A DNA stretch of 64,000 bases from Clostridia bacterium (lineage in GTDB: Bacteria > Bacillota > Clostridia > Acetivibrionales > DSM-27016), in the NCBI GenBank assembly GCA_026414765.1, contig JAOAIJ010000043.1, positions 124,001 through 188,000 of the forward strand, read 5' to 3'. The position numbers and the translations under genes are program-made. The notes under the pieces were generated by a model. It saw only the letters and a program-made list of their open reading frames with translations, did no database searches and was not told where the DNA came from. This document shows, in pieces, positions 1-64,000 of the stretch (position 1 is the stretch's first letter; each line of letters begins with the position of its first letter).

Positions 1-1
1 T

Positions 2-247
2 GATATTCTGGCAACAGAAAAACACAATCTCATAAACTACCAGACAGCTATTAATGAAGCTATAAGTGATGAATTCAGGCAAATATTGATAAACGGTAGG
101 AATGATACTCAGAATCTTCATACCCGGGTTTTCGGAGAACTATTTAATATGGGCGAATACCAGGCAGATGTTGCAACTACACAGCAGCTTGCAGATACTG
201 TAGAAGTTTTCACAAACTACAAGTCTCAGCTGCCATATAGCCAATAA
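2..247 (+). CDS. Spore coat protein, CotF-like (3' part only)
   Basis: This is the last 81 codons of a gene that begins before the window, in the frame starting at base 2 and ending at TAA 245-247. The residues include the EKHNLINYQTAINEA and FGELFNMGEYQ motifs typical of the coat F family of small helical spore coat proteins, with a Gln/Asn-rich end. These proteins sit in the outer spore layers; their exact role is not known. A factor-independent terminator follows directly. The family call is from motif recognition, and the start is not visible. Confidence 0.75.
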   Translation, partial: DILATEKHNLINYQTAINEAISDEFRQILINGRNDTQNLHTRVFGELFNMGEYQADVATTQQLADTVEVFTNYKSQLPYSQ

Positions 248-254
248 ACTATAG

Positions 255-277
255 GCCCGGATACCGGGCTTTTCGTT
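255..277 (+). terminator. Terminator of the CotF-like gene
   Basis: GCCCGG (255-260) pairs with CCGGGC (264-269) around a 3-nt loop and is followed by TTTTCGTTT, 8 bp after the stop codon. It is a compact intrinsic terminator. Confidence 0.8.
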
Positions 278-310
278 TATTGAAAAACTTTTATCAGGAT
301 GTTTTGAACA

Positions 311-949
311 TTATTTAATAGTATATATTTCGCAAAGATCCTTCATTTTCTTTTCACGTGGACTATATGCAGGTACACCTATGGGTATTAGGCTGATAAA
401 TTTACTGTCAGGAGTTACGCCGAGTATTTTTCTTATCTCATCTCCGGCTATGGCAGGATCATTCATCCAGCATGCTCCATATCCTTTTTCGTGTACTGCC
501 AGCAAAAGATTCTGAACTGCAGCTCCAATAGATAACAGATCGGGATAGGCAAAGAATTTCATAATTCCCTCATCATCATAACCTTTATCTTTTAGAGCTT
601 TTATCATAACAGTGTCAAGGAACTCCATTTTTGTCATAAATACAGCTATTACTACAGGTGCTTTACTAAAAAAAGTCAGCATCTTGCGTTTGGAATCCAA
701 ATACTGACTGCTGATTTCATCTGTACCGGAATTAATTATCTGATCCATCTTACTTATAACAGCTTTACTAATAGCATCCATTACGTTTTTATCCGTAATA
801 GCTACAAATCTCCAACACTGACTGTTACATCCACTTGGAGCACTTGTTGCAATTCTGATGAATTCTTCAATCTCCTCCAGAGAGATTTCCGTGTCTGCGT
901 ATTTTCTTATACTCCGGCGGCTCAAAGCAAGCTGGGAAAAATAAGTCAT
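311..949 (-). CDS. Nitroreductase family protein
   Basis: 212 aa, an FMN-dependent NAD(P)H oxidoreductase of the nitroreductase fold. The FMN phosphate-binding segment SRRSIRKY lies at residues 10-17, APSGCNSQCW at 37-46, and the GAAVQNLLLAVHEKGYGACW helix near 142-161. The physiological substrate cannot be told. The ATG (947-949) overlaps the TGA of the upstream oadG-like gene in an ATGA arrangement, so translation is probably coupled and the gene is the last of an oadB-oadG-nitroreductase operon. The coupling to a sodium pump subunit is unusual. The family call is secure; the function is open. Confidence 0.85.
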   Translation of the reverse strand: MTYFSQLALSRRSIRKYADTEISLEEIEEFIRIATSAPSGCNSQCWRFVAITDKNVMDAISKAVISKMDQIINSGTDEISSQYLDSKRKMLTFFSKAPVVIAVFMTKMEFLDTVMIKALKDKGYDDEGIMKFFAYPDLLSIGAAVQNLLLAVHEKGYGACWMNDPAIAGDEIRKILGVTPDSKFISLIPIGVPAYSPREKKMKDLCEIYTIK

Positions 950-1110
950 GTGTTTGTATTCTCCTTATCTTCCTTTTCAGGGAAAGCTTTTGCAAGTCCT
1001 TTGATCAGTAAAAAGAAAAGTATAAGTACCAGGAAGACTCCGCCAATACCGCATAGCATTACAAAAAGACCCTGGTTTAGTTCAGAAGCTTTTTTTAAGC
1101 TCTCTATCAT
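946..1110 (-). CDS. Small OadG-like sodium pump gamma subunit
   Basis: A 54-aa membrane protein starting at ATG 1108-1110 behind a strong AAAAGGAGG site and ending at TGA 946-948. One transmembrane segment spans about residues 14-38 (GLFVMLCGIGGVFLVLILFF), followed by a charged Lys/Glu-rich tail. This is the layout of the gamma subunit of Na+-translocating decarboxylases, which anchors the alpha subunit to the beta pump subunit. It lies 70 bp downstream of oadB on the same strand and overlaps the nitroreductase start by 4 bp. It is short for the family (about 60-100 aa) and lacks an obvious metal-binding tail. The call rests on position and topology. Confidence 0.65.
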   Translation of the reverse strand: MIESLKKASELNQGLFVMLCGIGGVFLVLILFFLLIKGLAKAFPEKEDKENTNT

Positions 1111-1180
1111 ATATGAACAGCCTCCTTTTATTTCCTAAAACTGTTTTGAAAATAGAAATGTATATTTATGTATTAAGGTA

Positions 1181-2326
1181 TTAGGCACCTGTTAACGCCC
1201 CAACAAGTGCAAGAATCAGACCACCTGCAATAATTGAGCCTAACTGGCCGGAAACATTGGCACTTACGGCCTGCATCAATATAAAGTTGGTCGGATCTTC
1301 TTTTGTAGCCATCCTCTGAATTACGCGCGCAGACATTGGAAAGGCTGAAATTCCTGCGGCACCTATCATCGGGTTGACTTTATTTTTCAGGAAAAGGTTA
1401 AGCAGCTTTGCAAAAAGAACTCCTCCAGCTGTATCGAATATAAAAGCTACAAGACCAAGGGAGAGAATCAGTATTGTCTGCAGACTTAAAAACTTATCGG
1501 CAACCATGGTGGAACCTATAGTGATTCCCAGTAGTATTGTAACCAGATTTGCAAGTTCGTTCTGTGCTGTATTGGAAAGTCTTTCAAGTACACCCGATTC
1601 CCTGATAAGATTTCCAAACATAAGGAGTCCGACGAGAGGCACGCTTATAGGAGCGACTATCCCGGCTATTACAGTTACAGTAATAGGAAAAACTATCTTA
1701 ACTGTTTTGGATACTTTCTCTTCAGTATAGTCCATTCTGATCATTCGTTCCTGTTTTGTGGTAAGAGCTTTTATAACAGGCGGTTGGATTATCGGCACCA
1801 GTGCCATGTATGAATAAGCTGCGACAGTGATGGGTCCCAGGTATTCTCTGGCGAATTTGTTTCCGACAAATATTGCGGTTGGCCCGTCAGCTGCACCGAT
1901 TATACCTATTGCTGACGCGATTCTTAAATTTATACCCAGACCTGGAAATATGTCGCCTAAAAGAAGTGCTGCTATCAGGGTAGCAAATATTCCGAATTGT
2001 GCTGCTGCACCAAAGAAAATCATAAACGGATTTTTAAAAAGTGGAGTAAAATCAATCATTGCTCCAATAGCTATAAAAATCAGCACAGGAAACAATTCAG
2101 TTGCAATTCCTGCATTAAAGAGAGTCTGCAGTACACCGGGTTTTCCTTCATATGAAAGAACGGTTGAAAGAGGAATATTTGTTAGAATAGCTCCAAATCC
2201 TATAGGAAGCAGAAGCATAGGTTCATAATCCTTCTTTATTGCCAGATAAATCAATACTGCACCGATTATGTACATAATAACAAGCTTATAATTTAGTGAA
2301 GTAAACCCTATAAGTAGTTCTTCCAT
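1181..2326 (-). CDS. oadB: Na+-translocating decarboxylase beta subunit
   Basis: 381 aa, the integral membrane beta subunit of oxaloacetate/methylmalonyl-CoA/glutaconyl-CoA decarboxylase. It couples decarboxylation of the carboxybiotin on the partner subunit to Na+ export. The signature GAADGPTAIFVGNKF (about residues 144-158) carries the conserved Asp, and about ten hydrophobic segments and the Gly/Ser-rich repeat around SVPLVGLLMFGNLIRESG and PMIGAAGISAFPMSARV are present. The start is ATG 2326 with a GGAGGG-type site. The gamma-like gene follows, but no alpha (carboxyltransferase) or biotin carrier gene is nearby, so the substrate cannot be assigned; the symbol is a family name. Confidence 0.9.
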   Translation of the reverse strand: MEELLIGFTSLNYKLVIMYIIGAVLIYLAIKKDYEPMLLLPIGFGAILTNIPLSTVLSYEGKPGVLQTLFNAGIATELFPVLIFIAIGAMIDFTPLFKNPFMIFFGAAAQFGIFATLIAALLLGDIFPGLGINLRIASAIGIIGAADGPTAIFVGNKFAREYLGPITVAAYSYMALVPIIQPPVIKALTTKQERMIRMDYTEEKVSKTVKIVFPITVTVIAGIVAPISVPLVGLLMFGNLIRESGVLERLSNTAQNELANLVTILLGITIGSTMVADKFLSLQTILILSLGLVAFIFDTAGGVLFAKLLNLFLKNKVNPMIGAAGISAFPMSARVIQRMATKEDPTNFILMQAVSANVSGQLGSIIAGGLILALVGALTGA

Positions 2327-2516
2327 GACATCCCTCCGTTATTTTTGTATTCTAGCTGTTCAATATATAGTTTAACTAATTTTATGAGTATTATCAAACC
2401 ATTTCTGTGATTATTAAGTCAACTTATTATAAATAACCAATTGGGAAAAGATATACACGATGATTACTATCAGGCATCGCAGGCCATCTTATGAAGACGG
2501 GAGATATAAACAGGAA

Positions 2517-3575
2517 ATGAATACTACAGTAATACTTGGCGCAGGATTTTCGAAAAATTCGGGAGTTCCCGTACAATCGGAAATACCCGGATTATTGATC
2601 TCATACGGAAAAGGAAATGGTTTTGAAAACGATGTAAATATGTTGCTTAAAAAATTTATGGAAGAAATATATGGTTATAAAGGTGACGGTCATTTCCCGA
2701 ATCTTGATGATATCTTTACATGTATTGATATTTCTACAAATTCAGGGCATCATCTTGGAATAAGCTACTCGCCGCTAACCTTGAGGGGAATAAGAAGATT
2801 TTTGGTATACAGGGTTTTCTCAATACTCGAAAACTGCTTTACACCCCAAAAATATATAGGTTCAATGATAGAACTACTGAACAAAAAAAGCGTAAAAACA
2901 AGGTATATAGTGCTAAACTGGGATAATGTACTGGAAAAATACTTGCTGATGAATAATGGTAAAACCGGAATTGATTATTGTAATGGAGGTATAAATTGGG
3001 AGGAAGGCTCCTATAGTCCCCCTGAAGAAGCGGTTAAGATCATGAAGCTACACGGATCATGCAATTGGCTTTATTGCGACAACTGCCGTACTTTGTATTA
3101 TGATCTGCTTAATAAAGTGGGTTTGATAGAAAGAGCCGGTTTTCAAAAGACTGATTTTTCACTACTGAGCTACGTTCATAATGCATACAGTAAAGAAAAT
3201 GCTATAAAAAGCAGGTTGTGCAGGTTGTGTAATGATCCTGTTTCCTCACATATTGCTACTTTCAGTTATAGGAAGTCCTTCAGGGCCAATTCTTTTCCGG
3301 ATATTTGGAATGAAGCGGAAAGTTCATTATGCCAATCTGACAGGTGGATATTTATAGGCTATTCACTTCCTGATGCAGATTATGAGTTCAAACACCTTTT
3401 GAAGATAGCGGAGTTGAAGCTAAAGCATATGAGGAAAGAAGGCTTGGAGATAGATGTTGTATTATTGAATTCGGATAAAACTATAGACAAGTACAAAAGT
3501 TTTTTTGGAAATAAATTGCATTATATCTGTAATGGAGGAATTGATGAGTATTCAGACTATCTAAAAACATTATAG
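2517..3575 (+). CDS. SIR2-like family protein with zinc ribbon
   Basis: 352 aa from ATG 2517, preceded by a weak CAGGAA; an in-frame ATG at 2460 would add 19 unrelated residues. It has sirtuin-like landmarks: GAGFSKNSGVP near the N-terminus (NAD-binding loop), VLNWDN in place of the usual TQNID, LHGS with the likely catalytic His, a four-Cys zinc site (CDNC and CRLC) and FIGYSLPDADYEF near the C-terminus. Members of this divergent SIR2 group either deacylate proteins or hydrolyse NAD, and many act in phage defence. It stands alone between a sodium pump operon and engB with no recognisable defence partner. The SIR2 fold is well supported; NADase versus deacylase is undecided. Confidence 0.75.
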   Translation: MNTTVILGAGFSKNSGVPVQSEIPGLLISYGKGNGFENDVNMLLKKFMEEIYGYKGDGHFPNLDDIFTCIDISTNSGHHLGISYSPLTLRGIRRFLVYRVFSILENCFTPQKYIGSMIELLNKKSVKTRYIVLNWDNVLEKYLLMNNGKTGIDYCNGGINWEEGSYSPPEEAVKIMKLHGSCNWLYCDNCRTLYYDLLNKVGLIERAGFQKTDFSLLSYVHNAYSKENAIKSRLCRLCNDPVSSHIATFSYRKSFRANSFPDIWNEAESSLCQSDRWIFIGYSLPDADYEFKHLLKIAELKLKHMRKEGLEIDVVLLNSDKTIDKYKSFFGNKLHYICNGGIDEYSDYLKTL

Positions 3576-3678
3576 CCTGGTATTGACTCCATATATAATT
3601 ATTGTAATAATCTAATAAGTGTGAATAAGCATTTGACTTGCTTGTTAATAAGCAAATACGGGAAAGGGGAGAACCATA

Positions 3679-4260
3679 TTGATTATAAAAAATCCAAAAT
3701 ATGAGCTTACAGCGGTTAAGCCCGAACAATACCCTGTCAGCATCATGCCTGAGATAGCATTTGTGGGAAGATCAAATGTCGGTAAATCTTCAATAATTAA
3801 TACACTGCTAAACAGAAAGAATCTGGCTAGGGTAAGTGCTACACCTGGCAAAACAAGGGAAATAAATTTTTATAATATAGATGATGTGTTATACTTTGTT
3901 GATTTGCCTGGATACGGTTATGCCAGTGTATCAAAGGAAAAAAAGGCTACATGGAGCGGGGTGATTGAAACATATCTTACCACCAGACAGCAGCTGAAGT
4001 TGATTGTTTTGCTTGTAGACATAAGACATACACCTTCGGCTGATGACAAGCAAATGTACGAATGGCTGGTTGCAAGTGGGTTCAATCATTTCATTGTTGC
4101 TACAAAGGCTGATAAGATAAGTAGATCTCAGATAATAACAAGAATCAGGGATATCAGAGGATTCCTTAGAGTGGATGATGCTGTAAAGGTAATACCTTAT
4201 TCGTCGGAGACGAGGCAAGGCAAAGAGGATATTTGGGGGAATATTGAAACAGTAATTTAA
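3679..4260 (+). CDS. engB: Ribosome biogenesis GTP-binding protein YsxC/EngB
   Basis: 193 aa from TTG 3679, chosen because AAAGGGGAGA lies 8-17 bases upstream. It is a small GTPase of the TrmE-Era-EngA-YihA group needed for assembly of the large ribosomal subunit. G1 (GRSNVGKS, residues 30-37), G3 (DLPGYGYA) and G4 (TKAD) are all visible, and the length matches the family. In other Firmicutes it usually follows lon; here it follows the SIR2-like gene. Confident call. Confidence 0.95.
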   Translation: MIIKNPKYELTAVKPEQYPVSIMPEIAFVGRSNVGKSSIINTLLNRKNLARVSATPGKTREINFYNIDDVLYFVDLPGYGYASVSKEKKATWSGVIETYLTTRQQLKLIVLLVDIRHTPSADDKQMYEWLVASGFNHFIVATKADKISRSQIITRIRDIRGFLRVDDAVKVIPYSSETRQGKEDIWGNIETVI

Positions 4261-4375
4261 AATTTATAGAAATTTTGCTCTGCCGATATGGATTTATTCA
4301 AAAATCACTTTATTTACATACATATCTTTATGTGATTATGAATATAATATCCGAGGATATAAGGAGGGGGGCAGA

Positions 4376-4747
4376 GTGATTATTAAACATATTTCAATTT
4401 TAAATCTTGATAAGTCCGTGAATAACAGTATTGAAGGTGGCAATTTGTATTCTATGAGGGTTTACTTGTCAGACAGTCCGGGCAGGGTATGGAAGGAACG
4501 CTTTAATCTGCAATGGAGGAAGATGTTTTTCTTTAAGAAAAAGAAGCTATACTTTTCAAATAATGAAATCAGGCTTTTTCTGGAAAAACAAGACGATCTC
4601 CAAAAATATGTGGAATCACTAAAGGACCTTGTGGATAGGACAAACAAAATGACGGACATAAAGCAGCATAAAGAAAGGAAAGAACTCAGAAGAAAACTCA
4701 GAATAAACCTTTATAGCGGGGTGAAAGTGTATAAAGTAGTTGGATGA
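4376..4747 (+). CDS. Unrecognised 123-aa basic protein
   Basis: The frame starts at GTG 4376 directly behind AAGGAGGGGGGC, a very strong ribosome site, so it is likely a real gene. The product has no signal peptide or membrane helix. An N-terminal half with short beta-like stretches (MRVYLSDSPGR, WKERFNLQWRK) is followed by a long, charged, probably helical segment (residues about 60-105) and a strongly basic end (KERKELRRKLR). I do not recognise a family. It is separated from engB by 115 bp and may have its own promoter. Confidence 0.55.
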   Translation: MIIKHISILNLDKSVNNSIEGGNLYSMRVYLSDSPGRVWKERFNLQWRKMFFFKKKKLYFSNNEIRLFLEKQDDLQKYVESLKDLVDRTNKMTDIKQHKERKELRRKLRINLYSGVKVYKVVG

Positions 4748-4924
4748 AGTGCAGGGGTGCAACTATTCTGGCAGTGGGAAATGATTGATTTCTGCAAAAA
4801 TAGTTGTCAGACCGATTTATTACGGAATATCTGATGTTTGAATGTGTATTAATAAGTATTCTTTAAATTTTATTTCTATTTGGTATAAACCAGTTTACAG
4901 CTTGAATCATTCTTGAAATGAGAA
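4748..4924. other. Intergenic stretch, nothing assigned
   Basis: AT-rich spacer between the 123-aa protein gene and the terminator at 4925. I see no open frame with a ribosome site and no conserved RNA motif in it. Confidence 0.5.
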
Positions 4925-4963
4925 CAGTGCTGGCCTTTAACAAAGGGTCAGCACTGCTTTTTA
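4925..4963 (+). terminator. Intrinsic terminator
   Basis: CAGTGCTGGCCTTT and AAGGGTCAGCACTG form a stem of about 14 bp with a small loop, followed by CTTTTTATG. It ends the unit containing the 123-aa protein. Confidence 0.8.
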
Positions 4964-5056
4964 TGATATGAATATATTTGCTTGATATTGCCGAGTACAT
5001 TTAATACAATAATAAATAATTTATATTCAATAGCAACTTGTTTCAGGAGTGTTTTT

Positions 5057-5935
5057 ATGAACAGATTCTTAATCGGAATGAGAGATTTTTTTGATGAAGA
5101 TAAATATAGAAGAGATATAAAAAGCGGATTTTATGGCGTGGAAGCAGGTACTTTCCGTAGTATAGACGAAATAAAAAAACTTGATATCCGTCTTAAAAGA
5201 GACAACTATAATTTGTGTGTACATTTTCCACTGCTAAAAAGGGATTACTTCTATTCCCATCCGATGTTCCTGTCAAAAAACAGGCAGGAAAGGGAAAGAG
5301 CATATGATGTATTTGAAAGAGACCTGGAATTATCTGAAAAATATAGTGCAAAATATGTACTGACACATTATCCTTATCCGCCTGTTCTGGACAGGGAGTT
5401 GGATTGGTCTTCATGGAGGCTGAAGGAGTATAGTTACTCAGATGAATATCCGTCTGAGATTTTTGAGGAGTTATCAGATATGATGTTTGAAAAACTTTCA
5501 AAAATGAGCAGGACATACAATGTTCAGATAGTAATAGAGCATGATATTCTAAATGGGCATTTTTACACCACAGGCATACTGAAAAAACTTTTTGAAAAGT
5601 ATAAAATCCTGAAAGCCTGTTTGGATACAGGAAGAATACATCAACTATCCATTATAGACCGGAGATTTAAACCTTTTGAATTTATTAGAGATATAGCGGG
5701 TTTTACACATGTCATACATCTGTGGAACGTAAAACTCGATAACAACACTTCGGGAGGTCATTATCCTGTTCTTAAGGAGCAAAAGGCATGCGAGGGCTGG
5801 GCTGATATCGGAGGGTTTATGAAAGAAATTGCAAAAATAAATGATGAATGTCTTGTTATGTTTGAGCACAGGTCAGAACTGATTAGTGACCGGCAGCTTG
5901 AGGAATGTTACGATTGGGTTGCAGCAATGCTGTAA
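5057..5935 (+). CDS. Sugar phosphate isomerase/epimerase-like TIM-barrel protein
   Basis: 292 aa from ATG 5057, selected because AGGAGTG precedes it; an earlier in-frame start at 4982 lacks a site. The sequence follows the xylose-isomerase-like TIM barrel (AP endonuclease 2 family): GFYGVEAGTF on strand 2, NLCVHFPL, YVLTHYPYP, VIEHDIL, LDTGRIH, HLWN and EHRSE, which supply the His/Glu/Asp ligands of a metal site. Members are sugar isomerases, epimerases or DNA-lesion nucleases; the substrate cannot be told from sequence. It lies 50 bp upstream of argS on the same strand. Confidence 0.7.
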   Translation: MNRFLIGMRDFFDEDKYRRDIKSGFYGVEAGTFRSIDEIKKLDIRLKRDNYNLCVHFPLLKRDYFYSHPMFLSKNRQERERAYDVFERDLELSEKYSAKYVLTHYPYPPVLDRELDWSSWRLKEYSYSDEYPSEIFEELSDMMFEKLSKMSRTYNVQIVIEHDILNGHFYTTGILKKLFEKYKILKACLDTGRIHQLSIIDRRFKPFEFIRDIAGFTHVIHLWNVKLDNNTSGGHYPVLKEQKACEGWADIGGFMKEIAKINDECLVMFEHRSELISDRQLEECYDWVAAML

Positions 5936-5985
5936 ATTATGGTATGATATAAAAATTGGAAAACGGGTAAGAAGGAGAGATTTAT

Positions 5986-7685
5986 ATGATAAATACAAAA
6001 CAGATAATAGCTGATGTTTTAAATAGTATTATTGAATCTATGGATTCTGCACAGATATATGACATGCTTGAAATTCCTCCTAATACAGATATGGGAGATA
6101 TAGCCCTTCCTTGCTTCAAGCTGAGCAAGGTGCTGAGAAAACCTCCTGTGGTTATAGCGCAGGAACTGGCTGCAAAAATGCCTGAATCTGAATTTGTTGA
6201 AAGGGTAGAAGCTTTATCAGGATACTTGAATTTCTTTATTAACAGAACAGCTTTTATGGAAAAGGTTATTATACATATATTGAATCAAGGAGAGAAGTAT
6301 GGTTCACAGGATGTAGGAAAAGGAAGAAATGTTGTTATTGATTTTTCTGCTCCGAATATTGCCAAGCCTTTCCATGTAGGGCATCTTCGTTCAACAGTTA
6401 TCGGCAATTCCATATATAAGGTTTTTAAGTTCAATGATATAATTGTGTGGGTATAAACCATCTGGGAGATTGGGGCACACAGTTTGGCAAGCTGATAGTT
6501 GCATATAAGAAATGGGGAAACAAAGAAAAAGTAGAGCAGGGGCAGATCAAAGAACTCATGGATCTTTATGTGAGATTTCATGATGAAGCAGAAAAGAATC
6601 CGGAGCTTGATGACGAGGCCAGAGCGTGGTTTGTCAAAATGGAACAGGGTGACAGGGAAGCCCTTGAGCTTTGGCAGTGGTTTAAGGATATTAGCTTGCA
6701 GGAATTCCAGAAAGTATATGATGTTCTTAAGGTGAAATTTGACTCATACGCAGGGGAAAGCTTCTACAACGACAAAATGGATGCGACAGTAAAGGAACTC
6801 AAAGGGAAGAACCTTCTGGAGGAGAGTGAAGGGGCACAGATAGTAGCTCTTGAAAAGTATAACATGCCTCCCTGCATAATATTGAAGAAGGATGGCAGCA
6901 CTTTATATGCAACCAGAGATGTTACTGCCGCTATTTACCGTAAAACAAATTATGATTTTGAAAAGTGTATATATGTTACAGGTGCAGCTCAAAGCCTTCA
7001 TTTCCAGCAATGGTTTAAGGTAATAGAACTCATGGGATATGAATGGTCAAAAGATCTGGTGCATGTTCCTTTCGGAATAGTAAGTCTTGGAGGAGAAAAG
7101 CTGTCAACAAGAAAAGGCAAGGTAGTACTCCTTGAAGAAATACTTTCTGAGGCAATAAAGAAAACCACTGAAATAATAGAAGCAAAAAATCCGAATCTGG
7201 AGAATAAGGAAGAAACAGCCAAACAGATGGGTGTCGGTGCTGTAATATTCAGTGATTTGAGCAGCAACCGGATAAAGGATGTTTCCTTCTCATGGGAAGA
7301 GATATTGAATTTTGACGGCGAAACAGGACCTTATGTACAGTACACCCATGCCAGAACCTGCAGCGTACTGCAAAAGGCAGGTGGAGAAGTTAAGGGGAAA
7401 TTGGATACAAGCTTGTTGAATTCAGACGAAGAATACAATCTGGTGAAAGCACTCTATATATTCCCGGAAAAGGTAATGCAAGCCATGAATGAACTGGAGC
7501 CCTCCGTTATAACCAGATATTTGATTGAACTATCCCAGGATTTTAACCGCTTTTATAATAAGCATAAAATAAATATCGATGATGAGATGCTAAAGAATGC
7601 AAGGCTTTCACTGGCTTCAGCGACAAAAACAGTGCTGGCAAACGGTTTGAGTCTTATTGGTCTGGATGCTCCGGAAAGAGTATGA
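5986..7685 (+). pseudogene. argS: Arginyl-tRNA synthetase, interrupted by a frameshift
   Basis: Two overlapping frames (5986-6456 and 6447-7685) together encode a full-length ArgS that charges tRNA-Arg. The first frame has the N-terminal additional domain and FHVGHLRST (the HIGH-type motif). The second starts inside the conserved NHLGDWGTQFGKL, has KLSTRKGKV (KMSKS-type loop) and ends with the DALR anticodon-binding domain (GPYVQYTHAR to APERV). The break falls at about 6441-6452 (ATTGTGTGGGTATAAAC): loss of one base or a gain of two within the GTGTGGG run explains it. The ribosome site AAGGAGAG precedes ATG 5986. ArgS is normally essential, so a sequencing or assembly error, a second argS, or recoding must be considered. 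Confidence 0.9.
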
Positions 7686-7714
7686 AGAAAAGACAGGTAT
7701 AATTGTTTATTCTA

Positions 7715-7744
7715 TTGACCGGAGATAATTTCCTGCTATATAAT
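7715..7744 (+). promoter_or_regulatory. Sigma-A promoter of the exporter leader
   Basis: TTGACC (7715-7720) and TATAAT (7739-7744) are separated by 18 bp, downstream of argS and upstream of the leader peptide and the ABC exporter operon. Confidence 0.65.
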
Positions 7745-7784
7745 TTATATATATAAATATGAAGAATACGAAAGGAGTGTATGT

Positions 7785-7820
7785 ATGATAGTAACAAAAG
7801 GTGAGGTGGCTTTTGCGTAA
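7785..7820 (+). CDS. Putative 11-aa leader peptide
   Basis: ATG 7785 is placed 8 bases after AAAGGAG and encodes MIVTKGEVAFA before TAA. The good ribosome site in front of so short a frame, followed by a chain of hairpins and terminators before the ABC exporter, is the layout of ribosome-mediated attenuation leaders. A competing ATG at 7781 gives a 7-codon frame. The peptide itself has no recognisable homology; existence is inferred from spacing and context only. Confidence 0.4.
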   Translation: MIVTKGEVAFA

Positions 7821-7835
7821 CTAAATACCGGCAGA

Positions 7836-7885
7836 AGGTTTGAAATAATGACATGTTATTAATGTCTTTATTTGGCATACCTTTT
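7836..7885 (+). promoter_or_regulatory. Long hairpin in the exporter leader
   Basis: AGGT (7836-7839) to ACCT (7879-7882) encloses an AAATAATGACAT/ATGTCTTTATTT stem with one mismatch and a 7-nt loop. It sits 15 bases after the leader peptide stop, where a stalled ribosome could affect folding. Confidence 0.45.
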
Positions 7886-7926
7886 GCAGCCTTTGTTGAG
7901 TAACCCTTTCGTTAATGATGCGTAGT

Positions 7927-7957
7927 AAGCACGGTAAAGGTTATCGTGCTTTTTTAT
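7927..7957 (+). terminator. Leader terminator 1
   Basis: AAGCACGGTAA pairs with TTATCGTGCTT around AGG (one G-T pair), followed by TTTTTATT. It lies about 210 bp before the exporter start and would end leader transcripts. Confidence 0.8.
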
Positions 7958-8022
7958 TGTTCAAAAAAGATATTTACAATAAAACTGACTTGCACAAAAT
8001 GTTAGACTGATTAGTTCAGTGA

Positions 8023-8065
8023 CCGCAGGAGGTATACCAACTGCGGATTTTTATACCTTTTTTTA
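8023..8065 (+). promoter_or_regulatory. Candidate attenuator: two mutually exclusive helices
   Basis: CCGCAG (8023-8028) can pair with CTGCGG (8041-8046), enclosing AGGTATA (8030-8036). AGGTATA can instead pair with TATACCT (8052-8058), which runs into TTTTTTT and so forms a terminator. The two helices interleave, so they either exclude each other or form a pseudoknot. This is a switch-like geometry about 100 bp before the ABC ATPase start. No known riboswitch class is recognised. Confidence 0.5.
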
Positions 8066-8167
8066 GGGAGTGGATTAAACTAAGAAAATCAATTACAAGA
8101 AAAGTAACTGGAATTTTACCAGATAGGACAACGGTTGAATTTTATTATCAGACAGGAGGAATTCAAG

Positions 8168-9157
8168 GTGGAAAAAGCGATTATAGCAAAAAACTTGAAA
8201 AAGGTGTATAAGACCTTTGAAAAAGAGGAAGGCATACGTGGGAGTCTTAAATCCTTATTTGTTAAGAAAAACATAGAAAAGATTGCAGTACGCGATTTCA
8301 ATATGGTTATTGAACAGGGTGAGATGGTAGGACTTATAGGGCCAAACGGAGCTGGGAAAACCACACTTATAAAAATGCTGACAGGAGTAATACATCCTGC
8401 TTCAGGTGAAGTGTCTGTTTTCGGACATATACCGCATCAGCAGAAAGAGGATTTTAAAAAGAGTTTTGCAGTAGTTATGGGACAAAAGAGCCAGCTGTGG
8501 TGGGATTTACCAGCAGTAGACTCTTTCCTGCTGAACAAGGAGATTTATGGAATACATGATGATGAATACAGAAAGAATCTGGCATTTTTCTCAGAACTTT
8601 TTGCAATAGGAGATCTTATGAGGGTACAGGTTAGAAACCTGTCTCTTGGCGAAAGAATGAAAATGGAACTTGTAACTTCGCTGCTGCACAATCCGAAAAT
8701 GCTTTTCCTTGATGAACCGACTATAGGGCTTGATGCGGTTGCACAGAAACAGATGAGAGAGTTCCTGAGAGAGATTAACAAAACCAGAGGGGTAACGATC
8801 ATACTCACTAGCCACTACATGGAAGATATAAAGCATCTGTGCAAAAGAACAATAGTAATAAGAAATGGTGAGAAAATCTATGACGGCAGTCTGCAAGAGC
8901 TTTTAGATAAAAATCAGTTTTACAGGACAATTAGTATATCTTTTGAAACTCCTACAGATATTCAAATGGATTTTGATGCTGAATGGATCGAAAAAAACCC
9001 ATTCAAATCTGTATTCAAAGTAAGAAAGACCGATGTAAAACCCGTACTTCAGACAGTTATGCAAAACTATGAAATCGATGATATCAGCATAGAAGATGAG
9101 GAAATAGGAAGTGTGGTTGAAAAAATATATACAGCAGGGACAGGGGGGAGTATATGA
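8168..9157 (+). CDS. ABC transporter ATP-binding protein (ABC-2 exporter)
   Basis: 329 aa from GTG 8168, placed 8 bases after AGGAGG; an upstream ATG at 8135 has no site. It is the nucleotide-binding subunit of an export system. Walker A is GPNGAGKTT, the Q-loop region follows, the signature is LSLGERMKME (a variant of LSGGQ), Walker B is MLFLDEPTIGLD and the switch His lies in LTSHYMED. An accessory C-terminal domain of about 90 residues is typical of this subgroup. Its TGA overlaps the next ATG by 4 bp. The substrate is unknown; the leader upstream suggests a regulated, perhaps drug-responsive exporter. Confidence 0.92.
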   Translation: MEKAIIAKNLKKVYKTFEKEEGIRGSLKSLFVKKNIEKIAVRDFNMVIEQGEMVGLIGPNGAGKTTLIKMLTGVIHPASGEVSVFGHIPHQQKEDFKKSFAVVMGQKSQLWWDLPAVDSFLLNKEIYGIHDDEYRKNLAFFSELFAIGDLMRVQVRNLSLGERMKMELVTSLLHNPKMLFLDEPTIGLDAVAQKQMREFLREINKTRGVTIILTSHYMEDIKHLCKRTIVIRNGEKIYDGSLQELLDKNQFYRTISISFETPTDIQMDFDAEWIEKNPFKSVFKVRKTDVKPVLQTVMQNYEIDDISIEDEEIGSVVEKIYTAGTGGSI

Positions 9158-9948
9158 ACCGGTATATCGAAGTGGCAAAAATTACGTTCAAATCACAGAT
9201 TATTTATAGGTTCAATGTCATATCGGGTGTGTTTCTTTCTTTTGCAGGAATAATACTGGCATATATTCTTTGGAAAGCAGTATTTGGGCAGAAGAATGAA
9301 ATAGCTGGTTTTTCTTTTAGTATGATGGTTACTTATTATATTGCAGTTGCCTTTTTCAGAAGGCTTGATACCACTGACAGCATAGTATGGCAGATATCTT
9401 CGGAAATACGGGAAGGTCAGTTCACAAAATATATAGTAAAACCAATGAAGCCATTTTACTATTTTGTAGCCATATGCTATTCAAAATCCGCATTTGTTTT
9501 AGGTATAAACGGGATTGCAACAGTTTTATACGCTGCGGTTTTTAGCAAATACTTTATACTGCATACAAATTATATGGCATATGTCTATTCTGCTCTGATT
9601 AGCTTATTTGGTTTGTATTTCCTCATGCTTCTTAACTACTTTATAGCTATACTGAGCTTTAAGTTTCTGGATGTCGGCGCTTTTAACATGATAAAAAACA
9701 ATATTCTTGAGTTTCTTACCGGTGCTATTATACCTCTTGCTTTATTACCCGGATGGATACAGGATGGAATGAAGTTTTTCCCGTTTTACTATATCTATTA
9801 TATGCCTACCATGCTTTTTATGAACCGGGAAACTGATAATATCCAAATGGCATTCATTGTTCTTGCCATATGGATTACAGTAATGCAGATAACAGTGAGT
9901 ATTGCCTATAATGCGCTTAAAAAAGATTATGAGGGGGTAGGGATATGA
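9154..9948 (+). CDS. ABC-2 type permease (first subunit)
   Basis: 264 aa integral membrane protein with about six hydrophobic segments (FNVISGVFLSFAGIILAYIL near residues 18-37, then 48-68, 110-135, 140-170, 185-205, 225-250). It resembles the ABC-2/DUF990 permease group, which works with the adjacent ATPase. Its ATG overlaps the ATPase stop (ATGA) and its TGA overlaps the next permease ATG, so the three genes are translationally coupled. The family fits efflux or export of small molecules or peptides; the substrate cannot be read from sequence. Confidence 0.82.
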   Translation: MNRYIEVAKITFKSQIIYRFNVISGVFLSFAGIILAYILWKAVFGQKNEIAGFSFSMMVTYYIAVAFFRRLDTTDSIVWQISSEIREGQFTKYIVKPMKPFYYFVAICYSKSAFVLGINGIATVLYAAVFSKYFILHTNYMAYVYSALISLFGLYFLMLLNYFIAILSFKFLDVGAFNMIKNNILEFLTGAIIPLALLPGWIQDGMKFFPFYYIYYMPTMLFMNRETDNIQMAFIVLAIWITVMQITVSIAYNALKKDYEGVGI

Positions 9949-10742
9949 GATTCATAAAGTATCTGCGTTTTTTCTGCCTGTTGGTGAAGCTAAAACTTAA
10001 CAGGCAGATGATGTACAGTTTTAATTTCTGGATGGTCCTATTTGTTGATTTGTCATTGTTTGCAATACAGATAGCTGTATTTTCGGCTATTTTCCTGCAA
10101 GTGGACACTATAAACGGATGGAACAGGAATCAGATGATATTTTTTATCGGGACATTTACTATATTGGATAGTATTTATATGAGTACATATTTTTTTGGTG
10201 TCATTGGAATCCCGGATAAGATCCTTACTGGCAAACTGGATATTTATATATCAAAACCTGTCAATACACTCTTTTTTGTTTCGTTTGAAAGTATTGATCT
10301 AGGATCACTGCTGCTTTTATTCCCTGGAATTATGATGATAACTTACAGTACAGCAATGATGGGAATTACTGTAACAGTATGGGGTGTATTGGGATATGTT
10401 TTTCTGATTGTTCTTATGCTGGTTCTGATGTTTGATCTGATGATAATAATCCGGTCTACGGCTTTCTGGTTTACAAGGATTGATTCACTTTCAGATTTTG
10501 AAAATGAAATGGTAAACTTCAGCTTCCGTGTTCCCGGAGTGGTGTTTAAAGGCGTAAGCAAACTTGTTTTTTATGTTATTTTACCTTATGGTCTTATGGC
10601 TACTATCCCTACCCAATTTTTCACAGGTTTACTGGATGGCTGGACTTGTCTTTTGACAATTACCGTCTGTTTTGTATTTACATTACTCAGTCAGCGAATC
10701 TGGAAGTTGGGGTTAAAGCACTATGGGAGTGCAAGTAGCTAA
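9945..10742 (+). CDS. ABC-2 type permease (second subunit)
   Basis: 265 aa, the second membrane subunit of the same exporter, with about six membrane segments and the conserved cytoplasmic motif GKLDIYISKPVNTLF between segments 2 and 3. It overlaps the upstream permease by 4 bp (ATGA). The last codons run into the DUF72 intergenic region with no strong terminator. Two different permeases with one ATPase imply a heterodimeric channel plus an ATPase dimer. Confidence 0.82.
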   Translation: MRFIKYLRFFCLLVKLKLNRQMMYSFNFWMVLFVDLSLFAIQIAVFSAIFLQVDTINGWNRNQMIFFIGTFTILDSIYMSTYFFGVIGIPDKILTGKLDIYISKPVNTLFFVSFESIDLGSLLLLFPGIMMITYSTAMMGITVTVWGVLGYVFLIVLMLVLMFDLMIIIRSTAFWFTRIDSLSDFENEMVNFSFRVPGVVFKGVSKLVFYVILPYGLMATIPTQFFTGLLDGWTCLLTITVCFVFTLLSQRIWKLGLKHYGSASS

Positions 10743-10807
10743 TTGGGAAATAAGAGATTGTTTAAAGTAACTGTTGACTTTAAGGGGAAGGAGAGATAAA
10801 ATACAAC

Positions 10808-10821
10808 CGAACAGACGTTCG
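10808..10821. promoter_or_regulatory. LexA (SOS) operator
   Basis: CGAACAGACGTTCG is an exact CGAAC-N4-GTTCG palindrome, the Gram-positive LexA/DinR box. It ends 33 bp before the ATG of the DUF72 gene, where bound LexA would block transcription or elongation. DNA damage control of that gene is inferred. Confidence 0.8.
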
Positions 10822-10854
10822 TGTGATGAAAGGTACATATGAGAGGTAGACGGT

Positions 10855-11619
10855 ATGGTATTGATTGGAACATCAGGTTATTCCTACAAGGATTGGATAG
10901 GACCTTTTTACCCTGAAGGCACAAAAGACAGAGAAATGCTTGATTATTACGTACATAACTTCAACTTTGTGGAGATCAACTCTTCATATTATCATATGCC
11001 CAGATTACAATTGTTTGAGAGTATGGATAAGAAAACTCCCCCGGATTACCAATTTGCTGTCAAGCTCTTTGGAGGGTTTACCCATGAGAGGAACCTGAGC
11101 CAGTATGAGGCTGACAAATTTAAATATTCAATCAGGCCATTGACAGAAAATGGAAAGCTTACGTGCCTTCTTGCACAGTTTCCGTATTCCTTTCATTGCA
11201 ACAGAGACAATGTTGATTATCTTAAACGGATTAGAGAATGGTTTGGAGACATGGAAGTAAATGTGGAATTCAGGAACCAGAAATGGATAAGACAAGAGAC
11301 CATAGAATTCTTGAAGAAGGAAAAGTTGGGATTTGTGGCTGTAGACGAACCTTCCATCAGAGGGTTGATAAAACAGGTGACAGCAGTGACTTCGAAGGTT
11401 TCATACTTAAGATTACACGGCAGAAATGCAGAAAAGTGGTATGGGGGCGAAGGCTCTGAACGCTATGACTATCTATACAGTGAGGATGAATTGGAGGAAT
11501 GGCTTCCAAGGATAAGGGAGCTTGAACAAAATGCCCCTGTGACTGTTATAGCGTTTAACAATCATCCGAGAGGCAAAGCTGTAACAAATGCAAAAGAATT
11601 AGCGGCTCTTTTACTGTAG
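10855..11619 (+). CDS. DUF72 (YecE-like) TIM-barrel protein
   Basis: 254 aa starting at ATG 10855 after GAGAGGTAG. It has the DUF72 landmarks: IGTSGYSYKDW at the N-terminus, FVEINSSYY, FAVKLFGGFTH, LLAQFPYSF, NVEFRNQKW, LRLHGRN and a final FNNHPRGKAVTNA. The fold is a TIM barrel distantly related to endonuclease IV-like enzymes; the biochemical role is not established. The perfect SOS box 33 bp upstream suggests a role in the DNA damage response, which is not commonly stated for the family. Confidence 0.88.
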   Translation: MVLIGTSGYSYKDWIGPFYPEGTKDREMLDYYVHNFNFVEINSSYYHMPRLQLFESMDKKTPPDYQFAVKLFGGFTHERNLSQYEADKFKYSIRPLTENGKLTCLLAQFPYSFHCNRDNVDYLKRIREWFGDMEVNVEFRNQKWIRQETIEFLKKEKLGFVAVDEPSIRGLIKQVTAVTSKVSYLRLHGRNAEKWYGGEGSERYDYLYSEDELEEWLPRIRELEQNAPVTVIAFNNHPRGKAVTNAKELAALLL

Positions 11620-11723
11620 TAAAAATGTGATATTATCTGCAAGGTGAAAATATAAATAAAACAAATAAAAATTTCTTTACAGTATACCCGCAGTGATATA
11701 TAATAAAAAAAACTTAATAATTC

Positions 11724-11808
11724 TGCTAGGGGTGCCTTTTTGGCTGAGAAAGAGAAATCTTAACCCTTTGAACCTGACGTGGTTAGCACCACCGTAGGGA
11801 AGCGATGA
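11724..11808 (+). ncRNA. TPP riboswitch (THI element)
   Basis: The conserved aptamer blocks are present in order: GGGGTGCC, GGCTGAGAAAG, ACCCTTTGAACCTGA, GGTTAGCACC and CGTAGGGAAG. They bind thiamine pyrophosphate and, through the terminator just downstream, switch off the thiamine operon when TPP is plentiful. No antiterminator was worked out by eye, but the spacing to the terminator is typical. Confidence 0.97.
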
Positions 11809-11825
11809 TTAAATTTTAGTATTTT

Positions 11826-11857
11826 ACGCTTACCTGTGCAGGTAAGCGTTTTTATTT
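11826..11857 (+). terminator. TPP riboswitch expression platform terminator
   Basis: ACGCTTACC and GGTAAGCGT form a perfect 9-bp stem around TGTGCA, followed by TTTTATTTT, 18 bp after the aptamer. It precedes the first operon gene. Confidence 0.9.
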
Positions 11858-11893
11858 TGTTCTTATATATCTGAAGAAAGGAAGGTGTCAGGT

Positions 11894-12355
11894 TTGAGAA
11901 GGAAGGATAAGGAGATTAAAGAGAAAGCAGAGATCGAAGAAATACTCCGACAGACTGATGTGTGCAGGATTGCTTTGTGTGAAGGCAATCAACCGTACAT
12001 AGTACCTATGAATTTCGGTTACAAGGATGGAGTTGTTTATCTTCATTCGGCTAAGGAAGGGAAAAAAATAGATATCATAAGGGAGAACGGTAACGTTTGT
12101 TTTGAAGTAGAGGCTGGAGCGGAACTGGTAACAAATGATAAGCCCTGTAGCTGGACATACAGATACAGGAGTGTTATAGGTTTCGGAAAAGCACGTGTAC
12201 TGGAAGGGTACGAAGAAAAAGTGAATGGTTTGAATATCATAATGAACCACTACACAGGAAAATCAGATTTTGAATTCGGACAGGAAGCTGTAAATGCTAT
12301 AGTGATAATCAGAATAGATATTGAAGAAATAACCGGTAAGAAATCCGGATATTGA
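11894..12355 (+). CDS. Pyridoxamine 5'-phosphate oxidase-like flavin-binding protein
   Basis: 153 aa if started at TTG 11894, which lies 8 bases behind AAAGGAAGG; GTG 11885 would overlap that site. The sequence is a split-barrel FMN-binding protein of the Nim/PNPOx-like group: ALCEGNQPYIVPMNFGY, VYLHSAKEGKK, VCFEVE and YRSVIGFGKARVLEG. Members bind FMN, haem or F420 and include 5-nitroimidazole resistance proteins. It is the first gene after the TPP riboswitch and 18 bp before thiS, so it should be co-regulated with thiamine synthesis. No thiamine role is known to me for this family. Confidence 0.8.
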   Translation: MRRKDKEIKEKAEIEEILRQTDVCRIALCEGNQPYIVPMNFGYKDGVVYLHSAKEGKKIDIIRENGNVCFEVEAGAELVTNDKPCSWTYRYRSVIGFGKARVLEGYEEKVNGLNIIMNHYTGKSDFEFGQEAVNAIVIIRIDIEEITGKKSGY

Positions 12356-12373
12356 TTACTATCGGAGGTAAAT

Positions 12374-12574
12374 ATGAACATAACGGTAAATGGAAAATGT
12401 GAGGAAATACAAGAAACACTAAAGCTATTGGATTTTTTGGAGGCTAAAGGGCTTGATCCTAAAAAGGTTGTTGTTGAGTACAATAATGAAATTATTAAAA
12501 GAGAAGATTGGGGTAGCGTATGGCTTAAGGATAATGACAAACTGGAAGTACTCAGATTTGTAGGAGGAGGTTGA
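12374..12574 (+). CDS. thiS: Sulfur carrier protein ThiS
   Basis: 66 aa with the ubiquitin-like fold of ThiS: MNITVNGK at the start and a C-terminal Gly-Gly(-Gly) end (RFVGGG) whose last Gly is adenylated by ThiF and then thiocarboxylated to donate sulfur for the thiazole ring. It sits 4 bp upstream of thiG. An AGGAGG ribosome site for thiG lies within its last codons, typical of tightly packed operons. Confidence 0.95.
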
Positions 12575-12578
12575 AATA

Positions 12579-13352
12579 ATGAGTGACAGGTTGATAATCG
12601 GGGGTTGTGAAATAACAAGCAGGCTTTTTGTCGGGACAGGAAAATTTCCTTCAAACAAGATAATACCGGATGTAATAAAGGCTTCGGGAGCACAGGTTGT
12701 AACTGTAGCTCTTCGCAGAATAGATTTCGATTCTGTAGAAGAGAACATGCTGAACTTTATTCCAGGGGAATGCATTCTTATGCCCAATACTTCAGGAGCA
12801 AGGAATGCAGAAGAGGCAGTAAGAATTGCAAGACTTGCAAGAGCAGCCGGCTGCGGAGACTGGGTAAAAATCGAAGTAGTGTCTGACAATAAATACCTTC
12901 TGCCTGATAACTATGAGACGCTGAAAGCTACAGATACTTTAGTCAGAGAAGGCTTTACAGTTTTGCCTTATATGAGTCCGGATCTGATGACAGCAAAAAG
13001 GCTTAGGGATGCAGGGGCAGCAGCAGTTATGCCTTTGGGGGCACCTATAGGGACAAACAAGGGGCTTAAGACGAGAGAATTGGTTAAAATACTGATAGAT
13101 GAAATAGACCTTCCTATTATAGTTGATGCAGGCTTGGGAAAACCTTCAGAAGCAGCTGAGGCCATGGAAATGGGAGCGGCTGCCGTTCTGGTGAATACCG
13201 CTATTGCTACTGCAGGTGATCCGCTAATGATGGGGGAGGCTTTCGGATTAGCTGTAGAGGCGGGGAGAAAAGCTTTTGTTTCAGGTACAGGAGCTGTCAA
13301 GGAGTATGCGGAAGCGTCTTCTCCGCTTACAGGTTTTCTAAACAGCTTATAA
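12579..13352 (+). CDS. thiG: Thiazole synthase ThiG
   Basis: 257 aa TIM-barrel enzyme that joins 1-deoxy-D-xylulose 5-phosphate, dehydroglycine and ThiS thiocarboxylate into the thiazole phosphate. [14 protein letters not shown] and the Schiff-base Lys97 in DWVKIEV are present, and the phosphate-binding loops [19 protein letters not shown] and LVNTAIA follow. The length is normal. AGGAGG lies in the end of thiS. Part of the thiS-G-H-F group under the TPP riboswitch. Confidence 0.97.
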
Positions 13353-13386
13353 ATAAACATATCAGTTGATGAGGGAATGATTATCA

Positions 13387-14490
13387 ATGAGTTTTTATAA
13401 TACATACAAGCAATATGCAAAATTTGATTTTGACAGCTTCTTTAAAGAGGTTTCTGATGACAGGGTACTGGATGTGCTAAACAAAGAAAGAATAAACAGT
13501 ATGGATTTTCTTACACTCTTATCAGATAAGGCAGACCGTTATTTGGAGCAAATGGCAGTTAAGGCAAAACAGCTGACGATACAGCACTTTGGAAAGGTGA
13601 TCTTCCTTTTTACTCCTATGTATCTGGCTAATTTTTGTGTTAACCAGTGTGCTTATTGCGGGTTTAATGTTACAAATAAAATAACCAGGAGAAAGCTGAA
13701 TCAGGATGAAGTTGAAAAGGAAGCTGAAAATATCTCCAAGACCGGATTAAGGCATATCCTGATACTTACGGGTGAGTCCAGAAAGGAAACTCCTGTTTCG
13801 TACATAAAGGATTGTGTAAAAATACTGAAAAAATACTTCAGATCAATCGCCATAGAAGTATATCCTCTCGAAGCCTTTGAATATGCCGAGCTCATTGAGG
13901 CCGGTGTAGACGGGTTGACTATTTATCAGGAAGTTTATGATGAACATACATATGATTTAGTACATTTAAAGGGGCCAAAGAAGAATTACAGTTACAGGCT
14001 TGATGCTCCTGAAAGGGCATGCAGCGTATCAATGCGCAGTGTGGGAATCGGAGCGTTGCTTGGTATGGAGGATTGGAGAAAAGAATCCTTTTTTTCAGGA
14101 CTGCACGCAGATTATCTGCAAAATAAATACCTGGATACTGAGATAAGTGTATCACTTCCGCGTATACGGCCGCATGTAGGTCATTTTGAACCAAAATGCA
14201 TTGTAAGTGACAGAAATATGGTGCAAGCCATGCTGGCATTGAGGATTTTTATGCCGCGTACCGGTATAACCATTTCCACCAGAGAGAGGGCGGAGTTTAG
14301 AAATAATCTTGTAGGACTTGGAGTCACAAGGATGTCTGCAGGCGTATCTACGGAAGTGGGCGGGCATGCTTCAGAAGAAAAGACAGAAGGACAGTTTAAT
14401 ATTTCTGACTGCAGAAGTGTTGAAGAGATGAAAGATATGATTTATATGAAGGGGTATCAGCCGGTGTTTAAAGATTGGCAGGCTATATGA
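13387..14490 (+). CDS. thiH: 2-iminoacetate synthase ThiH (radical SAM)
   Basis: 367 aa radical SAM enzyme that cleaves tyrosine to dehydroglycine and p-cresol for the thiazole ring. The [4Fe-4S] ligands are Cys84, Cys88 and Cys91 in CVNQCAYC; the C-terminal TIM-barrel/BATS region includes [10 protein letters not shown] and [11 protein letters not shown]. It starts at ATG 13387, 34 bp after thiG, behind a weak GAGGGAATG site. Use of ThiH rather than the oxygen-dependent ThiO indicates an anaerobic pathway. Confidence 0.97.
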
Positions 14491-14503
14491 TTAGAGCTGT
14501 GAT

Positions 14504-14540
14504 AAGTGTATAGAGTGTAGCGATTTTTATATACTTTTTT
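14504..14540 (+). terminator. Candidate intra-operon terminator/attenuator
   Basis: AAGTGTATA (14504-14512) can pair with TATATACTT (14528-14536, one G-T pair) and runs into TTTTTT. It lies between thiH and thiF in the middle of the operon, so it is more likely a partial attenuator than the operon end. Confidence 0.5.
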
Positions 14541-14576
14541 GCTGGCTGGACAGACTTTAATTTACAGGTGGTAAAT

Positions 14577-15188
14577 ATGAATTTTTTTGATAAGGCAGTG
14601 GCTGCTTACATAGGAGAAGACAGGCTGAGAAAGATACACGGCATAAAAGTCGGAATTGCGGGAGCTGGAGGACTTGGATCGAATTGTGCCTTCAACCTGG
14701 TAAGAAGTGGATTTAGAAAGTTGAAAATTGTGGATTTTGATGTAGTTGAGTCATCAAACCTTAACAGACAATTTTATTTTTCGGATCAGGTAGGAATATC
14801 TAAGGTTAAAGCGTTGAGTACAAACCTTAAGAGGATAAATCCTGATTTGGAGCTTGAGGTTGTAAACGAAAGGATTACCGGAGATAACGCAGAAGGTATG
14901 TTCGGGGATTGTGATGTTGTAGTAGAAGCTTTTGACAGGGCTGAGGCAAAAGCAATGATAGTAGAAAAATACTATAAATCAGGAAAATTTCTTGTTTCTG
15001 CATCAGGTTTGGCGGGATGGGGAAACAGCGATATTATCACTACAAGAATGATACATCCGAATTTTTATATCATAGGTGATTTAGAATCAGAGGTTAGTGA
15101 GATGTTGCCGCCTGCATCTCCAAGAGTGAATCTGGCAGCGGCTAAACAGGCGGATGTGATTCTAAACTGGGTAATTAACGAGTTGTAG
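14577..15188 (+). CDS. thiF: ThiS adenylyltransferase ThiF
   Basis: 203 aa from ATG 14577 behind AGGTGGT; a GTG three codons earlier overlaps that site. It is an E1-like enzyme activating the ThiS C-terminus with ATP. The nucleotide-binding GAGGLGSNCAFNL and the DxxxxSNLNRQF segment (VVESSNLNRQFYF) are present. It is short, about the size of the clostridial ThiF subgroup that lacks the longer C-terminal zinc region. Together with ThiS, ThiG and ThiH it completes thiazole formation. Confidence 0.9.
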   Translation: MNFFDKAVAAYIGEDRLRKIHGIKVGIAGAGGLGSNCAFNLVRSGFRKLKIVDFDVVESSNLNRQFYFSDQVGISKVKALSTNLKRINPDLELEVVNERITGDNAEGMFGDCDVVVEAFDRAEAKAMIVEKYYKSGKFLVSASGLAGWGNSDIITTRMIHPNFYIIGDLESEVSEMLPPASPRVNLAAAKQADVILNWVINEL

Positions 15189-15226
15189 CTTATTAATATA
15201 TAAATCAATATGGGTGGTGGAAGTCT

Positions 15227-16282
15227 TTGAACAGAATACTTAGAATACTGGATGCAAATATAAATAGAGCTTCAGAGGGAATAAGGGTATTAGAGGACGT
15301 AGCAAGATTTTACTTTAATGATAAAAACTTGTCTGAAGAATTGAAAAAATTAAGACACAGTGTAAGAAAGGAAATCGGTGAACTTTCCTCTGAGTGCCTG
15401 AAAGAGAGAGATGCAGTGAAGGATGTAGGAATTGCTATTTCTCAGGAACTAAGGATGGACAACAAGTCATCTTTGTCGGAACTTATACCGGCGAATTTCA
15501 AAAGGGTACAGGAATCACTGAGAACTATAGAGGAAAATCTTAAGATTGCAGGAAAATATGAATTATCAAAGCTTTATGAGAGTTACAGATTTTCCTCATA
15601 CTCGCTTGAAAAAGATTTTGCCGGAAAATGCATGTCAGAAAATAAAGTAAGGAAGCTTGAAACAGACCTTTACTGTCTGACTGCAGAGGAATACTCAAAC
15701 GGGAGAAGTAATATTGAAGTTGTAAAAGCACTGATATGTGCAGGGATAAAAATAATACAATACAGAGAAAAGGACAAGAAACTGAAAGACAAATACAATG
15801 AGTGCCTGAAAATCAGACAGATGACAAAGGATGCAGGTGTTACCTTCATTATAAATGACAATACAGATATTGCACTTATGATAGAAGCAGACGGTGTACA
15901 TATTGGTCAGGATGACCTGCCTATAGAAAGGGTAAGGGAGCTTGTCGGCGAGGAAATGATAATCGGGCTTTCAACTCATTCGCCCGAACAGGCTATTGAT
16001 GCCGTGAAAAGAGGAGCTGATTACATAGGAGTAGGCCCATTATACAGAACCTTTACAAAAAAAGATGTTTGTGAGCCTGTAGGCCTGGAATATCTGGATT
16101 ATGCGGTAAAGAACATAAAAATTCCTTTTGTAGCTATAGGTGGAATCAAAGAACACAATGTAAGGGAAGTATCGGAAAGAGGTGCTGGACTTATAGCTAT
16201 GGTAACTGAGATTGTAGGTGCTGGCGATATTGTTAAGAAGATAGAAAGTGTACGTAAAACAATCAGTAAAGAACATACATAA
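15227..16282 (+). CDS. thiE: ThiD2-ThiE fusion (HMP-P kinase-like / thiamine phosphate synthase)
   Basis: 351 aa from TTG 15227 behind GGTGGTGGAAG. Residues 1-130 are a helical ThiD2-type domain (ILDANINRASEGIRVLED, HSVRKEI, NFKRVQESLRTIEE), a family reported as an alternative hydroxymethylpyrimidine (phosphate) kinase. Residues about 145-351 are thiamine phosphate synthase: KIIQYREKD, FIINDNTDIAL, DGVHIGQDDL, GLSTHSPEQA, YIGVGPLYRT and IPFVAIGGI. The fusion thus could supply both HMP-PP formation and its coupling to thiazole phosphate. No separate thiD is in the operon, consistent with this. Confidence 0.93.
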   Translation: MNRILRILDANINRASEGIRVLEDVARFYFNDKNLSEELKKLRHSVRKEIGELSSECLKERDAVKDVGIAISQELRMDNKSSLSELIPANFKRVQESLRTIEENLKIAGKYELSKLYESYRFSSYSLEKDFAGKCMSENKVRKLETDLYCLTAEEYSNGRSNIEVVKALICAGIKIIQYREKDKKLKDKYNECLKIRQMTKDAGVTFIINDNTDIALMIEADGVHIGQDDLPIERVRELVGEEMIIGLSTHSPEQAIDAVKRGADYIGVGPLYRTFTKKDVCEPVGLEYLDYAVKNIKIPFVAIGGIKEHNVREVSERGAGLIAMVTEIVGAGDIVKKIESVRKTISKEHT

Positions 16283-16329
16283 ATAATCCGTTGTTTTAAT
16301 TAGAAATTATAAATTTGGGGGCGAATAAT

Positions 16330-17631
16330 ATGAATTATACAACACAGATGGATGCAGCAAAAAAAGGGATTGTAACCGGCCAGATGTCTGCTGTAGCCGA
16401 AAAAGAGGGCAAACATGTTGAAGAAATCAGGAGTTTGCTGGCAGAAGGCAAGATAGCCATACCTGCAAATAAAAATCATAAGAGCCTTGACCCTGAGGGA
16501 ATAGGTCAGGGTTTAAGAACCAAGATTAATGTAAATCTGGGAATATCCAAGGATTGCTGTAATTTCGATTTAGAATTTGAAAAGGTAAAAAAGGCTCTTG
16601 AACTAAAAGCTGAGGCAATAATGGATCTCAGTTCTTATGGAAAAACAAGGGAGTTCAGGAAAAAACTTATAGAGATGTCGCCTGCTATGATAGGAACAGT
16701 CCCTGTATATGATGCGGTAGGTTTTTATGATAAGGAGTTGTCAAGCATTACAGCAGAAGAATTTCTGGACGTGGTTGAAAAACACGCACATGATGGTGTG
16801 GATTTTATGACCGTACATGCAGGAATAAACAGAGCTACTGCAGAACGTTTCAAGAAGAATGGCAGGCTTACAAACATAGTGTCTCGAGGGGGTTCACTCA
16901 TATTTGCATGGATGGAACTTACCGGGAATGAAAACCCCTTTTATGAGTATTATGATAAAGTGCTGGAAATAATGGAAAAGTATGATGTGACCATAAGTCT
17001 TGGAGATGCGTGCAGGCCCGGAAGTATTAATGACTCAACCGACGCTTCCCAAATAGAAGAGTTGATTGTTTTGGGAGAACTTACCAAAAGGGCTTGGGCT
17101 AAAAATGTCCAGGTTATGATTGAAGGACCGGGGCATATGGCTTTAAATGAGATAGCTGCCAATATGGTATTGGAAAAAAGGCTTTGCCACGGTGCGCCGT
17201 TTTATGTTTTAGGACCATTGGTTACTGATGTAGCACCCGGCTATGACCATATTACAAGTGCTATCGGTGGTGCCATAGCTGCAGCAAACGGTGCGGATTT
17301 CCTGTGTTATGTAACTCCTGCAGAACATTTGAGATTGCCTGACCTTGATGATATGAAGGAGGGAATAATAGCATCAAAAATAGCTGCTCATGCGGCAGAC
17401 ATTGCAAAGGGCATAAAAGGAGCAAGAGAATGGGATTACAAAATGAGTGAAGCAAGAAAAAATCTGGATTGGGAAGGAATGTTCAGTCTTGCCATTGATG
17501 GAGAAAAACCGCGGAAATACAGAGAAAGTTCTCTTCCGGAACATGAAGACACCTGCACGATGTGCGGAAAAATGTGTGCTGTCAGAAATATGAATAAAAT
17601 TCTTAAAGGCGAGGATGTAAACATATTATAG
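16330..17631 (+). CDS. thiC: Phosphomethylpyrimidine synthase ThiC
   Basis: 433 aa from ATG 16330 behind GGGGGCG. It is a radical SAM enzyme that rearranges aminoimidazole ribotide to HMP phosphate. The TIM barrel carries [35 protein letters not shown] and [13 protein letters not shown]. The non-canonical cluster motif CTMCGKMC at the C-terminus holds the [4Fe-4S] ligands (C-x2-C-x3-C spacing in this subfamily). It is the last gene of the thiamine operon, followed by a strong bidirectional terminator. Confidence 0.97.
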
Positions 17632-17640
17632 TTCCCTATA

Positions 17641-17680
17641 AAAAAGGTCATGCACTAAATATGCATGACCTTTTTATTTT
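17641..17680. terminator. Bidirectional terminator (thiC / SASP)
   Basis: GGTCATGCA (17646-17654) pairs with TGCATGACC (17662-17670), flanked by A5 and T5, so it works for thiC on the plus strand and for the convergent SASP gene on the minus strand. Confidence 0.9.
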
Positions 17681-17691
17681 TAATAACATAA

Positions 17692-17895
17692 TTACTTACC
17701 TGCTAATTGTGATTCTGCCATCTGTATAAGCTTCTTAGTGATATTTCCGCCAACCCTGCCTGCGTCACGAGCTGCTAAATCTCCATTATAACCCTGCTTT
17801 AGATTAACGCCTACCTGAGAAGCAATTTCATATTTCATTTTGTCAAGAGCATCTGCTGCAGCTGGAACTACTTTCTGATTATTATTATTTGCCAT
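17692..17895 (-). CDS. Alpha/beta-type small acid-soluble spore protein
   Basis: 67 aa DNA-binding protein that saturates and protects spore DNA. It has the two conserved stretches: LDKMKYEIASQVGV, which includes the GPR cleavage site region (E-I-A), and GDLAARDAGRVGGNITKKLI. A strong AGGAGGTGA site precedes the ATG. Expression in the forespore by sigma-G is expected from the family; a CATATAC element upstream only loosely resembles a sigma-G -10. Gpr, encoded at 24.2 kb, degrades such proteins at germination. Confidence 0.95.
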   Translation of the reverse strand: MANNNNQKVVPAAADALDKMKYEIASQVGVNLKQGYNGDLAARDAGRVGGNITKKLIQMAESQLAGK

Positions 17896-18244
17896 GTTAT
17901 TTTCACCTCCTGGCTTTGAGATAACAGATCTTTGAGTATATGGACAGTTTCAGAAAAGCTGAAATATCCACATCTCTTTCGGAAATACATTTATATTAAC
18001 AACTTGCAATGTATTTCCTGTAATATTATTTTGATAAAAATCAAGAATTTTATTGCAAGAATATTATGGTATAAAACAGATTAACGGCATTACTAAATAT
18101 TTATTTATATTGTTGGAGGATTTTTTAAAATTTATAACGAATATATCTGATTGTAAGCAAGACATTTGAGTTAGTTACGTGACAATTAATTAATAATTCA
18201 TTATAAACTCAATCAACCCTTAATGTTTTATTACTGGAGGCTTC
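17896..18244. other. Divergent intergenic region, SASP / GNAT
   Basis: It holds the SASP ribosome site, a short inverted repeat TTTCAG-5-CTGAAA (17948-17964) and AT-rich DNA. No open frame with a start was convincing. The promoters of the two flanking genes are expected here but are not clear-cut. Confidence 0.5.
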
Positions 18245-18769
18245 ATGTTCTCATTAAACATACAAAATGATGCAATATTTTTTAAAGATATAAAACTGGA
18301 ACACTTGCCTTATATTCTTCAATGGTATAATAAGGTTGACGATTTCAAGTTTGCTACGGGAATAGATACTCCTATGACTTTGGAAATGCTTACAAAAAAA
18401 TATGCTGAAGTTGCTATATGCAGTAATGAGTTTTTTGTAGGAATTTTTGATAGATGTGAAAGTAAGATGATCGGTATTTTAAAAGGAAGGCTTCACTATA
18501 AGGAAAAGGATGCTGTTTGGATAAGTTCCCTGGCTATCGACAGCCAATATCAGCGCAGAGGCTTCGGGAGTTCGGCATTAAGCCTGTTACTGAGTTATTT
18601 AAAACAGAAAAACATGGTAAAATCCGTTTATCTGGCAGTTATTGAAGAAAATATCCAGGGTAAGAGTTTTTGGGCTAAACATAATTTTCAGGTTCTCAGG
18701 AAAATAGAAAAACATATAAAACTCCATGACCGGCAACAAAATGCGATTATTATGTACAGGCACATTTAA
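18245..18769 (+). CDS. GNAT family N-acetyltransferase
   Basis: 174 aa with the GNAT acetyl-CoA-binding pattern: motif A QRRGFGSSALSLLLSYL (the R-G-x-G-S turn), preceded by VWISSLAIDSQY on strand 4, and a C-terminal KSFWAKHNFQVLRK typical of the ribosomal-alanine or small-molecule acetyltransferase group. GGAGG precedes ATG 18245. A terminator follows 6 bp after the stop. The acceptor is unknown. Confidence 0.82.
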   Translation: MFSLNIQNDAIFFKDIKLEHLPYILQWYNKVDDFKFATGIDTPMTLEMLTKKYAEVAICSNEFFVGIFDRCESKMIGILKGRLHYKEKDAVWISSLAIDSQYQRRGFGSSALSLLLSYLKQKNMVKSVYLAVIEENIQGKSFWAKHNFQVLRKIEKHIKLHDRQQNAIIMYRHI

Positions 18770-18774
18770 GGTAT

Positions 18775-18800
18775 AAAAGCAGCATAGCTGCTTTTTCTTT
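18775..18800 (+). terminator. Terminator of the GNAT gene
   Basis: AAAAGCAGC (18775-18783) and GCTGCTTTT (18787-18795) form a perfect 9-bp stem with a 3-nt loop, followed by TCTTT. Confidence 0.85.
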
Positions 18801-19023
18801 ACAATAAAGCATTTTAGCATTCTGCAAATAACATAACTCAATTATTCTTTAGTTGTCTATAGGTATTACGACTTATAGTATGACCCATAAACCCGATCTA
18901 CTTTAGTAAGAAAATATTATATGGATCATTCCATGATTATGATACAATTTAGTAGAAGGATTTTATGTCACTTAAGATAGAGACTTCCTAATACAGGTAA
19001 ATCATGGAAAACGCTAAATAGGT
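18801..19023. other. Spacer before the riboswitch promoter
   Basis: AT-rich non-coding DNA between the GNAT terminator and the promoter at 19024. I see no gene or recognised RNA in it. Confidence 0.5.
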
Positions 19024-19052
19024 TTGACAAACCAATTTTGGAAGGGTATAAT
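19024..19052 (+). promoter_or_regulatory. Consensus sigma-A promoter
   Basis: TTGACA (19024-19029) and TATAAT (19047-19052) with a 17-bp spacer: both hexamers match the consensus exactly. It drives the riboswitch leader and the wall hydrolase gene. Confidence 0.85.
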
Positions 19053-19077
19053 ATCTGTGAACATAAAAAACCAAAAA

Positions 19078-19292
19078 AAGCTGAATCCTCTTTAAAAAAG
19101 AGGTACGGAGGAACCAAATTTTGGGGTTAATCCAAGCTTGAAGCAGAAAACATGATGCTGAGTATTGTCGGAAAGCGAAGAATATTTTCGGTTTTTCTGA
19201 TAGTTTAACTTCATACATCTGAATTTTTGTTTTAGGTAAGGTAGGGGTGATCCTATTACCCGAACCCGACAGCTAACTTCGGAAGCTAAAAT
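19078..19292 (+). ncRNA. c-di-AMP riboswitch (ydaO/yuaA type)
   Basis: The conserved blocks of the class are present: GCTGAATCC, GGTACGGAGGAACCA, TTTTGGGGTTAATCC, then after a variable arm AGGTAGGGGTGATCC, CCCGAACCCGACAGCTAAC and a final GGAAGC. The class senses cyclic di-AMP and usually turns off cell-wall hydrolase and potassium-transport genes. The ribosome site AGGAGG is immediately downstream, so control may act on translation initiation; no terminator was seen between the aptamer and the gene. Confidence 0.93.
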
Positions 19293-19304
19293 AGGAGGAA
19301 AAAT

Positions 19305-20285
19305 ATGTTTAGTCTCAGAAAATTGCTATTCAGTTCTGCGGTACTAGTGCTTGTCCTAAGTTTATGTACAGGTCTTACGTTTGCAGACGGCAGCAAGGCT
19401 ACAACTACAGATGACAGGGTAAATATCCGCGAGGAGGCAAGTACCGATGCAAAGGTGCTTGAAACCATCAGCAATAAGGGAACTTCTGTAACTGTTATCT
19501 CATCTTCGGAAAATTGGGTAAAAGTCAAGTACAATGGAGTCACAGGATGGATTCGGAAAGATTTACTATCCATAAAACCCGAAGAGAAGAAAACGGTAAG
19601 CGGTACAGGAGTAGTAAAAGCTGAAACCCTTAATGTAAGGAGCAAGGCTGATTTGTCAGCAGGTGTCGTAGCTAAACTTAAGGAAGGCGAAAAGGTGAGC
19701 ATACTGGATCAATCCGGTGAGTGGTATAAAATTAAGACATCGGATGGAGAAGTAGGATGGGTTTATGCTGAGTATATCTCTACAAAAAAGGCTGATGTAT
19801 CGAGAGGAAGCAAATCATCAAGAGGTGACGATGCAGACCGCAGTAAAGCGGTTGCAGAAGATGATGAATCAGTTGCTGATGAAAATGATACTCAGGAAGA
19901 TACGACTACAGGCCAGGAGATAGTTGCATACGCTAAAAAATTTATCGGTACAAAATATGTATACGGTGGAGATTCTCCGAAAGAAGGCTTTGACTGCTCA
20001 GGATTTGTAAAATATGTGTTTGCACACTTTGACATCAAACTTGAAAGGACTTCCGCAGATCAGGCTACACAGGGCAAGAAGGTTAAGAAAGCTAACCTAA
20101 GAATCGGTGACCTTGTTTTCTTTGACACAAATGGTGGACGCAGCAATATAAATCATGTGGGAATATACATCGGTGATGGAAAGTTCATTCATGCTTCTTC
20201 ACCAAGATACGATGTAACAATTACTGAACTCTCAGATGATTATTATGCAAGGTCATATATGACATCAAGAAGAATAATTAACTAA
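19305..20285 (+). CDS. Secreted cell-wall hydrolase: two SH3 domains plus NlpC/P60
   Basis: 326 aa. A signal peptide (residues 1-27, cleavage near TFADG) is followed by two bacterial SH3 domains (about 30-95: VNIREEASTDAKV; about 100-165: LNVRSKADLSAGV), a charged, low-complexity linker and a C-terminal NlpC/P60 endopeptidase. The catalytic Cys is in FDCSGFVKYVF and the His in NHVGIYIGDGKFIHA. It should cut peptide stems of peptidoglycan outside the cell. The c-di-AMP riboswitch directly upstream is a classic pairing. AGGAGG precedes ATG 19305. Confidence 0.95.
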   Translation: MFSLRKLLFSSAVLVLVLSLCTGLTFADGSKATTTDDRVNIREEASTDAKVLETISNKGTSVTVISSSENWVKVKYNGVTGWIRKDLLSIKPEEKKTVSGTGVVKAETLNVRSKADLSAGVVAKLKEGEKVSILDQSGEWYKIKTSDGEVGWVYAEYISTKKADVSRGSKSSRGDDADRSKAVAEDDESVADENDTQEDTTTGQEIVAYAKKFIGTKYVYGGDSPKEGFDCSGFVKYVFAHFDIKLERTSADQATQGKKVKKANLRIGDLVFFDTNGGRSNINHVGIYIGDGKFIHASSPRYDVTITELSDDYYARSYMTSRRIIN

Positions 20286-20293
20286 GAAGTTTT

Positions 20294-20324
20294 AAAAAGG
20301 CTCCTTTAAAAGAGGAGCCTTTTT
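20294..20324 (+). terminator. Terminator of the NlpC/P60 gene
   Basis: AAAAAGGCTCCT and AGGAGCCTTTTT form a perfect 12-bp stem, starting 9 bp after the stop codon. Confidence 0.9.
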
Positions 20325-20359
20325 GCATACTATAAATTGATTTTTTTGCGGGGTGAAGT

Positions 20360-22726
20360 GTGAACAGACCTTTACTGCTATTTTCTATTGCATTAATCAT
20401 GGGAATCCTTACTGCGTTCTATTCCGGCTCAATTTTGATTATAGTATTTTTTACAGTAATTATATCTTTAATATTAATATTTCTAAAGAGGCAGCTGGGC
20501 CTAAAAGGCTATCTTGTAGCAGGAATCATCACTTTTTTTTTATTAGGTACTATAGAATATCTCTTTGTAAGCAGCTCTATTGAAAATAGATTTTCAGGAT
20601 TTATTGGCGAGAATGTAAGTTTGAGAGGATATCTTGTATCTGAACCGGATATAAAGGAACAAAAAATTACTTACGTGATGAAAACTTATGAAATAGCAGC
20701 AGAAGAAGATATAAAGGAGGTAAAAGGAAAAGTCCTTGTTACTGTCTTGCGAGGAGAAAACAGTAAAATTTACAGATATGGTCAGGAATTGGAAATCAGC
20801 GGTGTACTGAGGCTGCCAAAAGGAAGCAGAAATCCCGGAGGGTTTGATTACAGCAGGTATCTCGCAGGTGCAGGAATATCTGCGACAATCTTTTCAAGGG
20901 AATACAATATAAGACTACTTGGTAGTGTAAAAAGAAATATTCTTATAAAATCCGGGTTGTTTTTACGTGAAAGAATAGTCAGTGTCGTTAACAGTAGTTT
21001 GCCAAAGCAGCAGGCAGGGTTGCTAAATGGGATGCTGATAGGACATAGGGACGGTTTGGAAGATAATGTACAGGAAGCTTTCTCTAACGCAGGCCTCTCT
21101 CATATAATGGCGGTTTCAGGCTCAAATATCGTTTTTATTATATTTCCATTAGCCTTCTTTTTTAAGAGGATAGGGGTGCGAAAAAATCAGTCAAATACGA
21201 TAATAATACTAATACTGATTTTGTTTGTATATATTACCGGTTTTTCTCCTTCTGTCGTCAGAGCGGTAATTATGGCAGTAATAGTGCTGACTGCACAAAT
21301 TATTAAAAGGGAGCCTGACGTTTTCACAAGTATTGCCCTGGCTGCTGTGATACTTCTCTTGTACAATCCCTATGTACTATTTGATGTAGGATTTCAACTC
21401 TCTTTTGGTGCTACACTTTCATTGGTTCTATTTTATAAAATAATCAAAGAAAAGTTAAGTTTCAGTTTCATACCCAAGCTTCTGACTGATTTGCTGGCTG
21501 TTACCTTTGCAGCACAAATAGGGGTATTGCCCATAACCGCTTATCATTTCAATAAGATATCCGTTATTTCAGTTTTTTCTAATATTTTCGTAGTTCCGTT
21601 AACAGGTGTAATTACTGTACTCGGTTTCATACTGGCCATAGTTGGGCAAATAAGCCTGCTCTTTTCTAAATTGATAGGATTGTTTTGCAACACTCTTCTC
21701 ACTTTCATACTGTATGTAACCAAGATATCTTCCGAATTACCGTTTGCAGCTTTGAAACTGGCTACACCCGGTATTGTTTTGATATTAACCTATTATACTG
21801 CGGCATTTTATTTTCTGTGGTACAGGCCTATACACAGACCGGAAAAAAGGATTAAACCGGTATACTGTGTAATGATTTTCATGTTGATAATCGGTTCTTT
21901 CTTTATTTATAAAATCCTGCCGGGACGTCTTGAGGCTGTTTTTGTAGATGTAGGCCAGGGGGATTGCACATTCATAAAATCTCATACGGGAAAAACAATA
22001 CTTATAGACGGTGGCGGATCAGGTGCAAATACCGGAAGTGGAAGTGATATAGGAGAAAATACGGTTATACCGTTTCTTTTTGATTATGGAGTTACCAGCA
22101 TTGATACAGTTATTGCGACTCATGGGCATGAAGACCATATTGGAGGACTTCTGTATGTTTTGGGTGAAATGAATGTACGGAAGCTGATAATACCCGATAT
22201 TTTTGACAAAAAAGAATTCAAGAAGCTTATTGATATGGCAGGCAGAAGAGGGATACCAGTATATAAATGCTCAAAAGGTGACATGATCAGGTTGGACAGT
22301 AAAACATACCTTGAGGTTATTCACCCTGTAAGGAATTTTAAAATTGATAAATCATATTCAAATAACAGCTCTTTAGTGTTAAAATTGAAATACAAAGCAA
22401 TCAGTATACTTTTTGCCGGTGATATAGAAATGGAAGCTGAAGATATACTGCTTGAAGATAAATCAGATTTGAAGGCAGATGTTCTGAAGGTTGCACATCA
22501 TGGCTCACTATATTCCACAAGTGAAGCGTTTATAGATTCAGTGAGGCCAGAAGCGGCAGTTATTTGTGTGGGAAACAATAACTTTGGGCATCCGGGAATG
22601 GGCACCTTAGACAGAATAAGAAACAATAACATAGAAATATTTAGGACTGATGAGTGCGGAGCGGTGATGTTTGCTTCCGACGGAGAAAAAATAAGTGTCA
22701 GAAAAACTATCGGAGAGATGAAATGA
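20360..22726 (+). CDS. comEC: DNA internalization competence protein ComEC
   Basis: 788 aa from GTG 20360 (GGGGTGAAG upstream). It is the membrane channel for uptake of single-stranded DNA. An N-terminal DUF4131/OB-like region (residues about 1-200), the central Competence membrane domain (about 210-500, with HIMAVSGSNI and FSPSVVRAVIMA) and a C-terminal metallo-beta-lactamase domain (DVGQGDCTFI, ATHGHEDHIGG, KVAHHGS) are all intact. Other competence genes are not in the window, so transformability is not implied. Its last codons overlap the holA start. Confidence 0.95.
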   Translation: MNRPLLLFSIALIMGILTAFYSGSILIIVFFTVIISLILIFLKRQLGLKGYLVAGIITFFLLGTIEYLFVSSSIENRFSGFIGENVSLRGYLVSEPDIKEQKITYVMKTYEIAAEEDIKEVKGKVLVTVLRGENSKIYRYGQELEISGVLRLPKGSRNPGGFDYSRYLAGAGISATIFSREYNIRLLGSVKRNILIKSGLFLRERIVSVVNSSLPKQQAGLLNGMLIGHRDGLEDNVQEAFSNAGLSHIMAVSGSNIVFIIFPLAFFFKRIGVRKNQSNTIIILILILFVYITGFSPSVVRAVIMAVIVLTAQIIKREPDVFTSIALAAVILLLYNPYVLFDVGFQLSFGATLSLVLFYKIIKEKLSFSFIPKLLTDLLAVTFAAQIGVLPITAYHFNKISVISVFSNIFVVPLTGVITVLGFILAIVGQISLLFSKLIGLFCNTLLTFILYVTKISSELPFAALKLATPGIVLILTYYTAAFYFLWYRPIHRPEKRIKPVYCVMIFMLIIGSFFIYKILPGRLEAVFVDVGQGDCTFIKSHTGKTILIDGGGSGANTGSGSDIGENTVIPFLFDYGVTSIDTVIATHGHEDHIGGLLYVLGEMNVRKLIIPDIFDKKEFKKLIDMAGRRGIPVYKCSKGDMIRLDSKTYLEVIHPVRNFKIDKSYSNNSSLVLKLKYKAISILFAGDIEMEAEDILLEDKSDLKADVLKVAHHGSLYSTSEAFIDSVRPEAAVICVGNNNFGHPGMGTLDRIRNNNIEIFRTDECGAVMFASDGEKISVRKTIGEMK

Positions 22727-23742
22727 GTATAGATATTTTAAAAGATGATATAAAGAATAAAAGGATTAAAAATCTGTATCTTTTTTACGGACCGGAGGAG
22801 TATTTAAAAAAGTATTATCTTGAGAGTTTGGAAAAAGAAATTCTCAGCGATGATATGAAAGCTCTTAACAAAATAGTTCTTGAAGGAAAGGCTGATATAA
22901 AAAGAATATCTGAAGCCTGTGAGACAATGCCTGTTTTTTCAGAAAGAAAAATTGTCATAGTAAGGAATTCGGGATTGCTGAAAGCAAAGAAAAAGCAGGA
23001 TGACGAGGGAAAGGGAAAACAGGGTGACGACAGTCTGGTTTCATATTTGCAGAACCTGCCCGAATACACCTGCCTTGTTTTTTTTGAAGAGGAAATAGAT
23101 AAAAGGGTAAAGGTTATAGATATCATCAAAAAAAACGGATTAATTGTGGAGTTTGTATTTCAGAAGCCTGTAGAGCTTGTTAAGTGGGTTTCAAAAGTTT
23201 TTAAGACTTATAAGAAAGAAATCGACCCTGTTTTGGCTTCACGTATGGTAGAAAACTGTGAACAGGGAATGACGGAAATACTTAATGAAATAAATAAGGT
23301 TGTATTGTATTTGGGTGATAGACAACGGGTAACAAATGATGATATAGAAAAAATATGTACTAAATCTATAAAAGGAAGAATATTTGACCTTACCGATGCT
23401 ATAGCTGAAAAGAATACGGCTAAAGCTTTGAAACTTCTTAACGATATGATAATACTCAAAGAACCGATCCCTAAGATACTGTTTATGATTACCAGGCAGC
23501 TAAGGCAGGTTTTAGAAATGAAACTACTGAACAATGAAGGACTGAATTCCGGTCAGGCTGCCACAAAGATGGGAATTACACCATATGCAGCAGGAAAGAT
23601 ATCAAAGCAGACCAGGGTTTTTGATGTAGAAAACCTAAAAGGAGCGATTGAGGAGAGCCTTGATATGGACCTGGCGATAAAAACCGGAAAAATCGATGAG
23701 CGTATGGCTGTTGAATTACTGATAAGCAAGCTTTCCAAATAG
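22723..23742 (+). CDS. holA: DNA polymerase III delta subunit
   Basis: 339 aa from ATG 22723, which overlaps the comEC TGA (ATGA); an upstream in-frame ATG would run into comEC. It is the clamp-loader delta subunit that opens the beta clamp. YLFYGPEEYLKKYYLE at the N-terminus stands for the AAA+ P-loop region (degenerate, as in the family), KKNGLIVEF and a C-terminal helical collar domain (RQLRQVLEMK, DMDLAIKTG) follow. The order comEC-holA-rpsT-gpr is common in Firmicutes. Confidence 0.93.
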   Translation: MSIDILKDDIKNKRIKNLYLFYGPEEYLKKYYLESLEKEILSDDMKALNKIVLEGKADIKRISEACETMPVFSERKIVIVRNSGLLKAKKKQDDEGKGKQGDDSLVSYLQNLPEYTCLVFFEEEIDKRVKVIDIIKKNGLIVEFVFQKPVELVKWVSKVFKTYKKEIDPVLASRMVENCEQGMTEILNEINKVVLYLGDRQRVTNDDIEKICTKSIKGRIFDLTDAIAEKNTAKALKLLNDMIILKEPIPKILFMITRQLRQVLEMKLLNNEGLNSGQAATKMGITPYAAGKISKQTRVFDVENLKGAIEESLDMDLAIKTGKIDERMAVELLISKLSK

Positions 23743-23750
23743 CAAAATAA

Positions 23751-23780
23751 AAAAAACGTACCCATGTACGTTTTTATTTA
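23751..23780. terminator. Bidirectional terminator (holA / rpsT)
   Basis: AAAACGTAC (23753-23761) and GTACGTTTT (23766-23774) flank CCAT, with A- and T-runs on both sides. It overlaps the stop codon of the convergent rpsT gene. Confidence 0.85.
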
Positions 23781-24037
23781 TTTGCAGCGTTTAACGCTTT
23801 TGTCAACCTGGATTTTCTTCTCGCAGCGGTGTTTTTATGTATTAAGTTTTTAGCTGCTGCCTTGTCTAACGCCTGGATAGCATCCTTTAAAACTGCTACT
23901 GCTGAAGAATCGTTCTTCGCAATGCTTTCCTTGCATTTTCTGATTGTAGTCTTTAAAGCGGATTTCCTTACTGTATTCTTTAAAGTCTTAACCCTGGTTA
24001 CTTTAACTCTTTTAATTGCGGACTTAATATTTGGCAA
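23774..24037 (-). CDS. rpsT: 30S ribosomal protein S20
   Basis: 87 aa from TTG 24037, preceded by GCAGGAGGTGAAAGG; this gives the normal S20 N-terminus LPNIKSAIKRVKV, whereas upstream ATG starts add residues not seen in S20. The basic helical protein binds 16S rRNA; conserved stretches SALKTTIRKC and NTAARRKSRL are present. It is transcribed opposite to holA and gpr, the usual arrangement in Clostridia. Confidence 0.95.
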   Translation of the reverse strand: MPNIKSAIKRVKVTRVKTLKNTVRKSALKTTIRKCKESIAKNDSSAVAVLKDAIQALDKAAAKNLIHKNTAARRKSRLTKALNAANK

Positions 24038-24203
24038 ACCTTTCACCTCCTGCGACCATAATAACATCAAACATTGTACCATGAAAAAAACTAAATTGCA
24101 AGGGGAAAAGTGCTCTGTTAACTTAAAATATTGTAAAGTTAATAAAAAAAACCAGTTAGCGCAATAATAAATTAGTATTAAAGATTGTTAGGAGTGATAT
24201 CGG

Positions 24204-25205
24204 ATGACAAGCAGAAACATAAGAACAGATCTTGCATTGGAAGCGAATGAGCTTTTCAAGCAGCAGGCAATGAATGAAAAAATTGACGAAAGTGGTGTGC
24301 CTCCTGGAGTAGATATAGAAAATGCAGGTACTGAAGACATAAAAATAACCAGAGTCAGGGTTACTTCACCTACAGGAGAGGCATCTATAGGAAAGCCAAT
24401 GGGGAATTATATAACTCTGGAGGTTCCGGGATTAAGATACAATGATCAGGAGTTGTTTGAAAATACATGTAAAGAACTCGCAAGAGAACTGGCTGGCCTC
24501 GTCGAACTTGGAGAAAAATCTACTGTGCTCGTTGTAGGCCTTGGGAACTGGAATGTGACACCTGATGCACTTGGACCCAAAGTGATATCAAGTATGATGG
24601 TAACAAGACATCTTCTGGAATATGTACCTGAGCAGGTTGACGATGGAGTCAGGCCTGTTTGTGCTATTGCGCCAGGTGTATTGGGCATAACCGGTATTGA
24701 AACAGGAGAAATAGTCAGGGGTATAGTAGACCGTATCAAGCCGGAAATGATAATTGCGATAGATGCATTGGCATCAAGGAAAATGGAGCGTGTAAGCACA
24801 ACTATTCAAATTGCAGATACTGGGATAGCTCCGGGCTCGGGAGTAGGAAACAAAAGAATGGAGCTTTCCAAGACCACTCTGGGGATTCCTGTAATAGCAA
24901 TAGGAGTTCCAACAGTTGTAGATGCCGCAACAATGGCAAATGACACAATAGATCTTGTGCTCGACAGCATGATAAAGCAGTCACCCCATGGGTCTGAATT
25001 CTATAATATGCTTAATACCATAGACAGGGATGATAAGTATCAGCTGATACAGGAGGTGCTGAACCCGTATATAGGAAATCTTATAGTGACACCCAAAGAA
25101 ATAGATGACATTATAGAAAGAGTGTCAAAAGTTATAGCAAATGGGCTAAATATAGCACTGCACAAGGGAATTACACTACAGGATGTGAACAGGTATGTAC
25201 ACTAA
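24204..25205 (+). CDS. gpr: GPR endopeptidase (spore germination protease)
   Basis: 333 aa aspartic-like protease made as a zymogen in the forespore; after autoprocessing it degrades alpha/beta SASPs at germination. The N-terminal propeptide region (RTDLALEAN, residues about 6-14), VLVVGLGNWNVTPDALGPK, AIAPGVLGITGIETGE and IAIDALASR are characteristic. AGGAGTG precedes ATG 24204. The SASP at 17.7 kb is a likely substrate. Length is slightly under the Bacillus form. Confidence 0.96.
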   Translation: MTSRNIRTDLALEANELFKQQAMNEKIDESGVPPGVDIENAGTEDIKITRVRVTSPTGEASIGKPMGNYITLEVPGLRYNDQELFENTCKELARELAGLVELGEKSTVLVVGLGNWNVTPDALGPKVISSMMVTRHLLEYVPEQVDDGVRPVCAIAPGVLGITGIETGEIVRGIVDRIKPEMIIAIDALASRKMERVSTTIQIADTGIAPGSGVGNKRMELSKTTLGIPVIAIGVPTVVDAATMANDTIDLVLDSMIKQSPHGSEFYNMLNTIDRDDKYQLIQEVLNPYIGNLIVTPKEIDDIIERVSKVIANGLNIALHKGITLQDVNRYVH

Positions 25206-25212
25206 ATAACAT

Positions 25213-25270
25213 AAAAACTTGACTGCTATTATGGAAAATATTATTATATAAAGAGTAGTCAAGTTTTTTT
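25213..25270 (+). terminator. Terminator of gpr
   Basis: AAAACTTGACTGCT and AGTAGTCAAGTTTTTTT form a long stem (one mismatch) around an AT-rich loop. Confidence 0.75.
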
Positions 25271-25317
25271 ATACAATCAATACAGCATTCAATGTAATTC
25301 TCAAATATGGGGAAGAT

Positions 25318-26148
25318 ATGAAAAAAGCTAATGTTCAGAAAAAAATTTTTAGCAAACGTATTAAACTGATTCTTTTATTATTCATTGCATCTTTGTGTAT
25401 ACTTTCTTCACATGATTTGCTTAATCCAGATATGAATCGCAGAGAGGCAGCTGTCGCTCATAAAGACAGTAATCCTCAAAGAGGCTCCGAACGGGAGTAT
25501 GGACTATATCTTGCTGGAAGAGGTTTGTTTGATGACAGGAACAGAACCGGAGTCTATAATCAGGAAATACCTGTCGGCAAAGCAGCAGGAGCGGTAGTTG
25601 CTATAGATCCCGGACACGGTGGGAAAGACTGTGGAACGAGTTTTGAGAAGCTGGAAGAAAAAGATATCAGTCTGGATATTTCATTAACATTAGGTGAAAT
25701 GCTTGAAAAAGCAGGAATACATGTTTTGTATACACGGGAAGAAGATGAGTACATAGGACTCGGCAAAAGAGCAGAAATTGCAAATGAAGCGGGCGCAGAT
25801 CTTTTTTTAAGTATTCATTGTAATAGTATGGAAGACGATACAAGCTGTAATGGAAGTGAGACGTTATATAAAAATAAAAAATCTGAGACAGGTAAGGTAA
25901 GCTCTAAAAAATTTGCAGAGATCATACAAGGAGAATTACCTGGTGCTATCAGTACAAAGGATAACGGTATAAAACTCCGTCCACGGCTTGCTGTATTGGT
26001 AGCAACTGATATGCCTGCAATTATAGCCGAGGTCGGCTATATATCCAATGAATCCGACAGGGCAAAGCTTGCTTCGGAGGAATATAGAAAGAAGGCAGCA
26101 GAGGCTCTGTATAGGGGTGTTATCAAAGCATTGAATGAAATGAAATAA
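25318..26148 (+). CDS. N-acetylmuramoyl-L-alanine amidase (Amidase_3, CwlD-like)
   Basis: 276 aa with a membrane anchor or signal segment at residues 16-33 (LILLLFIASLCILSSHDLL). The zinc amidase domain runs from about 95 to 275: AIDPGHGGKDCGT (first His), the Glu in EEKDISLDIS, FLSIHCNSM (second His) and AEVGYISNESD (catalytic Glu). It removes stem peptides from muramic acid. Its place after gpr and its size resemble CwlD, which makes cortex muramic-delta-lactam, but a vegetative or SpoII-type role cannot be excluded. Confidence 0.85.
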   Translation: MKKANVQKKIFSKRIKLILLLFIASLCILSSHDLLNPDMNRREAAVAHKDSNPQRGSEREYGLYLAGRGLFDDRNRTGVYNQEIPVGKAAGAVVAIDPGHGGKDCGTSFEKLEEKDISLDISLTLGEMLEKAGIHVLYTREEDEYIGLGKRAEIANEAGADLFLSIHCNSMEDDTSCNGSETLYKNKKSETGKVSSKKFAEIIQGELPGAISTKDNGIKLRPRLAVLVATDMPAIIAEVGYISNESDRAKLASEEYRKKAAEALYRGVIKALNEMK

Positions 26149-26182
26149 ATTGAATTAATTTCTTTAGGGTTTGTATAAAAGA

Positions 26183-26210
26183 GAGAAAGGGTTATCCTTT
26201 CTCTTTTACT
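26183..26210 (+). terminator. Terminator of the amidase gene
   Basis: GAGAAAGG and CCTTTCTC flank GTTAT, followed by TTTTAC. Confidence 0.75.
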
Positions 26211-26239
26211 ATCGATGTTTTTAATGGGAGACATGGTAT

Positions 26240-28944
<2,705 letters not shown>

Positions 28945-29017
28945 AATAAATAGACTTGCTTAAGCTGATAAATGTGGATGAATACTGCAAAATGATAATA
29001 TAAAGTGAGGGTTTTGT

Positions 29018-29824
29018 ATGCCTAAAATACTTATTCTATATTTTTCCCAGTATGGCCATACCAAAGATTTAGCTTACCGGATATCGAAAAAGCTGGAAAA
29101 CGCATCAATACCTGCAGATATAAAATCAGTCCCAAAGGATACTATCGATGATGCAAGCAGCTACAAGCTTATATTTATCGGATCACCAGTTTATTATGGA
29201 GTTGAACCTTTGATATGGGAAGAATATATCTCCAGGCTGCCCGACCTTACCGGGAAGGCAGGAGTAGTTTTTTCAACCTATGGGGCAGCAAATATAGAGA
29301 GTCCTGAAAGGCATATGCTGGAAAACCTGACTTTGTATTTTAAGAAAAAGAATTTAAAGATTCTTTACTCATCAGGTACAATTTGTGAGAGTACTTATCC
29401 GCCGCTTAAGAAATTGGAAATAAGCAAAGAGCGGCCGAATGAAAAGGATTTGGAAAAATTTGATTGCCATATCGATCAGATAATCAAGGATTTGAAAAGC
29501 GGTAAGGTTGATAGAGCTATTTATGATTTTTCTGACAAAACCAAAAGGCATCCTTTTGCGAGCCTGTTCCGGAAGGGAAGTTTTATGCTCTCGCCCGGAG
29601 TTAAGGCGGATAACAGGAAATGCAGGCATTGTAATGTCTGTGTAGAAGTATGTCCTGCCGGTAATATTAGAGATAACGGAAGTATCAAAATAGGGAATAA
29701 ATGCATTAAGTGCTATATGTGTGAAAAGGTATGTCCTCAAAAAGCAGTCTATGCCAACTGGAAGCTAATGGGCGCTATTTGTGGTGAAAAGGTTTATAAA
29801 AAGTTTTATAAAGAACGATATTAG
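29018..29824 (+). CDS. EFR1-type flavodoxin/ferredoxin protein
   Basis: 268 aa. Residues 1-160 are a flavodoxin-like domain (ILYFSQYGHTKDLAYRI for FMN phosphate, FIGSPVYYG). Residues about 200-250 carry two [4Fe-4S] motifs: CRHCNVCVEVCP and CIKCYMCEKVCP. Such proteins transfer electrons between a flavin and a ferredoxin-like cluster; the partners are not known. GTGAGGG lies before the ATG. A terminator follows. Confidence 0.88.
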   Translation: MPKILILYFSQYGHTKDLAYRISKKLENASIPADIKSVPKDTIDDASSYKLIFIGSPVYYGVEPLIWEEYISRLPDLTGKAGVVFSTYGAANIESPERHMLENLTLYFKKKNLKILYSSGTICESTYPPLKKLEISKERPNEKDLEKFDCHIDQIIKDLKSGKVDRAIYDFSDKTKRHPFASLFRKGSFMLSPGVKADNRKCRHCNVCVEVCPAGNIRDNGSIKIGNKCIKCYMCEKVCPQKAVYANWKLMGAICGEKVYKKFYKERY

Positions 29825-29834
29825 TCCGATCAGA

Positions 29835-29873
29835 AATCTGTCTGGAAAAAATCAGACAGATTATTTGTTTTTA
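29835..29873 (+). terminator. Terminator of the EFR1 gene
   Basis: AATCTGTCTG and CAGACAGATT form a perfect 10-bp stem around an 8-nt loop, followed by ATTTGTTTTT. Confidence 0.85.
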
Positions 29874-30041
29874 CGTAATATATTTTGGAAAGTAATAAAG
29901 AGGGATAGAAAAAAACAGGGCAGTTAATATATTAATAATATGATTGCAGGGGAGAAATGCAAAAAGCTGAATAAATAATTCATATTATTAATTGGTTATT
30001 AAATAATGTTAAAGGGGGAATAAAATAATTTAATAAATATA

Positions 30042-30070
30042 TTGATTTTTTTTAGAATATGTTATATTAT
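30042..30070 (+). promoter_or_regulatory. Sigma-A-like promoter
   Basis: TTGATT (30042-30047) and TATTAT (30065-30070) with 17 bp between, 75 bp upstream of the zinc-ribbon gene. The rest of 29874-30144 is AT-rich and holds no other recognised feature. Confidence 0.5.
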
Positions 30071-30144
30071 ATTAATGCAACATCTTATGTGTAAAAGAAT
30101 ATATTTAAATAGTATGCTTATAAAGCATGGAGGGAGGATTACAT

Positions 30145-30501
30145 ATGTCAGTTTTTGAAAATATTACTAAAAAGGTATCCGATACAGCTAAAGCGGCTGC
30201 AAAAAAATCCAGCGAGCTTGTTGAGGTAACCAAGCTTAATATGAACATAAGCGCAGAGGAAGATAAAATTAAAAAAGCTTATGCTGATATTGGAAAGCTT
30301 GTTTACCAGGCATATTCAAATGGTGAAGAAGTAGCGGAAGCTTACAAGGAATTATGCAGTTCAATAGTAGGATTTGAGGAAAATGTTAAAGCTACTAAGC
30401 AGAAAATTATGGAATTGAAAAACATGAAAACTTGTGCTGGATGCGGTACAGAACTTGAAACTGAAACTGCTTTCTGTTCCAAATGTGGAGCTAAGCAGTA
30501 A
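30145..30501 (+). CDS. Zinc-ribbon protein with coiled-coil N-terminus
   Basis: 118 aa from ATG 30145 behind GGAGGGAGG; an ATG at 30127 overlaps that site. The first 90 residues are helical and amphipathic (ENITKKVSDTAKAAAKKS, then a heptad-like stretch), and the end has a rubredoxin-like zinc ribbon CAGCG...CSKCG. This layout is common in clostridial membrane-associated or secretion-linked small proteins; the role is unknown. A long terminator follows. Confidence 0.7.
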   Translation: MSVFENITKKVSDTAKAAAKKSSELVEVTKLNMNISAEEDKIKKAYADIGKLVYQAYSNGEEVAEAYKELCSSIVGFEENVKATKQKIMELKNMKTCAGCGTELETETAFCSKCGAKQ

Positions 30502-30513
30502 GGTAAGAAACGC

Positions 30514-30553
30514 AAAGGCTGCTGTCATACAAATAATGACAGCAGCCTTTTTT
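30514..30553 (+). terminator. Terminator of the zinc-ribbon gene
   Basis: AAAGGCTGCTGTCAT and ATGACAGCAGCCTTTTTT form a 15-bp stem. Confidence 0.9.
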
Positions 30554-30642
30554 CGATTTCTCTTAAATAGTTAACAGAGGCTGGTGTAATTCCGTACCAA
30601 AGTTCCTTGCGTATCCCACCAGGTGCAATTGTAGAAATTGAA

Positions 30643-30671
30643 TTGACATATATATATTCACAATTTAAAAT
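30643..30671 (+). promoter_or_regulatory. Sigma-A promoter
   Basis: TTGACA (30643-30648) and TAAAAT (30666-30671) with 17 bp between, about 50 bp before the second zinc-ribbon gene. Confidence 0.7.
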
Positions 30672-30722
30672 GTAAATAGTGTATCGTGAGAGTTTATATG
30701 CAAAATTTAAGGGGGAAAACCA

Positions 30723-31334
30723 TTGGATAATACAATTGTCCCAAAGAAAAAATGCAGCTTTTGTGGAGAAGATATAGATGTTGGACTTAGCAGGTGCCCC
30801 TATTGCGGAAGTTTACTCGATTTTAGCATAAATTCGTCAGTAGGTTGCATTAATAATAATGATCAGGCTCAAACAAATAATAATTATTCGGGTGAGCCGG
30901 AAGTCTGTGGAAATGTTTCAAATAGCCTTGATGGTGAATGCCTGAAGAATGTAATGAAAAGTGATGACGGAGAGCCACTGAAGCAAGCGGTGGAGCAAAC
31001 AGATGTAAATAACAGGCATCACAACACAGTGCAGAATTCAAATACACAAATAAAACAAAATTTGTACATAATAAATGATGACAACGGAAGAAAACCACTG
31101 GGGAATGGTCTCAAGGTTTTCCTGACTGTTATTAGTACAGTAATACCGGGTTTCGGACAAATACTGGGGATAATAATCAGTATAGTCTTAATGAACAGTG
31201 AGGATGAGAAGTATGGCACTGATAAGAAATCCTTCGGTCTGGCATTGCTTGTCTCCAGTCTGGTTATGTTCGTACTGTCATGCATTTCATGTTTTATTTT
31301 GCTGCTGGCATTTTCTGTTCCTTTTGAGCAGTAG
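30723..31334 (+). CDS. Zinc-ribbon membrane protein
   Basis: 203 aa from TTG 30723 behind AAGGGGGAAAA. A zinc ribbon at residues 11-27 (CSFCGEDIDVGLSRCPYC) is followed by a long Asn/Gln-rich linker (about 40-115) and two C-terminal hydrophobic segments (about 128-155 and 172-198). The layout resembles zinc-ribbon plus DUF4190-type membrane proteins of unknown function. It ends 2 bp before the DUF2085 gene, so the two are co-transcribed. Confidence 0.7.
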   Translation: MDNTIVPKKKCSFCGEDIDVGLSRCPYCGSLLDFSINSSVGCINNNDQAQTNNNYSGEPEVCGNVSNSLDGECLKNVMKSDDGEPLKQAVEQTDVNNRHHNTVQNSNTQIKQNLYIINDDNGRKPLGNGLKVFLTVISTVIPGFGQILGIIISIVLMNSEDEKYGTDKKSFGLALLVSSLVMFVLSCISCFILLLAFSVPFEQ

Positions 31335-31336
31335 TC

Positions 31337-32008
31337 ATGGATATATTCGAAAAACTGATCTATATACTGGGGTCACTTGTCTGTCATCAACTGCCCTCAA
31401 GAACACTATTAGCGGGAGATGTGCTTTTGCCTGTTTGTGCCAGAGATACAGGGATATATACAGGTATGTTTACAACATTGGTATATTTGTTTTTCAGGAA
31501 ACGGTCCGGTTCAGACAAGATGCCAGGTATCGGGCATTCTATACTTCTATGCATATTAATGCTTCCCATGATAATTGATGCATTAACTTCCTACATAGGA
31601 TTAAGAGAAACTGATAATACTATAAGGCTGTTTACAGGAGTGGTGTTTGGCGCTGCATTTCCGTTTTTTCTTCTTCCGGCAGCTAATTTTAAAATATATG
31701 AAAAAAATACAAAACCGCTTTTAAATAAGTGGCATGAAATTGCCGTTGTACAGCTTTGTGCTGTAATACTTGGATTGATAATTCTGAGTGGTTCACTTAT
31801 TCATTGGGCAGTAATATCTGCTATAATCATGATTACCTTGATATTTGTTATTGGAAGGATAGTGTATACAGTAATTAAACGAATAGCTGTCCGCGGAGAT
31901 ACATTTATAATGATGGCTACACTGGCTGCCACCACTGTGATATTGATGATTATGTTCCTGGTATCACATTTTATACTGCAGCCATTAAAAGAAATGCTGG
32001 TATTATAA
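31337..32008 (+). CDS. DUF2085 family membrane protein
   Basis: 223 aa with about six membrane segments. The N-terminal signature VCHQLPSRTLL followed by LPVCARDTGIYTG is the DUF2085 pattern: conserved Cys-His-Gln and a Cys-Ala-Arg-Asp that may bind a metal or act in a redox step. The function is unknown. It follows the zinc-ribbon membrane protein by 2 bp and precedes the 5-formyl-THF cyclo-ligase by 21 bp. Confidence 0.8.
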   Translation: MDIFEKLIYILGSLVCHQLPSRTLLAGDVLLPVCARDTGIYTGMFTTLVYLFFRKRSGSDKMPGIGHSILLCILMLPMIIDALTSYIGLRETDNTIRLFTGVVFGAAFPFFLLPAANFKIYEKNTKPLLNKWHEIAVVQLCAVILGLIILSGSLIHWAVISAIIMITLIFVIGRIVYTVIKRIAVRGDTFIMMATLAATTVILMIMFLVSHFILQPLKEMLVL

Positions 32009-32029
32009 GGAGATTGAAGTAAAGAGAGT

Positions 32030-32614
32030 ATGAAATATTGTAGTAACAAGGTTGAAATCAGAAAAACTGTTCTCGAAAAAAGGCTAAGACTCACCGCAGA
32101 TGAGGTAAAAGAAAAGAGTTTGTTAATAACCAGCAGGCTCACTCAGTTGGGATGTTACAGTAGCAGCAGACTTCTAATGTGTTATCTCGATTTTAAGAAC
32201 GAAGTAATGACGGATGCATTTATCAACTTGTGTTTCAGAGATAACAAAAAAGTAGCAGTACCATTCATGGAAAAAAGTGATTCTGGCAGGAGTTTTTTGG
32301 TTGCATCCCGTATCAAGGATATGAATAAGGATTTGGAATCTGGAACATACGGCATTCTTGAACCCAGAAAAGACAAGATCCGGATTGTTGATCCGAAGGA
32401 TATTGATTTGGTAATAGTACCCGGAGTCGCTTTTGATATATGCAGGAATCGTATAGGATATGGAGCAGGATATTACGACAGGTTTCTGCCGGTGCTAAGA
32501 AGTGATTGTCTGAAAATAGGAGTTGCTTTTGAGACACAAATAGTGGAAAAAATTGAAACAGCCTGTGATGATATACCTATGGATATGATAATTACTGAAA
32601 AAAGAAGTATATGA
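32030..32614 (+). CDS. 5-formyltetrahydrofolate cyclo-ligase
   Basis: 194 aa enzyme that converts 5-formyl-THF to methenyl-THF with ATP. KVEIRKTVLEKR near the N-terminus, the folate-binding FKNEVMT and the ATP-binding IGYGAGYYDRFL near residue 145 are diagnostic. ATG 32030 follows AAAGAGAG. The gene lies in the DUF2085/CPBP run of plus-strand genes with short gaps. Confidence 0.93.
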   Translation: MKYCSNKVEIRKTVLEKRLRLTADEVKEKSLLITSRLTQLGCYSSSRLLMCYLDFKNEVMTDAFINLCFRDNKKVAVPFMEKSDSGRSFLVASRIKDMNKDLESGTYGILEPRKDKIRIVDPKDIDLVIVPGVAFDICRNRIGYGAGYYDRFLPVLRSDCLKIGVAFETQIVEKIETACDDIPMDMIITEKRSI

Positions 32615-32629
32615 TTAAAGGAGATTGCC

Positions 32630-33580
32630 ATGCAAAAAAAGATAACAGTAACCGGGGCAAATAAAGTATATTTTACAGTGCTTGCAGTATTTATTACTAT
32701 TTCTGTCTTCATAGGAATTTTGGGCGGCATAATAGGAAAAGACATTACAGACGATTATTTTTACTTTACTATTGTATTTACACAGTTTGTATTAATTCTT
32801 TTGCCTGTGCTTATTTATATATTTAAGAAAAAGCTTGATGCAAGGGAAGTATTAAGAATAAACAAGCTTGAGTTGTTACCTGCTGCATTGATTGTTCTTT
32901 TGGCTATTCCGGCTATTTTTGCGTCGATTATGTTTAATTCCATTGCTATATACCTAATCCAATTCATAGGAAATGTACCTAATGACCCTATTCCGGTTCC
33001 TCAAACTATTTTTCAGCTAATAATAGGTGTAGGTGTAGTAGGAATAGCTCCGGCAATATGTGAGGAGGCACTGCACAGAGGAGTGCTTTTAAAGGCGTAT
33101 GAAAGAAGAGGATCAATAAAAGCAGTGTTTATAAGCGCTATAATGTTCGGCTTCTTTCACTTCGATGTTACAAATTTCCTAAGTCCTATTTTTCTTGGTA
33201 TATTAATTGGGTATTATGTATTGAGAACAAATTCTATCTTTGCAGGTGTACTGGCGCATTTTCTTCATAACTCCATCCTGGAGGTGATTGGATATATTTA
33301 CCGTGACGAAGCAACTCCGTCCAAAGTATCCATTTCAAATATGGAGTTGATTCAAAGTATTTTTTTCGGTATATTTGCCCTGATTATTATTCTGCTGCTC
33401 CTAAAAGTATTTAAGAGAGTAACGGAAAACAGTGCACGTATCACTCCTCCCATAAGCAGTACAGGAAACGATGTGAAGTCTATTCTTTCCCACTGGCCTA
33501 TAATCGTGTCTTTGATTCTTTATGTATTGATAACAGGCATATCAATTCTTGATATGGTTATTTCCAAATTAATCAATTGA
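32630..33580 (+). CDS. CPBP family intramembrane metalloprotease (type II CAAX-like)
   Basis: 316 aa with eight or so membrane segments. The catalytic motifs are CEEALHRG (the EExxxR motif), FGFFHFD (second, with His) and LAHFLHNS (third His-Asn). Bacterial members cleave peptides or modify membrane proteins; several are linked to bacteriocin immunity. GGAG lies 10 bases before ATG 32630 and the gene follows the cyclo-ligase by 15 bp. The natural substrate is unknown. Confidence 0.87.
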   Translation: MQKKITVTGANKVYFTVLAVFITISVFIGILGGIIGKDITDDYFYFTIVFTQFVLILLPVLIYIFKKKLDAREVLRINKLELLPAALIVLLAIPAIFASIMFNSIAIYLIQFIGNVPNDPIPVPQTIFQLIIGVGVVGIAPAICEEALHRGVLLKAYERRGSIKAVFISAIMFGFFHFDVTNFLSPIFLGILIGYYVLRTNSIFAGVLAHFLHNSILEVIGYIYRDEATPSKVSISNMELIQSIFFGIFALIIILLLLKVFKRVTENSARITPPISSTGNDVKSILSHWPIIVSLILYVLITGISILDMVISKLIN

Positions 33581-33792
33581 ATATTTCCGGATAATCGGTT
33601 TAGACAGATATTACAAAACAAATCAAGGAAATGGAGGCAAATGTAACAGTAGAAACGATTTTAACCTGAAGTATAGTTGTCTGTAGTTTGTTGTATCAAA
33701 AAAACTTGAAACCGGTAAACCTGTCTTTACGACTATATTTTGTGTCCCGGGTATATAATATATATATATAACCTGTGTGCGAGGTGGACACA

Positions 33793-34956
33793 TTGGATTT
33801 ATATTTTGATATGAAATTGGTCCAATCACAAAAGGTCTTGTTGACTCCTCAACTGAAACAGGCTTTTGATATACTAAGAATGAATTCCCAAGAGCTGTTT
33901 GAATATGTAGAAGAACAATTGGAAGAAAATCCTGCATTGGAGATACTGGAAAGTGTCAACAGCGATGGTTACTATAATTGTGCATATAAAGATGACTCTA
34001 TCGGATGGGGAGACAGTAATATTAATACGGATACCCTGAGGAAACCAGGGGAGGATGAAAACGAGGAAGAATACAACATGTCTACGGGAAGTGCTGATGA
34101 AAAGCTGTCCTTGAAGGAGCATTTGCTGTTTCAGCTGCACACTTCCGATTTGAGTGAAAATCAAATGTGTATAGGAGAATATTTAATTGACAACATTGAT
34201 GAAAATGGTTATCTGATCATTGGACTTACTGAAGTTGCAGAATTTTTCAATGTGACAGCTTCAAAAGTAAAAAAAGTTTTAGAGTACTTACAGACCTTTG
34301 ATCCTCCCGGAATATGTGCCAGGAGTTTGAAAGAATGTCTTTTGATCCAACTTAATCAGCTCAGTATAAATGATAAGGAGGATGCCCAAAAGCTGGTCGA
34401 AAATCATCTTGATGATCTCGCCGGGGAGAAATTGGATTTTGTAGCAAAAAACATGGGATTACCGCTCCATAGAGTAGAAGAGGTTTTCAGGGTTTTGAAA
34501 ACTTTGGAGCCAAAGCCCGGTAGGGAGTATTATAACAATACAGGGGTAAAGTATATAATTCCTGACATTATCATTAGAAACAGCAATGGCAGGTTTGAGA
34601 CAGTTGTCAATGAGGATGCCGTGCCGTTATTGAATATCAACGAGTACTACAGGAAGATTCTTAGTGCTGATGTAGGAAATGAAGTGAAAAGATTTATTGT
34701 TCACAGGATTGATAATGCAGCTTGGCTGCTTAAGTGTATTGAAGAAAGAAAGAATATGCTGAAAAAGGCTGCTGAATGTATAGTCGCATACCAATTGTTG
34801 TTTTTTGAGAAGGGAAAACAATTCTTGAGTCCTATAAGCAAAAAAACCATTTCGGATGAAATAGGTGTACATGAATCAGTAATTGAAGAAATATTAAGCG
34901 GAAAGTATATTCAATGTGCCTGGGGAGTTTTTGAAATGAAGGATTTTATTAGTTAA
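33793..34956 (+). CDS. rpoN: RNA polymerase sigma-54 factor, C-terminally truncated
   Basis: 387 aa from TTG 33793 behind GAGGTGG. Region I, the activator-interacting segment, is intact (LVQSQKVLLTPQLKQAFDIL, residues about 10-29), the core-binding domain is present (about 100-290), and the start of the DNA-binding domain with its helix-turn-helix is there (KKTISDEIGVHESVIEEIL, then GVFEMKDFIS). The protein stops there. Full-length RpoN continues for about 60-90 residues and ends with the ARRTVAKYRE-like RpoN box that reads the -24 element. That box is absent here and no other frame nearby encodes it, so promoter binding should be impaired. Confidence 0.85.
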   Translation: MDLYFDMKLVQSQKVLLTPQLKQAFDILRMNSQELFEYVEEQLEENPALEILESVNSDGYYNCAYKDDSIGWGDSNINTDTLRKPGEDENEEEYNMSTGSADEKLSLKEHLLFQLHTSDLSENQMCIGEYLIDNIDENGYLIIGLTEVAEFFNVTASKVKKVLEYLQTFDPPGICARSLKECLLIQLNQLSINDKEDAQKLVENHLDDLAGEKLDFVAKNMGLPLHRVEEVFRVLKTLEPKPGREYYNNTGVKYIIPDIIIRNSNGRFETVVNEDAVPLLNINEYYRKILSADVGNEVKRFIVHRIDNAAWLLKCIEERKNMLKKAAECIVAYQLLFFEKGKQFLSPISKKTISDEIGVHESVIEEILSGKYIQCAWGVFEMKDFIS

Positions 34957-34960
34957 GGCA

Positions 34961-34983
34961 AGGGTGGAAGACTCCACCTTTGC
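34961..34983 (+). terminator. Weak terminator after rpoN
   Basis: GGTGGA (34963-34968) and TCCACC (34973-34978) flank AGAC; the T-run is only three bases, so termination may be partial. Confidence 0.5.
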
Positions 34984-35009
34984 AACTTATAAACCGCAAT
35001 GAAGGTTTC

Positions 35010-35315
35010 CTAAAAAGGCCATATAGGCTTTTGTTGTCCGGATATACCCAGAAATCCCTGAATACCGGCACTGCCGAACATATCCTTCTCAATATCACTA
35101 ATCCTTTCCTCGGTATAGTAAGTTATTTCTCCTACTTTTTTTACACTTTCCGCAAAATCTCTTAGTTTATTAATTTCATTAGCTGTCAAAGAGCTTTGAC
35201 AGTCGTCGGAGTTTAAAATTCTGTTTAACTCCGATGCATACTCATACCCGTCTTCTACATCCTTAATACCGTTTTTTATGAAGTATTTCAATCTTTCCGG
35301 AATATTACGTTCCAT
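35010..35315 (-). CDS. Unrecognised 101-aa protein
   Basis: It starts at ATG 35315 behind a strong AGGAGG (CAGGAGGTTATGGAA), so it is probably expressed. The product is soluble, acidic and mostly helical for the first 75 residues, and ends with a Gly/Gln-rich tail (GIQGFLGISGQQKP). No family is recognised. It is transcribed towards the truncated rpoN and away from the recombinase. Confidence 0.55.
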   Translation of the reverse strand: MERNIPERLKYFIKNGIKDVEDGYEYASELNRILNSDDCQSSLTANEINKLRDFAESVKKVGEITYYTEERISDIEKDMFGSAGIQGFLGISGQQKPIWPF

Positions 35316-35427
35316 TTTCCATAACCTCCTGATGCTTAAATTATATACATTTTGAATGATTTTTAAAATATGGACATTTATTATTTACATATATATGAAC
35401 TAGACAAATATATGTATAGAGTTGGTT

Positions 35428-35559
35428 ATGAAAGGGAAAAAAAGAAACCCGAAGTATAAAAACATAATAAAGAAATATTCAAACGAAACACCATGCGAGG
35501 AAGCACTTTATAAAATGATTTTCCTTTATATAAAATCAGGTTTGACCGGTAAGGTGTGA
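35428..35559 (+). CDS. Small basic ORF before the recombinase
   Basis: 43 codons from ATG 35428 to TGA 35557-35559, very basic at the N-terminus (MKGKKRNPKYKNIIKKYS). It ends 6 bp before the recombinase ATG and so resembles a coupled companion gene. No good ribosome site is seen before the ATG and no homology is recognised. It may be a small directionality-type or unrelated protein, or simply open by chance. Confidence 0.4.
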   Translation: MKGKKRNPKYKNIIKKYSNETPCEEALYKMIFLYIKSGLTGKV

Positions 35560-35565
35560 TGCAGT

Positions 35566-37104
35566 ATGAATAATATATACTATAACATTGGGATATATGT
35601 ACGTGAAAGCCGGGATGATAATGAAGAAAACTATGAAACCATTGAAACACAACGGGATTTATTAATAGACTATATAAATAAAAATAAGATTGGAAGGATT
35701 TATAGTACATATATAGATGATAATGTATCAGGTTCTGCTTTTGAACGCAGGGGACTGGAAAAGCTGAAGGAAGATGTATTGAACCGGAGTATAGATATGG
35801 TTGTGTTGAAGGATTTGTCAAGGCTTGGGAGAAATAATGCGAAAACACTCTTGTTTCTTGACTTTCTTGAAGAAAACGGGATAAGGGTAATTACTTATGA
35901 TGGCAGGTATGACAGCTATAGAGATAATGACACAGTCGGAATCGATACTTGGTATAATGAGCGCTACATAAGGGATATTTCGAGAAAAATCCGTGCAAGC
36001 ATACACTATAAAATACAAAAGGGGGAGTATATAGGGAGTGCTCCATATGGATACAGAAAATCGGATATACATAAAAACAGGTTATGCATTGAACCTTTTG
36101 AAGCAAGTGTGGTAAAAGAGGTATTTGAATACTATAAGCAAGGACATGGATATGCATATATTGCAAAATATCTTAATTTAAAAGGGTATCTGCCTCCATC
36201 ACTGCGAGGGACATGGAATGCAATATCGGTAAAGAGGATATTATGTAATGCTGTCTATACAGGAGATACAGTACAAGGAGTCAGCGAAAAAATTAGCTTT
36301 AAGAGCAAAAAGACAAGAAGAATACCGCCTGAAAGGTGGGTAGTTACTAAAGATACTCATGAGGCTATAGTAAGCAGGGAAGAATTTCTTGAAATTCAGA
36401 GAATCAGGCTGGAAAAAAGCTCTGGCAGCAGTTCATATAAGGGAGATATTCATTTATTCAAAGGTTTACTGTTTTGTGGGAAATGTGGAAGTGCTATGTT
36501 TGCACGTAAGAGAAAAGACAGATATCTAGGCTATATATGCAGTACATATGCAAAACGTGGAAGTTGCGCATGCAGCAGCCATCATATAAGCGAAACATTT
36601 TTAATGCAGATAATTTGCGATGAAATATTGGCGCTGCTAGATGATGTTGCAGTCAGGGCAAGGCTGGTAGAAAAGATAAACAACATATATTCAAATACTT
36701 GCAAAAATGAAGATGAAATACGTCGTTTTGAGCTTATGCTTTCAAATAAACAAAAGCAACAGGAGATATTGTATATGGATAAGCTTGAAGGGAAAATTTC
36801 CGAACAATTGTTTTTGAGAATGAATCTAAATATAGAAAATCGAATACTGCAAATAAGAAATGACATTGAAAAGCTAAGAAAAAGCAAAGTTAAGATTTCA
36901 GACACGGAAACAATAATTGAAGAATTTATCGATAGCATAAAACAATATAAAGCAACTAACGAAATACTTAAGCTCATTATTTTTAGAATAACAGTCTATG
37001 AAAAGGAAGATATCCCTGAACAATATAGAGTGCTAAAAAAGAATGACCCTTCCGGATTAGTGGAAGTAGATTTTAAATTCAGTCCTGCTTTAGGCAGTTG
37101 CTGA
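35566..37104 (+). CDS. Large serine recombinase
   Basis: 512 aa. The N-terminal resolvase domain has the catalytic pattern Y-x-R-x-S (IYVRESRDD), VVLKDLSRLGRNN and a long E-helix (residues 120-150). The Recombinase domain (APYGYRKS to PPERW) and the zinc ribbon (CGKCGSAMFARK then CSTYAKRGSCAC) follow, with a coiled-coil at 370-470. These enzymes integrate or excise phage, transposons and skin-like elements by joining attP and attB. No phage, cargo or att pair is evident. The gene lies 600 bp after the truncated rpoN. Confidence 0.92.
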   Translation: MNNIYYNIGIYVRESRDDNEENYETIETQRDLLIDYINKNKIGRIYSTYIDDNVSGSAFERRGLEKLKEDVLNRSIDMVVLKDLSRLGRNNAKTLLFLDFLEENGIRVITYDGRYDSYRDNDTVGIDTWYNERYIRDISRKIRASIHYKIQKGEYIGSAPYGYRKSDIHKNRLCIEPFEASVVKEVFEYYKQGHGYAYIAKYLNLKGYLPPSLRGTWNAISVKRILCNAVYTGDTVQGVSEKISFKSKKTRRIPPERWVVTKDTHEAIVSREEFLEIQRIRLEKSSGSSSYKGDIHLFKGLLFCGKCGSAMFARKRKDRYLGYICSTYAKRGSCACSSHHISETFLMQIICDEILALLDDVAVRARLVEKINNIYSNTCKNEDEIRRFELMLSNKQKQQEILYMDKLEGKISEQLFLRMNLNIENRILQIRNDIEKLRKSKVKISDTETIIEEFIDSIKQYKATNEILKLIIFRITVYEKEDIPEQYRVLKKNDPSGLVEVDFKFSPALGSC

Positions 37105-37469
37105 TAAACACATCTAAAATAATTATTTTATTTATAATAAAGAAGGAAATTTCAAAAAAATGTCGAAATAAGGTATTTAGATAGATGCAAATCGTAAATG
37201 ACCATTCCGGAAGAGAGCGGTATCTGATATGAAAAATATTTTCCTGCCTTTTACAGTAAACTTTTTGTCAAAATATTTTTATTGTTTTACTGGATAGAAT
37301 TACTTCAAAAATTATGGGATGAAAGCTGCATACTATAAGTTTTAGTTTTCTTGAGTTATTTTACTTATGAGAATAGATATACCAAAAAAAGCGTTATTTG
37401 TTTGCAGTAAAGAAAACAGACAGCAGTTTTATTCAAAACTAATAATGAACAGATCAAGGAGGCAGGTTT
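37105..37469. other. Intergenic stretch before the HD-GYP gene
   Basis: AT-rich. It contains one TGTCGAA (37161-37167), which matches a Spo0A box but is short enough to be chance. The first 100 bp might have carried a missing rpoN tail if an element had been excised; I find no such coding sequence. No terminator after the recombinase is obvious. Confidence 0.4.
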
Positions 37470-38477
37470 ATGAGACTTGTCGGAATCAAGAGCTTGAGTA
37501 TTGGGGATACATTGGCTTTGCCGGTTACAGCTTCAAGTGGGAAAATAATACTAAATGCTGGGGTTGTGCTTACAGATGTATATATAGATAAACTAAAACA
37601 TTTGGGTATTCACAAGGTTTATATAAATGACGGTAGGTTTGATGATGTTGAGGTTATTGAACAGCTGGATTTAAGGGTAAAAAATAATGCAATGCAGGTA
37701 CTGAGAGAGACAAATGATAAGATTTTGAAATCAAAAGAAGTAGACGAGTACCTTATTAAAGATATAGCCAAGGATATAGTTGAGTATGTAAGAACCTGCA
37801 AGGATAGAGGGGTTAATATTTTATCTACTGAAGCGATAGATGATTATGTGATTGAGCATTCTTTAAATGTTGCTTTATTGACAGCTTATCTGGGAAACAG
37901 AATGAACTTTAACTATAACCAGCTTTGTGATCTTGTAACCGGAGCATTGATACACGATTTAGGAAGAGAAAACATAAGCGACGAAAAACCGGAGCATGTC
38001 CAAAAAGGCTTTGATATACTAAGAAAATGCAGAGGACTAAGCCTTCATTCATCTATAGTATGTTATGAACACCATGAAAATTTTGATGGAACAGGTTATC
38101 CGAGAAAGTTAAAGGGTAGTGCAATTTCGGAATTTACCAGGGTAATAAAAGTTGCAGATGTATATGATAATGTCTTGCATGGTTATGAAAACAATAACAA
38201 TTCTGTTATGCCGCACCAGGCATATGAATATGTTATGGCCTTTTCCGGCAGTAAGCTTGATCCTGAAATTGTCCAGCATTTCAGGGATACTATCGTATTC
38301 TTTCCAAACGGATGTACTGTGCTCCTAAGCAACGGATTAAAAGGTGTTATTATAAGGCAAAACCTGGGAAGCCCTCAAAGACCTGTTATTAGAATATATA
38401 ATGAAACAAGTGTTATAGGTGAAATCGACCTTTTGAAAAGTCTAACTTTATTTATCAAAGATGTAGTAGTAATTTAG
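37470..38477 (+). CDS. HD-GYP domain phosphodiesterase
   Basis: 335 aa. The HD-GYP domain (residues about 130-270) has the metal ligands in EHSLNVALL, ALIHDLGREN (HD), the second His pair CYEHHENFDGTGYP (HHE plus GYP) and VIKVADVYDN. It should hydrolyse cyclic di-GMP; only the DG-T-GYP segment is used as the distinguishing signature. The N-terminal 120 residues have a beta-strand region typical of clostridial HD-GYP proteins. AAGGAGGCAGG precedes the ATG. No receiver or membrane domain is present. Confidence 0.85.
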   Translation: MRLVGIKSLSIGDTLALPVTASSGKIILNAGVVLTDVYIDKLKHLGIHKVYINDGRFDDVEVIEQLDLRVKNNAMQVLRETNDKILKSKEVDEYLIKDIAKDIVEYVRTCKDRGVNILSTEAIDDYVIEHSLNVALLTAYLGNRMNFNYNQLCDLVTGALIHDLGRENISDEKPEHVQKGFDILRKCRGLSLHSSIVCYEHHENFDGTGYPRKLKGSAISEFTRVIKVADVYDNVLHGYENNNNSVMPHQAYEYVMAFSGSKLDPEIVQHFRDTIVFFPNGCTVLLSNGLKGVIIRQNLGSPQRPVIRIYNETSVIGEIDLLKSLTLFIKDVVVI

Positions 38478-38513
38478 TATGGATGCTGTTTTGTACAGCA
38501 GGGAATAACCTGA

Positions 38514-38873
38514 TCATGTATTTACCGTTTTCAGCCTTACCAGACTTACAACCCCATATGCTGTAATGGCATATACCACCATGGCGATTATCGTAGCCGG
38601 TTCAAAAACAAATCCTGATGCTCCGTTAGCCGTAAATGCCTTAAAAATACCGATAAACGGTATAATAAGCAGTTTGGTAATTGAATACAGAAATACAACA
38701 AAAGGGTTAGAAGTATTTGCGCCCAGAAGCCTAAAAATCAGGCGGAAGACAAGAAGAACTTCTATTACACCAAGTATGTAATATATAGCGTTTCTAATCT
38801 GAATAAACCATTTTTTTTCATTACTATATTTAGTATGCATTTGTTCCACCTGTGCTGTAAAATTATTCCTCAA
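38514..38873 (-). CDS. YggT family membrane protein
   Basis: 119 aa with two or three membrane segments. The YggT core is VFRLIFRLLGANTSNPFVVFLYSITKLLIIPF (a pattern of which the LLGAN and FLYS stretches are diagnostic). Family members are small membrane proteins often near cell-division genes; the role is not known. The first 30 residues are an extra hydrophilic N-terminus. It is convergent with the HD-GYP gene. Confidence 0.75.
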   Translation of the reverse strand: MRNNFTAQVEQMHTKYSNEKKWFIQIRNAIYYILGVIEVLLVFRLIFRLLGANTSNPFVVFLYSITKLLIIPFIGIFKAFTANGASGFVFEPATIIAMVVYAITAYGVVSLVRLKTVNT

Positions 38874-38984
38874 ATGTTTTAAGATATTACCTAAAAGTTA
38901 TTTTTTGCTTAACGAATTATTCTTATTCCAAAAACAGAAATTTTATAGTTGAAAAAGTATTTGAGGAAATATACTTGTCTTCAG

Positions 38985-41246
38985 TTAATTTACAGCTTCT
39001 AATGGTGGTTCTTTAAAACAAGGAAGAGTAATTGTAAAGGTAGTACCTTTACCAAGCTCACTTTGGACGTTAATATTGCCGCCATGCTCTTTGATTATCC
39101 TGTAACATACACTTAACCCAAGACCAGTTCCGGTTTTTTTAGTTGTGAAAAAGGGTGTGCCGATTTTTCTGAGATTCTCTTTACTGATACCCTTTCCATT
39201 GTCTGTAATGCTTAAAAGAACTTCGTTACCTGTTATGCTTGGAATTGTAGAGATAACAAGTTTTGCATATTCTACTCCCGACATAGCTTCTATAGCATTT
39301 TGTGTTATGTTTAGTATCACTTGCTTTATGAGTGATTCATCTGCATATATGTCAACGTCAATTTCTGAAAGAAGAAATTCAATTCTGACATCTTTCATAA
39401 ACGAAGGACTTTCAATCATATAGCGCATTGATTCCAATATCTCATTCAGCGAGGTTATGTCCATTATGGTCTCTGCAGGTTTGGCCAGAGAAAGAAAGTC
39501 AACTATAACTCTATTTACATCCGTAGTTATGCTTTCAACCCTCTCTATGTATTTTAAGAGTTCCTCGTCGGTAATTTTGAGAGCTAGTAGTTGGCAGTAG
39601 CCTTTTATTGATGCCAGATGGTTTTTGGTTTCATGAACGATACCTGAGCCCATCTGGCCTAAGAGGGCAAGTTTCTCCTGTTGCATGATCTTCTGCTGTT
39701 CCTTTTTCAATTCAGTGATATCTAAGGAAACACATATATAGCCTATTACGATGCCATCCAGATTAAGAATAGGGCTGGAATGAAAGAGAAAATCTTTTTT
39801 ATCCCCCTTAAGTGTTACAAGACTCGCTTCAACAGCACTGCCTATATCTGTTTTACCTTTATATGAATAGTGGTAATCGGTGTTTAAAGCAAACTGCAGC
39901 ATTTTGTTTAACTCTCTTAAGTTGGTACCTATGATAGACTCCATATCTATTTCAATATAATCAGAAAAAGCTCTGTTAGACATGATTATTTTAAAATCAG
40001 TATCGGTAATAACAACAAGATTGTTGATGGAATTCAAAATAGTATATGTCTGGATTTTTAGTTCATTCAGCTCCTGTTCTTTCTTTGCATCATTAAATGA
40101 AAATAATAGTTTGTTCTTATACCTATTTACATTGATTTCAAGGGTTAAGCTGTTGCCTTTAAGGGTTGTAAAACCTTTAACAATACTTTGAATCTGATTT
40201 GAATTTTTACTGAGTTCCTGAAACAGGTTTCTATTTTCTGGTGAAAATTTTGATGACATTTCTTCCAGTGTGAGACCAAGAAGGTCTGCAGCTTCGCATT
40301 CCAACATATCGTAAGCTTTTATATTGGCGAAAGAAATTCTTCCGCCAATTTCATAAGTAATTACAGCTAATGGCAAACTATTTAGAATTTCTTTCAAATC
40401 ATTTCTGCTTTCTTCCAGACTTTTCTTGAATTTATTAATGGTCAAATAGGGGTAAGTAACGGCACTGGCAAATATACCCATAAACAAATAAAAATAATAT
40501 ACAATTTTCAGTATATGACCAAAAATATTAGTAAATGAGGTAATGGATTTGAAAAGTGTGAAGCATAGTTCTGCAGGTATTATCAGCAAAACGGCCATGC
40601 AGATGTATTCATAAGTTATTATTCCTTTGTTTTTTACCATATTGAACGTAAAGAGCATGCTCACAAAAAATAATGCAATTACTATATATTCCATTACTAT
40701 TTTAGAAATGGTAATGCCTGATTCTGTATATAGAACCGGCATTATTCCGGGAAAATTAAGAATAATCAGTGAGGCACTAAAAGATGACAAAAGTGTTATA
40801 AATACTGACTTTAATCTGGTGTATTTGATTTTGATAATTTTAGTTGAACTGATTATCAGGATTACTGCTTCTGTAAATCTTCCCAGTATCCAGTATCTTG
40901 TAGATAAATCAATATAGTTTTCCGGATACAAACCCAATGTAGGGAAGTGATACGTATGAAAAATATCATATATGGCTACAGCCAAAAAACCAAAGCCGAT
41001 AACCCTGCTTGGGACTGAATTTACTTGGTACGTAAACATAACTACAAGGAATGATGACATAGCAATAAATACACATGTTAGTTCAAGGACAGTATGAAGA
41101 AGGCTGGTATTGCTCTGCCAAAGAGTAAATGCCAGTATTTTTGCTGCTATATAGCATATAAAAAGTGTTATAAGGTATTTAGCCAAAAAAGTGTAAGCCC
41201 AACCTTTTTTCAATGGACAAATACGTTTATAAAAATCAAAGTTCAT
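38985..41246 (-). CDS. MASE3-PAS sensor histidine kinase
   Basis: 753 aa. An N-terminal MASE3-type membrane sensor with about eight helices (residues 15-270), then two PAS domains (about 285-395 and 400-510; the second with a PAC-like end SVSLDITELKKEQQ), a HisKA dimerisation helix with the phospho-acceptor His in GIVHETKNHLASIKG and a HATPase_c domain (NAIEAM N-box, DNGKGI, GTGLGL). No response regulator is adjacent, so it is an orphan kinase, possibly feeding the sporulation phosphorelay as many such clostridial kinases do. The promoter at 41450-41477 precedes it. Confidence 0.9.
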   Translation of the reverse strand: MNFDFYKRICPLKKGWAYTFLAKYLITLFICYIAAKILAFTLWQSNTSLLHTVLELTCVFIAMSSFLVVMFTYQVNSVPSRVIGFGFLAVAIYDIFHTYHFPTLGLYPENYIDLSTRYWILGRFTEAVILIISSTKIIKIKYTRLKSVFITLLSSFSASLIILNFPGIMPVLYTESGITISKIVMEYIVIALFFVSMLFTFNMVKNKGIITYEYICMAVLLIIPAELCFTLFKSITSFTNIFGHILKIVYYFYLFMGIFASAVTYPYLTINKFKKSLEESRNDLKEILNSLPLAVITYEIGGRISFANIKAYDMLECEAADLLGLTLEEMSSKFSPENRNLFQELSKNSNQIQSIVKGFTTLKGNSLTLEINVNRYKNKLLFSFNDAKKEQELNELKIQTYTILNSINNLVVITDTDFKIIMSNRAFSDYIEIDMESIIGTNLRELNKMLQFALNTDYHYSYKGKTDIGSAVEASLVTLKGDKKDFLFHSSPILNLDGIVIGYICVSLDITELKKEQQKIMQQEKLALLGQMGSGIVHETKNHLASIKGYCQLLALKITDEELLKYIERVESITTDVNRVIVDFLSLAKPAETIMDITSLNEILESMRYMIESPSFMKDVRIEFLLSEIDVDIYADESLIKQVILNITQNAIEAMSGVEYAKLVISTIPSITGNEVLLSITDNGKGISKENLRKIGTPFFTTKKTGTGLGLSVCYRIIKEHGGNINVQSELGKGTTFTITLPCFKEPPLEAVN

Positions 41247-41586
41247 TATGACACCATCTCTGATAGTATTATGATAAATGCGATAAAATGTTACTATACT
41301 TAGCCTTCTTGAAGGACAAAAATAAACTTAGCTTCCTATATAGGAAGCTATAAAGATTTTTCAGGGTGAGGAAAGATAAACTTTCACAGGTCAATATAAC
41401 TTATCACCGGTTTTTACTTTCTTCATAAAAAACAAAAAATCTTTATCGCATTATACATAGAATTAATTCGGTGTAAATTTTAACACAATTTTAGGTTGTG
41501 CACAAATGAATTCCAAAAGAAATGATTATTCGACAATTATTTTTTGTAAGTAAAGGAATGCACAGCAAACACTCTTAATTTATGAG
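41247..41586. other. Upstream region of the kinase gene
   Basis: It contains a 20-bp perfect palindrome AGCTTCCTATATAGGAAGCT (41330-41349), which may be a terminator or operator in the kinase leader, and one Spo0A-box-like TTCGACA (41529-41535). No open frame is supported. Confidence 0.5.
41450..41477 (-). promoter_or_regulatory. Sigma-A promoter of the kinase gene
   Basis: On the minus strand TTTACA (41477-41472) and TATAAT (41455-41450) are separated by 16 bp. Transcription would run about 200 bp to the kinase start through the 41330-41349 palindrome. Confidence 0.65.
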
Positions 41587-42903
41587 TTATGTTCTGCAAA
41601 CCTTTATTCTAGAGATTCTTTTTTCTTTAACACTCTCTACTTTAAAAATAATATTATTAAATTCCACTACAGGTTTATCACCATCCTCTGGTATACGCCC
41701 CAATTGACCGATAATAAAACCGCTTACAGTATCATATTCATCTGCCGGAAGATCTTCGTTAAAGAGTTTTTTTATAAGATCAAGAGGAGCCGAACCTCTT
41801 ATGACATATGTATTATCATCAGTCTTTTCATACTCCTTCTCATCTTCATCATACTCATCCCAAATATTACCTACTATTTCTTCCAAAAGGTCTTCTATAG
41901 TAACTATTCCGGCTGTTCCACCGTATTCGTCTATCACGACAGCGATATGGGTTTTGGTTTTCTGAAGATCTTTCAAAAGCTCATCGGTCTTTTTTGATTC
42001 CGGAATAAAGTAGGGTTTACGCATTATGCTTTGTAAGTTGAATAAAGCAGCTGGTTTGTTATTTATGAAATTTAAGAGATCTTTTACATGAAGTATACCT
42101 ACTATATTATCGATGTTTTCGGCGAAAACAGGTATTCTGGTATATTTTTCTGCAATAACCGTATCCATTACCTTATTTATGTCAGAATCAACCTGGATAG
42201 CTATTATATTGGTTCTGTGCGTCATAATCTCAGACACTTCTGTATCATCAAATTCAAAAATGTTATCAATCATATTTTTTTCTGTTTTCTCAATAACACC
42301 TTTTTCTTCACCTAAATCCACCATCATGCGGATTTCCTCTTCGGTTACAATTTCCTGGTTAGCAGTAGGATTGCCCCCGAAAACCCTGATAATTATATTG
42401 GTTGAAAAGGTAAGAAAGCGTACGAATGGGTTTGCTGCACTAAGCAGCAGGCTTAAAGGCTTTGCTGAAAACATTGCAATTGGTTCGGGTTTTTGCATGG
42501 CGATCCTTTTAGGAACCAATTCTCCGAAAACGAGCGTAAAATATGCAAGCAATACAGTAATTACTATTAAGGAGACAGGCTTTAAAACAGCATCATTGAC
42601 TTTAAATCCGGATGATTTTACGAAACCTGTCAGCCTGTCGGCGAAGCTTTCAGCTGCAAAAGCGCTGGCAAGCAGACCTGAAAGGGTTATACCAACCTGA
42701 ATGGTAGCAAGAAATCTGCTTGGTTCTTTTGTGAGGTTCTGAAGAAGCTTTGCATTTTTATGTCCTCCTTCAGCCATTTTGCGGATCTTGTTATCATTTA
42801 GCGAAATAATTGCTATTTCTGATGAAGCAAAAAATGCATTTATTCCTACAAGGATAAGAAGAAAAAGGATTTGCAAAATCAAATTTCCGTTAATACCCAT
42901 CAA
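41587..42903 (-). CDS. CNNM/CorC-HlyC family membrane protein with CBS pair
   Basis: 438 aa. A CNNM/DUF21 membrane domain with about four helices (residues 1-195), a tandem CBS pair (MTHRTNIIAIQVDSDINKV and MRKPYFIPESKKTDELL) and a C-terminal CorC_HlyC domain (YDTVSGFIIGQLGRIPEDGD). It is thought to move or sense divalent cations such as Mg2+; older names call it hemolysin. Two starts, ATG 42903 and 42900, differ by one residue. Family call is firm, transport function is inferred. Confidence 0.9.
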   Translation of the reverse strand: MMGINGNLILQILFLLILVGINAFFASSEIAIISLNDNKIRKMAEGGHKNAKLLQNLTKEPSRFLATIQVGITLSGLLASAFAAESFADRLTGFVKSSGFKVNDAVLKPVSLIVITVLLAYFTLVFGELVPKRIAMQKPEPIAMFSAKPLSLLLSAANPFVRFLTFSTNIIIRVFGGNPTANQEIVTEEEIRMMVDLGEEKGVIEKTEKNMIDNIFEFDDTEVSEIMTHRTNIIAIQVDSDINKVMDTVIAEKYTRIPVFAENIDNIVGILHVKDLLNFINNKPAALFNLQSIMRKPYFIPESKKTDELLKDLQKTKTHIAVVIDEYGGTAGIVTIEDLLEEIVGNIWDEYDEDEKEYEKTDDNTYVIRGSAPLDLIKKLFNEDLPADEYDTVSGFIIGQLGRIPEDGDKPVVEFNNIIFKVESVKEKRISRIKVCRT

Positions 42904-43083
42904 AGCGTCCCCTTTCTGAAGAAATTACTAATGTGATAAGTACGGATATATTTATTTTGTTTTTATGAGTATGATTTTATTGATATTATATTTATTCTAT
43001 AACAAAAATGCAATTTGCAACCCATAATTATACATAAACAAATAAAAATGTTCATATACTTCCAAGCATGAGATTTCCTATAT

Positions 43084-43106
43084 AAAAAAAACCCCTAAAA
43101 AAGGGG
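43084..43106 (-). terminator. Terminator of the LysM gene
   Basis: On the minus strand CCCC and GGGG flank TTTTTTA, followed by TTTTTTTT. It lies 13 bp beyond the stop of the LysM gene. Confidence 0.75.
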
Positions 43107-43118
43107 AGTGGTTAGAAT

Positions 43119-43877
43119 TTATTTATTATGGAATCTTATTGTGTTTGCAATCTCCTGAATATGATCTTTATCAGCCCAAAGTATAAAGAAATTATAGTTC
43201 TGACCATTAATACTAACCACTGTAGGATACCTCACAACTAAAGCTGCCTGACCTTCCATTTCCGGCGGCTGATCGGGGGAAGGAAGTATAAAGCAAGCCT
43301 CCTGGCCGTATATTTGAGTATTAATGACTTCAGGTCGTGTTCCATATGGTGTTAAAGCATGAAATGCTTCATTACGGCAAATTTCATTGAGTGAACTCCC
43401 GGAGACAGCTGAGATCTGGAAGAATCCGTCATCACCCTCATACCGCGTATCATTAATAAATTGCCATGTTACAGGGTAAAAGAGGCTGATTTGATACTTA
43501 GGATTCATGTACTTTTCAGCTGATCCGGGAATGCATAGTTTCTGTCCGACAAAAAGTACATTTGGGTTTACAGTAGGGTTAGCTCTGACCAACAGATCAA
43601 CGGTTATTCCATAACGCTGTGCTATGGAAAAGAAAGTATCGCCATGTTTTACTTTATATGGGAATATACCGACAGGACAGATACCCATGGGAGTTTTAGT
43701 GGGTATACATATTATCTGTCCTACGTACAGGACAGCAGGATTTATTCCAGGATTTAGTGATACAATAGCTGATACAGTTGTATTAAAGCTTTGGGCTATA
43801 CGGAAAAGTACATCACCGGGTTTCACAATATATGTGACTGTATTTGGGGGGCATTGTCTGTTACATTGATAAAACAT
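43119..43877 (-). CDS. LysM domain protein
   Basis: 252 aa from ATG 43877, chosen because GAGGCGA precedes it; the earlier ATG 43904 lacks a site. It has two LysM repeats (TYIVKPGDVLFRIAQSF and YKVKHGDTFFSIAQRYGITV), each binding N-acetylglucosamine glycans, and a C-terminal globular part of about 120 residues that contains WQFINDTRYEGDDG and ends NTIRFHNK. It has no classical signal peptide, like clostridial spore-coat LysM proteins. A spore or wall surface role is likely. Confidence 0.85.
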   Translation of the reverse strand: MFYQCNRQCPPNTVTYIVKPGDVLFRIAQSFNTTVSAIVSLNPGINPAVLYVGQIICIPTKTPMGICPVGIFPYKVKHGDTFFSIAQRYGITVDLLVRANPTVNPNVLFVGQKLCIPGSAEKYMNPKYQISLFYPVTWQFINDTRYEGDDGFFQISAVSGSSLNEICRNEAFHALTPYGTRPEVINTQIYGQEACFILPSPDQPPEMEGQAALVVRYPTVVSINGQNYNFFILWADKDHIQEIANTIRFHNK

Positions 43878-43935
43878 AATGATCGCCTCAAATAAATAGT
43901 TCATATAATATAATATTTACTTGAAGTGTAAAAGG

Positions 43936-43999
43936 TTAAAAAAAGGGTTATGAAAAGAGTTATGAAAAGAGGTAATCAGCTCTGTTCACAACCCTTTTT
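43936..43999 (-). terminator. Terminator of the phosphoglycerate mutase gene
   Basis: On the minus strand AAAAAGGGTTGTGAA and TTCATAACCCTTTTTTT form a 13- to 15-bp stem with a branched loop, 5 bp past the stop. Confidence 0.75.
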
Positions 44000-44003
44000 A
44001 TTA

Positions 44004-45212
44004 TTAGCCCTTTATAAACTTATCCATAAGGGTATAGCCCTCGGTAATCAATAATCCTGTTTCTTTTGCTTGAAATTCATCATAACCTGTTACTTGAGAA
44101 ATACTGCTGCAGTCTTTCTGGTATAGTATATAGGGTACGGGTTCAGAGGTATGAGTTCTTAATGATAGCGGTGTAGGATGATCGGGAAGAACTAAGACCC
44201 TGTATTCTTTATACTTCTCCAGACCCTTTAGAATTGGACCTACAACTTTCTCATCAATTAACTCAATGGACCTGACTTTATTCTCTATCTCATATCTGTG
44301 GCCGCATTCATCAGGAGCCTCGACATGTACATATACAAAATCCTGTCCTTCTGAAAGCTCTTTAAGAGCGGCTTCAGCTTTGCCGGAAAAATTGGTATGT
44401 ATATTGCCCGTTGCACCTTCTACATCAACAGACTTTAGCCCGGCACACATGCCAATGCCTTTTATCAGATCGACAGCAGATATTACAGATCCGTTAATTC
44501 CGTATTTATCTGTGAATTTTGGAATAGCAGGCTTTTTCCCTTCACCCCACAGCCATATTGAATTTGCAGGCCTCAGTCCTTTTTCAGTTCTTGCTTTGTT
44601 AACCGGATGACCTTTCAGAAATCTGTTGCTTGCAACCATCATATCGAGCAACGTTTTTCCATACTCACCTAGAGGAAGATATCCGGAAACTTTTCTTTCC
44701 AGAATATCATGGGGAGGAGTCAGGTTTAAGCCAGTAGGACCGTCTTGCCATACCATGCAGTGGCGGTAGCTGATACCTGCATGAAAAACCATGGTTTTAT
44801 TTTTCAAGTGTTCATTAACAGATTTAATAAGCTGACTAGCTTCTTCTGTTGATATTTCATCGGAGCTATAGTCTATCATTACTTTATCCGTATATTCTTC
44901 CTCATCCGATAAAGTGACCAGATTACACCTGAATGCCACATCCGTATCTGATAATTCTACACCCATGCTCACAGCTTCAAGAGGTGAGCGTCCTGTGTAA
45001 TACAGCTTCGGATTATACCCCATTACCGAGAGGTTTGCTGCATCGCTCCCTGGAGCAATACCTTGGGGAATGGTTTTGACAAGGCCTGTTTCGCCATGTT
45101 TTGCAAGGTAATCTATATTTGGTTTTTTTGCACACTGAAGGGGCGTTCTGTTGTTTAGTTGGGGAACCGGATAATCTGCCATTCCGTCGCCGAGAATCAC
45201 AACATATTTCAT
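44004..45212 (-). CDS. apgM: Cofactor-independent phosphoglycerate mutase (archaeal-type ApgM)
   Basis: 402 aa member of the alkaline phosphatase superfamily that interconverts 3- and 2-phosphoglycerate. VVILGDGMADYP has the first metal Asp, GSDAANLSVMGYNP the catalytic Ser, and YVHVEAPDECGHRYE and VLPDHPTP the other metal ligands. The length and sequence fit the archaeal-type ApgM rather than the longer bacterial GpmI. It starts at ATG 45212. Confidence 0.93.
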   Translation of the reverse strand: MKYVVILGDGMADYPVPQLNNRTPLQCAKKPNIDYLAKHGETGLVKTIPQGIAPGSDAANLSVMGYNPKLYYTGRSPLEAVSMGVELSDTDVAFRCNLVTLSDEEEYTDKVMIDYSSDEISTEEASQLIKSVNEHLKNKTMVFHAGISYRHCMVWQDGPTGLNLTPPHDILERKVSGYLPLGEYGKTLLDMMVASNRFLKGHPVNKARTEKGLRPANSIWLWGEGKKPAIPKFTDKYGINGSVISAVDLIKGIGMCAGLKSVDVEGATGNIHTNFSGKAEAALKELSEGQDFVYVHVEAPDECGHRYEIENKVRSIELIDEKVVGPILKGLEKYKEYRVLVLPDHPTPLSLRTHTSEPVPYILYQKDCSSISQVTGYDEFQAKETGLLITEGYTLMDKFIKG

Positions 45213-45339
45213 ATATGAAACCTCATTATTTTTTAAAATTTGTTTTTACTACCGGAACAAGTGTCCTTGATAGAAACACTAAATATTATAGCAAAAATAA
45301 TTTGTTATGCAAATAATAAATCATGCAAATATCAATCAT

Positions 45340-45368
45340 TTGCAAAAATTATGCTAAAAAGCTATAAT
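45340..45368 (+). promoter_or_regulatory. Sigma-A promoter of the fur-family gene
   Basis: TTGCAA (45340-45345) and TATAAT (45363-45368) with 17 bp between. It overlaps AT-rich repeats of ATGCAAAT and ATTTGCAA (45306-45347), which may be the binding site of the regulator itself. Confidence 0.6.
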
Positions 45369-45517
45369 ATGCGTAAGAGCCTGGAGTTTTATAAATGATG
45401 GTAGCATAAAACCTATGACGGCATAAAATGATATATAATATTATTAAGATATCTGATTTATTGATCCGGCTAATTTTTTTGGGGAAACACTGTATTCAGT
45501 TATTAGGAGTGGTTTCT

Positions 45518-45955
45518 ATGACAAATAATAATGTTAATTTTAAAGAACAGCTTAAAGAAAGAGGATACAAGCTGACGATGCAGAGACAGGCTGTGTTGGA
45601 TGTGATAGTTGAACATGAGGGAGAACATTTGAGCTCTGAAGAAATATATGAGCTTGTCAAGAAAAACCACCCTGAAATAGGGCTTGCAACTGTGTATAGG
45701 ACGCTACTGCTGCTTGACAGAATGGAGCTGGTATATAAGTTGGATTTAGATGATGGCTGCAGCAGGTACGAGTTGAATCGCCACAAGGAAGATCACAGGC
45801 ATCATCATCTGATCTGTACTAAGTGCGGCTTGGTGGCAGAAGCGCAGGAAGATCTGCTTGAATTACTTGAAGAGCAAATATTGAAAAAGAACGGGTTTAT
45901 AGTAAAAGACCATAGAGTAAAATTTTATGGATATTGTAAAAACTGTTTAGACTAA
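45518..45955 (+). CDS. Fur family metal-responsive transcriptional regulator
   Basis: 145 aa from ATG 45518 behind TTAGGAGTGG; an upstream ATG at 45428 lacks a site. The N-terminal winged helix (KERGYKLTMQRQAVLDVI, ATVYRTLLLLDR) binds DNA. The metal region has HRHHHLICTKCG and a C-terminal YCKNC, giving a structural Zn(Cys)4 site and a regulatory His-rich site. Fur, PerR and Zur cannot be separated with certainty; the HRHHHLIC pattern favours Fur or Zur. Confidence 0.9.
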   Translation: MTNNNVNFKEQLKERGYKLTMQRQAVLDVIVEHEGEHLSSEEIYELVKKNHPEIGLATVYRTLLLLDRMELVYKLDLDDGCSRYELNRHKEDHRHHHLICTKCGLVAEAQEDLLELLEEQILKKNGFIVKDHRVKFYGYCKNCLD

Positions 45956-46019
45956 AAACATTGCATTATTATGGAATCTCTGATATAATTCCTATATTAT
46001 TAATACTAATTTAGCAAAC

Positions 46020-46048
46020 AAAGCTGGTTTGATAAAGCCGGCTTTTTA
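46020..46048 (+). terminator. Terminator of the fur-family gene
   Basis: AAGCTGG (46021-46027) and CCGGCTT (46038-46044) with one wobble pair, followed by TTTATG. Confidence 0.75.
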
Positions 46049-46153
46049 TGCGTAAAAATATGTTTCCTAGTGTTATTAGCAACAGCTTGATTCGGATATG
46101 GACAACCAAAACATTGGAGTTAATATACTAAACCAGGATGAGGTAGCATAAAC

Positions 46154-47011
46154 ATGATAGGTGGTTACAAGGTAGTTGACGGACACGTACATACTTTCCC
46201 TACAGAGGAAGTTGCAGGCAAGATTATCGAATCATTCAATAAAGCATACAGTATAGAATTTGAAAACCCGGGTACAGGCAGCATATCCGATGTATTGAAA
46301 AATATGAATAAAACAGGTATAGATTATACTGTAATGGCAAATTTCTCTCCTGCTAAAATTCTACATAATAATAATCTATGGACAATCAGTGTTTCAGAAG
46401 AAAACAAGTCACTTATTCCTTTAGTCAGCTTTCACCCTGATTTGGAAGGAAAGCTTGGGGTATTGCTTGAAAGCTATATAAAAAAAGGTGCAAAGGGAAT
46501 AAAAATTCATCCTATGGCACAAGGGTTTGAACCAATCCACAAGAGGATGGATGAAGTATATGAAGCTTGCCGGGAAACTTCCTTTCCCATTGTATTTCAT
46601 TGTGGAAGAGTGTCAAACGCAAGGCTAAATGAGTATGCGGATCTTGACATGATACTGCCGGTAATAGAAAAATATCCGGAAGTTCCGTTCATTCTTACAC
46701 ATATGGTAGATGGCAACATCGAACATGTGCTGATGCTGGCTGAAAACTATAAAAATGTTTATTTTGATACATCAATTGTAATTACAGGATACCCTTCAAT
46801 TGCTGCTGTAAATGAGCCAAGCTGGCTTGATGATGGTGCTGTAGTTGATATAATAAACAGAATTGGAGCGGAAAGAATTCTGTTTGGTTCCGATTATCCA
46901 TGGGGAAGTCCGAACCATGATATAGACAGATTTCTGAAAATGAATCTGACAGGATATCAAAAGGAACTTATTCTAGGAGTTAATTCTATGAAAGTGTTTA
47001 ATATAGTTTGA
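46154..47011 (+). CDS. Amidohydrolase family TIM-barrel protein
   Basis: 285 aa from ATG 46154. The metal ligand motif HVH lies at residues 10-12 (VVDGHVHTF), IKIHPMAQGF and VFHCGRVSN give later His ligands, FILTHMVDGN follows, and the Asp is in LFGSDYPWGS. It is a decarboxylase-like member of the amidohydrolase superfamily (the ACMSD/metal-dependent hydrolase group). Substrate unknown. It stands alone between fur and ldh. Confidence 0.8.
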   Translation: MIGGYKVVDGHVHTFPTEEVAGKIIESFNKAYSIEFENPGTGSISDVLKNMNKTGIDYTVMANFSPAKILHNNNLWTISVSEENKSLIPLVSFHPDLEGKLGVLLESYIKKGAKGIKIHPMAQGFEPIHKRMDEVYEACRETSFPIVFHCGRVSNARLNEYADLDMILPVIEKYPEVPFILTHMVDGNIEHVLMLAENYKNVYFDTSIVITGYPSIAAVNEPSWLDDGAVVDIINRIGAERILFGSDYPWGSPNHDIDRFLKMNLTGYQKELILGVNSMKVFNIV

Positions 47012-47420
47012 ATAAAAGTCTATACACATAATGGTATTTGATAAATAAGTACAAGTATTTTCTGGGTTTTGCTGATTATATGGAACTTCCATTTGAAAAA
47101 GCCTGCAATATATATTTGACTGCATATCTTCACAACGGGGTGAAGCTATAAATGCTTATAGTACTTTGTTGTGTCTTATATAAAACTTTCTGATAAAATA
47201 TTCACAAAAAAATGTTTTTTTATATGTACAAAACAAAATCTATTTGCTATAATACAGTTTAAAATGCAAAATGAGATGGTAGAAATTATATGGGGTTTTA
47301 TTATTATTCATCTTGTCTTTTCACGGGTTGAATAGTTAAAATTTCATTTAAATTATGAAATCGTGTTTATCGCGGTTTTCATTTATATTAATATATTTAC
47401 AGTTAAAGGGAGAGAAATGT
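47012..47420. other. Upstream region of ldh
   Basis: It holds a short hairpin CTTCAC-6-GTGAAG (47128-47145), a TATAAT -10-like hexamer at 47248-47253, and the inverted repeat ATTTCAT-7-ATGAAAT (47341-47361) about 60 bp before the ldh start, a possible operator. A typical Rex site (TTGTTAA-N4-TTAACAA) is not present. No gene is seen. Confidence 0.5.
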
Positions 47421-48347
47421 ATGGGAACAGCAAAATCAAAAGGGAAAGTAGTCATAATTGGAGCTGGTTTTGTAGGAGCTACAGCAGCATATTCACTTAC
47501 AATGAGCGGTCTTTGCTCAGAGCTTGTACTTGTAGATGTGTTTAAGGAAAAAGCTATGGGTGAAGCTATGGACTTAAATCACGGTTTGTGCTTTATGGGA
47601 CAGATGTCTATAACAGCAGGGGACTATAGTGATGTAAAAGATGCTGATATAATAATCATAACTGCTGGTGCTGCCCGTAAACCGGGGGAAACAAGACTGG
47701 ATCTTGCCAAAAAGAATGTGTCTATAATAAAGGATATGGTACCGAAAATCATGGAACACTACAATGGCGGAGTTATACTTGTAGTATCAAATCCGGTAGA
47801 TGTATTGACCTACATGGTGCAGAAATTATCTGGACTTCCTGTCGGAAAGGTAATAGGATCAGGTACAGTGCTTGACAGCGCGAGGTTCCGTTATCAGATC
47901 AGTACACATACAGGCGTAGATGTAAAGAATATACACGGTTATATCATCGGCGAGCACGGAGACAGTGAAGTACCTGCATGGAGCGTAACTCATATAGCAG
48001 GCAGAAGAATGGCGGACGATAATACAATAAACAAAGAACAGATATTCCAGGAAGTAAGGGATGCAGGCGCAAATATTATAAAATACAAGGGTGCTACATA
48101 CTATGGTATAGCAACTTCCATCACAAGAATATGTGAAGCTATACTAAAGGATCAGAATTCGATATTAACGGTGGGAAGTGTAATAGACGGTCATTATGGA
48201 ATAAACGATGTGGCTCTCAGCGTACCTTCAGTAGTAAATAGAGAAGGAATCGCAAAACTATATGATGTAAACCTGAGTGATGAAGATCTTACAGGACTTC
48301 AGAAATCGGCAGCAAAGATAAAGGAAGTACTTGATCAGGTTAAGTAG
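47421..48347 (+). CDS. ldh: L-lactate dehydrogenase
   Basis: 308 aa from ATG 47421 behind AAAGGGAGAG. The NAD-binding GAGFVGATAAYSL is at the N-terminus, the substrate loop and catalytic His are in IIGEHGDSEVP, and the active-site Arg segment SARFRYQI is present. It reduces pyruvate to lactate with NADH, a fermentation step. The N-terminal Ala-rich stretch and lengths match clostridial enzymes; malate dehydrogenase is less likely given the loop residues GAARKPGETR (Gln is missing at the LDH specificity position in the segment I can see, so the substrate deserves a check). Confidence 0.88.
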   Translation: MGTAKSKGKVVIIGAGFVGATAAYSLTMSGLCSELVLVDVFKEKAMGEAMDLNHGLCFMGQMSITAGDYSDVKDADIIIITAGAARKPGETRLDLAKKNVSIIKDMVPKIMEHYNGGVILVVSNPVDVLTYMVQKLSGLPVGKVIGSGTVLDSARFRYQISTHTGVDVKNIHGYIIGEHGDSEVPAWSVTHIAGRRMADDNTINKEQIFQEVRDAGANIIKYKGATYYGIATSITRICEAILKDQNSILTVGSVIDGHYGINDVALSVPSVVNREGIAKLYDVNLSDEDLTGLQKSAAKIKEVLDQVK

Positions 48348-48373
48348 TATGCAACTAAAGTTTTAATTCTTCT

Positions 48374-48406
48374 AAAAAAGACCATACCAATTATGGTCTT
48401 TTTTTG
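48374..48406 (+). terminator. Terminator of ldh
   Basis: AAAAGACCATA and TATGGTCTTTT form an 11-bp stem, with T7 following. Confidence 0.9.
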
Positions 48407-48442
48407 TATAATAATAGTATTAAGAATATTGGAGTGATTTTA

Positions 48443-49048
48443 ATGTTTATTGTAGGACTAAATGGAAGCCCTAATAAAAATGGTAACACTAAATACTTAT
48501 TAAATAAAGTAATGAATAAGGTTTCAGCTCTGGGTGCTGAAACAGAAATTTTGGATGTAAATGAACTATTGGGAACTGCAAAACACGGTTTTTGCATGGC
48601 GTGCAGCAATCCTTGCTCGGGTGTATGCTATAAGGGAACAAAACTTGATGAAGCATTCGAGCTGTTAAAACAAGCTGATGGGATTATACTCGGCAGTCCT
48701 GTATATTTTGGAAGTGTTTCCGGACAGCTTAAAGCTTTTTTTGACAAGACTAGGGGATTAAGAGGGCAGAAGGCTTTTTACAACAAAATAGCTGCAGGGG
48801 TTACAGTAGCAACGTCAAAATATGGCGGACAGGAAACAACTATGAAAGCATTGCATGATATAATGCTGGTTCATGGTATGATAGTGGTAGCAGACGGATT
48901 TGGAGAGGATGATTGCGGACACCACGGAGTCTGTGCTCACAGACCGGCAGAAAATGACGAGTTTGCTGTGAAGCGTGCGGAAATCCTTGCAAAGAGAATG
49001 GTTGAGGTATGCGGAGCAACAATGAATTTAAGGAAAAAAGAGGGCTAG
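48443..49048 (+). CDS. NADPH-dependent FMN reductase-like flavoprotein
   Basis: 201 aa from ATG 48443 behind TTGGAGTG. A flavodoxin-like fold with GLNGSPNKNGNT binding the FMN phosphate and GSPVYFGSVSGQLKAFFDKT near residue 90. Four cysteines in CMACSNPCSGVC resemble the compact cluster ligands of iron-sulfur flavoproteins, so a [4Fe-4S] cluster is possible. The electron partner is unknown. It lies directly after the ldh terminator. Confidence 0.83.
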   Translation: MFIVGLNGSPNKNGNTKYLLNKVMNKVSALGAETEILDVNELLGTAKHGFCMACSNPCSGVCYKGTKLDEAFELLKQADGIILGSPVYFGSVSGQLKAFFDKTRGLRGQKAFYNKIAAGVTVATSKYGGQETTMKALHDIMLVHGMIVVADGFGEDDCGHHGVCAHRPAENDEFAVKRAEILAKRMVEVCGATMNLRKKEG

Positions 49049-49142
49049 ATTACTACTTATTTTTGTTTTATTATGTTAGAATAGGTTGAAGGATTATTGC
49101 TAAAATAAAGGTAATAACAAAAACTATAACAGTAGTTTATAA

Positions 49143-49235
49143 TTAACGTGTTGCGCTAGTTTGTTTTTTACTGGGAATTGATACTGTGAGTATATATTAT
49201 GACAGTAAATTTATCAAACTCGCACAACATGTTAA
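49143..49235. repeat. 21-bp inverted repeats flanking a promoter-like core
   Basis: The arm 49143-49163 (TTAACGTGTTGCGCTAGTTTG) reads as the reverse complement of 49215-49235 with 18 of 21 positions matching. The 51-bp core contains TTTACT and TATATT with 18 bp between, plus an inner ACTGT/ACAGT repeat. The right arm ends 20 bp before the tcdA start. Confidence 0.6.
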
Positions 49236-49254
49236 CTGATACGGAGATGAAAAT

Positions 49255-50028
49255 ATGCTGCATGAATTCTCAAGGACTGAACTTATAATAGGGGCAGAAG
49301 CACTGGAAAAATTGGCGAAAAGCAAGGTTGCAGTATTTGGTGTAGGCGGCGTTGGTAGTTTTACAATAGAGGGGCTGGTACGGGCAGGTATTGGAAAACT
49401 TGTACTTATTGATGATGATTGTGTTTGCCTTACAAACTTGAACAGACAGCTTCATGCAACAAGAAAGACGATAGGAAAACCAAAAGTTGACGTAATGAAG
49501 GAAAGAATTCTTGATATCAATCCAAAGATAGAAGTAACTACATTTCAGAAATTCTACCTTCCAGAGACAGAAGATGAATTGATACAGGATGATTATGATT
49601 ATATTGTTGACGCAATAGATACAGTAACCGGAAAAATTGGTCTTGTTATGAAAGCAGGAGAAAAGGGTATACCTATAATAAGCTGCATGGGTACTGGTAA
49701 CAAACTCGATCCTACCAGGCTTGAGGTGGCTGATCTTTTCGAAACATCAATTTGCCCGTTGGCTAAGGTGATGCGTAAAGAGTTGAGACAGAGAGGCGTA
49801 ACATCACTTAAAGTGGTTTATTCGAAGGAAGAACCCATAAAACCGATAGAAACAGAAACTTCAAGCTGTGCTGTCGGATGTGTATGTCCTAAGGGGACAA
49901 CAAGAAAGTGTACTGTCAGGCATCAGGTCCCGGGAAGTATATCTTTTGTGCCGTCAGTAGCAGGATTGATTATTGCAGGAGAAATAGTAAAAGACTTAAT
50001 TAGGAAAGATGGCAGGCAGGAGAGGTAA
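49255..50028 (+). CDS. tcdA: tRNA threonylcarbamoyladenosine dehydratase
   Basis: 257 aa E1-like enzyme that cyclises t6A37 in tRNA to ct6A. The ATP-binding GVGGVGSFTIEGLVRAG at residues 28-44, the adenylation Asp-Arg segment TNLNRQLHATRKTIGKPK and a Cys-rich region SCAVGCVCPKG with later C are seen. It is distinguished from ThiF (at 14.6 kb) by length and the C-terminal Cys motif. AGATGAAA lies before ATG 49255. The next gene starts 6 bp after its stop. Confidence 0.88.
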   Translation: MLHEFSRTELIIGAEALEKLAKSKVAVFGVGGVGSFTIEGLVRAGIGKLVLIDDDCVCLTNLNRQLHATRKTIGKPKVDVMKERILDINPKIEVTTFQKFYLPETEDELIQDDYDYIVDAIDTVTGKIGLVMKAGEKGIPIISCMGTGNKLDPTRLEVADLFETSICPLAKVMRKELRQRGVTSLKVVYSKEEPIKPIETETSSCAVGCVCPKGTTRKCTVRHQVPGSISFVPSVAGLIIAGEIVKDLIRKDGRQER

Positions 50029-50033
50029 AAATC

Positions 50034-50702
50034 ATGTTTGATAATCGTATCAGTATTTTTACAGGACATTTTGGCAGCGGCAAGACAGAGGTTGCCGTAA
50101 ATTACGCTGTTAAGCTGGCTCAAATGAAAAAGAAGACGGCAATAGTAGATTTTGATATTGTCAATCCCTACTTTAGAACTGCAGATGTGAAAAGCTTTTT
50201 GGAACAAAAAGATATATATGTGATAACTCCTCTGTATGCAAATACAAATGTAGACGTACCTGCCCTACCGGGTGATATTAACGCCATATTTGAAAAAAAA
50301 GAATACAGTGTAGTTTTTGATGTTGGCGGGGATGACTTGGGAGCAAGGGTGTTAGCCAGATATAATAAGGAAATAGTTGAAGACGACTATGAGATGTTCT
50401 TTGTTATAAATGTGAAGCGCCCTATGACAGATACACCTGACAGGATAGAAGAAATGATAGATAGTATTGAGTACAGCTCAAAACTTAAGGTAACCAAGCT
50501 TGTTAACAATACAAACCTGCTTCAGTATACCAGGGAGAAGGATATTTTAGAAGGAATGGAACTTATCAGGGAAGTATCTGCAAAGCTAAAAATACCAATC
50601 GGCTTTTCTAGCTTTATTACTGATAAACCTGAAAAATTAGAGAAAGAAATCGGAACTGAAGTGCTCGGTATGGATAAACTGATAAAACTGCCGTGGGATT
50701 AA
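50034..50702 (+). CDS. P-loop ATPase of unknown function
   Basis: 222 aa with a Walker A GHFGSGKTE (residues 11-19), a switch-like FDIVNPYFRT and VVFDVGGDDLGARVL for the Walker B region. This is a SIMIBI-class NTPase related to ArsA/MinD-like proteins, typically found in clostridia next to 2-oxoacid oxidoreductases. It starts 6 bp after tcdA, behind AGGAGAG, and precedes the ferredoxin subunit. The C-terminal half has no membrane helix. The role is not established; a maturation or assembly role is a guess. Confidence 0.7.
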   Translation: MFDNRISIFTGHFGSGKTEVAVNYAVKLAQMKKKTAIVDFDIVNPYFRTADVKSFLEQKDIYVITPLYANTNVDVPALPGDINAIFEKKEYSVVFDVGGDDLGARVLARYNKEIVEDDYEMFFVINVKRPMTDTPDRIEEMIDSIEYSSKLKVTKLVNNTNLLQYTREKDILEGMELIREVSAKLKIPIGFSSFITDKPEKLEKEIGTEVLGMDKLIKLPWD

Positions 50703-50880
50703 GCTGACGTATTGTACCATTTGAGTCTCTATATCTGACATAGGATAGTAAAGAATAAGAAACTTTTTGCAGAATTCATCAATGAACTTGAAAATAAGGA
50801 TAAAGAGATTTATAATAAACGGAGTGGATTCTGAATAATGGATAGTAAGTAATTATATAAGTATAGAAGTGAGGGGTATT

Positions 50881-51093
50881 ATGGCTAAGGTTACCTTTAA
50901 TGAAGAAAGATGTAAAGGGTGCAGATTGTGTGTTACTGTATGTCCAAAAAAGATAGTCGTCATGAGAACGGACAAGCTTAATCTTAAAGGATTTCATCCG
51001 GCAGGGGTTGATGATATGGAAAAATGCATAGGATGCGCTTTTTGTGCTACTATCTGCCCTGACTGCGTAATAGAAGTAGAAAAGGGGGACTAA
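50881..51093 (+). CDS. 2-oxoacid:ferredoxin oxidoreductase, ferredoxin (delta) subunit
   Basis: 70 aa from ATG 50881 behind AGTGAGGGG. Two [4Fe-4S] motifs, CKGCRLCVTVCP and CIGCAFCATICP, are spaced as in a bacterial 8Fe ferredoxin. It passes electrons from the catalytic subunits to free ferredoxin. It is 4 bp ahead of the alpha subunit gene. The four-gene order is delta, alpha, beta, gamma, as in VOR/KOR-type enzymes. Confidence 0.92.
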   Translation: MAKVTFNEERCKGCRLCVTVCPKKIVVMRTDKLNLKGFHPAGVDDMEKCIGCAFCATICPDCVIEVEKGD

Positions 51094-51097
51094 AATA

Positions 51098-52165
51098 ATG
51101 GGAGAAAAATTATTAATGAAGGGTAATGAGGTAATAGCTGAAGCTGCATTAAGAGCTGGCTGCAGACATTACTTCGGGTATCCGATAACACCTCAGACCG
51201 AAATAGCGCATTATATGGCAAAAAAAATGCAGGAAGTAAACGGTACATTTGTACAGGCTGAGAGTGAAGTTGCTGCCATAAATATGGTTTACGGTGCAGC
51301 TGGTGCCGGCGCAAGAGTACTGACTTCATCTTCAAGCCCGGGAATAAGCTTGAAACAGGAAGGACTCTCATATATATCCTGTGCCGAATTGCCTGCTGTT
51401 GTTGTGAATATAGTAAGGTGCGGCCCCGGACTTGGAGGTATTCTTCCTGCACAGTGTGATTACTTCCAGACAGTAAAAGGCGGTGGTCACGGAGATTACA
51501 AGATAGTTACCCTTGCACCATGCAGCGTACAGGAACTGTACGAATTGACTACCGATGCTTTTAATATTTCTGATAAATACAGAGTTGTGACCATGATAAT
51601 GGGTGACGGGATTCTGGGACAGATGATGGAAGCTGTGGAGTTCAGAGATAAGGAAGATATTGAAGATACAGATAAGAGTTGGGCTGTAACAGGCACCAAG
51701 ATGGAAAGAGAAAATAACGTTGTGACATCTATATATATTAAACCTGAAATGCTTGAAAAGCATAATCAAAAGCTTCAGGCAAAATATGAGCTGATCGCAC
51801 GTAATGAGACAAGAGTAGAAGAGTATAACTGCGAAGGTGCAGATGTAATCGTTACTGCTTTTGGAACAGTTGCCAGAATAGTGAAGAATGTAATAAAAAC
51901 AGCAGCTGAAGAAGGGATAAAAGTAGGCTTGATCAGACCTATAAGCTTGTGGCCTTTTCCGACAAGTACGTTTGAAAAATACGCAGAAGTACCTAAGGCA
52001 TTTCTGAGTGTAGAAATGAATGCAGGACAGATGGTGGAAGATGTAAGACTTTCTGTAAATGGGAAAAGACCTGTATACTTCCATGGTAGAATGGGTGGAA
52101 TGGTTCCTACACAGAAGGAAATATTGGATAAGATAAAACAAATACTGACAGGTGACAATATATAG
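51098..52165 (+). CDS. 2-oxoacid:ferredoxin oxidoreductase alpha subunit
   Basis: 355 aa. HYFGYPITPQTEIAHYM at the N-terminus is the alpha-subunit pattern that contacts the TPP pyrimidine, followed by EAESEVAAINMVYGAAGAG-like segment (here QAESEVAAINMVYG) and SSSPGISLKQEGLSY; the C-terminal domain ends with RPISLWPFP and QMVEDVRLS. The enzyme oxidatively decarboxylates a branched-chain or 2-oxoglutarate-type acid to acyl-CoA. The exact substrate cannot be told. Database names would be VorB or KorA. Confidence 0.92.
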   Translation: MGEKLLMKGNEVIAEAALRAGCRHYFGYPITPQTEIAHYMAKKMQEVNGTFVQAESEVAAINMVYGAAGAGARVLTSSSSPGISLKQEGLSYISCAELPAVVVNIVRCGPGLGGILPAQCDYFQTVKGGGHGDYKIVTLAPCSVQELYELTTDAFNISDKYRVVTMIMGDGILGQMMEAVEFRDKEDIEDTDKSWAVTGTKMERENNVVTSIYIKPEMLEKHNQKLQAKYELIARNETRVEEYNCEGADVIVTAFGTVARIVKNVIKTAAEEGIKVGLIRPISLWPFPTSTFEKYAEVPKAFLSVEMNAGQMVEDVRLSVNGKRPVYFHGRMGGMVPTQKEILDKIKQILTGDNI

Positions 52166-52227
52166 GAAAATACCGTTTGGTTGTCAATTGCAGAATGTCA
52201 ATTGCTTTTAAGAATGGGGGATTTGAA

Positions 52228-52974
52228 ATGGCTGTTGTATTTAAGAAACCACATGCATTGAAAGACCTTTCAATGCATTACTGTCCGGGTTGTACACATG
52301 GTATAATTCATAGGCTGATTGCTGAAGTTATAGATGAACTTGGGATAGAAGGAAAGACTATAGGTGTATCTCCTGTAGGATGTACTTATAATAATTATGA
52401 ATACTTTAACTGCGATATGGTACAGGCTGCGCATGGAAGGGCTCCAGCTGTGGCTACAGGACTGAAAAGGGTTCATCCTGAAAACGCTGTCTTTACTTAT
52501 CAGGGAGATGGTGACCTTGCAGCTATAGGTACTGCTGAAATAGTACATGCCGCTGCCAGGGGAGAAAACATTACAACCATATTTGTCAATAATGCCATAT
52601 ATGGTATGACTGGAGGCCAAATGGCTCCTACAACTCTGGTGAATCAGGTTACAACGACTTCTCCTTACGGAAGGAAGCCTGAAATAAATGGTTTCCCAAT
52701 CAATGTATGTAACTTGATATCAACCCTGGAAGGTGCTGTTTTTGTTGAGAGAGCATCTATGCATGACATAAAAAATATCAATAATGCAAAAAAGGCTATT
52801 AAGAAGGCATTTCAAGTGCAAATGGCCAAGAAGGGATTCTCAATAGTTGAAATACTGTCTACATGTCCTACAAACTGGGGTATGGCTCCTGAAAATGCAC
52901 TCAAATGGATACAGGACAAAATGCTTCCGGTATATCCGCTTGGAAATTTTAAAGGAAAAGACATAGAAGTATAA
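52228..52974 (+). CDS. 2-oxoacid:ferredoxin oxidoreductase beta subunit (TPP-binding)
   Basis: 248 aa from ATG 52228 behind GGGGGATTTG; the upstream GTG would give an unrelated tail. The TPP-Mg motif GDGDLAAIGTAEI to FVNNAIYGMTGG (GDG...NN) is intact, and HYCPGCTHGIIHR near the N-terminus has the Cys pair that may bind the proximal cluster. It contacts the alpha and gamma subunits. TPP supply links it to the thiamine operon at 12-17 kb. Confidence 0.92.
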   Translation: MAVVFKKPHALKDLSMHYCPGCTHGIIHRLIAEVIDELGIEGKTIGVSPVGCTYNNYEYFNCDMVQAAHGRAPAVATGLKRVHPENAVFTYQGDGDLAAIGTAEIVHAAARGENITTIFVNNAIYGMTGGQMAPTTLVNQVTTTSPYGRKPEINGFPINVCNLISTLEGAVFVERASMHDIKNINNAKKAIKKAFQVQMAKKGFSIVEILSTCPTNWGMAPENALKWIQDKMLPVYPLGNFKGKDIEV

Positions 52975-52991
52975 TTTGGGGGTATTTTGAA

Positions 52992-53528
52992 ATGAGTAAT
53001 ACACAAGATATTATAATCGCCGGTTTTGGTGGTCAAGGTATACTTTCAGCTGGAAGGTTACTTGCTTATGCAGGTATGCTGGAAGGAAAACATGTATCAT
53101 GGCTTCCTTCATATGGCCCCGAAATGAGGGGTGGAACTGCAAATTGCCATGTAGTAATTTCGGATGAGCCAGTAGGTTCACCTATATTGAACAGTGCAAC
53201 TACCTTGGTTGTAATGAACGGACCTTCATTGGACAAGTTTGAAAGTATGGTAGACAGTGGAGGAGTAATAATTACCGATAGCTCCCTTGTAGACAGAAAA
53301 GTTAAAAGGACGGATATAGATGTGTTTGAAATCCCTGCTACGATGATGGCATCAGATATGGGAAATCTGACATATGCGAATATAATCCTTTTGGGAAAAC
53401 TTATAGCAAAGACCGGTATCATAAAAAAAGAAAATTTTGAGGAAGCACTTAAGAAAGTTCTTCCCAAAAAATACCATGATTTAATACCGGAAGAAATGAA
53501 AGCATTGGATTTAGGTATGAATTTCTGA
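52992..53528 (+). CDS. 2-oxoacid:ferredoxin oxidoreductase gamma subunit
   Basis: 178 aa. IIAGFGGQGILSAGRLLAYAG at the N-terminus and SWLPSYGPEMRGGTANCHVV are diagnostic of the gamma subunit, which shapes the CoA-binding site. It begins 17 bp after the beta stop, completing the delta-alpha-beta-gamma set. A terminator follows at 53591. Confidence 0.93.
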   Translation: MSNTQDIIIAGFGGQGILSAGRLLAYAGMLEGKHVSWLPSYGPEMRGGTANCHVVISDEPVGSPILNSATTLVVMNGPSLDKFESMVDSGGVIITDSSLVDRKVKRTDIDVFEIPATMMASDMGNLTYANIILLGKLIAKTGIIKKENFEEALKKVLPKKYHDLIPEEMKALDLGMNF

Positions 53529-53590
53529 TGGAACATAGGAAATAGGCCTTATTTAGGTTGCAGCATAAATTCAGCGAAGTTTTCATTAGT

Positions 53591-53625
53591 AAGGATGATT
53601 CAATATGAATCATCCTTTTATATTT
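53591..53625 (+). terminator. Terminator of the oxidoreductase operon
   Basis: AAGGATGATTCA and TGAATCATCCTT form a perfect 12-bp stem around ATA, followed by TTATATTT. Confidence 0.88.
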
Positions 53626-53722
53626 AAAGATGCCAAAAAAATTTTCAATATATTTTTAGTAAATAGTTGTATATTGTAGAACAAAACTTTATATAGTAAC
53701 TATTGTAATATATGGCAATATC

Positions 53723-53757
53723 TGCGGACTCTTTTGGGGTTCGCTTTTATTTATTTT
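53723..53757 (+). terminator. Second terminator-like hairpin
   Basis: GCGGAC pairs with GTTCGC (one G-T pair) around about 10 bases, followed by TTTTATTTATTT. The rest of 53529-54115 contains the promoter and inverted repeats listed below and no gene. Confidence 0.45.
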
Positions 53758-53833
53758 GGAGTAAATCTTTAGCTTATACAGAAAAAAATAAAAAGAAGGT
53801 ATTATACGACGCTGAAATGTATAATATCAAACT

Positions 53834-53864
53834 ATTTCCCAGCAAAAATCAAAAAATGGGAAAT
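53834..53864. repeat. Inverted repeat upstream of the lipid cassette promoter
   Basis: ATTTCCCA (53834-53841) and TGGGAAAT (53857-53864) with a 15-bp spacer end 14 bp before the -35 box. The place suits an activator or repressor site. Confidence 0.55.
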
Positions 53865-53878
53865 AATAGCAAGAATAG

Positions 53879-53907
53879 TTGACAAACTTAGACAAATTTA
53901 GTATACT
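53879..53907 (+). promoter_or_regulatory. Sigma-A promoter of the lipid cassette
   Basis: TTGACA (53879-53884) and TATACT (53902-53907) with a 17-bp spacer that holds two near-identical decamers GACAAACTTA and GACAAATTTA. It is the strongest promoter match in the region and reads into the acyltransferase gene about 210 bp downstream. Confidence 0.85.
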
Positions 53908-53940
53908 AACCAAGGGAATATATGTAAAATATGTTAATAA

Positions 53941-53961
53941 AACAAATATCAGATATTTGTT
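53941..53961. promoter_or_regulatory. Palindromic operator candidate
   Basis: AACAAATATC-A-GATATTTGTT is a perfect 10-1-10 palindrome 33 bp after the -10 box, where a repressor would block early transcription. No matching regulator gene lies in the window. Confidence 0.6.
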
Positions 53962-54115
53962 GGTCGATGTTTTGCGATAAGTATATTCATTATCTAAGAG
54001 GTAATATTATCAATTTTTACAGAAATCATAAAACGTTCTGTTTTTGAAATTACACCATACTCACATATGGATATTATGTTTAGGCCTGAGTTCACATGAA
54101 GGAGTGATAATTCTT

Positions 54116-54832
54116 ATGAGAAAAGATAGTTTAGAAGAAAATGACACTTGTGGTGAATATAGCAGGGTTTATCTTTATATATGTTCTGTCATTGCGAAAA
54201 TTACATGCTTAACAGCATTTTTTTATTTCAAGATATTCTGTCACGGTAAAATTGTAAATGAAGAAATCATACGAAGAAACATGGAAAAAGGATTTGTCCT
54301 TATAAGCAATCATGTAAGCTATATGGATTGGTTAGTGCTGCGGGGTTATTTTCTTTATTGCCATCAAATAAAAATGATCTTTCTTGCTAAAAACAAGCTA
54401 TTCCACCATCGTATTTGGAAATATACGGTGATTGGATCAAGGGGTGTAAGGATTTCGGATACAGGTACAAAAATCTACTCACACAAAGAATACAAAAGAT
54501 ATCTGGAAGAGAAGTATGTCGGAGTTTTTCCTGAAGGGACCCGTTCTTTTACAGGGGAAATCAACAATACCCATGGTGGAATTATTAAAATTGCAGCGAA
54601 GAAAAATGTTCCAATTATCCCTATTAACCTGGAAGGTTTTTATAATGTGTTACCTAGAGATAAAAAAATTCCGAGGCCATATCCTTGTAGGATTATTGTT
54701 GGTAATGAGTGTCGCTTTGATTATGAAAATGTGAGACGGAAAAGTGAAGCAGAGCTTGGAAAATGTGTAGCTGAGATGCTAACTAGTCTTGAATATACAG
54801 ATATAAGAGAACTAAATACACTTAAAAGCTAG
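54116..54832 (+). CDS. Lysophospholipid acyltransferase (PlsC-like)
   Basis: 238 aa from ATG 54116 behind AAGGAGTG; an upstream ATG at 54044 has no site. An N-terminal membrane segment (YLYICSVIAKITCLTAFFYF) precedes the acyltransferase domain. Motif I is NHVSYMD (HX4D), motif III is FPEGTRS and motif II/IV segments with VIGSRGVRI and IIPINLEG are seen. It esterifies a lysophosphatidic acid or similar acceptor. It opens the cassette of lipid genes read from the promoter at 53879; its acceptor may differ from that of the housekeeping PlsC. Confidence 0.9.
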   Translation: MRKDSLEENDTCGEYSRVYLYICSVIAKITCLTAFFYFKIFCHGKIVNEEIIRRNMEKGFVLISNHVSYMDWLVLRGYFLYCHQIKMIFLAKNKLFHHRIWKYTVIGSRGVRISDTGTKIYSHKEYKRYLEEKYVGVFPEGTRSFTGEINNTHGGIIKIAAKKNVPIIPINLEGFYNVLPRDKKIPRPYPCRIIVGNECRFDYENVRRKSEAELGKCVAEMLTSLEYTDIRELNTLKS

Positions 54833-54936
54833 TTGGTTAAAGTGTAAAGCTAAACAGTAATGAATGATAGTTATACATAATAACGTTTTGCAACTTTTAT
54901 AAACTAAATAATTTATTAGGATTCGGGTGAAAAGGT

Positions 54937-55842
54937 ATGTTGATAAACCAATTCAGGCTTTATGCCGTAATCATTCTGTTAATTTGCATGTTTGTACACT
55001 TATTTCCTACTATAATTTTATCCGCAATAAAGAAAGGAAAGGGTGGAAGGCCTATTTGGGCAACTTATTTATCATGGTTCATTATGCTTCCGATATTGTT
55101 TGGACCGCTGATTGCCGGAAGAAATGCGTTTATCATTCTTTGCTTTGTCGTATCAATTCTTGGAATTATGGAGTTTGCTCGTCATACGGTACTCAGAGAT
55201 GATAAATTATCTAAACTGATAATTTCTTTTTGTTTATGCATACTTTACATAACTGTATTCTTAAACAAAAGTGAACTCCTTTTATGCTTATATTTTCTAT
55301 CGTATGTACTGATAATATTTTACTACCTGCTGCGGCAGGAACCGGAAAAAGGACTGGACAGACTGCTATTGTCATTGCTGCTCTTTACATTTTGCGGGGT
55401 ATTTTTTATTTTTCTTCCGCTTCTATATAATGAAAGGAGCGGTAAGGAATTCCTGTTTATTTATTTCCTGCTCTTAATAAACAATGATGCTTTCGGGTAT
55501 ATTTTTGGAACCATATTCGGAAAACACCGGCTTATTCCAAAGGTATCTCCGAATAAGACAGTGGAAGGTTTTATTGTGGGTATTTGTGCAACTGTGCTAA
55601 TAGGACTTGTCCTTCGTCATTATCTCGTTCCTGGATATCCTATCGGCTATTTTCTGATATTATGCATTATTCTTTCATTGGGAGGCATTACGGGCGATTT
55701 AGTAATGTCGATGTTTAAAAGAAGCCTAAAACTCAAGGATTTCGGCAACTTGATTCCTGGGCATGGGGGTATATTGGACCGGTTAGATTCTCTTTTGTTT
55801 ATAGCTCCGGTTTTTTACTTTTACATAGTTAACTTGCATTAA
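54937..55842 (+). CDS. Phosphatidate cytidylyltransferase-like (CdsA/YnbB-like)
   Basis: 301 aa with eight or so membrane segments. The C-terminal CDS signature SMFKRSLKLKDFGNLIPGHGG then ILDRLDSL contains the conserved K-D, H-G-G and D-R-x-D residues that bind the CTP-Mg complex. It makes CDP-diacylglycerol, or a related CDP-lipid, for the CDP-alcohol transferase two genes downstream. It follows the acyltransferase by 104 bp. A housekeeping cdsA would be expected elsewhere in the genome next to frr/dxr. Confidence 0.88.
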   Translation: MLINQFRLYAVIILLICMFVHLFPTIILSAIKKGKGGRPIWATYLSWFIMLPILFGPLIAGRNAFIILCFVVSILGIMEFARHTVLRDDKLSKLIISFCLCILYITVFLNKSELLLCLYFLSYVLIIFYYLLRQEPEKGLDRLLLSLLLFTFCGVFFIFLPLLYNERSGKEFLFIYFLLLINNDAFGYIFGTIFGKHRLIPKVSPNKTVEGFIVGICATVLIGLVLRHYLVPGYPIGYFLILCIILSLGGITGDLVMSMFKRSLKLKDFGNLIPGHGGILDRLDSLLFIAPVFYFYIVNLH

Positions 55843-55896
55843 AGAATTCATAACAAGTTTATAAAAATAAAGTTAATAAATAAATAGGAGGAAGAT

Positions 55897-56694
55897 ATGA
55901 ATAAGATAGTTTTAGTAGGCAGTAAGATTTTCTACCATACTATAGGGAGACTAAGTACAGGTGTTAACATGACCCTAAAAGAGGGATTAACAGCCGGAAA
56001 GGTTCTGGATTATATCTATGAGAATGAACCTAGGGGCAAAACATTCATAGGGCGCAAAATTGATAAAAATTATCTGAATCATGTTGGGTGGGAAGCAGTA
56101 AGGGTAAGAAAAAGGAATATTGAAATACTGATTAAAGAAGCTATAAAAATGGCAAAAAAGGAAAAGAGAAAAATAAAAATTGTTGATATAGCATGTGGAT
56201 ATGCATCATATCTGTTTTCAGTATTAAAAGAACTTAATGATACGGATATTTCGGTATATTGTTACGATATTGAACCACGCTGGGTAAAAGCAGGAAATGA
56301 TAAAGCGGCTGCATTGAAAATTAAAAACATAAAATTTCAACAAGGGGATATGCTTAATGAAGCATTCGCATCCAAACAATTAAGTGATGCCGATATTGTG
56401 ATTTCATCAGGGTTTTATGACTGGCTTGTTGAGGATGATACTGTTATACATTCTATGAAAATAATTAAAAATGCTGCAGCGCCGGGTGCCAATTTTGTTC
56501 TATCTTATCAGATGGATCATCCTTGTCTGGATTTGGCACAATACGCATTTAGCAGTTTTACCGGGGATCCCTTGAAAATGAAAATGAGAAGTAAATCTGA
56601 AATGGGCAAAATGCTTGAAAAAGCCGGGGTTAATCTGATTAGTGAAAAATCGGATAAGTATGAATACTATAATACGGTTTTAGCGAGGTGCTAA
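55897..56694 (+). CDS. SAM-dependent methyltransferase, YnbC C-terminal-like
   Basis: 265 aa from ATG 55897 behind AGGAGGAAG. A class I Rossmann methyltransferase: motif I IVDIACGYASYLF, the acidic motif II YCYDIEPRW, motif III FQQGDM and ADIVISSGFYDWL. The first 95 residues are an extension also seen in the Methyltransf_20 family, which in E. coli forms the C-terminal part of the YnbC hydrolase fusion; here the hydrolase part is absent. It ends 1 bp before the next gene. It probably methylates the product of the lipid pathway or its head group. Confidence 0.75.
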   Translation: MNKIVLVGSKIFYHTIGRLSTGVNMTLKEGLTAGKVLDYIYENEPRGKTFIGRKIDKNYLNHVGWEAVRVRKRNIEILIKEAIKMAKKEKRKIKIVDIACGYASYLFSVLKELNDTDISVYCYDIEPRWVKAGNDKAAALKIKNIKFQQGDMLNEAFASKQLSDADIVISSGFYDWLVEDDTVIHSMKIIKNAAAPGANFVLSYQMDHPCLDLAQYAFSSFTGDPLKMKMRSKSEMGKMLEKAGVNLISEKSDKYEYYNTVLARC

Positions 56695-56695
56695 T

Positions 56696-57346
56696 ATGGA
56701 TATAGGCTTATATAATGCAAAATACCCGTTCAGAAAGTTCATATCGGGTATCTTGCGTTATACAAAAAATATTTCTCCAAATACTATCTCTGTGAGCATG
56801 CTGCCTGTGGGTGTATTTACCGGTTTATGCTACTATTATGCAGATGAGTACCCTGGTTTGCTGATGCTTGGGGCGATACTGATTTTTGTCAGGATGATTC
56901 TCGGTACACTTGACGGCTTAGTGGCTGTTACCTATAACAAATGTTCCCCTGAGGGAGAAATTGTGAATAGAATCACTCCGGAATTATGTGATGTAATTCT
57001 CATTGTGGCTATAGTTTTAAAGCAAAATGATTCTAGTGGCTTGGGATTCTGGGTGTTGGCAATGGCTTGGATTACGAGTTTTGCAGGACTTGTTGGACTT
57101 ACAGGCAAAAAACCAATTCAAAGTGTCGGCCCGGTAGGACAGACAGATAGAATTACGGTTCTTATGTTTCTCTCGGTATTTGGTTTTATTGCTTATCTAT
57201 TAGGGTATAGCTTGCCCGTTTTAAGATGGTTTATCTGGTGGTGTATTGGCGGCGGTATTATTACCATAACTATCAGATTTTATCGGAACTTATCTGTTTC
57301 AAAAAATGATAAGAATATTTCTAATAGTGCAAAGAAAAATATGTGA
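56696..57346 (+). CDS. CDP-alcohol phosphatidyltransferase, YnbA-like, variant active site
   Basis: 216 aa with about six membrane segments. The CDP-alcohol transferase motif is recognisable but altered: G-T-L-D-G-L-V-A-V then 8 residues, G-E-I-V-N-R-I-T-P, where the canonical form is D-x2-D-G-x2-A-R-x8-G-x3-D-x3-D. Thus the first Asp is Gly, Arg is Val, the third Asp is Asn and the last is Pro; a nearby CD follows. A second conserved segment GPVGQTDR matches the GPxGxxDR I recall in E. coli YnbA, whose own motif is also altered (N for the first D). It should attach an alcohol to a CDP-lipid, or have a changed role. Confidence 0.75.
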   Translation: MDIGLYNAKYPFRKFISGILRYTKNISPNTISVSMLPVGVFTGLCYYYADEYPGLLMLGAILIFVRMILGTLDGLVAVTYNKCSPEGEIVNRITPELCDVILIVAIVLKQNDSSGLGFWVLAMAWITSFAGLVGLTGKKPIQSVGPVGQTDRITVLMFLSVFGFIAYLLGYSLPVLRWFIWWCIGGGIITITIRFYRNLSVSKNDKNISNSAKKNM

Positions 57347-57354
57347 GGTACGGC

Positions 57355-59343
57355 ATGAAAGATTTTAGTCCGGAAATGAATCATTTTGATCGCCAGTTTA
57401 AACTAAAGAAAAATACAAAATTTTTAAATCATGCAGCGACAAATCCCATTACGAAGGAAGCTTCCATAATAATGCGGAAGATAGCCCGCCAGGCAATGGA
57501 CCCGATGGATGAGCATCTTGTTGATTGGTTGGGTATGATTGAACAGGCAAGAAGACAGACTGCAAATCTTTTAAAGGCCAGTGCAGATGAAATAGCTTTT
57601 GTTCAGAGTACTTCAGCCGGTTTATCGCTAATTGCCAATATGATTCCCTTTAAAAATGGGGATGTGATTCTATATGATAAAGATGATTTTCCATCCAACC
57701 GATTTATTTGGGATTGCATGTGCTACCGTAATGAGATTTCAATACAGGCTGTCGCATTTTCATACACTACAGGAGAAGATTTATTGGAAACATTGTCACA
57801 GTACGACATATCGAGAGTGAGAGTAATAAGCCTCAGTGCGGTTTCCTACTATACAGGCTATCGTCATAATCTAAAAGCTATAGGAAAATTTTGTCGTGAA
57901 AACGGCATATATTTGTGTGTGGATGCTATTCAGGCTGTTGGGGCTTTAGATATTGATCTGAGTGACTTGTGTGATATTTCATTTCTTGCATGTGGGGGGC
58001 AAAAGTGGCTTCATAGTCCTATGGGTAGCGGATTTATCTTTATAAGGAAAAATCTGATGGAAGAAGTTAAGATGCCTATGCTGGGCTGGACCAGTGTCGA
58101 TAAGGCAGGCTTCTTTCATGCAGAGCATATGAAATGGCTTGAAGGTGCATCAAGGTTTGAAGCGGGTTTTCCAGATGTAAATGTAATAGCCGCGCTTGGA
58201 AGAAACATCGAACTGTATAATTCTTTTGACATTAAAAACATAGAAGCTGAAGTAAAGAAACGTGTGAATATGATTCATAAAGCGGCTGAAGGCTGGCCTG
58301 TAAAAATTCTTAACACGGATTATCAAAGAAATCCGTCGGGGATAGTTTCTTTTGAGCTAGATTCGAAGGCTTTATCGGAAGAAATTGATAATGCCTTGGA
58401 AAAAAGAAATATTGCTGTTACAAGACGGAATAATTACTTTCGGATTGCACCACACTTTCATACAAGGGAAGAGCATATTCTGGAGACAATTGATATTTTT
58501 TCAAAATATCTTACAAAAACGAGAACAAGTAGCAAAATAGAGCAAGTGCATGAAACAGCTTCTCTCCCAAAAACAAAGACAGCGGCAGTAGTCGGTGCTT
58601 CTGGTGGGTTGGGAGAAGCAGTTGCAGAAGACCTGGCATCGAGGGGTTATGATCTGTATCTAACGGCTAGGGATGAAAAAGCATTGGATGACCTGGCTTT
58701 AAGGCTAAAAAAAACCTATCATATCCAGGTTTCAAAACTTAAAGTAAACTTGTCAGACCAGAACGAGGTGGATTATTTATCCAAAACCCTTGCAGGTGCC
58801 TCTTTAGATTTCTTTGCATATACTGCCGCTGCATCATCTGCAATAAAAGTCATAGAACAAAGTAATCTGGATGAAAAGCAAATTTTTGATGTAAACTATT
58901 TTACACCTGTTCAACTTTGTAAGAGCATTATGCCCGGGATGATCAAACGCAACAGCGGACATCTTTTATTTATTGTCACTGCAGGTGCCCGTAATTCTAC
59001 TCCGTTGTTCTCAACTTATGCTGCTTCAAAGGGGGCATTATGGTCGTGGGCGGAGAGCCTGGCCAGAGAGTTGAAAGGGTTATCAGTTACATGCACAATA
59101 GGAATACCGCCGCATATGAGTTCCGCTACTCAACAAAAATTAGCGAGAAATGCGCTAAGATATAATAGGATTAAAAATACAGAAGATATGGCGTACCCGT
59201 CTGTAGTAGCAAAGGATTTGATTAATGCGTCTATAGAAGGACAACCGGTATATGCATCCCGGATCACTAGAATACGACATGCATTTAATGCTCTATTTCC
59301 GGGGTATATGCAAAAGATGGTTACTGCGAAGTATGAACCATGA
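57355..59343 (+). CDS. Class V aminotransferase - short-chain dehydrogenase fusion
   Basis: 662 aa from ATG 57355 behind GTGAGG. Residues about 10-385 are a PLP class V aminotransferase/cysteine-desulfurase-like domain: FLNHAATNPIT, the VDAIQAVGALD strand with the Asp, and the Schiff-base Lys in GGQKWLHSPMGSGF. After a short linker, residues about 405-660 are an SDR: NAD(P) loop VVGASGGLGEAV, and the catalytic Tyr-x3-Lys in STYAASKGAL, but a Thr-Ala-Gly (VTAGA) where the catalytic Ser normally sits. The fusion could act on an amino-bearing head group or keto intermediate. It is the last gene of the lipid cassette. Confidence 0.85.
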   Translation: MKDFSPEMNHFDRQFKLKKNTKFLNHAATNPITKEASIIMRKIARQAMDPMDEHLVDWLGMIEQARRQTANLLKASADEIAFVQSTSAGLSLIANMIPFKNGDVILYDKDDFPSNRFIWDCMCYRNEISIQAVAFSYTTGEDLLETLSQYDISRVRVISLSAVSYYTGYRHNLKAIGKFCRENGIYLCVDAIQAVGALDIDLSDLCDISFLACGGQKWLHSPMGSGFIFIRKNLMEEVKMPMLGWTSVDKAGFFHAEHMKWLEGASRFEAGFPDVNVIAALGRNIELYNSFDIKNIEAEVKKRVNMIHKAAEGWPVKILNTDYQRNPSGIVSFELDSKALSEEIDNALEKRNIAVTRRNNYFRIAPHFHTREEHILETIDIFSKYLTKTRTSSKIEQVHETASLPKTKTAAVVGASGGLGEAVAEDLASRGYDLYLTARDEKALDDLALRLKKTYHIQVSKLKVNLSDQNEVDYLSKTLAGASLDFFAYTAAASSAIKVIEQSNLDEKQIFDVNYFTPVQLCKSIMPGMIKRNSGHLLFIVTAGARNSTPLFSTYAASKGALWSWAESLARELKGLSVTCTIGIPPHMSSATQQKLARNALRYNRIKNTEDMAYPSVVAKDLINASIEGQPVYASRITRIRHAFNALFPGYMQKMVTAKYEP

Positions 59344-59394
59344 AAATCAAGGTATTCAGCCTAATTTAAAATAGTCTATTCATATTTATATTGG

Positions 59395-59444
59395 AAAAAG
59401 CTGTTGCAGAATTGACTTGATCAGTTTTGCAACAGCTTTTATAT
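59395..59444. terminator. Bidirectional terminator (lipid cassette / glnN)
   Basis: AAAAAGCTGTTGCA and TGCAACAGCTTTTAT form a 13-bp stem between convergent genes, serving both. Confidence 0.88.
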
Positions 59445-59457
59445 TACCAGAACCGTA

Positions 59458-61551
59458 TTATACGTTGAATATCATATCGCCATAAGTAGGTAATGGCCAT
59501 ATGTCAGCATCTACTAATGTTTCAAGCTTATCGGCGACTACTCTTAAGCTGCCCATCTTCTCAAATACATCAAATCTGTAGAAATGAGCCTGTTCATATG
59601 TTTCTCCATGCATGCCCTGTGCTTTTTCAACAGAAGATTCAAGAGCTGCAACTTCTTTCTTTAATGAAGAAGCCAAAGAGGATACTTCTGTAAGAAGCTC
59701 AGCTTGAGCGCTTATATCTACAGCTAAACCTGTAGATTTGATAGAATTTACAGAATCCGCAAGTTTAGTAGTAAAGTTTATAACTGCAGGCAATATCTGG
59801 CGTTTTGCGATCTCTATCATTGATAAAGCCTCTATATTGATTGTCTTTATATAGTGCTCTAGTGAGATTTCATAGCGTGATTGCATTTCTACTCTACTGA
59901 GTACACCATGCTTTTCCATAACAGCAAGGTTCTTTTCAGCTATTAAAGCTTTTATGGATTCCACAGTAGTGCTTATATTTGGTAAGCCTCTCTTTTCTGC
60001 CTCTGCAACCCACTCATCAGAATAACCGTTACCATTGAATATTACTTTCTTATGATTCTTAACGATGTCCTGAAGTATAGATTGTATTTCAGCATCAAAG
60101 TTACTTGCCTTCTCCAGTCTGTTTGATATCTGGTCAAGTATTTCGGCTACTATTGTATTAAGAGTGAAGTTGGCTGCAGCAATTGACTGCGAAGAGCCAA
60201 CCATTCTGAACTCGAATTTGTTTCCTGTAAATGCAAATGGTGATGTTCTGTTTCTGTCGGTTGTGTCTTTTGGAAGTGCAGGCAAAGTACTTACACCAAT
60301 CTTCAGGAAACCACCCTGTTTACTGCTTGTCGCTCCACCGTTTTCTATCTGGTCAAGTATGTCGGTAAGCTGATCACCAAGGAAGATGGAAATAATAGCA
60401 GGTGGTGCTTCATTAGCTCCAAGTCTGTGGTCATTTCCGGGGCTGGCAGCAGCTACCCTTAAGAGGTCAGCATATTCATCAACAGCTTTGATTGTTGCAC
60501 AGAGGAATACCAGGAACTGAGCATTATCATGTGGTGTATGACCCGGATCAAGAAGATTCTGACCATCATTTGTACCCAATGACCAGTTATTATGTTTTCC
60601 TGATCCATTAACGCCAGCAAATGGCTTTTCATGCAGTAAGCAGACAAGATTGTGTCTTATTGCAATTTTCTGCATTAATTCCATAGTAAGCTGGTTGTGA
60701 TCTGTAGCAATATTTGTTGTAGTGAATATTGGAGCCAGTTCATGCTGTGCAGGAGCAACCTCGTTATGTTTTGTTTTTGCGGATATTCCTAGTTTCCAGA
60801 GTTCTGTATCCAACTCTTTCATGAATGCAGAAATTCTTTCTTTCAGTGTACCGAAGTAGTGATCTTCAAGCTCCTGGCCTTTTGGAGGTTTAGCACCGAA
60901 AAGGGTTCTTCCTGTATATATAATATCCTTACGCTGATCGTACTTTTCCTTATCTATAAGAAAGTATTCCTGCTCAGGTCCAACAGTTGTAACAACTCTT
61001 GTAGCAGTAGTATTTCCAAAAAGTTTCAATACACGAAGAGCTGATTTGTTTATAGCTTCCATTGATCTTAAAAGAGGAGTTTTCTTATCAAGAGCTTCTC
61101 CTGTATATGAACAGAAAGCTGTAGGTATACAGAGTGTATCATCTTTTATGAATGCAGGTGAAGTGCAATCCCAGGCTGTGTAACCTCTTGCTTCGAAAGT
61201 GGCTCTAAGACCACCTGAGGGGAAGGATGACGCATCAGGTTCACCTTTAATCAATTCTTTGCCGGAAAACTCAAGAATTACTTTTCCATCGGAAGTTGGG
61301 TTGATGAAAGAATCATGTTTTTCAGCTGTAATACCTGTCATTGGTTGGAACCAGTGTGTAAAATGTGTAGCTCCTTTTTCTATTGCCCAGTCTTTCATAG
61401 CATTGGCAACTACTTCTGCAACTGCCGGATCGAGTGCCAGACCTTCATCGATTGTCTTTTTCAAAGCTTTATATGTTGCCTTAGGAAGACGTTCCCTCAT
61501 AACTGAATCGTTAAAAACACTTGAACCGAAAATTTCACTTAATGTACTCAT
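59458..61551 (-). CDS. glnN: Glutamine synthetase, type III
   Basis: 697 aa from ATG 61551 behind AAAGGGG; an ATG at 61578 would give an extra tail that overlaps the site. It is the large GSIII form found in Clostridia, Bacteroides and cyanobacteria. [30 protein letters not shown] and [18 protein letters not shown] supply the glutamate, metal and ATP binding residues. It assimilates ammonium with ATP. The long leader upstream holds a candidate attenuator. Confidence 0.96.
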
Positions 61552-61597
61552 TTTTTTACCCCTTTCTGTAATAAACATATTATTTTAAATAAAAACA

Positions 61598-61636
61598 AAA
61601 ATAAAAAAGGCGCATCAAAAAAAATTTGAAACGCCC
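61598..61636 (-). terminator. Candidate attenuator in the glnN leader
   Basis: On the minus strand GGCGTTTCAA (61635-61626) pairs with TTGATGCGCC (61618-61609) and is followed by TTTTTT. A second GGCGTTT copy at 61669-61663 could pair with the same GCGCC and act as an alternative helix. The leader transcript starts further up near a TATAAT at about 61741. The rest of 61552-61890 is AT-rich with no gene. Confidence 0.5.
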
Positions 61637-61890
61637 TTGTTCGTTTAAATTTATTGTTTTTAAAACGCCATTGTTTAAAAAGTTTATTATTCTGTTAACT
61701 AAAAGAATTATTATGAAAACACATAACGGTTTTTATATATATTATAGTAACGTGTTTTTAAAAAAAATGCAAGTTTAAAATTTTAAAATTTCATATTTTT
61801 TTCCTGCCAAATTTTAAAACCTGTACTTTAACATTGGGAAATAGTAAAATAGAAGGTATAGATACCTTGCTTTATAGAAAGGCGGAAAAC

Positions 61891-63099
61891 TTGAACAACA
61901 TTAATTTTGTTACCGTTATTATAGTGCTGATACTGATTATACCAGTACTTTCAGGTGCATTTGAATATTTCTCGAGAGACAGGATTCATCGTTTGGTGTT
62001 TTCATTGTTTGACAATCTAGAGTTTCTTCTGGGTGTGTTATTGTCTATTTTTCTTGTAAGGAAAATTTTTATAGAGCATTCTGCAGGCTTTTATGCAAAG
62101 TTATACAGAATGATTCCTGAGAGTATAAAAAGCACTTTTGCAGGTCAGGATGTTATGACTTATATTGTGCTTGTTCCTTTAGTATTGCTCTTGATTATGG
62201 TAATTCTAAGGTTGATAAGCCTGCCACTATATAGGATTTTTTTAGTACCGCTGGCTGACAGGACGTATAGCCTTCTGGAGTCAACAAGTGACATGACAAG
62301 AAGGATAATAAGTGCGATATCAAAAATACCAAAGGCTTTTTTTGGAGTCCTTATATTCGGATTGCTGCTAAATTTCTATACCTATTACTTCTATACACCT
62401 AAGATCACTGATTGGATGAATGAGTCGCAGGCATATCAATTCCTATATAAAAACGCATTATATCCTGTGCTTAATTCAAATCTTGCAAAGCAAATTCCTG
62501 TAATAGTTAATGATTCGTTCAGAAAGACGTTTGACAAGGTTATACCGGTGCCTGACAGTACAAAATCCGATGCAGCAAAAAAGTTTGCCAAGGAGCTTGA
62601 AAAGAGAAATATTAAGGTAATTGAGTATTTTAACGGAGTAACACTTGATGAAGCAATCAAATCCAATAATGAAATAGATAGCATGGCAAAAAAAATAGTT
62701 GGAGATGAAAAGGACAGCTATAAAAAAGGATACTTAATATATAGATGGATAAGTAAAAACATTAAATACGATTATGAAAAAGCTGAAGCAGTAAGCAAAG
62801 ATCCCAGAGGGGTTCAGTCGGGGGCAATCAATGCATATGAAACACGGAAAGGTATATGTTTTGATTACTCAAGTTTATATGTGGCTATGTGCCGTGCAGT
62901 GGGTCTGAAGGTGAGATTGGTAACAGGACTGGGGTACAGCGGAGTGATGTGGGGAGATCATGCATGGAACCAGGTTTATTCCAGTTCGGAAAAAAGATGG
63001 ATTGATGTAGATTGTACTTTTGGTGTCAGTGGAAAATATTTCGATAAAAAGGATTTTAATGTAGATCATAAAGATGCTGATATACAAGGGGATTGGTAG
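61891..63099 (+). CDS. Membrane protein with transglutaminase-like domain
   Basis: 402 aa from TTG 61891 behind AAAGGCGG; a TTG at 61834 lacks a site. Four hydrophobic segments (residues about 5-24, 43-60, 95-120, 150-170) are followed by an extracytoplasmic part with a transglutaminase/protease-like core: the Cys in KGICFDYSSLYVAMC, the His in MWGDHAWNQVY and the Asp in RWIDVDCTFG. Such proteins may cross-link or cut peptides on the surface. No partner is adjacent. Confidence 0.82.
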   Translation: MNNINFVTVIIVLILIIPVLSGAFEYFSRDRIHRLVFSLFDNLEFLLGVLLSIFLVRKIFIEHSAGFYAKLYRMIPESIKSTFAGQDVMTYIVLVPLVLLLIMVILRLISLPLYRIFLVPLADRTYSLLESTSDMTRRIISAISKIPKAFFGVLIFGLLLNFYTYYFYTPKITDWMNESQAYQFLYKNALYPVLNSNLAKQIPVIVNDSFRKTFDKVIPVPDSTKSDAAKKFAKELEKRNIKVIEYFNGVTLDEAIKSNNEIDSMAKKIVGDEKDSYKKGYLIYRWISKNIKYDYEKAEAVSKDPRGVQSGAINAYETRKGICFDYSSLYVAMCRAVGLKVRLVTGLGYSGVMWGDHAWNQVYSSSEKRWIDVDCTFGVSGKYFDKKDFNVDHKDADIQGDW

Positions 63100-63110
63100 T
63101 AATCCCCTTG

Positions 63111-63431
63111 TTATACATATGCTTCGTTTCTTCTTTTATCTGAAAAGTATTCGACATCTTCCGATGTACTACTGGTGTATTTATGATCATGCATGTTATT
63201 CACTTCCAGCAAACCTTCGATTCTGTGTATATGACCGTTTTCTGTTTTTATGGGCAAGCCGGTGATTCCTGTATAGTAATGCGTATGGTTATTATAAGAT
63301 GTAATGCCATAATAATAATGAAAGTGGAATGATGAAAACCCTATAAGATTCTCTGTACAACCCACCATTCTATGAGTATGATTGTCTGAATTTTCGCACT
63401 CAAGCTTATATTTGTGAATATGCGGATACAT
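63111..63431 (-). CDS. His-rich YmaF family protein
   Basis: 106 aa from ATG 63431 behind GGGAGG; an ATG at 63467 overlaps that site. It contains repeated His-x-His elements (HIHKY, HTHRM, FHFHYYYG, HTHYYTG, HIHRI, MHDHKY), which fit the YmaF family. A metal-binding role is likely, and the family has been tied to spores. It is convergent with the transglutaminase-like gene. Confidence 0.75.
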   Translation of the reverse strand: MYPHIHKYKLECENSDNHTHRMVGCTENLIGFSSFHFHYYYGITSYNNHTHYYTGITGLPIKTENGHIHRIEGLLEVNNMHDHKYTSSTSEDVEYFSDKRRNEAYV

Positions 63432-63627
63432 GATTGCCTCCCGGATAAGATGGCAATAGACAGCCATTAAAGCTTGTATATTGCCAGGTTTATATTTAAT
63501 TTGCGCAGATGCAATTTTTTTATTAGATTATTTTCTTGATAAAATGGAATAAAATTGTTTGTTTCTAATAAATTCAAAGTGGTAAATAAGATGTGAGTTT
63601 ATTTGATTGACTTAACGGGGTGAAGGT

Positions 63628-64000
63628 ATGTATTACAATATTCTTATTGGCGGTGCAGCAGGGCAGGGCATGGATACTCTTGCCTCCTTACTTGAAAAAA
63701 TTATTAAACGACAGGGCTTTCATATTTTTACTACAAGGGATTATATGTCCAGAGTACGTGGCGGACATAACTTTATACAGGTGAGATTTGGAAATGAGGT
63801 ACTAAGGTCACATTGGAATGAATTGGATTGCATAGTTGCACTAAATGAAGAAACTTTAACTATCCATGCCGGCAGACTTAAAAGCGCGGGTCTTATTATA
63901 TGTGATGAGGAAATTCCTTCACTTGATAGAAGACAAATAAGACTTCCATTAAAAACAGTTGCCAGGACAATAGGAAACAGCAGGATATTAGGAACAGTGG
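63628..64000 (+). CDS. 2-oxoacid:acceptor oxidoreductase, gamma-type N-terminal part (cut by window end)
   Basis: The first 124 codons from ATG 63628 behind GTGAAGG. MYYNILIGGAAGQGMDTLA is the gamma-domain start (GGxxGQG) and YMSRVRGGHNFIQVRFG the CoA-contact segment. This N-terminal gamma domain is commonly fused to an alpha domain in KorA-type proteins of about 560-600 aa, so the gene probably continues past the window. It is a second enzyme, distinct from the four-gene set at 50.9-53.5 kb. Substrate unknown. Confidence 0.85.
   Translation, partial: MYYNILIGGAAGQGMDTLASLLEKIIKRQGFHIFTTRDYMSRVRGGHNFIQVRFGNEVLRSHWNELDCIVALNEETLTIHAGRLKSAGLIICDEEIPSLDRRQIRLPLKTVARTIGNSRILGTV

Follow-up and report, generated by a model that had tools for sequence, protein, structure and literature searches.

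Five intact open reading frames lie on a single strand between positions 53879 and 59343 of the window (the whole stretch of DNA that was analysed, 64 000 nucleotides), where the sequence-only reading had placed them. Ribosome-binding sites and tight spacing are found throughout this cassette, which is flanked by a 2-oxoacid:ferredoxin oxidoreductase operon on one side and by a glutamine synthetase III gene on the other. Pfam confirmed the five families initially proposed (PlsC, CdsA, PF12147 methyltransferase, CDP-alcohol transferase and PLP-SDR). The features are as follows:

53800..53866, + strand, two hairpins 5′ of the promoter (RNA fold −14.3 kcal/mol, z −3.3)
53879..53907, + strand, sigma-70-type promoter TTGACA-17-TATACT (11/12 match)
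54116..54832, + strand, PlsC-type lysophospholipid acyltransferase, 238 aa (PF01553, 71 bits)
54937..55842, + strand, CdsA/YnbB-type phosphatidate cytidylyltransferase, 301 aa (CTP_transf_1, PF01148, 208 bits)
55897..56694, + strand, stand-alone class I SAM methyltransferase of the YnbC C-terminal type (Methyltransf_20, PF12147, 182 bits)
56696..57346, + strand, YnbA-type CDP-alcohol phosphotransferase, PIP-synthase-like, with a degenerate catalytic motif (CDP-OH_P_transf, PF01066, 22.3 bits)
57355..59343, + strand, class-V PLP enzyme fused to an SDR, 662 aa (Aminotran_5, 142 bits; adh_short, 98 bits)
59396..59440, no strand assigned, terminator-like inverted repeat (20-bp arms, 90% complementary)

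A promoter match of the same grade (11/12) was obtained in 16 out of 500 shuffles of the upstream intergenic stretch; by this measure the match appears better than chance and falls short of proof. All five genes would be transcribed from this promoter, and a perfect palindrome overlapping its -10 element, TTAGTATACTAA at 53898-53909, is a possible operator. The PLP-SDR and glutamine synthetase III genes converge on the inverted repeat, which closes the unit. There was no Rfam match in the 53500-59500 interval, upstream hairpins included. For PlsC, the most likely start is the ATG at 54116, which is preceded by aaggag, the TTG at 54044 being an artefact of the ORF rule. For the PLP-SDR fusion, it is most likely the ATG at 57355, 8 bp after the transferase stop, rather than the GTG at 57343, with which the two genes would overlap.

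The kinship with E. coli ynbABCD that had been proposed is borne out, since each of four proteins (methyltransferase, transferase, CdsA, PlsC) matches its ynb-cassette counterpart. The parent cassette is widespread in E. coli (4242 out of 5426 complete genomes carry 80% or more of its length) and recurs across several phyla: transferase, CdsA, PlsC and hydrolase-methyltransferase were found together in 71 of 86 ynb-type loci. PlsC, which had been regarded as an addition, is thus a regular member. Failure of the five genes to co-occur in other genomes, which the sequence-only reading had named as a refutation of its claim, is half borne out: four of them do occur together elsewhere, and the PLP-SDR fusion was seen in this cassette only. 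The absence of the hydrolase part had been correctly noted: an alpha/beta hydrolase is fused or adjacent to the methyltransferase in 86/86 other loci. Also absent is the YnbD phosphatase, present in 72/86 of these. The literature searched contained no paper on the ynb product and no described pathway, in agreement with the initial claim that no known clostridial lipid pathway matches; YnbB has been characterised solely as a CdsA paralogue whose overexpression raises MPIase and which cannot substitute for cdsA (PMC6362211).

Judged by their motifs, the first two enzymes look intact. PlsC has both NHxxxxD and FPEGTR, and its nearest relative is a PlsC from a ynb cassette of Verrucomicrobia (E 3.5e-18); it matches ynb-cassette PlsC at 60.8 bits, the figure being 44.8 for the housekeeping PlsC of the same genome. 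CdsA has an undamaged signature, SxxKRxxxxKDxxxxxPGHGGxxDRxD, retains 29 of 33 conserved positions and scores 195.6 bits with the ynb-cassette CdsA profile, versus 139.8 for the housekeeping CdsA. Because the genome has its own housekeeping CdsA and PlsC elsewhere, as well as three canonical CDP-alcohol transferases, the cassette is an extra.

It also looks horizontally acquired, since in a genome of the same family (G245) about 90 bp is all that separates the two flanking genes. No PF12147 gene was detected in the other Bacillota sampled (398 genomes of the phylum and 391 of the class). The cassette looks like a single acquired insertion, not like a clostridial lipid pathway. No convincing flanking direct repeats or transposase marking the movement of the segment were seen, and viral contigs contained no relative of either the methyltransferase or the PLP-SDR fusion.

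The transferase is altered in its catalytic residues. Its PF01066 score is only just above the cut-off of 22 bits. The AF2 model (pLDDT 89.7) has a PIP-synthase fold, with a Z of about 19.7 to AF2299 and RsPIPS; all 24 aligned YnbA-type transferases match the archaetidylinositol-phosphate synthase model, and the best solved relative of their profile is the M. tuberculosis PIP synthase (6h53, E 7e-19). Two arginines, Arg152 and Arg194, are invariant across the alignment, including the cassette's protein, and are paired through the 6h53 profile match with R155 and R195, which bind inositol phosphate in the M. tuberculosis enzyme (PMC4634129). For the YnbA type, the PIP-synthase fold, both acceptor-phosphate arginines and the replacement of two metal-binding Asp by Asn predict a phosphorylated acceptor. 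Such an acceptor would give YnbD an obvious role, that of the phosphatase acting next. Inositol phosphate itself is an unlikely acceptor here, since no Ino1 (inositol-1-phosphate synthase, PF07994) was found in the source genome, which is 96.9% complete. The catalytic-base Asp (D93 in M. tuberculosis), present in all other aligned members, is Pro95 in the cassette's transferase, and the Asn conserved in them at the first motif position is Gly70. The motif thus reads GxxDGxxA...GxxxNxxxP instead of the NxxDGxxA...GxxxNxxxD of the ynb family, and of the class I signature, D1xxD2GxxAR...GxxxD3xxxD4 (D4 being the base), D2 only is kept. Since a D93N change inactivates the M. tuberculosis enzyme (PMC4634129), a working transferase step is doubtful.

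The methyltransferase, at 182 bits, is far above the PF12147 cut-off of 21 bits, but it keeps only 37 of 76 YnbC-conserved positions, where all other members tested keep 74% or more. The SAM-site residues Asp97 and Gly101 are present. Branch lengths in the trees reach 9.4 changes per site for the methyltransferase and 6.4 for the transferase, so that the placement of both proteins is unsure and their function may differ. In view of the Pro95 and Gly70 changes and of this divergence, it is doubtful that the set is, as had been claimed, enough to build a head group. One possibility is that the acquired cassette is decaying, with a dead transferase, a drifting methyltransferase and no product, CdsA and PlsC merely duplicating housekeeping functions. 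The residue losses, the low count of conserved methyltransferase positions and the finding of the cassette in a single genome are in line with decay. However, five intact and closely spaced frames that have ribosome-binding sites and lie between a strong promoter and a terminator, together with the preserved PlsC and CdsA motifs, SAM-site residues and acceptor arginines, are not what decay predicts, and a frameshift or a stop would be expected within 5.2 kb; we therefore hold decay to be unlikely.

Another possibility is that function has changed, the transferase having become a CDP-lipid-binding partner or carrying out new chemistry on the PLP-SDR product, and the methyltransferase acting on the same substrate. 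The losses are indeed selective, Asn70 and Asp95 being replaced and Asp73, Asn91, Asp99, Arg152 and Arg194 remaining, and the transferase and PLP-SDR genes adjoin each other. Moreover, the AF2 model of the methyltransferase (pLDDT 92.3) lies near small-molecule methyltransferases: its best solved match is 3ocj (Z 23.4), followed by SgvM, an alpha-keto acid C-methyltransferase (Z 21.4). But generic class I methyltransferase folds are closely tied (Z 19 to 23), and the match to this generic small-molecule fold is not decisive. Besides, none of the relatives found shares these changes, and the pattern therefore lacks support from conservation. On balance, such a change of function has a rather low probability.

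The added gene encodes a fusion whose PLP half belongs to class V, with Lys217 and a carboxylate-type Arg363. No desulfurase Cys loop (RxGHHC-like) was seen before Arg363, the alignment with SufS chains ending just short of there. The amination that had been proposed is at most a conjecture, the PLP domain belonging to the desulfurase/C-S lyase/epimerase type. The SDR half has GASGGLG and Tyr555-AAS-Lys559, with Thr replacing the catalytic Ser, and resembles mycolate reductase and ketoacyl reductases. What links the fusion to the lipid genes is operon proximity alone. It could be an unrelated gene of amino acid metabolism, downstream of a diverged ynb core by chance: in rhizobia, relatives of the PLP half have RidA and amino acid transporter genes as neighbours, in two other Bacillota they stand alone, and no ynb-type locus examined carries the fusion. 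Its position directly after the transferase stop and ahead of the terminator, within the same acquired segment, speaks against a chance neighbour, which we consider improbable. A PLP enzyme coupled to a keto-reducing SDR akin to mycolate and ketoacyl reductases also recalls a sphingolipid-like pathway, in which the two halves would correspond to serine palmitoyltransferase and 3-ketosphinganine reductase, with a phosphate head group added by the other genes. Serine palmitoyltransferase is one of the class II aminotransferases, but the PLP half is of class V (SufS/C-S lyase type), with only PF00266 reported and the class II PF00155 not listed, and this pathway is very improbable. A phosphonolipid route through a class V 2-AEP transaminase was considered too; the best 25 matches listed for the fusion include no PhnW-type model.

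The explanation that we prefer, with roughly even chances of being right, is that of a horizontally acquired and strongly diverged ynb-derived lipid cassette, in which the PLP-SDR fusion would provide or modify a group derived from an amino acid, the transferase step being either altered or lost. The gene content, the relationship to ynb cassettes, the empty site in the relative and the residue losses are observed; all substrates and the product we infer. PlsC would provide dedicated phosphatidic acid, which CdsA would convert to CDP-diacylglycerol. In ordinary ynb cassettes, to judge from protein families and conserved residues, the PIP-synthase-like transferase would couple CDP-diacylglycerol with a phosphorylated small alcohol, after which YnbD would strip the phosphate, the hydrolase trim the chains and the methyltransferase methylate the product. 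In the cassette studied here, the fusion would convert an amino acid to a carbonyl compound, then reduce this to the alcohol or amino-alcohol that becomes the head group. With YnbD and the hydrolase missing, the catalytic base lost and the PLP-SDR fusion added, the transferase step must either proceed by altered chemistry, have been taken over by another cellular transferase or have failed. The probable outcome for the cassette is a modified membrane lipid made by an unusual route, or else a partial loss of the capacity to make it. That an undescribed phospholipid is made, with a head group built by the fusion from an amino acid and attached by a CDP-alcohol transferase devoid of the canonical catalytic aspartate, seems to us a long shot; if true, it would mean changed chemistry inside an otherwise strictly conserved family. 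The cassette can be seen as a natural experiment: it drops the hydrolase and YnbD, alters the transferase base and adds an enzyme, suggesting that these parts share one chemical step.

What is new here is the loss of transferase residues and the added PLP-SDR fusion; the ynb cassette type was already known but unexplained. With E. coli ynbABCD and ynb-type cassettes, the present one shares the YnbA-type PIP-synthase-like transferase, YnbB/CdsA, the PF12147 methyltransferase and, as in most phyla, PlsC. It differs from them in lacking the hydrolase domain and YnbD (a PAP2-dual-specificity phosphatase), in its gene order, and in having the fusion, the Pro95/Gly70 transferase and a far-diverged methyltransferase. 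A fold matching at a Z of about 18 to 20 and the pair of arginines that bind phosphate are common to PIPS/PgsA1 (PDB 6h53, 5d92), archaetidylinositol-phosphate synthase and the cassette's transferase, but D1, D3 and D4 have become Gly, Asn and Pro in the latter, in a genome where Ino1 was not found. SufS/CsdA desulfurases and C-DES-type C-S lyases (PDB 6mrh, 1elq) share with the PLP half the class V sequence, the PLP lysine and the carboxylate-type arginine; unlike them, it has no desulfurase cysteine loop and is fused to an SDR. Finally, the Rossmann motif and YxxxK are those of classical SDRs (mycolate reductase CmrA, ketoacyl reductases), from which the SDR half is set apart by Thr at the catalytic Ser position and by its junction to a PLP enzyme.

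The cassette lies in a Bacillota genome of 4.56 Mb (window, C43:124001-188000) and is laid out as follows, the two gene starts being those likely from their ribosome-binding sites.

33775-37104, elsewhere in the window: serine recombinase gene after a sigma-54 factor gene
53800-53866, directly 5' of the cassette promoter: two stable hairpins (z -3.3), no Rfam match
53879-59440, + strand: complete unit of promoter (11/12 consensus positions matched), five intact genes and a closing 20-bp inverted repeat
53898-53909: perfect 12-bp palindrome TTAGTATACTAA, overlapping the promoter's -10 box, found once in the window
54116, + strand: likely start of PlsC
57355, + strand: likely start of the PLP-SDR fusion

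The sequence-only reading had listed the five genes correctly. The Pfam families of their products are Acyltransferase, CTP_transf_1, Methyltransf_20, CDP-OH_P_transf (a match at the cut-off) and Aminotran_5 with adh_short.

The methyltransferase family, PF12147, was found in no further genome among the 58 of the order, the 391 of the class and the 398 Bacillota sampled. In G245, a genome of the same family, about 90 bp with no gene separate the last gene of an oxidoreductase operon from glutamine synthetase III, while the same interval in the window is 5.9 kb; the families of both flanking genes were confirmed, and those of G245 are 82-87% identical to the window's. We infer that the cassette was inserted in the window lineage; that G245 has lost it is conceivable in formal terms, but would require many parallel losses. 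The GC content of the cassette is not distinctive, and a search around it for a transposase or a target-site repeat found none.

Relatives of the window methyltransferase with about 30% identity are present in E. coli ynbABCD, in a ynb-type cassette with PlsC added on an IncK2/Z plasmid, and in Rhizobium, Burkholderia, Shinella and Fusobacterium. When 84,980 species genomes were scanned, 80 loci came up, distributed among Pseudomonadota, Acidobacteriota, Verrucomicrobiota, Planctomycetota, Myxococcota and a melainabacterial group. In a sample of 86 ynb-type loci, skewed to Pseudomonas and with some loci truncated by contig ends, transferase, CdsA, PlsC and hydrolase-methyltransferase are jointly present in 71, the hydrolase in all 86, the YnbD phosphatase in 72 and a PLP-domain relative in none (phmmer, E 1e-3). 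PlsC is thus a normal member of such cassettes and not, as had been proposed, an addition to the ynb set; the expected co-occurrence of the genes holds for four functions, but does not extend to the PLP part. Both PlsC and CdsA of the window score better to ynb-cassette profiles than do the genome's own housekeeping copies. In trees, the window genes fall near Verrucomicrobia, Acidobacteriota and Planctomycetota types, on branches too long for trusted placement.

The IncK2/Z plasmid (NZ_CP027341.1) is a conjugative E. coli plasmid, and its cassette differs from the chromosomal ynb type; on a 19-kb Burkholderia ambifaria plasmid a ynb-type cassette takes up about one-third of the length and adjoins bcsB/bcsZ genes. 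In an Obscuribacterales MAG (L051:8026-9822) hydrolase and methyltransferase are two adjacent genes, and the 18 kb covered there include no other cassette gene. Rhizobiales-type cassettes carry, between YnbD and PlsC, a conserved protein of about 145 amino acids with no Pfam match (L016:8097-8534, with relatives in L013 and L096).

The best-aligning relatives of YnbA-type transferases are the phosphatidylinositol-phosphate synthases (PIPS): 24/24 members match NF040950, the family profile finds PDB 6h53 (E 7e-19), and the AF2 model of the window transferase (pLDDT 89.7) reaches Z 19.7 against AF2299 and R. salmoninarum PIPS. Across all phyla seen, YnbA genes of the comparison loci (L011-L097) encode Asn in place of the first and third Asp of the signature (D1 and D3), the second and the fourth (base) remaining Asp. 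Equivalents of R155 and R195, which in PIPS bind the phosphate of inositol phosphate (PMC4634129, PMC6506517), are invariant; on this ground the family's acceptor is predicted to carry a phosphate, which would give the YnbD phosphatase a role in the cassette. The window transferase retains both arginines, Asp73 and Asn91, and departs from the family at Gly70 and Pro95. The latter aligns with the catalytic base D93 of M. tuberculosis PIPS, where the single change D93N abolishes activity (PMC4634129). Judging from its codon, CCG, a single sequencing error cannot account for Pro95; nor does divergence per se account for the two losses, because an AT-rich, also long-branched Fusobacterium member keeps the family residue at both positions.

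The methyltransferase (METHYLTRANSFERASE) retains 37 of the 76 positions whose conservation across 32 representatives is 92% or higher, against 74% in the member that comes next from the bottom. It still has the SAM-site residues Asp97 and Gly101, and its confident model (pLDDT 92.3) has the fold of a generic small-molecule methyltransferase. The PLP half of the fusion belongs to class V, and its closest sequence relatives are SufS and C-S lyases; it has Lys217 and a carboxylate-type Arg363 and no desulfurase cysteine loop. In the SDR half GASGGLG and YAASK are preserved, while Thr occupies the place expected for the catalytic Ser. The nearest full-length-like outside match is a pair of separate PLP and SDR genes in Ensifer (24% identity). 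In the sampled Bacillota, the only PLP relatives found are stand-alone genes, and no fusion was found; the first pass of these searches scores few candidates per genome, and a very distant fusion could escape it.

Gene content, kinship, the empty site in the relative and the residue changes are direct observations; the chemistry is inferred. PlsC and CdsA would make CDP-diacylglycerol, the PLP-SDR protein may make or alter an amino-acid-derived alcohol, the transferase step would be altered, replaced or lost, and the methyltransferase would act on the product. The ynb-type lipid cassette is a kind already known, though unexplained, and the window variant of it is new within the collections searched.
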